This document shows positions 1-42,552 of a stretch of DNA of 42,552 nt, one piece after another. Made by a program: the position numbers and the translations under genes. Each line of letters begins with the position of its first letter. The first letter of the stretch is position 1. The stretch comes from Succiniclasticum ruminis DSM 9236 (GTDB lineage: Bacteria > Bacillota > Negativicutes > Acidaminococcales > Acidaminococcaceae): assembly GCF_900112895.1 (NCBI RefSeq), contig NZ_FONL01000015.1, positions 1 through 42,552 on the forward strand, read 5' to 3'. The notes beneath the pieces are model-generated. The model searched no databases, was not told where the DNA came from, and worked only from the letters and a program-made list of their open reading frames with translations.

Positions 1-188
1 AATAGATGGACATGATCTGGCATACAATTTCCTTCGATGATTTCTACACCTTTCCATTTGCACAAATCTTTAAGAATCGTTCTGATATCCAAACGCAATT
101 GGTTATAAATGATTTTTCTTCTGTATTTTGGTGTAAATACAATGTGATATTTGCATACCCACTTGGTATGTGCTAAACTATTTGCCAT
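1..188 (-). CDS. tnpA: IS200/IS605-family transposase TnpA, N-terminal fragment
   Basis: Starts with ATG at 188 and reads MANSLAHTKWVCKYHIVF followed by TPKYRRK, the typical N-terminus of the small Y1-type (HUH) single-strand transposases of IS200. These excise and insert single-stranded circular DNA 3' of a short target without duplicating it. Only about 62 codons are inside the window, so the HUH and catalytic Tyr positions cannot all be checked and integrity is unknown. The ribosome binding site (AAGGA, about 8 bases before ATG) lies inside a long hairpin, so translation is probably kept low. The N-terminal codons match those of the copy at 42413. Confidence 0.9.
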   Translation of the reverse strand, partial: MANSLAHTKWVCKYHIVFTPKYRRKIIYNQLRLDIRTILKDLCKWKGVEIIEGNCMPDHVHL

Positions 189-298
189 AGGGCAACATCC
201 TTTCTTGTTTTAGTGACGGCTTGAACACTATCATTATACAAGAAGGATGTTGCCCTTTTGCTTAAGCATTAATCCCACCTGCGTAGCAGGTGGTTTTT
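186..298 (+). ncRNA. Candidate antisense RNA to the IS200 transposase leader
   Basis: On the strand opposite to tnpA there is a possible promoter: TTGCAT at 151-156, 17 bases, then TAAACT at 174-179 with a TG one base upstream (extended -10). About 105 bases later a hairpin (275-293) followed by TTTTT (294-298) forms an intrinsic terminator in the same direction. The RNA would be about 110 nt and would cover the transposase start codon, ribosome binding site and leader. IS200 of enteric bacteria has an antisense RNA of this layout; here it is inferred from sequence signals only, and the -35 is weak. Confidence 0.35.
190..255 (-). promoter_or_regulatory. Hairpin sequestering the tnpA ribosome binding site (left copy)
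   Basis: Arms 190-208 and 238-255 pair over 18 bp with a single bulged T (GGGCAACATCC on one side, GGATGTTGCCC on the other). In the tnpA transcript the 3' arm contains the AAGGA ribosome binding site just before the ATG. Such a structure should hold down translation, as known for IS200. A TATAAT-like -10 lies in the loop. Confidence 0.6.
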
Positions 299-345
299 GA
301 GCCAAATCCCCTTGAGGGATTCGGCTCCCAAGCTAAAGCCATAAT

Positions 346-373
346 AAAACGGCATTGGGAACAATGCCGTTTT
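346..373 (-). terminator. Intrinsic terminator of the XRE gene, abutted by the IS
   Basis: Perfect 11-bp stem (346-356 with 363-373, AAAACGGCATT) and a 6-base loop, with a U-tract at the end of the minus-strand transcript. It lies 45 bases after the XRE stop codon. The insertion sequence begins immediately after the T-tract. Confidence 0.8.
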
Positions 374-418
374 TCTTCGTTATTTAATTGTTTTCACAGG
401 ACAACTCCGTCAGCCGGA

Positions 419-664
419 TTAAAATCTCCTGCTGTCCCTCTCGCTGACCAGTTCAGCCATATCAACATGCAATTCCTCTGCCAGCGCAACTAACAACGGA
501 AAACTGGGGCTTTGTTTTCCGCATTCAATACGGCTCAGATACTGATAGGAAATGCCCAGCTTATTGGCTAATACTGTCTGGTTCATACCGCCAATGGTAC
601 GGTAATACTTAATCTTTGCTCCTAACCGCCGGCACTTTTCCTGAAATGATTTTGTTTCGGACAC
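419..664 (-). CDS. Small XRE-family helix-turn-helix regulator
   Basis: An 81-aa protein that is almost entirely one HTH_3 (Cro/C1-type) domain. Residues about 12-70 contain the pattern NQTVLANKLGISYQYLSRIE, with helix 2/3 spacing and the conserved Gly, followed by a PSFPLLVALAEEL helix. No sensor or protease domain is present, so it probably acts as a dimeric DNA-binding repressor, perhaps autoregulated. GTG start at 664, chosen for the GGGAGGG ribosome binding site about 6 bases upstream. It has its own terminator (346-373) and an AT-rich upstream region with a direct repeat. It is not in an operon and its targets cannot be told from context. Confidence 0.85.
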   Translation of the reverse strand: MSETKSFQEKCRRLGAKIKYYRTIGGMNQTVLANKLGISYQYLSRIECGKQSPSFPLLVALAEELHVDMAELVSERDSRRF

Positions 665-700
665 TGTGGACCCTCCCTTGAATTGTTTTATCTTTAAAAA

Positions 701-729
701 ATATAATTAATTTGATACAAATATAATTA
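701..729. promoter_or_regulatory. Direct repeat upstream of the XRE gene, possible operator
   Basis: ATATAATTA occurs at 701-709 and again at 721-729, exactly 20 bp apart (two helical turns), in the AT-rich 174-bp gap before the XRE gene. It could be the binding site for the neighbouring small HTH protein and overlap its promoter. The region is about 85% A+T, so chance recurrence is possible. Confidence 0.3.
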
Positions 730-838
730 TTTTAAAATATTATACCACAAAAAGTGAGATTAAAATCATGTTTTTTAAAAATATTTTATTTTTTTAGAAT
801 AATTAATAAAATATAACCAATGTTCCCGGGTTTCCCTG

Positions 839-1210
839 CTAATCATTCACCCTTGCCATATCCCTGCTTGCCACGATATCTACGCCAAGGCCTAAAATAT
901 CCGGCACAATCACATCCCCGGCCTTCACCGGAGCCTCCACAATTACATCGCGCAGATAAACCACACAGTCTGCAACCTTTCCTTTGGGCAGCACATCCGC
1001 CGAAACCACAGGCAGCAAAGGCAACAGCCCGCCTTTAATCCGCACCGTAGTCGTCAGCATACGACGGGGGTCCGTCACTTCCGTTTCAGCATACTTTGCA
1101 CCACGGGGACAACTGTTGCCCGTCACGCCGGCAAACTTTCCGTTTTCCAGCATTACCGTCATTTCACAGCCCATCGGGCACATAATACAGTTCATTACTT
1201 TTGTTTCCAT
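839..1210 (-). CDS. DUF1667 protein, likely Fe-S partner of the two flavoproteins
   Basis: A 123-aa protein of the DUF1667 family, which is regularly encoded with a GlpA-like dehydrogenase and an FAD/NAD oxidoreductase, exactly as here. Near the N-terminus are Cys8, Cys11 and Cys15 (CIMCPMGC), then Cys34 in CPRG: a C-x2-C-x3-C-x18-CPRG pattern. This resembles the [4Fe-4S] segment at the start of molybdopterin oxidoreductases, so an iron-sulfur electron-carrier role is a reasonable inference but not proven for the family. The rest is a compact beta-rich part with no membrane segment. It is the last gene of the three-gene operon, 69 bp after the oxidoreductase. ATG start with a weak GAGAG ribosome binding site. 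Confidence 0.85.
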   Translation of the reverse strand: METKVMNCIMCPMGCEMTVMLENGKFAGVTGNSCPRGAKYAETEVTDPRRMLTTTVRIKGGLLPLLPVVSADVLPKGKVADCVVYLRDVIVEAPVKAGDVIVPDILGLGVDIVASRDMARVND

Positions 1211-1279
1211 TTTTCTCTCTTTTCCGTATTTTAAAATGAGTCGCGCTGCAGCAGCGCGTTTACAATAACTGGTTCAAAC

Positions 1280-2539
1280 TTACTTCGGTTGCAGGCCTAC
1301 TGTTATTTTATCATGCATCAGCGCCGTTTTGGCAGCAGGAATATCCAATGTAACCATCTCGCTGGGCTTCACTACCGGCAGCATTTTTTTCACAAGCACT
1401 TCCCCGCCGCATTTTACCTCCAGGGTTACCTTACGGTCTGGAGCGCCTGCCCGCATGAATAGCCTTACAGGTTCCCCGCCCTCCGGCAGATGAAGTATCT
1501 GCGGCACACAGGTACGGATACCGTTTACCGGGGAAACCTCTACTGTATTCACGGCCGGCGCCAGATTGCCCTGTGCTTCTAAAGCCGCAAACTTGCCCGC
1601 AATCTCTGCCTCGTCGGAAACAAAGTCAACCAGGTCATGGACATGGACCACATTCCCCGCAGCATAAATACCCGGCAGATTTGTCTGCCGCCGCTGATCT
1701 ACCCTGGGCCCGTTGGTAAAAGGCGCAATTTCCACACCGGCCGCCATGGAAAGCTCATTTTCCGGAATCAGCCCCACAGACAACAGCAGCGTATCGCATT
1801 CAATGTCAAATTCCGTTCCGGGAACCGGCTGCATCTTTTCATCGACCTTCGCTACCGTAACGCCTTCCACACGGTCACGGCCCTTGATTTTTAAAATCGT
1901 ATGGGAAAGGTATAATGGGATATCAAAATCATACAGGCATTGTACCATGTTGCGGGTCAGCCCATTGGAATACGGGCATATCTCGCACACCGCCTGTACT
2001 TTGCAGCCTTCCAGGCTCATGCGGCGGGCCATAATCAGACCGATATCGCCGCTGCCTAAAATCACGATTTTCTTACCGGGCAGATACCCCTCCATGTTCA
2101 CCATGCGCTGGGCCGCTCCTGCCGTAAACACACCGGCCGGACGTTCCCCTGCCGTACGGATGGCTCCCCGGGTGCGTTCCCTGCACCCCATGGTCAGTAT
2201 AACGGTTTTACCCTCTACGGTAAACAATCCTTTTTCCGGATTCACCGCTGTGACCTTTTTATCTTTTGAAACAGACAGAACCATCGTGTCTGTCAAAGCC
2301 CGGATTTCAGGCTTGTCCTGAATCAAAGCGATACAGCGTCCGGCGTATCCGGGACCTGTCAGTTCCTCTTTAAAATGATGCAGTCCAAATCCGTTATGGA
2401 TGCACTGCTGCAAAATACCGCCCAGCTCCCGGTCACGTTCAATGACCAGGATTTTTTTTGCCCCGTTCCGGTAAGCGGAATATGCGGCAGAAAGACCTCC
2501 CGGGCCGCCGCCAATAATAATTACGTCATAAAGCTCCAT
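1280..2539 (-). CDS. FAD/NAD(P)-dependent oxidoreductase (GlpA-operon type)
   Basis: About 419 aa. An N-terminal FAD-binding Rossmann motif is present (GGGPGG at residues 9-14, then an acidic end of strand 2, VIERD). A second dinucleotide motif, ILGSGDIGL, lies around residue 160 for NAD(P), and an FAD-closing motif GIYAAGN lies near 310. It is therefore a two-dinucleotide pyridine nucleotide-disulfide-type flavoprotein, but no redox CxxxxC disulfide is obvious. A C-terminal beta domain of about 90 aa follows. It probably passes electrons between NAD(P) and the GlpA-like dehydrogenase encoded just upstream. ATG at 2539 is chosen over GTG 2548 because GGAG lies 8 bases before the ATG and overlaps the GTG. 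Substrate unknown. Confidence 0.85.
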   Translation of the reverse strand: MELYDVIIIGGGPGGLSAAYSAYRNGAKKILVIERDRELGGILQQCIHNGFGLHHFKEELTGPGYAGRCIALIQDKPEIRALTDTMVLSVSKDKKVTAVNPEKGLFTVEGKTVILTMGCRERTRGAIRTAGERPAGVFTAGAAQRMVNMEGYLPGKKIVILGSGDIGLIMARRMSLEGCKVQAVCEICPYSNGLTRNMVQCLYDFDIPLYLSHTILKIKGRDRVEGVTVAKVDEKMQPVPGTEFDIECDTLLLSVGLIPENELSMAAGVEIAPFTNGPRVDQRRQTNLPGIYAAGNVVHVHDLVDFVSDEAEIAGKFAALEAQGNLAPAVNTVEVSPVNGIRTCVPQILHLPEGGEPVRLFMRAGAPDRKVTLEVKCGGEVLVKKMLPVVKPSEMVTLDIPAAKTALMHDKITVGLQPK

Positions 2540-2609
2540 TTTCTTCACTCCAACACCAAAATCGCTGTCTAAACTATTCCAAAGTTCAAAGTAATCAGTT
2601 TCATCGTTT

Positions 2610-4055
2610 TCATTCCTCGAACTTTTTATAAAACAGTTCCGATCCCTGTCTTTCTTTCAGTACCTTTTCTACCGGAATTCCCAGTTCCCGGGCCAAAATC
2701 TGTGTTACCCGCGGACCGCAGAAGCCTCCCTGGCAACGGCCCATCCCCGCACGGGTGCGCCGCTTCACACCATCAACTGTACGGGCTCCCACCGGCTGGC
2801 GGATCGCCTCGATGATTTCGCCTTCCGTTACCGTTTCACAGCGGCAAATCACACGGCCGTACAGCCTGTTCTTTTCTATCATTTTCTGTTTTTCAGAAGC
2901 CGTCATACGGTTAAACGCCGGTTTCTTCGGTAATTTTCCGTTCCAGCCGGTTTTTTTACGAAGATACATTTCATTACCGACAGCTTCCACAACTACCTCC
3001 GCAATGGCAGGCGCTGCAGCCAGCCCCGGACTTTGAATGCCGGCCGCATTAATGAAACCGGGTACTCCGGAAGCTCCCAGAATAAAATCCCCCGTACTTG
3101 AAACCGCGCGCAGTCCGGCAAATTCCGTAATCGAGGCTCCCATAGGAAGGTTCGGAATAAGTTTCCGGGCTCCGGCAATAACTTCATTCATCCCATCCGG
3201 CGTTACAGAGGTATCTTCCTTGCTTGCCTGTTCGTTGGCATTGGGACCGATAAACGTATTGCCGTGGGTTGTGGTGCATATCATGATGCCCTTGCTCTTC
3301 TCATTGGGACAGGGGAAGATGGCGCCGTATACCAGCGAAGAAGCTGTCATTTTATCAAATAAAATATACTCGCCTTTACGGGGTGTAATGGTGAAAGAAT
3401 CATCTCCGGCCAGTTTTGCAATCTCTTCCGCGTAGACGCCTGCCGCGTTGATAACAAGTTTGGTCCGGATTGCGCCTTTCGTTGTATTTACTAAGGTTAC
3501 AGCTCCGTCTTCTTTTACAAAGCCAGTCACCGCACAGTCACAGATAACCTGCGCTCCGTTCTGTACTGCACATTGGGCAAAGGCCACCGCACAGCCAAAA
3601 GGCCACATCACACCGGCCGTAGGCGCCCATAACGCCGCCTTTGCCGTTACAAGGTTCGGCTCTTTTGCCAGCACTTCCTCCCGGGAAAGGATTTCCAAGC
3701 CGGGAACCCCGTTAGCCCTGCCCCGATCCAGCAGAACCTGCAGATGCTGTACTTCTTCATCGTTCGTTGCAACAACAAGGCTGCCCGTCCATTTAATATC
3801 CAGACCCAGCTCTTCCTGTAACTGATGATACAATGCGTTGCCCCGTACGTTCGTCTTCTGCTTCCAGGTTCCTGTTGGCGCGTCAAAGCCCGCATGACAA
3901 ATCGCGCTGTTTGCCTTGGTGGTGCCCACAGCCACATCCGGCTCTTTCTCCACCAGAAGACAACGCAAATCATATTTGGACAATTCACGCAGAATAGCTG
4001 TACCTACGATGCCTCCGCCAATTACGACAACATCTGTTTCTTTAAAAAAATCCAT
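2610..4055 (-). CDS. GlpA-like FAD-dependent dehydrogenase with C-terminal BFD [2Fe-2S] domain
   Basis: About 481 aa. The N-terminus VVVIGGGIVGTAI is the FAD site of the DAO / glycerol-3-phosphate dehydrogenase superfamily, and the TTKANSAICHAGFD segment is typical of the anaerobic GlpA group. The last 90 residues hold CRCETV and GRCQGGFC, the four-cysteine BFD-like [2Fe-2S] domain. The likely reaction is oxidation of glycerol-3-phosphate or another 2-hydroxy acid, with electrons passed to the NAD(P) flavoprotein downstream. L-2-hydroxyglutarate oxidases share this fold, so the substrate is open. No glpK or glpF is in the window. ATG at 4055 is chosen over GTG 4064: AGGGAG is 9 bases before the ATG. 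A terminator hairpin sits immediately upstream of the ribosome binding site. Confidence 0.85.
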   Translation of the reverse strand: MDFFKETDVVVIGGGIVGTAILRELSKYDLRCLLVEKEPDVAVGTTKANSAICHAGFDAPTGTWKQKTNVRGNALYHQLQEELGLDIKWTGSLVVATNDEEVQHLQVLLDRGRANGVPGLEILSREEVLAKEPNLVTAKAALWAPTAGVMWPFGCAVAFAQCAVQNGAQVICDCAVTGFVKEDGAVTLVNTTKGAIRTKLVINAAGVYAEEIAKLAGDDSFTITPRKGEYILFDKMTASSLVYGAIFPCPNEKSKGIMICTTTHGNTFIGPNANEQASKEDTSVTPDGMNEVIAGARKLIPNLPMGASITEFAGLRAVSSTGDFILGASGVPGFINAAGIQSPGLAAAPAIAEVVVEAVGNEMYLRKKTGWNGKLPKKPAFNRMTASEKQKMIEKNRLYGRVICRCETVTEGEIIEAIRQPVGARTVDGVKRRTRAGMGRCQGGFCGPRVTQILARELGIPVEKVLKERQGSELFYKKFEE

Positions 4056-4070
4056 CTGTCCCACTCCCTA

Positions 4071-4114
4071 AAAAGAAGCCGTGGCATCTTAAATACCCAG
4101 AACAGCCACGGCTT
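4071..4114 (-). terminator. Intrinsic terminator after gyrA, overlapping the next operon's leader
   Basis: Ten-bp perfect stem: 4076-4085 with 4105-4114 (AAGCCGTGGC/GCCACGGCTT), followed on the minus strand by CTTTTT. It ends 38 bases after the gyrA stop codon (4152 side) and directly abuts the AGGGAG ribosome binding site of the GlpA-like gene. Confidence 0.85.
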
Positions 4115-4137
4115 TATAACATTTATATATAAATTCC

Positions 4138-4143
4138 ATTATA
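4138..4143 (-). promoter_or_regulatory. Possible -10 element of the redox operon
   Basis: TATAAT on the minus strand between the gyrA stop and the terminator hairpin. No convincing -35 lies 16-18 bases upstream. If used, the transcript would begin before the hairpin, so the operon would be read only by passing the terminator. Confidence 0.3.
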
Positions 4144-4152
4144 GTTTGAACT

Positions 4153-6675
4153 TTATTCTTTCACTATCTCTTCTTCCGATTCCACGGCGGCAATCGACGT
4201 AACCTTATCCCCTTCCCGCAGGGTGATTACATTCACGCCCTGAGTATTACGGCCTAACTTGCGCAACTGATCCACATCCATACGGATTACAATACCCGCT
4301 GCGGTAATAATATAGAGTTCATCTTTCGGATTTACAACCGTCATACCCACGACATCCCCGGTTTTGGGAGTGAGTTTGTAATTGATACGACCCTTACCGC
4401 CCCGGGTCTGTTTTGTATATTCGGACAGTTTTGTCCGTTTGCCCTGGCCGTTTTCCGTTACTGTCAGTACTTCGCTCTCCGGATCATATGCGTAATCCAT
4501 GGCTACCACTGTATCGTGGCGTCCCAGGTTGATGCCCCGTACACCGTGGGCACTCCGGCCCATGCAGCGCACGTCTTCCTCGCTGAAGTGAATCGCCATG
4601 CCGTCCCGGGTAGCCATCAAAATAGACGCATTGCCGTCTGTCATCCTGACGCCGATCAGTTCCTCATCCTCGTTCAGCACAATAGCTTTCAGGCCGCTGC
4701 GGCGCACAAAAGAGAAGTCCGTCAGCTTGCAGCGTTTTACCGTGCCTTTGTCGGTAGCCATGAACAGGTACCTGTTTTCCTCGAATTCGGAAACGTTTAT
4801 AACAGCGGTAATCTTTTCGCCCGGGCTCAGCTGCAGCAGGTTAATGATGGCAGAGCCCTTTGCCGTTCGGCCGGCTTCCGGAATCTGGTAGCCCCGCAGC
4901 GTGTAGACCTGTCCCTTGTTTGTAAAGAACAGTATATAATTATGGGTGGTAGCAAGGAACAGATATTGGGTAAAATCGTCTTCCTTCTTACCGCTGCCGC
5001 CCTTTTTACCGATACCGCCCCGTTGCTGCTTGCGGAAATTGTCCGGAGTCTGGCGTTTGATATAACCCTGATTGCTGAGGGTAATCACGATTTCCTCGTC
5101 CGCAATCAGATCCAGCACGTCCATATCACCGGTATCGTTCACGATTTCCGTCCGGCGGTCATCGCCAAACTTATCCGCTTTTTCATTCAGGTCTTTCTTG
5201 ATGATATCCAGAACCTTCCTTTCATCTGCCAGCACGCTTTCCAGATAATCAATGGTCTGTAATACATCAATATATTCATCGTCAATCTTTTTCCGTTCCA
5301 GACCGGTCAGGCGCTGCAGTCGCATATCCAGGATTGCCTGGGACTGACGGTCGGAGAGGCTGAATTTTTCCATTAAGGAAGCCTTGGCGATTTCCGCGTT
5401 GGCGCTGTTACGAATTGTATGAATCACTTCATCCAGATGATCCAGCGCGATTTTCAGGCCTTCCAAGATATGCGCCCGTTCTTTCGCTTTAGCCAGCTCG
5501 AAACGGGTACGCCGGGTAACAACATCTTTCTGATGGCTTACATAACACTCCAGGATCTGTTTCAGATTTAGAACTTTCGGTTTGTTTTCCACCAGAGCCA
5601 GCATGATCACACCGAAAGAATCCTGCAGCTGGGTATGTTTATATAATTTATTGAGAATAACGTCGGGAACCACATCAGCCCGCAGTTCCACCACAATACG
5701 CATGCCGCGGCGGTCCGATTCGTCCCGCAGGTCGGTAATCCCTTCAATGACGCCGTCTTTTACCAGATTGGCTATACTCTCCAGCAACCTTGCTTTATTG
5801 ACCTGATAGGGAATTTCCGTTACTACGATGCGATGCTTATTTTTTGGCATAGGCTCGATTTCGGCCTTGGCTCTTACTTTGATGATGCCCCTGCCGGTAG
5901 CATAGGCTTGGCGGATGCCTTCCTTCCCCAAAATCGTAGCGCCCGTAGGAAAGTCGGGGCCCTTGATGGCGTTCATCAGTTCATCAACCGTTATATCCGG
6001 GTTATCGATCAACATATCAATGCCTTTGACAACTTCCCGCAGGTTATGGGGCGGGATATTGGTAGCCATGCCAACGGCAATACCTGCAGAACCGTTAACC
6101 AGCAGGGCCGGTATCTTGGCCGGCAACACGGTCGGTTCTTTTAAGGATTCATCGTAGTTAGGCCCGAATTCAACCGTATCTTTTTCTATATCTTCCAGCA
6201 TGGCTTCTGCCACTTTTGTCATGCGGACTTCCGTATAACGCATGGCCGCCGGGCTGTCGCCGTCCACGCTGCCGAAGTTGCCGTGGCCGTCTACCAGCAG
6301 ATAACGGGTATTGAAATCCTGCGCCAGGCGTACTGTAGCGTCGTAAACGGAAGAATCCCCATGGGGATGATACTTACCTAATACTTCACCGACGATACGC
6401 GCCGATTTTTTATAGGGGCGGTTGGAGGTCATCCCCGCTTCCTGCATGGCATACAGAATACGCCGGTGAACCGGCTTCAGTCCGTCCCTTACATCCGGCA
6501 GCGCGCGCTGCACGATAACGCTCATGGCGTAGTTGATATAAGAATCTTTCATTTTATTGGTAAGATCAACTTCCTCAATCTTACCGCCGGAAGCGATATA
6601 ACCGTCGTCATTCACCATAACTTCCGCATTTTCATTTATTTTTTCCTGTTCGGGAGTCTTTGTCGTATCGTCCAC
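4153..6675 (-). CDS. gyrA: DNA gyrase subunit A
   Basis: An 840-aa GyrA, the DNA-cleaving subunit of the A2B2 gyrase that introduces negative supercoils. The catalytic tyrosine is Tyr147 in AAMRYTEV. Numbering is shifted about 25 residues against E. coli by an acidic N-terminal extension. The quinolone-resistance-determining loop [10 protein letters not shown] keeps Ser (108) and Asp (112) at the positions usually mutated, so no resistance change is seen there. The C-terminal DNA-wrapping domain starts with the GyrA-box [11 protein letters not shown] near residue 560. GTG start at 6675 with GAGGTG 6 bases upstream. It is the last gene of the dnaA-to-gyrA minus-strand cluster and ends at the hairpin at 4071-4114. 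Unlike in B. subtilis, no rRNA operon follows it. Confidence 0.98.
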
Positions 6676-6727
6676 TTTTTCACCTCATATTACAATCTTT
6701 ATATAATTCTGATTAACTTACTTTATT

Positions 6728-7456
6728 TTATCCTGCCACATAAAACACCGTCATTCCTGCCAGACAGGAAAACGTAATGTGGGGAAGCTCCTTCAACTGT
6801 TCTGCTTCACTCATTTCATTACTGATGGCAAAGGGATTATTACGGCTCAATTCTGTTTCATCCAGCTGCCACCTGGTACCGCTTACGGAAACTTTGCTTT
6901 TTTCCGTAAACGCAAGCAGGGAAACTGCTACCGGTGTTTCTTCCGCAGGGGGATAGAATTTAATTTTTACTCCTTCCGGAACAAAAACCGTGATTTCCCG
7001 TTCGTCTGCCAGTACAATGGTACGGTTCTTCTGCAATGCTTCAGTACCCAATGTTTCAAAGGCGCTCAGCAGATGGTCAAGCCGTCCCCCGTAGACGCCG
7101 GAAAAAATCCATAATTTGTCAGGAGGAAGGATTTCCAGCAACAGTTGCAAATCTGTTTCATTTTTGTCCGCCGGGAACACTTCCGCTTTCCCGCTTTCAA
7201 CTGCCTGCTGCCAGAGGACAGGATCGGCGCTGTCTCCGTCACCTATTACCCTATCCGGATAAAACTGGGCGGCATGATAATAGTCCAAACCTCTATCCGC
7301 AGCAAAAAATTCAGGCGTGCCCGGCAGTTTTTCCGCTGTCATATTCAGCCAGGATGCTGCCGGTTTCCTGCCGCCACATACACAAAAAGCAATCTCCTGC
7401 GCAGGCTTATTATCTTCAATGGACAACGTTCCCTGGGGAAAGAATAGTTTATTCAT
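6728..7456 (-). CDS. thiN: Thiamin pyrophosphokinase-like protein
   Basis: A 242-aa protein with the thiamin pyrophosphokinase motifs in order: AADRGLDY (near 52), GDGDSAD (near 71), DKNETDLQLLL (near 97), GGRLDHLLS (near 120) and NPFAISNE near 210, the conserved Ser-Asn of the thiamin-binding C-terminal domain. The enzyme transfers pyrophosphate from ATP to thiamin, giving thiamin diphosphate. Its ATG overlaps the stop of the preceding 105-aa ORF as ATGA (7453-7456), so the two are probably translationally coupled. The gyrA start lies 52 bp downstream. Placement between gyrB and gyrA is unusual; this gene is more often near rpe/rsgA in Firmicutes. The N-terminal 40 residues are less conserved. 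Confidence 0.85.
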   Translation of the reverse strand: MNKLFFPQGTLSIEDNKPAQEIAFCVCGGRKPAASWLNMTAEKLPGTPEFFAADRGLDYYHAAQFYPDRVIGDGDSADPVLWQQAVESGKAEVFPADKNETDLQLLLEILPPDKLWIFSGVYGGRLDHLLSAFETLGTEALQKNRTIVLADEREITVFVPEGVKIKFYPPAEETPVAVSLLAFTEKSKVSVSGTRWQLDETELSRNNPFAISNEMSEAEQLKELPHITFSCLAGMTVFYVAG

Positions 7457-7770
7457 GAGCGTACCTTCTTTTTGGCAGGAGCCGGTTTAATGATGATGCT
7501 GGTTCCTTCCCTTACGACTTTCCAGTCTACGTCCCCGCCCTTATCTTTCAGCCATTCCATGCTCACTTCCAGCAGGCAACGGTTCAGTTTCTCAATGGTT
7601 TCTGGCGGAAGCATCATGGCTTCCGCTTCTTTTTTAATTGCGGAAGATTTTTTACGCAGCTTTACGCGGCGGCTGTCATCGCTTAACAGCGCTGTTTCAA
7701 AACTTTCTTCTTCCTCCATCCCACGGAACATATCCGCGTCGGAGAGATTCTTTTTTATTTTCACGGTCAT
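7453..7770 (-). CDS. Unknown small charged protein coupled to thiN
   Basis: A 105-aa protein that I do not recognise. It is soluble and highly charged: an acidic N-terminal third (MEEEESFETALLSDD), a basic stretch (RRVKLRKKSSAIKKEAEA), a helical middle, and a C-terminal part ending in the basic tail APAKKKVRS. No membrane segment, signal or cysteine motif is present. It overlaps thiN by 4 bases (ATGA) and lies 74 bp after gyrB, so it belongs to the gyr cluster. The first ATG (7770) has GGAG only 1 base before it; GTG at 7764 would give a better 7-base spacing (103 aa). Coding is supported by spacing and orientation; function unknown. Confidence 0.7.
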   Translation of the reverse strand: MTVKIKKNLSDADMFRGMEEEESFETALLSDDSRRVKLRKKSSAIKKEAEAMMLPPETIEKLNRCLLEVSMEWLKDKGGDVDWKVVREGTSIIIKPAPAKKKVRS

Positions 7771-7844
7771 TCTCCATATACTTTTAATTAAGCATGATAA
7801 TAAAACTACTGTGTTTATTCCCGTAAAGGAAATTCCTGCAAGGC

Positions 7845-9857
7845 TTACAGGTCAAGCACGGCTTTTGTAGCGTTTTCTTCAATGAACTGACGGCGTGGTT
7901 CAACCTTGTCGCCCATAAGAATAGAAAAGATGGCGTCTGCTTCCGCCGCATCGCTTAACGTAACCTGCAACAGTGTGCGGTACTGGGGATCCATAGTGGT
8001 TTCCCATAACTGTTCCGGATTCATTTCGCCCAGACCTTTATAACGCTGTACCGACACATTTTTCTTGTCGCTGCCGATTTCGTCCATGCATACCCGCAGT
8101 TCTTCATCCGTGTAAGCATAACGGTGCGCTTTCTGTCCTTTTTTAACAAGATACAGAGGCGGCTTGGCAATATATACATGGCCTTCTGTAATCAACGGTT
8201 TCATATACCGGTAGAAGAACGTCAGCAACAGGGTGGCGATATGTGCGCCGTCCACATCGGCATCGGTCATGATAATGATTTTTCCGTACCGCGCTTTACT
8301 GATATCGAAATCTTCCCCGATTCCGCAGCCGAAAGCTGTAATCATATTTTTGATTTCATCACTGGACAGCATACGGTCCAGACGGGCTTTTTCTACGTTT
8401 AAAATTTTACCGCGCAACGGAAGAATCGCCTGGAACTTGCGGTCACGTCCCTGCTTGGCACTGCCGCCTGCGGAATCACCTTCGACCAGGTAAATTTCCG
8501 TCATGGTGTTGTCCTTGCTCTGGCAGTCCGCTAATTTTCCGGGCAGGCTGCTGCTTTCCAGAATACTCTTCCTGCGGGTCAGATCCCTGGCCTTGCGGGC
8601 TGCCGCCCGGGCCCGGGAAGCCATGACCGCTTTTTCAATAATCTTCCGCGCTTCGCTGGGATGTTCTTCAAAGAATTCTTCCAGCTGGTCTGTCACCAGG
8701 TTATCTACAATACCCCGGATCTCGCTGTTTCCTAATTTTGTTTTTGTCTGCCCTTCAAACTGAGGTTCTTGAACCTTGATGCTGATGACCGCAGTAATAC
8801 CTTCACGGCAGTCGTCACCGCTGAGGTTATCATCACTTTCTTTTAATAAATTGTTCTTGCGGGCGTAATCGTTGATGGAACGGGTTAAAGCCTGTTTGAA
8901 ACCGCTTAAATGAGTACCGCCTTCTTCTGTATTGATATTGTTTACGTAGCTGAAAATATTTTCCGTATAGCTGTCGGTATATTCCATGGCTACTTCTACA
9001 ATATTTGTATCTTTTACGCCTTCCACATAGATTGGTTCAGCATTAATCTTATCTTTGTTAGCGTCAACATACTTAACAAATTCAATGATGCCTCCTTTGA
9101 AATGGAAGGTCTCACTCCGGCCATCCCGTTCGTCTTCCAGGGAAATGGTTACGCCTTTGTTTAAAAAGGCCAGTTCCCGCAGACGCAGGCGCAAAATATC
9201 ATAATCATATACCGTTTCGGTGAAAATCGTTTTGTCCGGAATAAAATGTACCGTAGTTCCGGTAGAATCCGCATCGCCAATTTCAAACAACGGCTTGCTT
9301 GTTTTGCCCCGCTTAAATTCAATACCGTACCTTTTTCCATTACGGCGCACTTCTACTTCCATCTTTTCAGACAAAGCGTTAACACAGGATACACCCACGC
9401 CGTGCAGACCGCCGGAAACCTTATAACCGCCATCACCGAATTTGCCGCCTGCATGTAATACGGTCATAACCACTTCTACTGCCGGTTTGCCTGTCTTATG
9501 CATATCAACAGGAATACCGCGGCCGTTATCCACAACCGTAATGCTGTTATCTGAATTAATGGTAACCTTTATGGTATCGCAGAAACCCGCCAGCGCTTCA
9601 TCGATACTGTTATCAACAACTTCCGATACCAAATGATGCAGACCGCGGCTGGATATGCTGCCAATATACATACTGGGACGTTTCCGTACGGCTTCCAGTC
9701 CTTCCAAAACCTGAATCTGGCTGGCCCCATACTGCCCTTCTACGCCGGTAGCTTCTTTGATTTCCTTTTCGATTTCAACCTGTTTGGCTTCCTCCGCAGC
9801 GCGAATTTTTTCAGCGTCTTCACCCGCCTGCATCACTGTTTCCTTATTTTCAGCCAT
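7845..9857 (-). CDS. gyrB: DNA gyrase subunit B
   Basis: A 670-aa ATPase subunit of gyrase. The GHKL ATP site shows [13 protein letters not shown], the DNGRGIPVD loop and [14 protein letters not shown]. The TOPRIM domain shows [25 protein letters not shown] and the metal-binding DADVDGAH. The C-terminal end RRQFIEENA is typical. The protein is longer than most GyrB because about 47 residues, Glu/Lys/Ala-rich and probably helical, precede [15 protein letters not shown], where B. subtilis has about 11. ATG at 9857 with GGAGG 6 bases upstream; the start overlaps the 3' end of remB by 8 bases, indicating one operon with remB, dciA, recF, dnaN and possibly dnaA. Confidence 0.98.
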
Positions 9858-10116
9858 TATTTCCTCCGTTATGATAAATTAATTTTTGATTGATCCGTTT
9901 TTGCAATGTTGAAGCTGAAACTGCCGACAAATATATCTTTTCCTGTGAAAGGACTATACTGTCAATTACACCGCCTTCTGACAGGTCTTCAGCTTCGTAA
10001 AACTTACCGTCTTTATTTTTTAATCCTTTATAAAAATCTTTATTATCTTTTACTGAAAAGATACCTATGATTTCCGCTGCCCTTATCAGACAGCCTCCCC
10101 CTAAATGTACATACAT
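9850..10116 (-). CDS. remB: RemB/YaaB-type DUF370 protein (extracellular matrix regulator family)
   Basis: An 88-aa member of the DUF370 family encoded between recF and gyrB, the position of B. subtilis yaaB (remB). The N-terminus [20 protein letters not shown] and the later [22 protein letters not shown] match the family, which includes the matrix-gene regulator RemB and the DNA-binding RemA. In B. subtilis these proteins promote biofilm matrix expression; the role in this organism is not known. It overlaps gyrB by 8 bases and follows the dciA stop by 3 bases, so expression should follow the replication operon. Confidence 0.85.
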
Positions 10117-10119
10117 ATT

Positions 10120-10953
10120 TTATTTTCCCTTTTTCAAGAATTTCAAAATATTTACATACTCTTTTTCTTTAATCAATGCCAGCGGTTTTCCCGCTTTCAG
10201 CTGCACTCCCAGTTTTTCTTCCTGTTCGTTTGCCGTATTTAAGCGTATCTTTTCAAAATAATACATTTGGATGTCGCTTTTTATAATTTTAAACTCTTCT
10301 TCGCTGCATCTTACTACCTTATTCAGGTCGTACCACTTAATCCACGGTTCCCTGTGAATATGGCTCCACAGTTTATGTTCCAGTTCCCGGATTCTTTTTC
10401 TTTCGCATATATAACAAATATCTTCATTGTTTTTTAAATATTCTCCACAGACAGGGCATTTTTTAATTTTTCCTTCACTGGCCAGTTTTTCCAGCCCCAG
10501 CCTTTTTTCTTCCACGCTGATAATAGCATTTTTAACTTTTTCATTGCTTATATGGGAATATTTCTGCTGTAATCCCTTTTTTTCTGCTGCTGTTACTGGT
10601 GGAATCAGTAGTTTATCTTCGATTAGGCTTATTTTACTGTTTTGCGGATTCCTGTCTCTTTTTTTAAAGCTTTTTCCTAAAACAAACCTGATATCCTTTA
10701 CATAACCGGTTCCCATAAAAACATTGATTTGCCTGATAAACTGGCTTTTATAATATACGAACTGATTAGACCATACAGAAGAATCCACTTCCAATGTCAA
10801 TATTCTCCGTTCCAATTTTACCGGACTGCAATGTTTGGCGTTATTGTTACCGATTATATCCGCCCAGCAGGCTTTCATTTTAAAAAGATTATACTGATTC
10901 TGATTAGTCCGGGAACCAACCATCTTCAATACAATTTTTTCAACATCTTCCAT
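10120..10953 (-). CDS. dciA: DciA-like (DUF721) helicase-operator protein with zinc-ribbon
   Basis: A 277-aa protein. Residues about 1-95 fit the DUF721/DciA domain: an initial helix with the W-ADIIG segment, then strands with LERRILTLEVDSSVWSNQF, as in proteins that load or regulate the replicative helicase DnaB. In many bacteria DciA replaces DnaC/DnaI loaders. The C-terminal two thirds are unusual: Cys166, Cys169, Cys180 and Cys183 (CPVC...CYIC) make a clear zinc-ribbon knuckle pair, followed by a Lys/Arg/Glu-rich helical region. It sits directly between recF and remB (0-3 bp gaps). DUF721 at this locus is known in several phyla. The domain call for the N-terminus is confident; the function of the zinc part is inference. 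Confidence 0.8.
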   Translation of the reverse strand: MEDVEKIVLKMVGSRTNQNQYNLFKMKACWADIIGNNNAKHCSPVKLERRILTLEVDSSVWSNQFVYYKSQFIRQINVFMGTGYVKDIRFVLGKSFKKRDRNPQNSKISLIEDKLLIPPVTAAEKKGLQQKYSHISNEKVKNAIISVEEKRLGLEKLASEGKIKKCPVCGEYLKNNEDICYICERKRIRELEHKLWSHIHREPWIKWYDLNKVVRCSEEEFKIIKSDIQMYYFEKIRLNTANEQEEKLGVQLKAGKPLALIKEKEYVNILKFLKKGK

Positions 10954-12084
10954 TTAACTTTTTTTTATACTTCCTTTTTCCACCTTAAAATACTGATTGG
11001 ACCCTAAATCGGGGATAAGTGTTTTATCATTAACCGTAATAATGGTCTGGACCTTATCATTAATAAAACTTACCAGCTGGTTTCGTCTGTGATGGTCCAG
11101 TTCACTCATAACATCATCCAGCAAAAGAACGGGATATTCCCCCGATATCTTTTTTACATATTCTATCTGGGATAACTTTAATGCCAGAGCACAGCAGCGT
11201 TGCTGTCCCTGGGAGGCAAAAGCCCTGCTGTCAGCATTATTTATGTATGTTTTTAAGTCATCCCTGTGAACGCCGATCCCCGTATTTCCCTGCATAATAT
11301 CTTTAAATATGCGTTCCCTTATGCTTTTAATATAAAACTCTTTAATATCCGCTGCTGATTCTTTTTCCGGATAAAATACGGCTCCGTCGTTTCCTTTCAT
11401 CTCGTATTTCATTTCCAGCGTATCTGTGCGGTCCGAAAGAATATTAAAAACAGGTATTGAAATTTCTTTAAGTTTAATCAGATTATCTAATCTTTTTATT
11501 AAAATCTGCGAACCTACATCAGAAATCTCTTCATCCCACGGAGCAAGCTGTTCCTGCGGCTGGTTTTTATCACGTATTCCTTTTAACAGGGAATTACGCT
11601 GTTTTAATAACCTGCGGTAACGGACAAGCAGTTCATAATACAACGGATCAGTCTGGGATATTTCCATATCCATAAAACGCCGCCGCAAACCCGGGTCCCC
11701 TTTTATGATTTGAAGATCTTCCGGAGAAAACATCACAGCATTAAAAAAGCTGTAATGGTCCTTTGCAGTTGCTTTTTTCCCGTCTATTTTTATTTCTTTG
11801 TGCCATCTTCCCTGGTCATTATACCTTTTCATCCTTATGGAGTGGATTTCATCTTCTTTTGAAAAATCCAGATGCACAGCCATTCCGTCGGACAAAAACT
11901 TTACCATTTCGTCTTCTTTATTAGTACGGTGGCTTAAACCAAAAGCGGAATAAAAGATGCTTTCCAAAATATTGGTCTTCCCCTGCCCGTTTTTTCCGTA
12001 AAAAACAGTTACCATTTTATCAAAAGACACCGTACAATGGTCATAGTTCCGGAAATTGACCAGCTGAAGCCTGTTAATTCTCAT
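10954..12084 (-). CDS. recF: RecF recombination mediator ATPase
   Basis: A 376-aa SMC-like ATPase that helps load RecA at single-strand gaps together with RecO/RecR. The Walker A motif is YGKNGQGKTNIL (residues about 29-40). The signature region is FASQGQQRCCALALKLSQ and Walker B is PVLLLDDVMSELD. Size is normal for the family. It lies 3 bp after dnaN and abuts dciA, the classical dnaA-dnaN-recF arrangement. MRINRLQLVNFRNY is the canonical start. Confidence 0.97.
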   Translation of the reverse strand: MRINRLQLVNFRNYDHCTVSFDKMVTVFYGKNGQGKTNILESIFYSAFGLSHRTNKEDEMVKFLSDGMAVHLDFSKEDEIHSIRMKRYNDQGRWHKEIKIDGKKATAKDHYSFFNAVMFSPEDLQIIKGDPGLRRRFMDMEISQTDPLYYELLVRYRRLLKQRNSLLKGIRDKNQPQEQLAPWDEEISDVGSQILIKRLDNLIKLKEISIPVFNILSDRTDTLEMKYEMKGNDGAVFYPEKESAADIKEFYIKSIRERIFKDIMQGNTGIGVHRDDLKTYINNADSRAFASQGQQRCCALALKLSQIEYVKKISGEYPVLLLDDVMSELDHHRRNQLVSFINDKVQTIITVNDKTLIPDLGSNQYFKVEKGSIKKS

Positions 12085-12087
12085 TTT

Positions 12088-13200
12088 TTAAAAAATAACC
12101 CTTACAGGAGTTACAATATAAATGTATTCTTCTTCGCTGTCAGGTTTGATGCAAACCGGGCTGAGGGAATTATTCAGATTAATCTCTGCTTCTTCAGTCT
12201 CAATATTTTTCATGATGTCCATAATATAAGCAGCATTAAATGCCACGTTGATAGGATTGCCTTCCGTATTACAAGAAATGATTTCCTCACCTGTTCCTAC
12301 ATCCGGACTGCTGGACATAACTTTGATTTCTTTGGCGTTAATGCTGATTTTTACAATACTGTAATCGTTTTCACTTCCGCTGCAAAGACTCATGCGGCTG
12401 ACAGCCCCGGCCAGGTCTTTCACATTTACTTTGGTTTTTACGCTGAACTGAGGCGGAATTACCCTTTTATAATCAGGGAACCTTCCCTCAATCAGTCTGG
12501 ATACCACTGACCATTTTTCGATTTTTACCATCAGCTGGTTATTTACAATAGAAAAGGTAACTTCCTGAGGTACTTTTCCGTTCAGGTTTTTATTAATTTC
12601 CTTTAAAACTACAGAAGGAATGATAACGCTCATGTCAGGCGCATTATCAACATCCAGCGTACGGATTGCAAGTCTGTGGGTATTGGTTCCCACAAACGTA
12701 ATTTTATTGTTTTTAATCTCGCACAGTACGCCTGTAAACAACGGGCGGGCATAATCTGTAGAGCAGGCAAACGCTGTCTTTTTAATCAGTTCTTTTATTT
12801 TTTCTTCTTCCAAAACAAATGTCTGTTTTGCCGTAATGGAAGGATATTTTGGAAATTCATTTACGTTCATCAGTAAGATTTTGTAATCTGCTTTTCCTGA
12901 CTGCAGACGCACATTATTATCATTCTGGGATTTTGTAACTTTTACTGTTTCGCCGTTAAAATTCCGGACCAGATCATTAAAACGGGATGCAGCAATTACA
13001 ATTTCACCCGCTTCTTCCACTTCCGCCGGTATTTCATTGCTCATGGAAAGATTGATATCCATTCCTTCCAGTCTCAGTGTGTTATTATCTGCAATAATAT
13101 GCATGCCTCCGAAAATAGGTGTGCTGGGTTTGGCTGCAATGGCAGGCATTACAGACTGTACTGCTTTATTAAGGTCTGAAGTCTGACATGTAAATTTCAT
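12088..13200 (-). CDS. dnaN: DNA polymerase III sliding clamp (beta subunit)
   Basis: A 370-aa clamp with three repeated domains; it forms the ring that tethers DNA polymerase. The N-terminus MKFTCQTSDLNKAVQSV, the internal LFTGVLCEIKN and the C-terminal YIYIVTPVRV are typical (the last matches the usual LMPVR end). It is separated from dnaA by a 255-bp gap that contains the main origin elements; recF follows after 3 bp. ATG start with a GAAAGGA ribosome binding site. Confidence 0.97.
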   Translation of the reverse strand: MKFTCQTSDLNKAVQSVMPAIAAKPSTPIFGGMHIIADNNTLRLEGMDINLSMSNEIPAEVEEAGEIVIAASRFNDLVRNFNGETVKVTKSQNDNNVRLQSGKADYKILLMNVNEFPKYPSITAKQTFVLEEEKIKELIKKTAFACSTDYARPLFTGVLCEIKNNKITFVGTNTHRLAIRTLDVDNAPDMSVIIPSVVLKEINKNLNGKVPQEVTFSIVNNQLMVKIEKWSVVSRLIEGRFPDYKRVIPPQFSVKTKVNVKDLAGAVSRMSLCSGSENDYSIVKISINAKEIKVMSSSPDVGTGEEIISCNTEGNPINVAFNAAYIMDIMKNIETEEAEINLNNSLSPVCIKPDSEEEYIYIVTPVRVIF

Positions 13201-13455
13201 TTGTTCACATTCCTTTCTCTTTTATAATTTTTTATTTTTAATATTTATATTTTAGTCGTAATAGTAACTGCTGTGTATTGTGTGGAAAAGTACCGGATAC
13301 CAGCGTTTTTTCTCATCCACGGCTGTGCATAAACTGTTTATAGTGTGTAAAACTTTATCAACAGTATTGACAACCGTAAAAATTATCCACATTTATCCAC
13401 ATTTCAGTAACAGCTTATGAACATTTTTTAAACAGATGGTAAATTGCAGAGAAAA
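13201..13455. other. oriC: Replication origin, dnaA-dnaN part (oriC)
   Basis: This gap holds a cluster of DnaA boxes. Perfect TTATCCACA is at 13383-13391 and 13393-13401, and TGTGCATAA (TTATGCACA reversed) at 13324-13332. One-mismatch sites are at 13281-13289 (TGTGGAAAA), 13344-13352 (TGTGTAAAA), 13355-13363 (TTATCAACA) and 13412-13420 (TTATGAACA). On the dnaN side is an A+T-rich stretch. Between boxes and AT tract lies a candidate DnaA-trio. The layout (boxes, trio, unwinding element, dnaN) matches the B. subtilis incC/DUE side of oriC. All gene orientations in the window diverge from here. Confidence 0.9.
13210..13267. other. Candidate DNA unwinding element and DnaA-trio
   Basis: 13210-13252 is nearly pure A/T. 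Adjacent to it, 13253-13267 reads TAG TCG TAA TAG TAA, a run of TA(G/A) triplets on the plus strand as expected for the DnaA-trio that guides DnaA onto single-stranded DNA. The nearest box (13281-13289) is 13 bp away. One triplet (TCG) breaks the pattern. Assigned by analogy with the Bacillus origin. Confidence 0.5.
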
Positions 13456-14805
13456 TCAAATAGAGCGTATCTGTTCTTCAAACTGCTGCAGCAGATTATC
13501 AAAGCTTCTGTCTTCTTTTCTCATCTTTTCCACTTTTTCGTATGCGTGAATAACAGTGGTATGATCCCTGCCTCCAAAAGATAAACCGATTTTGGGCAAT
13601 GAAGCGTCTGTCAGTCTTCTGCTGAGATACATAGCAATCTGTCTGGGCAAAGCTATGTTTTTTGGTCGCTTTTTACCTATTAAATCGTCGTTTTGCAGAT
13701 TATAATATTTGCAGATGTGGCCGATTATTTTTTCAATCGTTATATTTTGTATGCTGTGGGTAGCAAAATCTTTCAGTACTGTTTCAGTAACCTTCATGTC
13801 AATGGGAAGATGCATGATGCTCGCATATGCTACGATCCGGTTAAACGCGCCTTCAATCATACGGATATTGTTATCAATGCTGACAGCGATTGTCTGGATT
13901 ACTTCGTTAGGCATATTTATTTTTTCGATTTCCGCTTTTTTACGTATAATGGCGATGCGGGTTTCCAGGTCCGGTGGTTGAATATCTACCGTAAGACCGT
14001 TGACAAAGCGGGAACGTAATCTTTCTTCCAGTTTATCCATACTCTGGGGATGGCGGTCACTGGAGATAACAATCTGTTTGTTAGCTTCTTTCAGCGCATT
14101 GAACGTATGGAAGAATTCTTCCTGTGTGCGTTCCTTATTTTCCAAAAACTGGATATCATCGATAATCAGGCAGTCAATGGTACGGTACTTTTCCTGAAAG
14201 TCTTTGACCGTATGATTCTGAATGGCATTGATGATATCATTGGTAAAAGTTTCACTGGTTACATATTTTACTTTTGCATTGGGATTTGCTTCTAAAACAG
14301 CGTTGCCGATGGCATGCATCAGATGGGTTTTTCCAAGGCCGGAATTACCATAAATGAATAGAGGATTATATACGTTTCCCGGGTCATTGGCAACTGCCTG
14401 GGCTGCAGCTGTAGCAAAACGGTTTGAATTGCCGACCACAAAAGTTTCGAAACGCTGTTTTGGATTAATGTTACTTTCAAAACTTTTTTCATCATCTTTA
14501 AAGAGAGAATCTGTTTTATAATGTTCTGCCGGAACTTCTAAAACATTCTGGTTTTTAACCTTTAGTTCCAGACGGATATTATCATTTTTAGTAATATCTT
14601 TTAAAAGAGCCGATATAAGAGAAAAATAATTCTGCTGTATGGCAGAACAGAGAGTGGTGCTGGGTACAGTGCAGCAAATTACATCATTTTCCGCACTGAC
14701 AGGGGTAATCTGACGAATATATATATCCATGTTGGATTCACTTATAGAATGGCTTAACTTATCTGTCAGTTTTTCCCAGATATACGATAAATCATATGTT
14801 TCCAT
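13456..14805 (-). CDS. dnaA: Chromosomal replication initiator DnaA
   Basis: A 449-aa initiator. Domain I is about residues 1-85 and domain II a short linker to about 110. Domain III is the AAA+ part, with Walker A GNSGLGKT (153-160) and Walker B CLIIDDIQF (212-220). Domain IV has the box-recognition helix GGRDHTTVIHAYEKV near the C-terminus. It binds the boxes on both sides of its own gene, opens the origin and loads helicase, presumably with DciA, encoded nearby. ATG at 14805 with a GAAAGGAAA ribosome binding site. The upstream region carries a DnaA box and a 12-bp inverted repeat that could regulate its transcription. Confidence 0.98.
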   Translation of the reverse strand: METYDLSYIWEKLTDKLSHSISESNMDIYIRQITPVSAENDVICCTVPSTTLCSAIQQNYFSLISALLKDITKNDNIRLELKVKNQNVLEVPAEHYKTDSLFKDDEKSFESNINPKQRFETFVVGNSNRFATAAAQAVANDPGNVYNPLFIYGNSGLGKTHLMHAIGNAVLEANPNAKVKYVTSETFTNDIINAIQNHTVKDFQEKYRTIDCLIIDDIQFLENKERTQEEFFHTFNALKEANKQIVISSDRHPQSMDKLEERLRSRFVNGLTVDIQPPDLETRIAIIRKKAEIEKINMPNEVIQTIAVSIDNNIRMIEGAFNRIVAYASIMHLPIDMKVTETVLKDFATHSIQNITIEKIIGHICKYYNLQNDDLIGKKRPKNIALPRQIAMYLSRRLTDASLPKIGLSFGGRDHTTVIHAYEKVEKMRKEDRSFDNLLQQFEEQIRSI

Positions 14806-14916
14806 GAAGCGTTTCCTTTCTCACAAATTTACTCTTTATTTTACCATAAATACGAAAAAAATTAAAGTTATCCACAGGGCAGAAAGCAGGTAAATTTGTG
14901 AAATATTGTTAAATCC
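14806..14916. promoter_or_regulatory. dnaA upstream region: DnaA box inside a 12-bp inverted repeat (oriC second part)
   Basis: A perfect DnaA box TTATCCACA is at 14868-14876. It lies between the arms of a perfect inverted repeat: TCACAAATTTAC at 14821-14832 and GTAAATTTGTGA at 14890-14901 (57-bp spacer). This is the divergent control region between dnaA and rpmH and the second half of a bipartite origin. The box could serve autoregulation of dnaA. The repeat arms are probably operators for an unidentified regulator. No clear -35/-10 pair for dnaA could be fixed. Confidence 0.6.
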
Positions 14917-14945
14917 TTGACACTGTGGGGGCTTTTTAGTATAAT
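14917..14945 (+). promoter_or_regulatory. rpmH promoter
   Basis: TTGACA at 14917-14922, 17-bp spacer, TATAAT at 14940-14945: a perfect housekeeping sigma-type promoter. The leader before rpmH is about 65 nt and includes a TATCAAT/ATTGATA inverted repeat (14955-14961 and 14981-14987). Confidence 0.9.
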
Positions 14946-15015
14946 TCTGTCAGCTATCAATTGAAATCGTTTACATAGAGATTGATAAGACCATGGAATG
15001 AAGGAGGTAAGCACT

Positions 15016-15150
15016 GTGAAACGTACATTCCAGCCCAACAATCTGAGAAGAAAAAGAACGCACGGTTTCCGTAAAAGAATGGCTACACTGGGTGGCCGCC
15101 AGGTTCTGAAAAGAAGACGCTTAAAAGGCAGAAAGAAATTGTCTGCATAA
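15016..15150 (+). CDS. rpmH: 50S ribosomal protein L34
   Basis: A 44-aa basic protein starting [19 protein letters not shown] and ending GRKKLSA, the universal L34 sequence of the large ribosomal subunit. GTG start at 15016 with AAGGAGG 7 bases upstream. Driven by the strong promoter at 14917; followed by a terminator-like hairpin before rnpA, the usual arrangement that yields more L34 than RNase P protein. Confidence 0.97.
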
Positions 15151-15160
15151 CTTTAGAATA

Positions 15161-15188
15161 AATAGGCCGCGCGAGTGGCCTATTTTTT
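15161..15188 (+). terminator. Hairpin terminator/attenuator between rpmH and rnpA
   Basis: Stem AATAGGCC (15161-15168) with GGCCTATT (15177-15184), loop of 8, then a T-run to 15188. It lies 10 bases after the rpmH stop. Read-through would feed rnpA, which has no other clear promoter. Confidence 0.75.
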
Positions 15189-15213
15189 CCATGTGGACAG
15201 GAGTATGGATGCA

Positions 15214-15570
15214 ATGAAAGAATTCACATTTCCCAAATCCAATAAGATCAAAGCAAAGAAAGAGTTTCAGAATGTGTATGAAAAAGGACATTCTGTGGTG
15301 GATGGGTTATCTGTTTTCTATGTATTGCCCGGCGAAAATGAAAACATAAAAATAGGTTTCGCTGTGGGTAAGAAAGTAGGTAATGCCGTTATTCGCAATC
15401 ATGTTAAGCGTATGATGCGCGAAGTCTTTCGTTTGCATAAGGCAGAGCTTAAAACCAATTTCCGTGTGATTTGGGTAGCCAGGAAAAGACTGGCGCAGGC
15501 GGATTTCAAAACGTATGAAAGAGTTTTCTTAAGACTGGCTAAACGGGCAGCTTTGCTGCAGCAGGCATAA
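15214..15570 (+). CDS. rnpA: Ribonuclease P protein component
   Basis: The protein subunit of RNase P, which with the rnpB RNA matures tRNA 5' ends. It shows the conserved RNR-type motif [16 protein letters not shown] and the N-terminal [14 protein letters not shown] start region. ATG at 15214 (118 aa) is preferred: AGGAG ends 10 bases upstream. The in-frame ATG at 15205 is only 1 base from that ribosome binding site, and a GTG at 15175 lies inside the preceding hairpin. yidD begins 2 bp after the stop. Confidence 0.95.
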
Positions 15571-15572
15571 AA

Positions 15573-15806
15573 ATGAAAAAGGGTATTATCAGAATCATTA
15601 AAAACATACTTGTTGCCCTGATTCGTTTTTATCAGTTATGCATATCCCCGCTGTTAGGTAACAATTGCAGATATTATCCCACCTGCTCCCAATATGCAAT
15701 AGAGGCAATTGAGAAAAAAGGGATAATAAAAGGCTGTTGGATGGCGGTAAAACGGATCTGCCGCTGCCATCCCTGGCATGACGGGGGATATGATCCTGTT
15801 AAATGA
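15573..15806 (+). CDS. yidD: YidD membrane protein insertion efficiency factor
   Basis: A 77-aa protein with an N-terminal amphipathic/hydrophobic helix and the family core [15 protein letters not shown], then [14 protein letters not shown]. YidD is membrane-associated and thought to aid YidC-dependent insertion. It sits in its standard place between rnpA and yidC (2 bp and 27 bp gaps). The annotation is secure although the molecular role in the family is only partly known. Confidence 0.95.
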
Positions 15807-15833
15807 AGCGCGTAACAATGAAGGAGTGAAAAA

Positions 15834-16499
15834 TTGGACTTTATATCGAATCTGGTTATCCAGGTTATTCAGACATTGTATCATTTTCTGGGAAGTGTAG
15901 GATTCCCCAATTACGGTCTGGCTATTGTGCTGATGACCATCATTATTAAAATTATCCTTTTCCCTTTGACGAAAAAACAGATCGAATCCACAAGGGCTAT
16001 GATGTCAATCCAGCCCAAGATGAAAGAAATCCAGGAAAAATATAAGAATGATAAAGTCCGTCTGAACCAGGAACTGGCCAGGCTTTACCAGGAACAGGGT
16101 GTTAACCCCATGGCAGGATGCCTTCCTTTGCTTGTTCAGATGCCTATTTTGTTTGGTATTTATTATGCTGTCCGGGATTTCCAATATGAAGGTCCGGCTA
16201 ATTTCCTGTGGATGGAAAATATCGCCAATCCGGATCCCATGTATATTTTACCGATAGTATCCGCATTAACTACCTATATCCAGGCCAAACAGACCATGCC
16301 TCCGAAGAAAGCGGGCGACAAAGGGCAGGACGGAATAATGGGTATGATGCAGGGGCAGATGATGACTTATTTTATGCCGCTGTTTATCGGCTATATCAGT
16401 TTAAGTTTCCCCGCTGCCCTGGTACTTTACTGGATTGTAATGAACATCATGCAGATTGCCCAGCAGGCATACATCAATTCGCAGATGGACCGTAAATAA
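15834..16499 (+). CDS. yidC: YidC/Oxa1-type membrane insertase
   Basis: A 221-aa short insertase without the large periplasmic domain of proteobacterial YidC and without a lipoprotein signal (B. subtilis SpoIIIJ has one). It has about five hydrophobic segments; the first core helix LAIVLMTIIIKIILFPLT carries a Lys where the groove arginine usually lies. This is followed by the cytoplasmic coiled hairpin STRAMMSIQPKMKEIQEKYK. It inserts membrane proteins with or without Sec. TTG start at 15834 with AAGGAG 7 bases upstream. It forms an operon with jag. Confidence 0.95.
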   Translation: MDFISNLVIQVIQTLYHFLGSVGFPNYGLAIVLMTIIIKIILFPLTKKQIESTRAMMSIQPKMKEIQEKYKNDKVRLNQELARLYQEQGVNPMAGCLPLLVQMPILFGIYYAVRDFQYEGPANFLWMENIANPDPMYILPIVSALTTYIQAKQTMPPKKAGDKGQDGIMGMMQGQMMTYFMPLFIGYISLSFPAALVLYWIVMNIMQIAQQAYINSQMDRK

Positions 16500-16531
16500 A
16501 ACAGGTTTTTATGATTGATAAGGAGTAGAAT

Positions 16532-17509
16532 ATGAACGTAGAATCTGTAGGTAAAACAGTAGAAGAAGCGTTGGAAGCAGCGTTAAAAGAACTGAACCTT
16601 ACAAAAGAGGAAGTAGATTATACAGTTCTGATAGAGCCGAAAAAAGGATTTCTGGGTTTCGGTAAAAAAGAAGCAAAAATTCTGGTAACCCCAAAAGCAG
16701 ATACCATTTCCCTGAAATCAGAAAATAAAGAAGAGCCTACTGTTGCGGAATCCTTAAAAGAAAAAGTTGTTTCTTTCGGAGAAAAAACAACCGAGTCGGC
16801 AGAAGCTGTTTTACGCAAAGTAGGGGAAAAAGCAGACGAATTGGATGAAAGGCAGAAAGCCTTTAACAACAGGGTAAAAGAAAAATGGAATGATACCGTT
16901 GATTCCGTTAAGGAAAGCGGGGATAAAGTCAAGAACGCAGTAAATGAAAAAGTTGAAACGGCTACCGCTGTATCTGCTGCTGTCAAGAATACCCTGGCAG
17001 AACGCAAAAACAAACGCCCTGCCAATGAAAATGCCAAAGAATTTGTAGTGGACGATGCAGTCGTAGACGAAGCTAAGGAATTCCTTGCCAAGATTTTCAA
17101 GGCCATGAAAATTGAAGTCGTCATGGAAAAATTTGTCAATAAAAAAGATGGCTGTGTGGTGCTGAAGCTGCATGGCGATGACATGGGTATCCTAATTGGC
17201 AAACACGGACAGACGCTGGATTCATTACAGTATCTGACCAATCTGGTGGCCAATAAAAATACGGAAAACAGAGTACATATCGTAATTGATGTGGAAAATT
17301 ACCGTGACCGCAGGGCGGAAACGCTGACCCGTCTGGCGAAACGCCTGGCCGAAAAGGTAAAGAAAAGCGGAGAACGCATTGTGTTGGAACCCATGAATCC
17401 CCATGAAAGGAAAATAATCCACACCGCGTTGCAGAACGATAGCAAGATTACGACGCTGAGCGAGGGAAGCGAACCCTTCCGTAAAGTTGTTATTGAACTT
17501 AAAAAGTAA
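16532..17509 (+). CDS. jag: Jag/KhpB RNA-binding protein with long helical linker
   Basis: A 325-aa protein. Jag_N domain at about 1-50 (SVGKTVEEALEAALKELN, then KKGFLGFGKKEA), KH domain with GILIGKHGQTLDSLQ near 219-233, and R3H domain with EPMNPHERKIIH near 286-297. KhpB proteins bind RNA and affect cell elongation and division. Between Jag_N and KH is a charged Lys/Glu/Ala/Val-rich segment (about 55-168) predicted by eye to be helical, longer than in B. subtilis Jag. It follows yidC by 32 bp and ends at an intrinsic terminator. Confidence 0.93.
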   Translation: MNVESVGKTVEEALEAALKELNLTKEEVDYTVLIEPKKGFLGFGKKEAKILVTPKADTISLKSENKEEPTVAESLKEKVVSFGEKTTESAEAVLRKVGEKADELDERQKAFNNRVKEKWNDTVDSVKESGDKVKNAVNEKVETATAVSAAVKNTLAERKNKRPANENAKEFVVDDAVVDEAKEFLAKIFKAMKIEVVMEKFVNKKDGCVVLKLHGDDMGILIGKHGQTLDSLQYLTNLVANKNTENRVHIVIDVENYRDRRAETLTRLAKRLAEKVKKSGERIVLEPMNPHERKIIHTALQNDSKITTLSEGSEPFRKVVIELKK

Positions 17510-17520
17510 TCAATAATGTA

Positions 17521-17555
17521 AAACCCGGTGTAGATTTTCTGCCCGGGTTTATTTT
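17521..17555 (+). terminator. Intrinsic terminator after jag
   Basis: AAACCCGG (17521-17528) pairs with CCGGGTTT (17543-17550), followed by ATTTTG. It lies 11 bases after the jag stop. The U-tract is interrupted, so some read-through into mnmE, whose ribosome binding site lies 10 bp further, is likely. Confidence 0.65.
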
Positions 17556-17574
17556 GTTATTTCAGGTGGAAACC

Positions 17575-18957
17575 ATGATACAGGAAGATACGATCAGCGC
17601 TGTTACAACAGCGCCGGGAAACGCGGCTATCGGCATTGTGAGGATAAGCGGTGCGGATGCGCTGCAAATTGCGGATCAGATGTTTTTTGCCGCATCCGGG
17701 AAAAAACTGGAAACCTATCCTTCCCATACGATGGTCTATGGGTTTGTCAGGGACAGAGAGGGAAGAGATATAGACGAAGTACTGACGGTCTATATGAAAG
17801 CCCCCCGGTCCTATACAGCGGAAGACGTAATTGAAATACAGTGTCACGGCGGTATGCAGAGTATCCGACAGATTCTGGCGCTGACGTATTATTACGGAGC
17901 CCGTCCGGCAGAACCCGGGGAATTTACGAAACGGGCGTTTTTAAACGGCCGCATCGATCTGGTCCAGGCGGAATCCGTCATGGACATCATCAATTCCAAA
18001 AGTGCCGCCGCCCTGAAAATTGCAGTGCAGCAGCAGGAAGGATTTCTTTCAAAAAAACTGAAAGAAGTCCGCAGAAAGCTGCGGGATGTGATCGTGCATC
18101 TGGAAGCTGTCATTGATTACCCGGAAGAAGACATAGAAGACGTAACTTATTATGAAGTGAAAAATTCCATATCTGGGGCGGCGAAAGAAGTAGCTGTCCT
18201 GCTGGAAGGAGCTCATACCGGCAAAATATTAAAAGAAGGACTGCGAACGGCGATTATCGGACGTCCTAACGTAGGCAAGTCCAGTCTGCTGAACACGCTA
18301 TTAAAAGAAGACAGGGCGCTTGTATCCGAATATGAAGGAACAACCCGGGACGTAATCGAGGAACAGCTGGTCATCGGGGGGGTTCCCGTACTGCTGGCAG
18401 ATACCGCGGGCATCCACGATACCAAAGATTTTGTGGAAAAACTGGGCGTGGAACGCAGCCGTGCCTTTTTGGACAAAGCCGAACTGATCCTTGTAGTCTT
18501 GGACGGGACCCAGCCCCTGACTTCAGACGATGAGACGATTCTGGCAGCGATAAAAGGGAAGAACGCTGTATTTGTGGTAAACAAAACGGATCTTGCGGAA
18601 AGCATCATCACAAAAACGCTGGCGGAACGGTTTGCACCGGAAAACGTCATCGAAATTTCCGCCAAGACAAAAGAAGGCATCGACAGACTGGAAAGCTGGC
18701 TGAAGGAATATGTATACGGCAGCAGCAGACAGTCGGATGAAGAGATTTATATCCAGAATGAGCGGCAGATCAATTTGTTGCGTCAGGCTGCGGACAGTTT
18801 AAAAGATGCCGTGGAAGCCGCGGAAAACCGGCTTCCTTACGATTGTCTCACCATTGACGTGGACCGGGCTCTGACCCTGATGGGGGAGATTACCGGGGAA
18901 ACGGTACGGGATGAGATAATCAATGAAATTTTTGCCCGTTTCTGTGTAGGAAAGTGA
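17575..18957 (+). CDS. mnmE: tRNA modification GTPase MnmE
   Basis: About 460 aa. An N-terminal tetrahydrofolate-binding domain starts at DTISAVTTAPGNAAIGIVRI. The G domain carries G1 GRPNVGKSSL, G3 DTAG and G4 NKTD. The end FARFCVGK is the C-terminal cysteine motif (usually FCIGK). With MnmG it makes the aminomethyl-type modification at wobble uridine 34 of several tRNAs. ATG at 17575 is chosen for AGGTGG 6 bases upstream rather than the TTG at 17554. mnmG follows after 6 bp. Confidence 0.97.
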   Translation: MIQEDTISAVTTAPGNAAIGIVRISGADALQIADQMFFAASGKKLETYPSHTMVYGFVRDREGRDIDEVLTVYMKAPRSYTAEDVIEIQCHGGMQSIRQILALTYYYGARPAEPGEFTKRAFLNGRIDLVQAESVMDIINSKSAAALKIAVQQQEGFLSKKLKEVRRKLRDVIVHLEAVIDYPEEDIEDVTYYEVKNSISGAAKEVAVLLEGAHTGKILKEGLRTAIIGRPNVGKSSLLNTLLKEDRALVSEYEGTTRDVIEEQLVIGGVPVLLADTAGIHDTKDFVEKLGVERSRAFLDKAELILVVLDGTQPLTSDDETILAAIKGKNAVFVVNKTDLAESIITKTLAERFAPENVIEISAKTKEGIDRLESWLKEYVYGSSRQSDEEIYIQNERQINLLRQAADSLKDAVEAAENRLPYDCLTIDVDRALTLMGEITGETVRDEIINEIFARFCVGK

Positions 18958-18963
18958 GAAAAG

Positions 18964-20846
<1,883 letters not shown>

Positions 20847-20850
<4 letters not shown>

Positions 20851-21626
20851 AAGCCAGGCCTGAAACACTTACACAGAATATAGTTGCAGTTTCTGCGGAA
20901 GCCGCGCAGTGTCAGGAGATATTGGAAAAACAGTGCGCCCTTGTCGGAATCAACATAAGCCGGACTCAGCTGCTGCAGTTTGGCCGCTATTTTGATCTGC
21001 TGACGGAAACGAATAAGGTCATGAACCTGACAACGCTGACATCCCCCCAGGACGTGGCGGTGAAGCATTATATTGATTCCCTGCTGTGTTACGACAAAGC
21101 GCTGATGCAGGGGAAAAAAGTGATAGATGTAGGAACCGGAGCCGGTTTTCCCGGCATACCCCTGAAGATTTATGATCCTTCCTTAAAATTAATATTGTTG
21201 GATTCTTTGGAAAAGCGGCTGAAGTTTTTGCAGGAAACCGTGAGGCAGCTGCAATTACAAAATGTAAGTTTTGAACATATGCGCGCGGAAGATGGCGGAA
21301 GGGATAAAAAACTGAGGGGACAGGCAGATATTGCAGTGAGCAGGGCGGTGGCCCGGCTTTCTGTTTTAGCAGAATACTGTCTGCCGCTGGTAAAAAAGAA
21401 CGGTTTCTTTATTGCATTAAAAGGGAGCAAATATAAGGAAGAACTTCTGGAAGGTGAAAAAGCGCTACGGATTTTAGGCGGCAGTGTGACATCAGTGAAA
21501 GAAGTGGAACTCCCCGGCTTAGATGACGGGCGTGCCATCATCGTCATTCAGAAAATCAAGGATACACCTGCTATTTATCCGCGTAAGGCCGGCTTGCCGG
21601 GAAAAAATCCGTTAGGAAGCAGTTAA
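20847..21626 (+). CDS. rsmG: 16S rRNA (guanine-N7) methyltransferase RsmG
   Basis: A 259-aa SAM-dependent methyltransferase (GidB) that modifies G527 (E. coli numbering) of 16S rRNA; loss gives low-level streptomycin resistance in other bacteria. The SAM motif DVGTGAGFPGIPLKI and the core TNKVMNLTTLTSPQDVAVKH are intact. It starts on an ATGA overlap with mnmG. About 25 N-terminal residues are longer than usual, so an internal start is possible. A 134-bp gap with no clear terminator separates it from noc. Confidence 0.95.
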
Positions 21627-21760
21627 GGAAACGGTATAACTTTTACGTAAATTTACTGCAGGCATTGGCGTTTTATGATAAAATATAAGAATAAAAATAA
21701 GAATACAGGATCTGTTTGCAGATGAACAGATCATTACTGATGTGAAAGCGGGGAAATTTT

Positions 21761-22639
21761 GTGCAGGACGGATTCAACGATCTGAATGTTGAAACATTGA
21801 AAACAGACAATTTGCAAAAAGCTACAGACGTCCAGGTTCTTCATATTCCTCTTTCCAAAATCGTGCCCAACCCGTACCAGCCGCGTAAGGAATTTGAGTC
21901 GGAAGCCCTGTCGGAACTGGCAGATTCCATCCGCCAGTACGGTGTATTGCAGCCTCTCCTGGTAGCTCCGGGAAAAGGCGATACCTATATCCTCATTGCC
22001 GGCGAAAGGAGACTGCGGGCATCTACCATGGCGGGGCTGGGAACGGTTCCTGTTATTGTAAGCGAATATACTACCCAGCAGATAGCGGAAATTGCCCTGA
22101 TTGAAAATCTGCAGCGTAAGGATCTGCACTATCTGGAAGAGGCGGAAGGCTATGAAAAACTGGTTAACACCTTTCACCTGACCCAGGAATCCATGGCGAT
22201 CCGGGTAGGAAAAAAGCAGTCAACCATTGCCAACAAGCTGCGTCTTCTGTGTCTGCCGTCCCCTGTGCGCAAAAAACTTCATGACAGTGATCTGACGGAA
22301 CGGCACGCCCGGGTTTTGTTAAAGCTGGAAAATGAGGATCTTCAGAAAGCTGTTTTGCAAAAAGTACTGAAAGGGCATTTAAACGTCAGACAAACGGAAG
22401 CGCTGGTAGAAAAGACACTGAAAGAAGCAGGAAAGCTGAATCAGAAAAAGCCGCGGTTTGTGATTGTAAATGATGTGCGTATCTATTTAAACAGCATCAA
22501 AGAAATCATGGAGACAGTAAAAACGTCCGGGATTCCTTCCAGCATGGAGCAGGAAATGGATGGGGATGATGTCGTAGTGACCTTGCGTATCAAAAATGTG
22601 AAAAAGCGGAAAGACCCTAATGTTATTAAGCTTTTTTAA
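21761..22639 (+). CDS. noc: Noc-like ParB-family protein (nucleoid occlusion type)
   Basis: A 292-aa ParB/Noc protein: CTP-binding ParB-N domain with VPNPYQPRKEF, AGERRLRAST and LIENLQRKDL, then an HTH with KKQSTIANKLRLL. The Gln and Lys in that helix are the residues typical of Noc rather than ParB DNA specificity. Location after rsmG is the standard place for noc in Firmicutes. In Bacillus, Noc blocks division over the chromosome and has an N-terminal membrane-binding amphipathic helix. Here the N-terminus (VQDGFNDLNVETLKTDN) is acidic and shows no such helix. GTG start at 21761 behind a GGGGAA ribosome binding site. Confidence 0.85.
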   Translation: MQDGFNDLNVETLKTDNLQKATDVQVLHIPLSKIVPNPYQPRKEFESEALSELADSIRQYGVLQPLLVAPGKGDTYILIAGERRLRASTMAGLGTVPVIVSEYTTQQIAEIALIENLQRKDLHYLEEAEGYEKLVNTFHLTQESMAIRVGKKQSTIANKLRLLCLPSPVRKKLHDSDLTERHARVLLKLENEDLQKAVLQKVLKGHLNVRQTEALVEKTLKEAGKLNQKKPRFVIVNDVRIYLNSIKEIMETVKTSGIPSSMEQEMDGDDVVVTLRIKNVKKRKDPNVIKLF

Positions 22640-22648
22640 TACACAGCC

Positions 22649-22678
22649 TGTGGATAACCCTGTGTATAATGTGTATAA
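22649..22678 (-). promoter_or_regulatory. Cluster of three DnaA boxes upstream of parA
   Basis: TGTGGATAA (22649-22657) is the exact reverse of TTATCCACA. TGTGTATAA (22661-22669) and TGTGTATAA (22670-22678) are the exact reverse of TTATACACA, which fits TTATNCACA. All three have one orientation, with start-to-start spacings of 12 and 9 bp. The cluster lies 6 bp before a parS site and about 50 bp before the parA -10. Confidence 0.8.
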
Positions 22679-22684
22679 ATTATT

Positions 22685-22700
22685 AGTTTCACGTGAAACG
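22685..22700. promoter_or_regulatory. parS: parS centromere site 1
   Basis: AGTTTCACGTGAAACG matches the conserved 16-bp parS palindrome at 14 of 16 positions, with the inner 14 bp perfect. It lies in the noc-parA gap next to the DnaA-box cluster. ParB loads here, spreads and recruits SMC. Confidence 0.92.
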
Positions 22701-22723
22701 GACAGCGGATTTTAATCGTCTGC

Positions 22724-22732
22724 TGCTATAAT
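22724..22732 (+). promoter_or_regulatory. Extended -10 promoter of parAB
   Basis: TGCTATAAT (TG at 22724-22725, TATAAT at 22727-22732) lies 25 bases before the chosen parA GTG. No good -35 is present, fitting an extended -10. parS and the DnaA boxes are just upstream, so both ParB and DnaA could affect it. Confidence 0.65.
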
Positions 22733-22757
22733 GATGGAAGTATCGGAGGGGACTGTT

Positions 22758-23522
22758 GTGGTAAAAGTCATTGCGTTAGCCAATCAGAAAGGCGGTGTCG
22801 GCAAGACGACAACTGCCGTAAATTTGGCAGCCTGCCTGGCTGCAGAAGGGCGTAAAGTCCTGCTGGTGGATTCTGACCCCCAGGGCAATGCCACCACCGG
22901 TCTGGGGCTGGACAAACGGGATATCAAAAAGAGTATTTATGATATATTGATAAATGATGATGTGCCGGCAAAAGATGTAATCATACCGACAGCTTATGAT
23001 AATCTTTCCCTGCTGCCTGCTACGATCGCGCTGGCCGGTGCCGAGATTGACCTGGTCAATATGATGAGCCGGGAAAACCGGCTGAAAAACTCGCTGGAAC
23101 GGGTTAAATATGATTATGATTATGTGTTGATCGACTGTCCGCCGTCTCTGGGCCTGCTGACATTAAATGCGCTGACGGCTGCCAGTTCGGTTATCATTCC
23201 TATCCAGTGTGAATTTTATGCACTGGAAGGTGTTACCATGCTGATGAACACCATCCAGCGGGTGCAACGGAACCTGAATCCTGCGCTGAAGCTGGAAGGC
23301 GTAGTCATGACCATGTTTGATGCCAGGACCAACCTTGCGTCTGATGTAGTCAATGAAGTAAAGAAATACTTTTCTGCTAAGATGTACAACACAATTATTC
23401 CGCGCAATGTGAAATTAAGCGAGGCTCCCAGTCATGGGGAACCGGTGATCGTATATGATTCCAGAAGCAAAGGCGCCCAAGTGTATCAGGAACTTGCCAG
23501 GGAGGTAATCGGCGATGAGTAA
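22758..23522 (+). CDS. parA: Chromosome partitioning ATPase ParA/Soj
   Basis: A 254-aa deviant Walker-A ATPase (KGGVGKTT at residues 11-18; DSDPQGNATTG; later DCPPSLGLLTLNAL). It moves ParB-parS complexes and in Bacillus also controls DnaA activity at the origin. GTG at 22758 is preferred, with GGAGGGG about 6 bases upstream. The in-frame ATG at 22731 overlaps the -10 box and cannot be in the transcript from that promoter. The 3' end overlaps parB by 8 bases. Confidence 0.96.
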   Translation: MVKVIALANQKGGVGKTTTAVNLAACLAAEGRKVLLVDSDPQGNATTGLGLDKRDIKKSIYDILINDDVPAKDVIIPTAYDNLSLLPATIALAGAEIDLVNMMSRENRLKNSLERVKYDYDYVLIDCPPSLGLLTLNALTAASSVIIPIQCEFYALEGVTMLMNTIQRVQRNLNPALKLEGVVMTMFDARTNLASDVVNEVKKYFSAKMYNTIIPRNVKLSEAPSHGEPVIVYDSRSKGAQVYQELAREVIGDE

Positions 23523-24522
23523 GCACAGCGGTCTGGGCAGAGGCTTGGAGTCCCTGCTTTCTTCCAGTGAATCCCAGTATGAAACTGCCATACCCAAGGA
23601 TCCGGAAGGAGCGGTGGAAGTTCCTGTGGAAAGTATCAGGCCTAATCCGTACCAGCCCAGAAAAACCTTTGACAAAGAAAAACTGAAAGAACTGAGTGAG
23701 TCCATTAAAAAGCATGGCATCATCCAGCCCCTGATCGTCCGTAAAAAGGGCCTGAATTATGAACTGGTTGCCGGCGAACGGCGTCTGCGGGCTGCAAAGC
23801 TGGCAAAGCTGCAAACAGTTCCCGTCCTGGTCCGGGAATATGACGAAAAGCAGATGCGTGAGCTTTCCCTGGTGGAAAATATTCAGCGCCATGATCTGAA
23901 TCCTCTGGAAGAGGCAAAAGCAATCCAGGAGCTGATGAAGCAATGCAGCTATACCCAGGCTCAGGCAGCGGAACGTCTGGGGAGAAGCCGGGCGGCAGTG
24001 GCAAATCTGCTGCGTATGTTGAACCTGCCGGAAGAATTGCAGGCAATGATAGCGGATGAAAAGGTAACGGCCGGTCAGATGCGCCCGCTGTCAGCTCTTA
24101 CGGACAGGGAACAGCAGCTTAAAATCGGCAGAGCGCTGGCAGAAAACGGCTGGAGCGCCCGTACGGTGGAAGAAGTCGTCAAGACAATTAAAGAAGGAAA
24201 AAATCTTGAGGTCTTAAATGAACGGATCGTAATTCTGGATAAAAACGGCAAACCGGTAAAAGACCCATCTTCCGCAAAAGATAAGAACGGGAAAAAGAAG
24301 AAATCCGAAGCCGACATCCACTACAAACAATTTGAAGAAAATCTGATAGAAGCCCTGGGAACGAAAGTCCGTATCGTCAGCAAAAATGACAATGTGGGAA
24401 AAATAGAAATTGATTATTATTCGCTGGACGATCTGGATCGTATCTGTGAACTGCTGCAGGGGAAAAATGACAGCAGCAGCATTGACACGGCGCCCTGGCT
24501 GAAGACGAAGTTTCCTGTGTAG
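23515..24522 (+). CDS. parB: Chromosome partitioning protein ParB/Spo0J
   Basis: A 335-aa CTP-dependent DNA clamp. The N-terminal GLGRGLESLL helix is the ParA-stimulating motif. The CTP-binding part shows RPNPYQPRKTF, AGERRLRAAK and VENIQRHDLNPLEEA, and the HTH shows GRSRAAVANLLRML with the ParB-type Arg. A Lys-rich linker precedes the C-terminal dimerisation domain. It binds the two parS sites in this window. It overlaps parA by 8 bases, so it is co-translated with it. Confidence 0.97.
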   Translation: MSKHSGLGRGLESLLSSSESQYETAIPKDPEGAVEVPVESIRPNPYQPRKTFDKEKLKELSESIKKHGIIQPLIVRKKGLNYELVAGERRLRAAKLAKLQTVPVLVREYDEKQMRELSLVENIQRHDLNPLEEAKAIQELMKQCSYTQAQAAERLGRSRAAVANLLRMLNLPEELQAMIADEKVTAGQMRPLSALTDREQQLKIGRALAENGWSARTVEEVVKTIKEGKNLEVLNERIVILDKNGKPVKDPSSAKDKNGKKKKSEADIHYKQFEENLIEALGTKVRIVSKNDNVGKIEIDYYSLDDLDRICELLQGKNDSSSIDTAPWLKTKFPV

Positions 24523-24613
24523 TATTGTTGACCGCTGATGATTTTTATAGTAAATAGAAATTCTAATGTAAAGTGACCGCTTCTTATCATTACAGAAATT
24601 TGAAAGGAAATTT

Positions 24614-25309
24614 ATGACCGGGTTGGGAACGATGGTCAACTGCGCAGCAATCGTAGCCGGCTGCGCAGTTGGCCTTATTTTAAAGAAAGGCTTTCCTGAA
24701 AAATGGCAGGAAACCATTATGTACGGTGTGGCCCTTTGTATTTTTCTGATTGGCGTGGAAATGGCGCAAAAGAGCCAGAATGTCGTGCTGGTCATTGCCA
24801 GCGTAGTCATCGGCAGCATTATTGGTGAGATGCTGGAGATTCAGGAAAAACTGAACGCTTTTGGCGCCTGGGTGGAAAAAAAGCTCCTGGGTGACAGGGG
24901 ACAGGACGCCGGTTCTTTTGGCAGGGGTTTCATTTCTGCCAGCCTGATTTTCTGCATCGGCGCTATGGCGATTGTAGGCAGTATTGAAGACGGACTGACG
25001 GGCAACCACCAGATCCTGTTTGCCAAGGCTATGCTGGACGGAATCCTGTCTATCATATTCGCGGCGAATATGGGAGCGGGCGTAGGTCTTTCTGCCGTAC
25101 CTGTGGGTCTGTACCAGGGATCTATTACCATGCTTGCTTCCTGGATGCAGAATCTTCTGACGCCGGAAATCATACGGGAAGTCAGTGCTGCCGGCGGTGT
25201 ATTGATTATGGCCATAGGCGTCGTGCAGGCAAAGCTTCTGCCGATCCGCCTGGCCAACCAGATTCCGGCCCTGCCGGTTGCCATACTTTTGGCAAAACTG
25301 TTTTTGTGA
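24614..25309 (+). CDS. DUF554 membrane protein
   Basis: A 231-aa integral membrane protein of the DUF554 family (YdfK/YqgA-like), with about six to seven hydrophobic segments rich in Gly and Ala. It starts TGLGTMVNCAAIVAGCAVGL and includes the conserved FCIGAMAIVGSIEDGL. A transport role is often assumed for the family, but substrate and function are unknown. ATG at 24614 after an AAAGGAAA ribosome binding site; a possible promoter (TTGACC, 17 bp, TAAATA) lies in the 91-bp gap after parB. Confidence 0.85.
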   Translation: MTGLGTMVNCAAIVAGCAVGLILKKGFPEKWQETIMYGVALCIFLIGVEMAQKSQNVVLVIASVVIGSIIGEMLEIQEKLNAFGAWVEKKLLGDRGQDAGSFGRGFISASLIFCIGAMAIVGSIEDGLTGNHQILFAKAMLDGILSIIFAANMGAGVGLSAVPVGLYQGSITMLASWMQNLLTPEIIREVSAAGGVLIMAIGVVQAKLLPIRLANQIPALPVAILLAKLFL

Positions 25310-25405
25310 TTTATGAAAATACGAAAGTTTATTTTCAGTGGACTAAAAATCTAAAAATGACATAAATGTTACTATTTTGTTTTAAACAACGCGAAAGTGC
25401 TTATT

Positions 25406-25461
25406 TTTTGCGGGATTTTGCGGGAAAAACATTGACAAAGATGTGAAATACTTTCTATAAT
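25406..25461 (+). promoter_or_regulatory. liv operon promoter with upstream tandem repeat
   Basis: TTGACA at 25432-25437, 18-bp spacer, TATAAT at 25456-25461. Immediately upstream are two perfect head-to-tail copies of TTTTGCGGGA (25406-25415 and 25416-25425), a likely regulator site. The motif CGAAAGT also occurs at 25322 and 25392, 70 bp apart. The untranslated leader is about 110 nt and contains GGGG-AAATTA-CCC pairing. Confidence 0.75.
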
Positions 25462-25579
25462 AGGAAAACGGGGAAATTACCCAGTATAAATATAATTATT
25501 GTGATATTCTTTTAATATTCGTTATTTTATGAGGGGATTTTTAAAAAATTGTTTTTTTATAGAAGGAAGGGTGAAAAAA

Positions 25580-26764
25580 ATGAAATTCGTTAAAAAAGCT
25601 TCAGGTATCGCGCTGGCGGCTATGCTGGCTGCAGGTCTAACTGCAGGCTGCGGCGGTGGCGGCGGCGAGAAAAAAGCAGCTGACGCAGGCAAGGAAATCG
25701 TTGTAGGCGTAAACGCCGAACTGACCGGCAACGTTGCCAACTATGGCAAGAGCATGCTCTCCGGTTTTGAATTGGCAGTTGAGGAGGCCAACAAGGCCGG
25801 CGGTGTCGACGGCAAGCAGATTAAAGTCGTGACCGCAGATAACAAGTCCGAGCCTTCTGAATCCGGCAACGCGGCTACGAAACTGGTGACCCAGAACAAA
25901 GTTGTCGCTGTAATCGGTCCGGCTACCAGCGGCTGTGTGGCAGCGGAAGAACCCGTGCTGACGGCGAACAAGATTCCTCTGATCGCTCCCTGTGCGACGG
26001 CGCCTGGCATTACATTGCAAAAAGACGGAAAGACGAAACCCTTCGTTTTCCGCGCATGCTTCATCGATCCCTATCAGGGCGATATCATGGCACAGTTTGC
26101 TGCCAAAGATCTGAAAGTTAAGAAAGCTGCTATCCTGCATGATTCTTCCAGCGACTACTCCAAAGGCCTGGCAGAAGTATTCACAAAAGTATTTACCGCA
26201 AACGGCGGCCAGATCACCACTGACGAAGCTTTCTTGGCCAAGGACGTTGACTTCAAGGCTTCCCTGACCAAAATCAAAGCGACCAATCCGGAAGCTATTT
26301 ACGTTCCCGGTTACTATGAAGAAGTTTCCAAGGTCATCAAACAGGCCCGTGAGATCGGTCTGACCTGCCCGATGCTGGGTTCTGACGGCTGGGATTCTCC
26401 CAAGCTGGTTGAAGTTGCCGGCAAAGAAGCCTGCAACAATGGTTTCTTCACCAATGCCTATACGGCAGAGGATAAAGATCCTGTCGTGCAGAAATTTGTT
26501 AAAGCTTATCAGGGCAAATTCAACAAGGTTCCCGATGTTTTCGCAATGCAGGGCTATAATGCAGGCTTAATCCTGTTCAATGCTATCAAGACCGCAAAAA
26601 CTACTGACGGAACGAAACTTGCGGAAGCAATTGCCAAGACGAAAGACCTGCAGGTTGCCAATGGCAAACTGACTTATGATGAAAAACATAATCCGATTAC
26701 CACTGCGTTAGTCCTTGAACTGAAAGACGGTAAGATGACGCTGAACAAGAAGATTGGCGGCTGA
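25580..26764 (+). CDS. livK: Branched-chain amino-acid ABC transporter, substrate-binding lipoprotein
   Basis: A 394-aa periplasmic binding protein of the Leu/Ile/Val (LivJ/LivK) family. The lipoprotein signal is KFVKKAS, then a hydrophobic stretch, then LTAGC with lipidation at Cys24, followed by a Gly-rich spacer. The mature part starts EIVVGVNAELTGNVANYGKS and shows IGPATSGCV, the ligand-contact region. ATG at 25580 is chosen because the GAAGG ribosome binding site is 9 bases away; GTG at 25571 abuts it. It is the first gene of livKHMGF. Exact ligand (Leu/Ile/Val or another amino acid) is not certain. Confidence 0.92.
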   Translation: MKFVKKASGIALAAMLAAGLTAGCGGGGGEKKAADAGKEIVVGVNAELTGNVANYGKSMLSGFELAVEEANKAGGVDGKQIKVVTADNKSEPSESGNAATKLVTQNKVVAVIGPATSGCVAAEEPVLTANKIPLIAPCATAPGITLQKDGKTKPFVFRACFIDPYQGDIMAQFAAKDLKVKKAAILHDSSSDYSKGLAEVFTKVFTANGGQITTDEAFLAKDVDFKASLTKIKATNPEAIYVPGYYEEVSKVIKQAREIGLTCPMLGSDGWDSPKLVEVAGKEACNNGFFTNAYTAEDKDPVVQKFVKAYQGKFNKVPDVFAMQGYNAGLILFNAIKTAKTTDGTKLAEAIAKTKDLQVANGKLTYDEKHNPITTALVLELKDGKMTLNKKIGG

Positions 26765-26812
26765 TCCCGTATCAAATAACATTTCAGTAAATCAGTAATC
26801 CGGAAGCAATGA

Positions 26813-26837
26813 GGCTGTGGTGCGGGCCACCACAGCC
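26813..26837 (+). terminator. Hairpin between livK and livH
   Basis: Perfect 10-bp stem GGCTGTGGTG/CACCACAGCC with a 5-base loop, without a clear T-run after it. It probably acts as a partial terminator or 3' stabiliser, giving more binding protein than permease, a common feature of such operons. Confidence 0.6.
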
Positions 26838-26867
26838 ATTTGCTTCTATATTCGGAGGAAGAGAATT

Positions 26868-27761
26868 ATGGAATCCGGTTTTTTGCATCAGTTGGTCCAA
26901 CAGCTGATCAACGGTATTTCCCTGGGCAGTATTTATGCGCTGATAGCCCTTGGCTATACCATGATCTACGGTATTTTGAAATTAATTAATTTTGCCCACG
27001 GCGATATTTATATGCTGGGTGCTTATATCGGGTTTGTCTGCACTTCCATTTTAAAACTGTCCTTTTTGCCGGCGCTGATCATTTCCATGATCGGGGCAGC
27101 CCTGGCAGGGATGGTCATTGAACGTGTAGCCTACCGCCCCATGCGGAATGCACCCCGGATTGCCATTTTGATTACGGCCATCGGCGTTTCGTTCTTTCTG
27201 GAAAACGTGATGATCCTGTTTGCTTCTCCCCAGCCCCGTACATTCCCTGCCGTATTTACGGCCACGGTGTACCATGTAGGCGCCTGGGTGGTAAACAGCC
27301 AGCAGATCGTTATTCTCGTCAGTGCCCTGGTACTTATGGTTGCCCTGACCTATATTGTTAACCAGACCAGAGCCGGCAAGGCCATGCGCGCGGTGTCCTT
27401 TGACGCGGACGCGGCCCGGCTGATGGGTATTGATATTGACTCGACAATTTCCATGACCTTTGCGTTAGGTTCTGCCCTGGCAGCAGCCGGCGGGGTCCTG
27501 GTAGGCATATATTACAACTCCATCGATCCCCTGATGGGCATGGTTCCCGGTATCAAAGCTTTCGTCGCCGCGGTACTGGGAGGTATCGGCATTATTCCGG
27601 GGGCGATGCTGGGCGGTATTATTTTAGGCGTGGTGGAAGCGCTGGTCAGCGGTTTCATTTCTTCCACCTTCCGCGATGCCGCCGCATTCGCGATTCTGAT
27701 CATTATTCTTCTCTTCAAGCCTCAGGGCCTGATGGGCAAGAATATCCGTGAAAAGGTTTAA
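26868..27761 (+). CDS. livH: Branched-chain amino-acid ABC transporter permease LivH
   Basis: A 297-aa inner-membrane permease with about eight hydrophobic segments. It carries the family motif SLGSIYALIALGYTMIYGIL near the N-terminus and GGIGIIPGAMLGGIILG near the C-terminus. It pairs with LivM. ATG at 26868 with GGAGGA 8 bases upstream is preferred to an upstream in-frame start inside the hairpin region. Confidence 0.95.
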   Translation: MESGFLHQLVQQLINGISLGSIYALIALGYTMIYGILKLINFAHGDIYMLGAYIGFVCTSILKLSFLPALIISMIGAALAGMVIERVAYRPMRNAPRIAILITAIGVSFFLENVMILFASPQPRTFPAVFTATVYHVGAWVVNSQQIVILVSALVLMVALTYIVNQTRAGKAMRAVSFDADAARLMGIDIDSTISMTFALGSALAAAGGVLVGIYYNSIDPLMGMVPGIKAFVAAVLGGIGIIPGAMLGGIILGVVEALVSGFISSTFRDAAAFAILIIILLFKPQGLMGKNIREKV

Positions 27762-27773
27762 GAGGTGATGACA

Positions 27774-28721
27774 ATGAATAAAGTACGCATGTTTGACTTA
27801 AAAGCATTGATTGCCTCTGCCGTAGTATTTGCGGTTCTGCAGGGCCTGATGGCGGCGGAGATCATCGGTCCCTTCTGGGAACTGAACCTGGTCCTGATCT
27901 GCATCAACATTATTCTGGCTTCCAGCCTGAACATGATCAACGGGTTTACCGGCCAGTTCTCCATCGGCCATGCCGGTTTTCTGGCGGTAGGCGCCTACAT
28001 GGGCGCGGTTATGACGGTGAAGCTGGGCTTTTCGTTCCCGCTGGCGATTATCGCCGGTACCATTGCAGCCGGTATCCTGGGCTTCCTGATCGGCCTGCCT
28101 ACCCTGCGTCTGGACGGCGACTATCTGGCGATTGCTACCCTGGGCCTGGGCGAAATCATCCGGATCTGCATCCTCAATATTGAATATGTAGGCGGCGCCT
28201 CCGGTCTGATGGGCATCCCCCGAATGACTAACTTCGTCATTACTTTCTGGCTGATGATTGCCGTGTTGTTCTTTATTAAGAATTTCAAAAACTCTGCCCA
28301 CGGCCGTGCCTGCCTTGCTATCCGTGAAAACGAGATTGCGGCGGACACCATGGGCATCGATACCACGAAATACAAAGTCATGGCCTTTACCCTGGGCGCT
28401 TCCTTCGCTGGAACTGCCGGGGTGCTGTTCTCCCATTACTTCTTCATCGCCCATCCGGCGTCCTTCACCTTCATGCGTTCCTTTGACATCCTGACCATGG
28501 TGGTATTGGGCGGCCTGGGGTCCCTCACCGGTTCCATCACCGGCGCCATCCTGCTGACCTTTATTTCCGCGGCGCTGGCGGACTTCCCGGAATGGCGTAT
28601 GATTATTTACTCTCTGGCCATGATCATCCTGATGCTGTACCGTCCCCAGGGACTGTTCGGCAACAAAGAACTCTCCGAAAAGGTTTTCAGCAGCCTGAAA
28701 GGAGGTAAGAACAATGGGTGA
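27774..28721 (+). CDS. livM: Branched-chain amino-acid ABC transporter permease LivM
   Basis: A 315-aa permease, partner of LivH. Family landmarks are NMINGFTGQFSIGHAGFLAV, GDYLAIATLGLGEIIR and VVLGGLGSLTGSITGA. ATG at 27774 follows AGAGGTGA by 6-7 bases. The gene starts 12 bp after livH and overlaps livG by 8 bases. It is notably GC-rich compared with the replication genes. Confidence 0.95.
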   Translation: MNKVRMFDLKALIASAVVFAVLQGLMAAEIIGPFWELNLVLICINIILASSLNMINGFTGQFSIGHAGFLAVGAYMGAVMTVKLGFSFPLAIIAGTIAAGILGFLIGLPTLRLDGDYLAIATLGLGEIIRICILNIEYVGGASGLMGIPRMTNFVITFWLMIAVLFFIKNFKNSAHGRACLAIRENEIAADTMGIDTTKYKVMAFTLGASFAGTAGVLFSHYFFIAHPASFTFMRSFDILTMVVLGGLGSLTGSITGAILLTFISAALADFPEWRMIIYSLAMIILMLYRPQGLFGNKELSEKVFSSLKGGKNNG

Positions 28722-29490
28722 TAAAAAGCGTTTACTGGACCTGCGGGATGTTTCCATCGTGTTTGGCGGTCTGCGGGCCGTTTCCAATTTCACCATGCAT
28801 ATTGACGAAGGGGAACTGGTAGGGCTTATCGGGCCTAACGGCGCCGGTAAGACCACAGCCTTCAATATGATTACCGGTGTGTATGTGCCGACAGAAGGAG
28901 AAATCTATTTCGACGGCAAACTGATTAACGGTAAAAAATCCTATCAGGTTACCCAGATGGGAATGGCGAGAACGTTCCAGAATATCCGCCTGTTCTCCGA
29001 ACTGTCGGTGCTGGATAACGTTAAGATTGCCAATAACATGCATATCGACTACAGCCTGCCGCACGCAATTTTCCGTGTAAATAAATATTTTGACGAAGAG
29101 AAAAAAGTAACGGAACAGGGGATGGAACTGTTAAAACTGTTCCATCTGGACAAGCATGCCCACGATATGGCGAAAAACCTGCCCTACGGCGCCCAGCGGC
29201 GTCTGGAAATTGCCCGTGCTCTGGCTACGAAGCCCCAGCTGTTACTGCTGGACGAACCGGCTGCTGGCATGAATCCCCAGGAAACCAAAGAACTGATGGA
29301 AATGATTAAGTGGCTTCGGGACAATTTTAAAATTTCCATTTTACTTATTGAGCATGACATGAGCCTGGTCATGGGCGTCTGTGAGCGGCTGTACGTATTG
29401 GAATACGGCATGTGCATCGCTACCGGCACGCCGGCAGAGATCAAGAAGAACAAGAGAGTTATCAAAGCATATCTGGGCGGGGAGGTGTAA
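28714..29490 (+). CDS. livG: Branched-chain amino-acid ABC transporter ATPase LivG
   Basis: A 258-aa ATP-binding subunit. Walker A GPNGAGKTT, signature region PYGAQRRLEIARAL and Walker B LLLLDEPAAGMNPQE (LivG-type, with MNP after the switch) are present, with H-loop IEHDMSLVM. AAAGGAGG ribosome binding site; start overlaps livM by 8 bases, and livF begins 4 bp after the stop. Confidence 0.96.
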   Translation: MGDKKRLLDLRDVSIVFGGLRAVSNFTMHIDEGELVGLIGPNGAGKTTAFNMITGVYVPTEGEIYFDGKLINGKKSYQVTQMGMARTFQNIRLFSELSVLDNVKIANNMHIDYSLPHAIFRVNKYFDEEKKVTEQGMELLKLFHLDKHAHDMAKNLPYGAQRRLEIARALATKPQLLLLDEPAAGMNPQETKELMEMIKWLRDNFKISILLIEHDMSLVMGVCERLYVLEYGMCIATGTPAEIKKNKRVIKAYLGGEV

Positions 29491-29494
29491 TACA

Positions 29495-30205
29495 ATGGAC
29501 ATGCTGACAGTTGAGGACATCAACGTTTATTATGGCGCGATCCATGCAATCAAAGGCATCAGCCTGTCTGTAGCCAAAGGCGGCATCACCACCCTGATCG
29601 GTTCCAACGGAGCCGGAAAATCCACCACGTTGCATACGATTTCCGGTTTGCTGAAGCCGAAAACCGGAAAGATTACCTTTGAAGGCCAGGATATTACCGG
29701 AAAACCGGCCCATAAAATCGTGGGCATGGGTCTGAGCCAGGTTCCGGAAGGCCGTCATGTATTTGCCAATATGACGGTAATGGAGAATCTGGATCTTGGC
29801 GCATACCTTCGCAGAGATAAAGAAGAAATCAACAAAGACCTGACAGACGTCTTTACAAAATTTCCCCGGCTGCTGGAGCGGAAAGACCAGATTGCGGGCA
29901 CCCTGTCCGGCGGCGAACAGCAGATGCTGGCCATGGGCCGGGCGCTGATGAGCCGTCCCCGGCTGATGCTGCTGGACGAACCGTCCATGGGTCTGGCGCC
30001 CCTGCTGGTACAGGAAATTTTTAACATCATCAAAGAGATCAACGACAGCGGGACTACGGTGCTGCTGGTAGAACAGAATGCAAGAATGGCGCTGTCCATT
30101 GCGGACAAAGCCTACGTGCTGGAAACCGGTAATATTACACTGGAAGGAACCGGCAAAGAGCTGCTGAACAGCGAAGCGGTGCAGAAAGCGTACCTGGGCG
30201 GCTGA
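29495..30205 (+). CDS. livF: Branched-chain amino-acid ABC transporter ATPase LivF
   Basis: A 236-aa ATP-binding subunit. Walker A GSNGAGKST, LivF-type VPEGRHVFANMTVMENL, signature LSGGEQQMLAMGRAL and Walker B LMLLDEPSMGLAP are present. It completes the heteromeric importer with LivG, LivH, LivM and LivK. ATG at 29495 follows GGGGAGGTG; an upstream in-frame start would overlap livG by over 100 bases. Confidence 0.96.
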   Translation: MDMLTVEDINVYYGAIHAIKGISLSVAKGGITTLIGSNGAGKSTTLHTISGLLKPKTGKITFEGQDITGKPAHKIVGMGLSQVPEGRHVFANMTVMENLDLGAYLRRDKEEINKDLTDVFTKFPRLLERKDQIAGTLSGGEQQMLAMGRALMSRPRLMLLDEPSMGLAPLLVQEIFNIIKEINDSGTTVLLVEQNARMALSIADKAYVLETGNITLEGTGKELLNSEAVQKAYLGG

Positions 30206-30308
30206 TGCAGTGGTAATCAGTTAAGCCATTTTCCATATCAAGAGCGCAAATGCATTGAATCTGTGTTTTCATAAACGGTTAAAAATTCTTTTAGAGGAGG
30301 TTTTATCC

Positions 30309-30968
30309 ATGCTTGTAAAAGATATTATGACAGCCCATGTATATACAATCAACCAGAACCAGACGCTGCTGGAGCTGCAGGGTCTGATGAGCGACGACAA
30401 CATCCGCCGGGTTCCTGTGTTAAATGATGCGGGAATGGTTGTGGGCATTATTACGGACCGGGATGTGAAGATGGCCTCTCCTTCGGAAGCCAGCACCCTT
30501 TCCCGTTATGAAGCGTCTTACCTGTTAAGCCGCATCAAAGTAAAGGACGTTATGACACACAACGTGAAAACGGTTTACGCCAATGCGGATCTGGCCGATG
30601 TAGCCGCCCTGATGTATCAGGATCACATAGCTTCCGTGCCGGTAATGGATGAAGAGAACAATCTGTGCGGTATTGTTACGGACAGCGACGTATTCCGCGC
30701 CTTGGTGGATATTTTCGGGTTAGGGCAGTCCGCTTCCCGTATTACCATTGACGCTTCGGACAAACCGGGCGTGCTGGCCGAGATTGCGAAAATGTTTGCA
30801 GACCACGGTATCAACATTATTTCCTGTGTAACCAGCGACGCCAAGGTTGCGGGAGAAAAAGAAATGACCATTACCGCAGACCTGTCCCAGGCAGGCATGG
30901 GCATTATTGAGGAAATCCGGGAAGCCGGCTATACGGTGACTAATATTACCACCAGCAGGGCAAAATAA
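30309..30968 (+). CDS. CBS-domain protein with C-terminal ACT domain (AcuB-like)
   Basis: A 219-aa soluble protein. Two CBS motifs (residues about 7-60 and 75-135; VKDIMTAHVYTIN and VKDVMTHNVKTVY) usually bind adenine nucleotides. A C-terminal ACT-like domain (about 145-219; RITIDASDKPGVLAEIAKMF) usually binds amino acids. It resembles Bacillus AcuB. Lying 103 bp after livF and in the same direction, it may sense branched-chain amino acids or energy state, but no target is known. AGAGGAGG ribosome binding site at about 30294 fixes the ATG at 30309. Confidence 0.85.
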   Translation: MLVKDIMTAHVYTINQNQTLLELQGLMSDDNIRRVPVLNDAGMVVGIITDRDVKMASPSEASTLSRYEASYLLSRIKVKDVMTHNVKTVYANADLADVAALMYQDHIASVPVMDEENNLCGIVTDSDVFRALVDIFGLGQSASRITIDASDKPGVLAEIAKMFADHGINIISCVTSDAKVAGEKEMTITADLSQAGMGIIEEIREAGYTVTNITTSRAK

Positions 30969-30969
30969 A

Positions 30970-31170
30970 ATGATTGGCAATGTTGAGTTTAAAGTCGGTG
31001 ACGTGGTGCGGATGAAAAAGCCGCATCCCTGCGGTTCTTCTAATTGGGAGATTACCCGCACGGGCATGGATTTCGGGATTCGCTGCTGCGGCTGCGGGCA
31101 TCATGTGATGATACCCCGGACCAAGTTCGTGAAGGCGGTGCGGGAAGTACTGCCGAAAGAGGAAAAATAA
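30970..31170 (+). CDS. DUF951 family protein
   Basis: A 66-aa protein of the DUF951 family, small and basic, with the conserved VGDVVRMKKPHPCGSSNWEI and IRCCGCGHHVMIPR segments. The Cys and His residues suggest a metal site, but function is unknown. It starts 1 base after the CBS-ACT stop and ends before an intrinsic terminator. In many Firmicutes DUF951 neighbours ychF, which is 1.1 kb downstream here, with a ZIP transporter in between. Confidence 0.85.
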   Translation: MIGNVEFKVGDVVRMKKPHPCGSSNWEITRTGMDFGIRCCGCGHHVMIPRTKFVKAVREVLPKEEK

Positions 31171-31185
31171 CTATTTAATAACAGG

Positions 31186-31218
31186 GCAGGCGTTTCAATA
31201 AGAGGCGCCTGCTTTTTT
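31186..31218 (+). terminator. Intrinsic terminator after DUF951
   Basis: GCAGGCG (31186-31192) pairs with CGCCTGC (31206-31212), followed by six T. It closes the liv/CBS-ACT/DUF951 transcription unit. Confidence 0.9.
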
Positions 31219-31259
31219 GTATGCGCAATGGGTTTTAAAGAGCGCGGGTCAAAAAGCTA

Positions 31260-31288
31260 TTTACCTTATCACCAAAGTTGAGTATAAT
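31260..31288 (+). promoter_or_regulatory. Promoter of the ZIP transporter gene
   Basis: TTTACC at 31260-31265, 17-bp spacer, TATAAT at 31283-31288. The ATG lies 30 bases downstream of the -10. Confidence 0.7.
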
Positions 31289-31317
31289 TAGGACATAATT
31301 GCAAGACGAGGTAAATT

Positions 31318-32103
31318 ATGCCAATTGAAATGTTACAAGCCCTCCTGATTCCCTTTATGGGGACTGTGCTGGGGGCAGGCTGTGTGTTTTTTATTCGCGG
31401 TAACCTGCACTGGAAGGTAGAGCGCGCTTTCACGGGATTTGCTGCCGGGGTCATGGTGGCAGCTTCCATCTGGAGCCTGATTATTCCGGCTATGGAACAG
31501 TCAAAAGCCATGGACAGGCTGGCTTTTCTGCCGGCGCTTGTCGGGTTTTGGTTCGGCGTGCTGTTTATCTTGCTGCTGGATCACATCATCCCCCATCTGC
31601 ACAGGGAGAGCAAAGAGTCCGAAGGCATGTCCAGCTCCCTGTCCCGGACGGTGAAGCTGGTATTGGCAGTGACGCTGCATAATATCCCGGAAGGAATGGC
31701 GGTAGGCGTTGTGTATGCGGGCCTGCTGTCCCAGATGGTCAGCGGCATCACCCAGACCGGCGCGCTGGCGCTGGCTCTGGGCATTGCGATCCAGAATTTT
31801 CCGGAGGGCGCTATTATTTCCCTGCCTTTGCGGGCAGAAGGGGTAAGCAACGGAAAAGCATTTCTGTATGGAAGCCTTTCCGGTATCGTGGAACCCATCG
31901 GTACATTCCTGACGATTATGGCGGTAAGCTACGTAGTTCCGTTCCTTCCGTATTTCCAGGGATTTGCTGCAGGTACCATGCTGTACGTGGTAGTCGAAGA
32001 GCTGATTCCGGAAATGAGCCAGGGGCAGCACTCGGATATCGGAGCCATAGCGTTTGCCATGGGATTTTCCCTGATGATGGTGCTTGACGTGGCGTTGGGA
32101 TAA
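31318..32103 (+). CDS. ZIP-family divalent metal transporter
   Basis: A 261-aa membrane protein with eight predicted segments and the two metal-site helices typical of bacterial ZIP proteins: HNIPEGMAVGVVYAG and IQNFPEGAIISLPLR. A short acidic/His-containing loop (DHIIPHLHRESKESE) follows segment 3. It probably imports zinc or related metals (ZupT-like); the exact metal cannot be read from sequence. Own promoter upstream and own terminator downstream, so monocistronic. GAGGTAA ribosome binding site. Confidence 0.9.
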   Translation: MPIEMLQALLIPFMGTVLGAGCVFFIRGNLHWKVERAFTGFAAGVMVAASIWSLIIPAMEQSKAMDRLAFLPALVGFWFGVLFILLLDHIIPHLHRESKESEGMSSSLSRTVKLVLAVTLHNIPEGMAVGVVYAGLLSQMVSGITQTGALALALGIAIQNFPEGAIISLPLRAEGVSNGKAFLYGSLSGIVEPIGTFLTIMAVSYVVPFLPYFQGFAAGTMLYVVVEELIPEMSQGQHSDIGAIAFAMGFSLMMVLDVALG

Positions 32104-32124
32104 CAATAATTTTATTAAAAAACA

Positions 32125-32169
32125 GTGACGGGAACCGGTTTGCAAAACCGCTCCCGTCACTTATTTTTT
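32125..32169 (+). terminator. Intrinsic terminator after the ZIP gene
   Basis: Long stem: GTGACGGG (32125-32132) with CCCGTCAC (32153-32160) and an inner GGTTT/AAACC helix, followed by TTATTTTTT. Confidence 0.9.
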
Positions 32170-32281
32170 GCTAACTTACTTTTCTTATGTTATAATAATA
32201 TGTCATTTATAAATAAGAAAAATAATCGAAATACTTGTAGCACAATAACATAATGTGATATGTGATAAAGGAGAGAAAACT

Positions 32282-33388
32282 GTGAGCACGAATCTGGATG
32301 TAGGTATCGTTGGGCTCCCCAACGTAGGTAAAAGCACGTTATTTAACGCCATCACCAAAGCCGGGGCGGAGGCGGCCAATTATCCGTTCTGCACCATTGA
32401 GCCCAATGAAGGGGTAGTGGCGGTACCGGATGAACGGCTGGACGTGCTGGCTAAAATGTTCAATTCCCGGAAAATCACGCCGGCCATCATGCACTTTGTG
32501 GATATTGCGGGGCTGGTGAAGGGCGCGTCCAAAGGCGAAGGTCTGGGTAACCAGTTCCTGAGCCATATCCGTAACACGGACGCCATCGCTGAAGTGGTGC
32601 GCTGCTTTGAGGATGAAAATGTGACCCATGTTGAAGGCAGTGTGGACCCGGTGCGGGACATCCAGATTATTGATACTGAATTATGCCTGGCGGATATTGA
32701 TACCATCAACAACCGGATGAAAAAAGTAGAAAAGCTGTTAAAAGCCCACGATAAAAAGGCAGCGGCGGAACAGGCGTTGCTGGAACGCGTCGCCAAAGGG
32801 CTGGAGGATATCGTTCCGGCCCGCCGGATGGAGTTCACCGAAGAGGAAGAGGCAGCTCTTTACGACCTGCATCTGCTGACAAGGAAACCCATCATTTATG
32901 TCTGCAACGTGGCGGAAGAAGAAGCGGCGGACGCCAGCGGCAATCCCCATGTGAAAGCGGTGCAGGAGTTCGCTGCCCAGGAGCATGCAGAAGTGGTGGT
33001 GATTTCTGCCAAAGTGGAAGCGGAAATCGCGGAACTGCCGGAAGAAGAAGCAAAAGAATATCTGGAAATGGAAGGGCTGACGGAAGCGGGCCTGAACCGT
33101 CTTATTAAGGCGGGCTTCAAACTGCTGGGTCTGCAGACCTATCTGACCGCCGGTGAAATCGAAAGCCGGGCCTGGACCATTAACATCGGCACGAAAGCGC
33201 CCCAGGCTGCGGGCAAGATCCACACGGATTTTGAAAAAGGCTTTATCAAGGCGGAAATCGTTTCCTACGACGACCTGGTAAAATGCGGCAGCAAGGTGGC
33301 GGCCCGGGAAAAAGGACTGGTTCGTCTGGAAGGCAAAGACTACGTCATGCAGGACGGGGACGTTGTGGAATTCCGTTTCAACGTGTAA
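32282..33388 (+). CDS. ychF: YchF/Ola1-type ribosome-binding ATPase
   Basis: A 368-aa P-loop NTPase of the Obg-related YchF group: G1 [15 protein letters not shown]3 [17 protein letters not shown], and NVAEEE where canonical GTPases have NKxD, which is why these enzymes prefer ATP. A C-terminal TGS domain follows, with [16 protein letters not shown]. Binds ribosomes and is linked to stress responses. GTG at 32282 with AAAGGAGAG 6 bases upstream is preferred to the ATG at 32255. A TATAAT is visible near 32190. Confidence 0.96.
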
Positions 33389-33470
33389 GAAGCAGTTCCC
33401 GGGGATTGCGGATTAAATTTGATTTTGCGACAACAATTCATTCAGCCGTTGGCTTTCAAGGAAGAAGACC

Positions 33471-34241
33471 ATGTTTGACACACACAATCACTGTGAGTTT
33501 TCCTGCGATTCGAAAATGACACTGCAGCAGGCGGCGGACACCGCTGCAAAGCTGGGCATCGGAATCATCCTGACGGAGCACTGGGATTATGAATATCCCA
33601 CCAATCCGGAGCAGTTCCTGTTCGACCGGGACGCGTATTTTAAAAAGAACCTGCCCCTGCGCAGCGGCAACGTGCTGCTGGGTATCGAAGTGGGGATGCA
33701 GCCGCATCTGGCGGAAAAAGAAAACAAAGTCCCGGAAGGTTATCCCTTTGACTTTGTAATCGGTTCCATTCATATGATGAACCGTCTGGATCTGTACGAG
33801 GTGACAACGTATAAAGGCCTGTCCAAAGAAGAAACCATGCACGACTTCCTCCGGGACAGCATTCTTTGCGCGGAAAGCCACAACAACTTTGATTCCTTCG
33901 GGCACATTGATTACATCTGTCGGTACTGGCCCTATGCGGACAAGGAATTCCACATGGAAGAAAACCAACAGGAGTGGGACAGGCTGTTCAAGATTTTAAT
34001 TGAAAAGAATAAGCCCATTGAAATCAACACCCGTCGGCTGGAGGCTGAGGCGGCAGTTAAAGCGTTGCTGCCGTTATACAAACGGTATAAAGAACTGGGC
34101 GGCAAATACTGCACACTGGGCAGCGACGCTCATTACACGGAACATGTGGGCCGGCGTCTGGATGTGGCGGCAGCCATGGCAAAAGAAGCGGAGCTGCAGC
34201 CGGTGTATTTCAAAGAGAGAAAAATGATTTCAGACAGGTAG
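33471..34241 (+). CDS. PHP-domain histidinol-phosphatase-like protein
   Basis: A 256-aa PHP phosphoesterase. Metal ligands are visible in DTHNHCEFSCDS (residues 3-14), TEHWDYE, GIEVGMQ, GSIHMM, SFGHIDYICRY and the final GSDAHYTEHVG. It resembles HisJ/HisK-type histidinol phosphatases, but no his genes are near, so another phosphate ester is possible. It follows ychF by 82 bp and precedes the MATE gene by 4 bp. AAGGAAGAAG ribosome binding site. Confidence 0.85.
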   Translation: MFDTHNHCEFSCDSKMTLQQAADTAAKLGIGIILTEHWDYEYPTNPEQFLFDRDAYFKKNLPLRSGNVLLGIEVGMQPHLAEKENKVPEGYPFDFVIGSIHMMNRLDLYEVTTYKGLSKEETMHDFLRDSILCAESHNNFDSFGHIDYICRYWPYADKEFHMEENQQEWDRLFKILIEKNKPIEINTRRLEAEAAVKALLPLYKRYKELGGKYCTLGSDAHYTEHVGRRLDVAAAMAKEAELQPVYFKERKMISDR

Positions 34242-34245
34242 TTTT

Positions 34246-35583
34246 ATGCAAAAGAGCATGACTTCGGGGAATTCCCTGAAACTGTTGCTGACCTTTATGG
34301 TGCCGCTGATCATCGGTAACATATTTCAGCAGATGTACAGCATATCGGACATTATTATCGTGGGTCGTACCATCGGTGTCAACGCACTGGCCGCTGTCGG
34401 CGCGGCGGCTCCGATTTTTATGCTGCTGGTGATGATCACCATGGGCATGTCCAACGGCCTGACCGTCATAACGGGGCAGTTTTTTGGCGCCGGTGATTTT
34501 GATAACATGCGACGCAGCGTAGCCATGAGTTTGCGGCTCAGCATCATTTCTGTCATTATCCTGGCGGTGGGGATGTTTATCGTCATCGATCCGCTGCTGG
34601 CTTTGATGAACCTGCCGGAAATTTTGTACGAGGACACCCGGAGTTATATCCTCATCGTGGCGGAAGGACTGTGGGCCATGATGGCCTACAACTTCTTTTC
34701 GGCCGTGCTGCGGGCCCTGGGGGACAGCAAGACGCCGGTGGCCTTTCTGATTTTTGCCACCATTATCAATGTAGGACTGGCGCTTCTGTTTATTTTGAAA
34801 TTCGGTCTGGGCGTGCCGGGCTCTGCCTATGCGCTGGTCATGGCCCAGGGCATTTCGGCTTTCCTGTGCGTCATTTATATGTGGAAGCATTTTCCCGTGT
34901 TGCGTTTGCAGAAGAGCGACTGGAAATGGGATAAGCAGTTTGCACTGGCCCATCTGAAGATTGGCCTGCCCATGGCCGGACAGTTTTCTATTCTCGGCGT
35001 CGGCATTTTATTGATCCAGTCCATCACCAATTCTTTCGGCCCTAATACCATTGCGGGCTTTACGGCGGCCATCCGGGTGGAGCAGCTGGCCCTGCAGCCC
35101 ATGGCTTCTTTCGGTATCGCCATGGCGGCCTTCAGCGCTCAGAACTACGGGGCCAAACAGTTCCAGCGCATCCGGGACGCAGTAAAAAAGTGCTCCCTGA
35201 TTGCCATGGCTTTTGCTTTTTGTGCAGGCATCCTGATTTTCTTTTTCAGTGAAAGCATCATCGGCATCTTTATCGAAGAGGGGAATCCGAAGGTCATCGA
35301 AGATGCGTTACTGTATCTGAACTGCTCTGTGCCGTTTTACTTTTTCCTGAGCCAGATGTTTATTTACCGCAGCGCAGTGCAGGGTATGGGCGTGGGCATG
35401 GTGCCTCTGGCTTCTTCCCTGATCGAACTGAGCATGCGGACCGGTGTGGCCAAGTTCCTGGCCACGGACTGGGGGTACCGGGGCGTGTGTTATGCCAGCC
35501 CGGTAGCCTGGGTGGCAGGTTCTATCTTCCTCTTTTTTGCCTACCGGTATTTTATCAGCCTGTTTGAACGGCTGAACCGGTAA
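34246..35583 (+). CDS. MATE-family multidrug/metabolite exporter
   Basis: A 445-aa membrane protein with twelve hydrophobic segments in two similar halves. The N-terminal PLIIGNIFQQMYSISDIIIVG is typical of the NorM/DinF-type MATE family; halves repeat at about 220 residues (GLPMAGQFSILGVGILL). It exports cationic or other small molecules using Na+ or H+. Overlapping expression with the PHP gene is likely (4-bp gap). The last residues before the stop are basic, as usual. Substrate unknown. Confidence 0.92.
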   Translation: MQKSMTSGNSLKLLLTFMVPLIIGNIFQQMYSISDIIIVGRTIGVNALAAVGAAAPIFMLLVMITMGMSNGLTVITGQFFGAGDFDNMRRSVAMSLRLSIISVIILAVGMFIVIDPLLALMNLPEILYEDTRSYILIVAEGLWAMMAYNFFSAVLRALGDSKTPVAFLIFATIINVGLALLFILKFGLGVPGSAYALVMAQGISAFLCVIYMWKHFPVLRLQKSDWKWDKQFALAHLKIGLPMAGQFSILGVGILLIQSITNSFGPNTIAGFTAAIRVEQLALQPMASFGIAMAAFSAQNYGAKQFQRIRDAVKKCSLIAMAFAFCAGILIFFFSESIIGIFIEEGNPKVIEDALLYLNCSVPFYFFLSQMFIYRSAVQGMGVGMVPLASSLIELSMRTGVAKFLATDWGYRGVCYASPVAWVAGSIFLFFAYRYFISLFERLNR

Positions 35584-35761
35584 AAACGTGAGTGGCAGGA
35601 TCAGGCAAAGAGGATTGTTTTACTGCAACATCAGCGGGGGATAAATACGCAACCTTCAATAACTGATAAGCTTTGTAAAGCCGCTTTTGTTCAGGATGTT
35701 ACAGATTTTAGAATTTATAGTATTTTTATTCTTAAAATCTTCAAATTTAATATTAAACAAT
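35584..35761. other. Non-coding stretch before the ilv promoter
   Basis: No gene is seen. The only structure is an A+T-rich inverted repeat, AGATTTTA near 35704 and TAAAATCT near 35734, a weak candidate terminator for the MATE gene. Together with the promoter and T-box leader it makes up the 612-bp gap before ilvN. Confidence 0.5.
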
Positions 35762-35790
35762 TTGACAAAAATATTGTTCTTTCATATAAT
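35762..35790 (+). promoter_or_regulatory. ilv operon promoter
   Basis: TTGACA at 35762-35767, 17-bp spacer and TATAAT at 35785-35790, a perfect consensus. The transcript should begin near 35797 at the 5' side of the T-box leader. Confidence 0.9.
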
Positions 35791-35796
35791 ACTTTT

Positions 35797-36069
35797 AACG
35801 TAATTTTAAAATTAGTACATCTGATGAAGGGAAAGAGTAGTCTGTTGCGGCAGGTCCCAGAGAACCGGTGGTTGGTGAAAACCGGTGACGGCGGGCAGAG
35901 GAAAATCCTCCCTGAAGACCGGCGCTGAATCAGCATTAAGCGCCTGCGTTATTTCCACGTTACAGGAAACGCGTATGTTGGTACGTAGTAAAGAGCTCGT
36001 TTATTTACGGGAATCAGGGTGGTACCGCGGATTATTTCCGTCCCTCAGCTTATGTGGGACGGTTTTTTT
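35797..36069 (+). promoter_or_regulatory. T-box riboswitch controlling ilvN-ilvC-ilvB
   Basis: The T-box sequence AGGGTGGTACCGCGG is at 36016-36030. Its TGGT would pair with the ACCA end of uncharged tRNA. Stem I features are present: a GAAAGAGTAG K-turn-like segment near 35831, the AG bulge and distal loop (AGAGAACCGGT ... ACCGGTGAC, 35860-35888). A terminator hairpin ends the leader. Uncharged tRNA should stabilise the antiterminator and switch on branched-chain amino-acid synthesis. The specifier codon could not be fixed: ATC (Ile) in GGAAAATCC and CTC (Leu) in TCCTCCC near 35900-35912 are both possible. Confidence 0.92.
36038..36069 (+). terminator. T-box terminator hairpin
   Basis: CCGTCCC (36038-36044) pairs with GGGACGG (36056-36062) and is followed by seven T. 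The 5' arm lies just after the T-box motif, competing with the antiterminator. 126 bp remain to the ilvN start. Confidence 0.9.
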
Positions 36070-36195
36070 ATACGGTAATCGGCTTCCGTTTTAGTAAATC
36101 GAAAGAAGCGCAGAAGAATGATTCGCGCTTGCTCGTGCGGTTGTTTACCGTAAAACTGCTGAAAGAAATTTTCAGGTATACAGGGGGAAATCAAA

Positions 36196-36699
36196 ATGAT
36201 GAAGCAGCATTTGGCGATTCTGTGCGACAACAAACCGGGCGTTCTGACCCATGTGGCCGGTCTGATCAGTCGGAGAGCCATCAACATTGAGTACATCAAC
36301 GCCGGCTATACGGAAGAACCGGATGTGACCCGTATCAACATCGTCGTGTCCGTGGAAGACCAAAGAGCCCTGAATCAGGCGATTCTGCAGCTGGCCCGGC
36401 TGATTGATGTAATCAAGGTTGTGAATCTGGATGAGGCTCCGTTCATCAGTTCCGAGCTGGCCATGATCAAGGTTAAAGTGAACTCCACGCAGGAATTGTC
36501 GGATATTGCCAACCTGGCGGACCTGTTCCACGCCAAAATCGTGGACGTCAATCCGGGAGCCGTTGTCATGCGCGTCACCGGCAGGGAAGACCATATCGAG
36601 GCACTGCTGCAGATGCTGAAGGATTATGAAATTATTGAAATGGCCCGGACCGGGCAGATTTCCCTGTCTCGCGGCTCCAACGCAGTAAAAAAGATGTAA
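36196..36699 (+). CDS. ilvN: Acetolactate synthase small (regulatory) subunit
   Basis: A 167-aa IlvN/IlvH-type subunit. N-terminal ACT domain (HLAILCDNKPGVLTHVAGL, residues about 4-75) binds valine for feedback inhibition in this family; the C-terminal half carries the usual NPGAVVMRVTGREDHIEALL. It is the first gene after the T-box, before ilvC and ilvB, which is not the usual ilvB-ilvN order. CAGGGGG-type ribosome binding site. Confidence 0.95.
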   Translation: MMKQHLAILCDNKPGVLTHVAGLISRRAINIEYINAGYTEEPDVTRINIVVSVEDQRALNQAILQLARLIDVIKVVNLDEAPFISSELAMIKVKVNSTQELSDIANLADLFHAKIVDVNPGAVVMRVTGREDHIEALLQMLKDYEIIEMARTGQISLSRGSNAVKKM

Positions 36700-36863
36700 G
36701 GATCCGGTAAGGATATTTTGATTCCGGGCAAACGTCCGGGGTGTAAAATATAAGGAAACGCCGGGAGAACCGTTTGCATGATGCCATCTGCAAAAGCGCA
36801 GGCAGCCGCGCAAACAAAGCTAACCGGCAATTCCGTAAAGTCGTTTTCGTTGTATCATTTTAA

Positions 36864-37997
<1,134 letters not shown>

Positions 37998-38014
37998 AAA
38001 CGGAAAAAACATGA

Positions 38015-38103
38015 TTGAGGTAAAACTGAAAAAGTTTGGCCTCAATGAAACTGATGACCTGCACTAAACAATAGAATCCGCTGCCGGAGCGTGTCTCCGG
38101 CAG
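38015..38103 (+). other. Two hairpins in the ilvC-ilvB gap
   Basis: TTGAGG (38015-38020) with CCTCAA (38040-38045), extended by AAACT/AGTTT; and CTGCCGGAG (38081-38089) with CTCCGGCAG (38095-38103). Neither has a T-run, so they look like processing or stability elements rather than terminators. Confidence 0.5.
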
Positions 38104-38136
38104 TGCAACTCTGATAGAATGAGAAGGTAAAGCCCG

Positions 38137-39837
38137 ATGAAACTGAATGGTGCGCAAGTTGTAATTGAAAGCTTAAGAAAAGAAAAGGTGGATGTGGTAT
38201 TCGGCTATCCCGGCGGCGTAATCCTGCCTTTATATGATGAAATGTATAAGGCGGAATATCCCCGGCATATCCTGCCCGGACACGAGCAGGGCGCTGTGCA
38301 TGCGGCAGACGGGTACGCCCGTGCCACCGGGCGTCCCGGCGTATGTTTCGCTACCTCCGGACCTGGTGTATGCAACATGGTTACAGGTATCGCAACAGCT
38401 TACATGGACTCCATCCCGTTAGTTGTTTTCAGCGCGCAGGTATCGACAAAAGCGATTGGCAGGGACTCTTTCCAGGAAGCGGATATCACCGGTATTACAA
38501 CGCCGATTACAAAACATAATTACCTGGTCAAGAAGATTGATGATTTGCCACGTGTAATTAAAGAAGCTTTCCTGATTGCTACGACCGGGCGTCCCGGTCC
38601 GGTGCTCGTTGATATCGCGACCGACGTCTTCCGCGCGGAAATTGATTTTGTGTATCCTGAAGAAGTTCACCTGCGGGGCTACAAAGCAGATTTTACCGGG
38701 GATGAAAACGCTATTGACAGGGCAGTAGCCGCTTTTAAAGAAGCAAAAAAGCCGATCCTTATGACCGGCGGCGGCATTATTTCTTCCAATACGGCTGACT
38801 TTATCCGCAAGATCGTGGAAGCCACCGGCGTGCCGGTTGTAACGACGCTCATGGGCAAGGGCGCAGTTTCTGATTTTTACGATGCGCACCTTGGCATGGT
38901 GGGTATGCATGGCTCCTATACTTCCAACATGTCCATAACCAAGTGCGACCTGATTCTGGCCATCGGCGCCCGGTTCAGCGACCGTGTTACCGGCGATGTT
39001 GCCAAGTTTGCCAAATACGCTACTGTCATCCAGTTTGAAGTGGACAGTGTGGAAATCGACAAGATCGTTCATGCGGACATTCCTGTCATCGGCGATTTGC
39101 GCTGGTCTATGCCAATCTTTGCGAATAAAGTGCTGGAAAGCGCTGCGGAGCTGAAAGAACAATTTGCTCCCTGGCGTGAAGAGTTGCTGAAGGTTAAGGC
39201 AAAACATCCTTTTGTTTCCCGCAAGCTGAAGGGAAAAATCACGCCCGAACGGTTATATAAAACCATACTGAAACACGCGGACAAAGACGCCATCGTAGTG
39301 ACTGACGTAGGACAGCACCAGATGTGGACGGCCCAGTTCTACAATGTGGATATGCCGCGGCATTTCCTCTCCAGCGGCGGCCTGGGAACCATGGGCTTCG
39401 GTTTGCCCGCAGCCATGGGCGCGCAACTCGGCTGCCCGGAAAACCAGGTGATTTTGTTTACCGGCGACGGAAGCATCATGATGTGCTGCCAGGAATTTGC
39501 CACGCTGCACCGGTACGGTATTCCGGTCAAGGTATTTGTGCTCCACAATAATGTGCTGGGCATGGTGAACCAGTGGCAGCGCCTGTTCTTCGGCGGGCGG
39601 GAAAGCCAGTCCATCGTAAAAGACCTGGTGGATTTTCCGGCTATGGTGAAAGCCATGGGACTGGAAGGCATGAAAGTCACCGATCCTAAAAAGCTGAACA
39701 ACGTCGTGAAAGCGGCTTTGAAGAGCGAACATTCCGTGCTGGTCGATGTGGCTATCCCCAACGATGAGAATGTGTTCCCCATGGTGCCCGGCGGCAAACA
39801 TCTGGACCAGATGATCCTGCAGGATACGATAGACTGA
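38137..39837 (+). CDS. ilvB: Acetolactate synthase large (catalytic) subunit
   Basis: A 566-aa thiamin-diphosphate enzyme condensing pyruvate with pyruvate or 2-oxobutyrate. The catalytic Glu is in PGHEQGAVHAADGYARATG. The ThDP/Mg motif is GDGSIMMCCQEFATLHRYGIP with the later NN-containing VLHNNVLGMVNQWQ. The FAD region is conserved, as expected for biosynthetic enzymes rather than the AlsS type. It is third in the ilvN-ilvC-ilvB cluster. AGAAGGT-type ribosome binding site. Confidence 0.96.
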   Translation: MKLNGAQVVIESLRKEKVDVVFGYPGGVILPLYDEMYKAEYPRHILPGHEQGAVHAADGYARATGRPGVCFATSGPGVCNMVTGIATAYMDSIPLVVFSAQVSTKAIGRDSFQEADITGITTPITKHNYLVKKIDDLPRVIKEAFLIATTGRPGPVLVDIATDVFRAEIDFVYPEEVHLRGYKADFTGDENAIDRAVAAFKEAKKPILMTGGGIISSNTADFIRKIVEATGVPVVTTLMGKGAVSDFYDAHLGMVGMHGSYTSNMSITKCDLILAIGARFSDRVTGDVAKFAKYATVIQFEVDSVEIDKIVHADIPVIGDLRWSMPIFANKVLESAAELKEQFAPWREELLKVKAKHPFVSRKLKGKITPERLYKTILKHADKDAIVVTDVGQHQMWTAQFYNVDMPRHFLSSGGLGTMGFGLPAAMGAQLGCPENQVILFTGDGSIMMCCQEFATLHRYGIPVKVFVLHNNVLGMVNQWQRLFFGGRESQSIVKDLVDFPAMVKAMGLEGMKVTDPKKLNNVVKAALKSEHSVLVDVAIPNDENVFPMVPGGKHLDQMILQDTID

Positions 39838-39922
39838 GGATCAGTAAGCCATAAACCAGGTGGCGCGTGTCTTTTTGATATGGCGAACAGCATTGCCTGA
39901 AAATGCAAAGTATAGTAAAATT

Positions 39923-40044
39923 AAGTACCGGTGATCCGCTGACGATATCCATGGACTGCCGGTACTTTCGTATTTGGAAATTGTTGTTACAGTAAAATGC
40001 TGAGCAACCGGACCGGAAGTCCTTTTACCGGGTCGGTCCGGTTG
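39923..40044 (+). terminator. Terminator candidates after ilvB
   Basis: Two hairpins: AGTACC (39923-39928) with GGTACT (39961-39966), followed by TTCGTATTT; and an 11-bp stem CAACCGGACCG (40005-40015) with CGGTCCGGTTG (40034-40044), followed by TTTGGG. Both have weak U-tracts. They probably close the ilv transcript. Confidence 0.55.
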
Positions 40045-40069
40045 TTTGGGAATGAGGGGTTGTGGCGTT

Positions 40070-41347
40070 ATGGGATATCCTGATTTGAGAAGGCTGACGG
40101 TATGCCGGAATTTGTTGGAAGACGCAGTGATAAATAAACTGGTTGCCATCCGGTTAAAAGAGCAGGAAGAACCTGTTGGTGAACCGGATAGCGGGAAAAC
40201 GGAAATACAGATTCTGCGCAGCGAACTGACAGCGTTGCTGGTAAAGAAAGCAGAAACGCTGGGGCTGTCCGGCAATATTTTATCTTCATATATGGTGCAT
40301 TGCCTGGCAGAAGGCAGCAACACGGCAGCGGATATCATTGAAGCTACCGGTGCTTTCGGAAAAGGGCTGGTTCAGGCCATGTCCCAGGATATGCAGCTGC
40401 TGCTTCCGTTTCTTCTGGCAAAGAGTTCGGCCTTTAGCGGAGCAGCCTTTTTGGATGCATACGCGCCTGCTGAAGAAGCAGATCATAAGTTTGAAAACAA
40501 TCTGCAGAATAAAATATTACAGGCAAAGACACCGGCCGGGGCGGCCAAAGCCCTGCTGGCGCATTACAAAAAATGGGGCAGCGGCATGCTGGCCCGTTAC
40601 ACCGCTTTCCGCATCGGCACAGGCGGAACCCTGATCGGCATTGCAGATTTTCCTGTTTTTAAATGGGATGACCTGTTAGGCTACGAAGATCAGAAATATA
40701 AACTGCTGACCAACACGCAGAATTTTATGGAAGGCAGGCCTGCCAATAATGTGCTGCTGACCGGCGCGCGGGGTACCGGCAAGTCAACCGGAGTGAAGGC
40801 TCTGGCAGCCATGTTTGCCGCCGACGGACTCCGGCTCATCCAGATCACCCGGGACCAGCTGGAACTGGTTTCGCCTGTGCTGGAGAAGCTGAATGATATC
40901 CGCAGTAAAAAATTCATCCTGTTTTTTGACGATCTTTCCTTTGACGAAGGGGAGTCCAGTTACAAATATTTGAAATCCGCCATTGACGGAAGCGTTACGG
41001 CCCAGCCTGATAACGTGCTGATTTATGCCACCTCAAACCGCCGTCATCTGCTGAAAGAGACCTGGAGCGACCGGAACGATGCGCTGGAAGCGGAAGTGTA
41101 CCGGCAGGACAGCGCCAATGAAAGCATCTCGCTGTCTGACCGCTTCGGCCTGATCCTGCATTATTCCATGCCCAGCCAGGACGAATACCTGCAGATCATC
41201 GACCACGAACTCCGGAAAGCTGGTGTTCGCCTGTCACCGGAAGAATTACGGCTGGAGGGAATCCGCTGGGAAATGGAACATTCCGGGCGGAACGGGCGCA
41301 TTGCCAATCAGTTTGTGAAATGGTATCTGGGGAATCTTGAAGAATAG
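40070..41347 (+). CDS. DUF815 AAA-type ATPase
   Basis: About 425 aa of the DUF815 ATP-binding family. The N-terminal 200 residues are helical with no clear motif. The AAA core then shows LGYEDQKYKLLTNTQNF, Walker A GARGTGKSTGVKAL, Walker B FILFFDDLSFDEGE, sensor-like YATSNRRHLLKE and the Arg-rich lid region. The function of the family is not established; it resembles loader or chaperone-type AAA ATPases. ATG at 40070 is chosen for GAGGGG 10 bases upstream. A parS site follows 8 bp after its stop codon. Confidence 0.85.
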   Translation: MGYPDLRRLTVCRNLLEDAVINKLVAIRLKEQEEPVGEPDSGKTEIQILRSELTALLVKKAETLGLSGNILSSYMVHCLAEGSNTAADIIEATGAFGKGLVQAMSQDMQLLLPFLLAKSSAFSGAAFLDAYAPAEEADHKFENNLQNKILQAKTPAGAAKALLAHYKKWGSGMLARYTAFRIGTGGTLIGIADFPVFKWDDLLGYEDQKYKLLTNTQNFMEGRPANNVLLTGARGTGKSTGVKALAAMFAADGLRLIQITRDQLELVSPVLEKLNDIRSKKFILFFDDLSFDEGESSYKYLKSAIDGSVTAQPDNVLIYATSNRRHLLKETWSDRNDALEAEVYRQDSANESISLSDRFGLILHYSMPSQDEYLQIIDHELRKAGVRLSPEELRLEGIRWEMEHSGRNGRIANQFVKWYLGNLEE

Positions 41348-41354
41348 AGTTTAA

Positions 41355-41370
41355 TGTTTCACGTGAAACT
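41355..41370. promoter_or_regulatory. parS: parS centromere site 2
   Basis: TGTTTCACGTGAAACT matches the parS palindrome at 15 of 16 positions. It lies in the gap between the DUF815 and SGNH hydrolase genes, about 18.7 kb from site 1 and about 27 kb from oriC. Confidence 0.92.
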
Positions 41371-41436
41371 TTTGATTTTCCGCAGAGTGTTTTTGTAAAA
41401 GCAGCCGGCTAAGCTAAAACTTTTTGGAGAAATACT

Positions 41437-41982
41437 ATGGAAACGATCGCCTGTTTTGGAGATTCATTAATAGAAGGTTTTCCTTTTGCGCCGGAGAACA
41501 GCTGGATCGCGCAGGTACAAAAGAATACGGGAATCCGCATGCTGAACCACGGTATCTGCGGCGAGTGCTGTGACGATATCAAAGACCGACTGATCTGGCG
41601 TCCGCTGCCAGAAGATGTGAGCCATGTTCTTTTTGAAGGCGGCATGAACGACATCATCCAGGGCTGCCCTCTGACGTTTTCCATTGACCAGATTAAACTG
41701 GCGAAACAGTTTTGCGACGAACAGAACGCTGCGTTTTGCCTAGTGCTGCCCTGGCTGTGTGGCGCGGAGGAATTGAACCATCTGATTGAACGCCTGCGTG
41801 ACGCAATGAAAAAAGAATTTGAAAACAAATGTTACCTGCTTGACTTTGAACCCATGTTTTTAACGAAGAAGCACCGTATGGATTGGTTCATCTGGGACGG
41901 CGTGCATCCGAAAGCGGAAACGTATGAAGCCTTGGGCAATTTTGCGTCACCGTTGCTGGAAAACTGGATAAAAGAAAAGTAG
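41437..41982 (+). CDS. SGNH/GDSL-family hydrolase
   Basis: A 181-aa esterase-like protein. Block I is ACFGDSLIEGFPF (nucleophile Ser in GDSL), block II HGICGECCDD, block III GGMND and block V DGVHPKAETY (Asp-His of the triad). No signal peptide is seen, so it is probably cytoplasmic. The family hydrolyses esters and thioesters or acts on acylated sugars; substrate unknown. The preceding 89-bp gap holds the parS site. Confidence 0.88.
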   Translation: METIACFGDSLIEGFPFAPENSWIAQVQKNTGIRMLNHGICGECCDDIKDRLIWRPLPEDVSHVLFEGGMNDIIQGCPLTFSIDQIKLAKQFCDEQNAAFCLVLPWLCGAEELNHLIERLRDAMKKEFENKCYLLDFEPMFLTKKHRMDWFIWDGVHPKAETYEALGNFASPLLENWIKEK

Positions 41983-42089
41983 AAGGAAAAACAAAACAAA
42001 CGCAAAACAATAATATAAACAGAAGTAAAAAGCAAATGGCATTCTCTCGTAGTACAGCGGGTATTATTTACGATAATTCAAAATTCCAC

Positions 42090-42118
42090 TTGACGAATGG
42101 AATAAAAATGTGGATAAT
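42090..42118 (+). promoter_or_regulatory. tRNA-Thr promoter overlapping a DnaA box
   Basis: TTGACG at 42090-42095, 17-bp spacer, GATAAT at 42113-42118; the tRNA begins 20 bases later. A perfect DnaA box (TGTGGATAA, 42109-42117, reverse of TTATCCACA) covers almost all of the -10. Confidence 0.75.
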
Positions 42119-42137
42119 AATAAAGTACTATCGATTT

Positions 42138-42213
42138 GCCACTTTAGCTCAGCTGGCAGAGCATCTCATTCGTAATGAGAGGGTCGTAGGTTCAAATCCT
42201 ATAAGTGGCTCCA
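42138..42213 (+). tRNA. tRNA-Thr (anticodon CGU)
   Basis: A 76-base tRNA with encoded CCA (42211-42213). Acceptor stem GCCACTT/AAGTGGC; D arm GCTCAGCTGGCAGAGC; anticodon stem-loop TCTCA-TTCGTAA-TGAGA with anticodon CGT, decoding ACG; T arm GTAGG-TTCAAAT-CCTAT, with one G-T pair. Discriminator base is T. Closely resembles known bacterial tRNA-Thr(CGU). It stands alone with its own promoter and terminator. Confidence 0.97.
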
Positions 42214-42221
42214 CAGTAAAC

Positions 42222-42255
42222 AAGCGGTTTCCCGAAGTCGGGAGACCGCTTTTTT
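42222..42255 (+). terminator. Intrinsic terminator after tRNA-Thr, abutted by the IS
   Basis: AAGCGGTTTCCCGA (42222-42235) pairs with TCGGGAGACCGCTT (42238-42251), one G-T pair, then a T-run to 42255. The IS copy begins within or just after this T-run. Confidence 0.9.
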
Positions 42256-42302
42256 ATTATGGCTTTAGCTTGGGAGCCGAATCCCTCAAGGGGATTTGGC
42301 TC

Positions 42303-42415
42303 AAAAACCACCTGCTACGCAGGTGGGATTAATGCTTAAGCAAAAGGGCAACATCCTTCTTGTATAATGATAGTGTTCAAGCCGTCACTAAAACAAGAAA
42401 GGATGTTGCCCTATG
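42303..42415 (-). ncRNA. Candidate antisense RNA to the transposase leader (right copy)
   Basis: Mirror image of the candidate at 186-298. The extended -10 promoter lies inside the tnpA coding start (TTGCAT ending at 42450, TAAACT at 42427-42422 on the minus strand), and the hairpin 42308-42326 with a following U5 tract would end it. Inferred only. Confidence 0.35.
42346..42411 (+). promoter_or_regulatory. Hairpin sequestering the tnpA ribosome binding site (right copy)
   Basis: Same 18-bp stem with one bulge as at 190-255: GGGCAACATCC (from 42346) with GGATGTTGCCC (to 42411), ending 1 base before the ATG. It includes the AAGGA ribosome binding site. Confidence 0.6.
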
Positions 42416-42552
42416 GCAAATAGTTTAGCACATACCAAGTGGGTATGCAAATATCACATTGTATTTACACCAAAATACAGAAGAAAAATCATTTATAACC
42501 AATTGCGTTTGGATATCAGAACGATTCTTAAAGATTTGTGCAAATGGAAAGG
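42413..42552 (+). CDS. tnpA: IS200/IS605-family transposase TnpA, N-terminal fragment
   Basis: ATG at 42413. The visible 46 codons read MANSLAHTKWVCKYHIVF and on through YRRKIIYNQL to CKWKG, identical to the left copy over the shared part. This is a Y1 HUH transposase that moves single-stranded DNA. The reading frame is open to the window edge. The catalytic Tyr lies beyond the window, so activity cannot be judged. Confidence 0.9.
   Translation, partial: MANSLAHTKWVCKYHIVFTPKYRRKIIYNQLRLDIRTILKDLCKWK

Follow-up and report, generated by a model that had tools for sequence, protein, structure and literature searches.

In Bacillus subtilis, deletion of six DnaA-box clusters outside oriC causes early initiation (excerpts of the review PMC13220808, citing Okumura 2012), and among the regions that DnaA binds most strongly in vitro are one downstream of gcp and others upstream of yydA and of trmE; DnaA also appears to repress the trmE-noc operon, a neighbour of soj (both in excerpts of PMC4447404). 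For Escherichia coli, excerpted reports describe a high density of DnaA boxes near oriC (PMC12371093), a preference of DnaA for tandem boxes with 2 or 3 bp between them, and reduced DnaA binding at purH upon mutation of either box (PMC11317965 for both). Two systems join the initiator to segregation: in Caulobacter, DnaA acts at the centromere, with boxes at parS (Mera 2014, via excerpts of the review PMC6399470), and on Deinococcus secondary replicons, elements ahead of parAB are targets of both DnaA and ParB (PMC7671480, in excerpt). How chromosome copying is coupled to sorting is an open question, and the juxtaposition of DnaA boxes and parS described here, present over much of the genus Succiniclasticum, makes a compact place to test it. 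Among the open-licence publications listed as matches, none describes the noc-parA site at the level of title and abstract start, the nearest being the Deinococcus report (PMC7671480).

A DnaA-box triplet in the noc-parA gap

The window, by which we mean the whole 42,552-base stretch analysed, is one contig of a 2.54 Mb genome in 39 contigs. NCBIfam recognised dnaN, dnaA, yidC, jag, mnmE, mnmG, rsmG, noc, parA and parB in it, and the noc-parA gap measures 118 bp up to the parA start (Table 1). We took the dnaA-dnaN gap as oriC because the GC skew turns there, at 13-14 kb, and five TTWTNCACA boxes lie within it. The DnaA of this genome has the standard C-terminal DNA-binding domain (PF08299).

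An initial sequence-only reading had placed three same-orientation consensus DnaA boxes at 22649-22678 and judged a chance triplet very unlikely. We confirmed all three as exact copies of TTATNCACA on the minus strand, and three or more boxes appeared in 0/2000 shuffles (shuffle mean 0.0145 vs 3 observed). The distance to oriC, given in that reading as 8 kb, holds for the closest box upstream of dnaA (7.8 kb), whereas the dnaA-dnaN boxes are 9.2-9.4 kb away. Genome-wide, exact TTATNCACA occurs 85 times vs 49 for the reversed control, with 9 of the 85 in the window. Only three places in the whole genome hold at least three exact boxes in about 150 bp, namely oriC, the noc-parA gap and contig C30 (4161-4316); the noc-parA triplet thus shows the clustering of consensus boxes outside oriC that defines a B. 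subtilis-type extra-oriC cluster.

Table 1 Features of the noc-parA region and the oriC reference, in window coordinates.
Feature	Position	Strand	Remarks
oriC box cluster, dnaA-dnaN gap (reference)	13281..13401	.	box search; GC-skew turn 13-14 kb
noc (ParB/Noc family)	21761..22639	+	TIGR04285 310.3 bits, slightly below the 315 cut-off; TIGR00180 169.3 bits, above cut-off
Inverted box TAATACACA	22637..22645	+	one mismatch; overlaps noc stop; read from sequence; TACACA in 6/9 aligned genomes
DnaA box 1, TTATCCACA	22649..22657	-	exact TTATNCACA; 9 bp past noc stop codon
DnaA box 2, TTATACACA	22661..22669	-	exact TTATNCACA; offset 12 (3-bp spacer) from box 1
DnaA box 3, TTATACACA	22670..22678	-	exact TTATNCACA; offset 9 (no spacer) from box 2
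parS-like AGTTTCACGTGAAACG	22685..22700	.	2 mismatches to the 16-mer, both outer bases; 6 bp from box 3
Possible extended -10 TGCTATAAT	22724..22732	+	read from sequence; poorly conserved
RBS GGAGGGG ahead of parA GTG 22758	22745..22751	+	read from sequence; GGAGG invariant in 9 aligned genomes
parA (Soj-like ATPase)	22758..23522	+	top NCBIfam match a ParA family model, under cut-off; start set from alignment
parB (Spo0J-like)	23515..24522	+	TIGR00180 191.7 bits

Conservation of the boxes in relatives

For comparison, loci were chosen by ParA and not by boxes, and were found in 12/14 genus genomes; G001 and G003 (75 and 73 percent complete) were without a good parA match. The 53 family loci compared leave out L019, a ParA paralogue of G012 (56 percent) that lacks an upstream noc, and count G036 and G046 twice. 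The genomes are mostly drafts, and all of the evidence comes from sequence.

The sequence-only reading hinged on the boxes being conserved in relatives, and each of the 12 genus loci keeps a box cluster in the noc-parA gap. Ten gaps carry three exact boxes, one carries four, and one carries two plus a one-mismatch box; in every gap the observed number was reached by 0/2000 shuffles. Across 11 genus genomes, 2/24 box-core columns varied vs 4/6 free columns (Fisher p 0.007), in a test that omits L016, takes the best match per locus, favouring fixed cores, and compares related genomes. These results jointly indicate conservation beyond chance. In an alignment of nine genomes, the boxes and the RBS formed conserved blocks, and the parS core was retained in most.

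Among other genera of the family, at least two exact boxes upstream of parA were found in 1/41 loci, that of G024, a member of a sister genus with three boxes at identical 12/9 offsets, 1 bp past the noc stop. The second sister genus, represented by G042, has no boxes there, and since G024, G042 and the genus form one group in the ParA tree (support 98/92), the noc-parA home requires either two gains or a gain and a loss. Outside the family, 0/103 sampled Negativicutes (genomes at least 95 percent complete) had two or more exact boxes upstream of parA. An ancestral trait of the whole class is unsupported, with 2 exact boxes in the 40,997 bp upstream of parA in these 103 vs 4 for the reversed control.

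Other homes of the 12/9 unit

We searched the family for the unit TGTGNATAA-N3-TGTGNATA-N-TGTGNATAA with at most one mismatch, which revealed matches in 27/59 genomes and 7/18 genera (reversed control 0). By neighbour genes, most fall into three conserved homes: the noc-parA gap; a place beside a UxaE-like gene, whose other flank is malQ in the genus and an EamA transporter in other genera; and the gap between tsaD and a HisKA_2 kinase. One match, L120 (G008), belongs to none of the three. Triplets outside noc-parA were present in 12/14 genus genomes, with malQ beside the triplet in 10 (ORF clustering), and in the window's genome, on contig C30 (L082:4161-4316), malQ and the UxaE-like gene flank six exact DnaA boxes. 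Of the box pairs in the same direction, 150 were listed; their commonest spacers were 3 (32), 0 (26) and 12 (24), with triplets feeding all three. The noc-parA boxes are a known kind of element, new in placement and geometry.

Behind tsaD, neither exact nor one-mismatch boxes were found in any of 13 genus genomes (G013 over only 188 bp). At least two exact boxes, in as many as two triplets at a distance of 64 bp, stand there in 23 of the 38 non-genus family genomes scored; 7/45 were unscored (G016, G020, G021, G033, G044, G051, G052), one of which, G051, does carry a tsaD-side triplet (L118). On these sequences, the noc-parA cluster seems to stand in for the tsaD cluster of relatives. The sister-genus genome G024 carries both clusters, which fits a gain at noc-parA preceding a loss at tsaD, and the move would then have run from tsaD to noc-parA. 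Substitution of one place for the other is no rule, because the sampled g2, g5, g11 and g16 genomes have neither an exact box behind tsaD nor a cluster at parA. Moreover, the kinase found behind tsaD in G024, G038 and G042 had no match in any genus locus of the 13 (in four of them the downstream sequence covers only 188-600 bp), so that loss of the tsaD cluster may reflect a rearrangement and not a replacement. Downstream of tsaD in the window's genome lies a CIRCE-like inverted repeat (L373).

An exact triplet scan of species genomes returned at least 119 stretches (L125-L243), a collection that gives no frequencies; recurring neighbour families were named by Pfam, one representative each. 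Among the matches listed, 18 of the 119 stretches have a tsaD match no more than 300 bp from the triplet (e.g. L127, L138, L146, L165, L178, L207, L229, L238). We take gcp to be tsaD and yydA to be rlmH; the tsaD-side triplets then match the B. subtilis gcp-ydiF DnaA site, possibly an ancient DnaA cluster. Another recurring place among the 119 matches listed has a Mur ligase gene on one side (40 loci) and, on the other, a replication-initiation gene with a DnaB_2 domain (36), as in L126, L134, L150 and L193; an IstB-like ATPase gene comes next in 26 of these loci, nucleotidyl transferase is a further recurring family there, and the titles shown are largely Lachnospiraceae. Five listed triplets (L141, L162, L184, L186, L218) adjoin mraZ, with the MraW methylase beyond in several and titles shown from Patescibacteria/Niyogibacteria and Elusimicrobia. 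In six loci listed (L129, L147, L190, L200, L216, L225) the triplet adjoins a SPOUT methyltransferase (RlmH family) gene, near which a trypsin-like/PDZ protease gene also occurs; the titles shown are Lactobacillus, Enterococcus and Paenibacillus, and these triplets resemble the B. subtilis yydA site. The fixed 12/9 triplet offers a sharp search pattern for DnaA-binding clusters in Firmicutes and beyond.

parS and possible promoter elements in the gap

The near-perfect parS that the sequence-only reading had placed next to the boxes was confirmed, with the two mismatches given in Table 1. Allowing up to two mismatches, 8 parS-like places occur in the genome, the noc-parA site being one of them. 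The window has a second parS-like site, with one mismatch, at positions 41355-41370. Boxes and parS occur together in 8/12 genus gaps, and boxes without parS in 4/12; they are not kept together in the manner of a Caulobacter-type composite. In other genera of the family, parS with at most three mismatches lies within 400 bp of parA in 32/41 loci, and outside the family 43/103 Negativicutes have parS with at most two mismatches upstream of parA.

As for the possible extended -10, its sequence is readable where the sequence-only reading had put it, but TATAAT stands at that place in only 2/9 aligned genomes. A scan requiring both hexamers, with extended -10 promoters outside its scope, detected no plus-strand promoter in 22550-22800, and no terminator-like site was found in the same interval. 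The first exact box lies 6-9 bp from the noc stop in 9/12 genus loci, and the gap to parA varies over 107-222 bp.

Explanations of the locus

We favour, with a probability of roughly 0.6, the explanation that the triplet is an extra-oriC DnaA-box cluster for titration or initiation control, which in this genus would occupy the head of parAB and not the tsaD place. That the triplet is a DnaA-binding cluster is very probable from its boxes, and is the firmest part of the mechanism. The tandem boxes, at offsets of 12 then 9 bp, would be expected to bind DnaA cooperatively, and the E. coli preference for a tandem spacing of 2-3 bp fits boxes 1 and 2. Lying 9 kb from oriC, the triplet would be duplicated early after initiation and would most likely act as a DnaA reservoir; duplication would leave less free DnaA and delay re-initiation, as is thought for the six B. 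subtilis extra-oriC clusters, the analogy on which the titration reading is based. As a side effect or second function, the DnaA-bound triplet would probably lower, or time to the cell cycle, readthrough or transcription into parAB. The sequence-only reading had left a choice between a DnaA reservoir or initiation-control site and joint control of parAB by DnaA and ParB. The evidence favours the former, as the 12/9 unit has further conserved homes next to unrelated genes; joint control fared less well, given that boxes and parS separate both ways, the -10 is poorly conserved, and the boxes track the noc stop and not parA. Against titration alone, a cluster heading parAB fits gene regulation equally, and the C30 cluster with its six exact boxes could carry most of any titration.

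Gene regulation is the substance of the closest competing explanation, in which the triplet serves mainly as an operator: from its position behind noc, bound DnaA would repress or time parAB, by promoter occlusion or by a roadblock to noc readthrough, and so couple the segregation genes to the initiator. We regard this as a serious contender, at somewhat below even odds. The triplet does sit in the short gap ahead of the parA start, readthrough from noc would be possible where no terminator-like site was found (22550-22800), and the apparent repression of trmE-noc by B. subtilis DnaA (PMC4447404, in excerpt) points the same way; from this position and this reported repression, by analogy, an effect of DnaA on parAB is plausible. 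The boxes nevertheless keep near the noc stop (6-9 bp, 9/12) while the gap to parA varies (107-222 bp), the -10 is poorly conserved, and elsewhere the 12/9 unit adjoins unrelated genes. A more specific proposal is a composite switch, in which triplet-bound DnaA and parS-bound ParB act on one another and the initiator in this way licenses the loading of ParB or the movement of the centromere; we consider it unlikely. The box-to-parS distance is 6-7 bp in 7/8 genus loci having parS, and in the eighth (G004) it is 17 bp, about one helical turn more; Caulobacter and Deinococcus secondary replicons provide precedents (excerpts of PMC6399470 and PMC7671480). Yet 4/12 box-bearing genus gaps are without parS, parS occurs in 32/41 loci of other genera and at least two exact boxes in only one of the 41, the distance in G024 is 68 bp, and with 8 parS-like places in the genome the noc-parA parS is not the sole candidate centromere. 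We therefore lowered the strict DnaA-ParB composite, as parS and boxes occur apart. It is similarly doubtful that a triplet kept behind tsaD by many Firmicutes was re-homed to parS/parAB, with bound DnaA gating ParB loading or parAB expression; were this so, the initiator would directly license segregation, paralleling the Caulobacter link between initiator and centromere but independent of it. Natural variants are at hand among the relatives: in some the boxes are accompanied by parS, in others the boxes or parS stand alone, and in one genome both homes are occupied.

Two further explanations have far lower standing. A DARS-like element reloading DnaA with ATP is, on sequence comparison, very improbable. 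We compared the locus with the E. coli NC_000913 stretch downstream of bioD, which we assume to be DARS1, and with that upstream of mutH, taken as DARS2. Both have a tandem box pair with an identical 3-bp spacer and an inverted first box, and a weak inverted box is also present at noc-parA; this inverted box is, however, kept in only 6/9 aligned genomes, its spacer is 3 bp and not 5, and a third, abutting box stands at noc-parA where none was seen in the bioD and mutH stretches. An inverted box I facing tandem boxes II-III was thus not consistently found, and we rejected DARS homology on this ground. That the triplet is a second replication origin or part of oriC, as a DnaA-box cluster near dnaA might suggest, is the least credible of all: the GC skew turns at 13-14 kb, in the dnaA-dnaN gap with its own boxes, and not at 22.6 kb, and we rejected a second origin on this basis.

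Comparison with known systems

With E. coli DARS1 and DARS2, the locus shares one tandem pair with a 3-bp spacer, and differs from them in its inconsistently kept inverted box and its additional abutting box. It resembles the B. subtilis extra-oriC clusters (gcp-ydiF, yydA, trmE, ywlC, ywcI-vpr, sda) in having clustered boxes outside oriC, and the gcp (tsaD) place is common to other genera of the family; noc-soj is not among the eight strongest DnaA regions given in the excerpts of PMC4447404. The tandem boxes with a 3-bp spacer are like the E. coli double boxes (PMC11317965, in excerpt), whereas the noc-parA triplet has a third box abutting the second with no spacer. As in Caulobacter, DnaA boxes lie beside parS in the noc-parA gap, but the phylum is another and within the genus parS is not kept in every box-bearing genome. 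Like cisII and cisMP of Deinococcus, as excerpts of PMC7671480 portray them, the gap has DnaA and ParB sites jointly upstream of parAB, so that a joint reading has a precedent in Deinococcus DnaA and ParB binding, though the elements differ: cisII and cisMP belong to secondary replicons, function as origins and carry non-canonical boxes that overlap iterons, whereas the noc-parA gap has consensus boxes and a standard palindromic parS, with oriC elsewhere.
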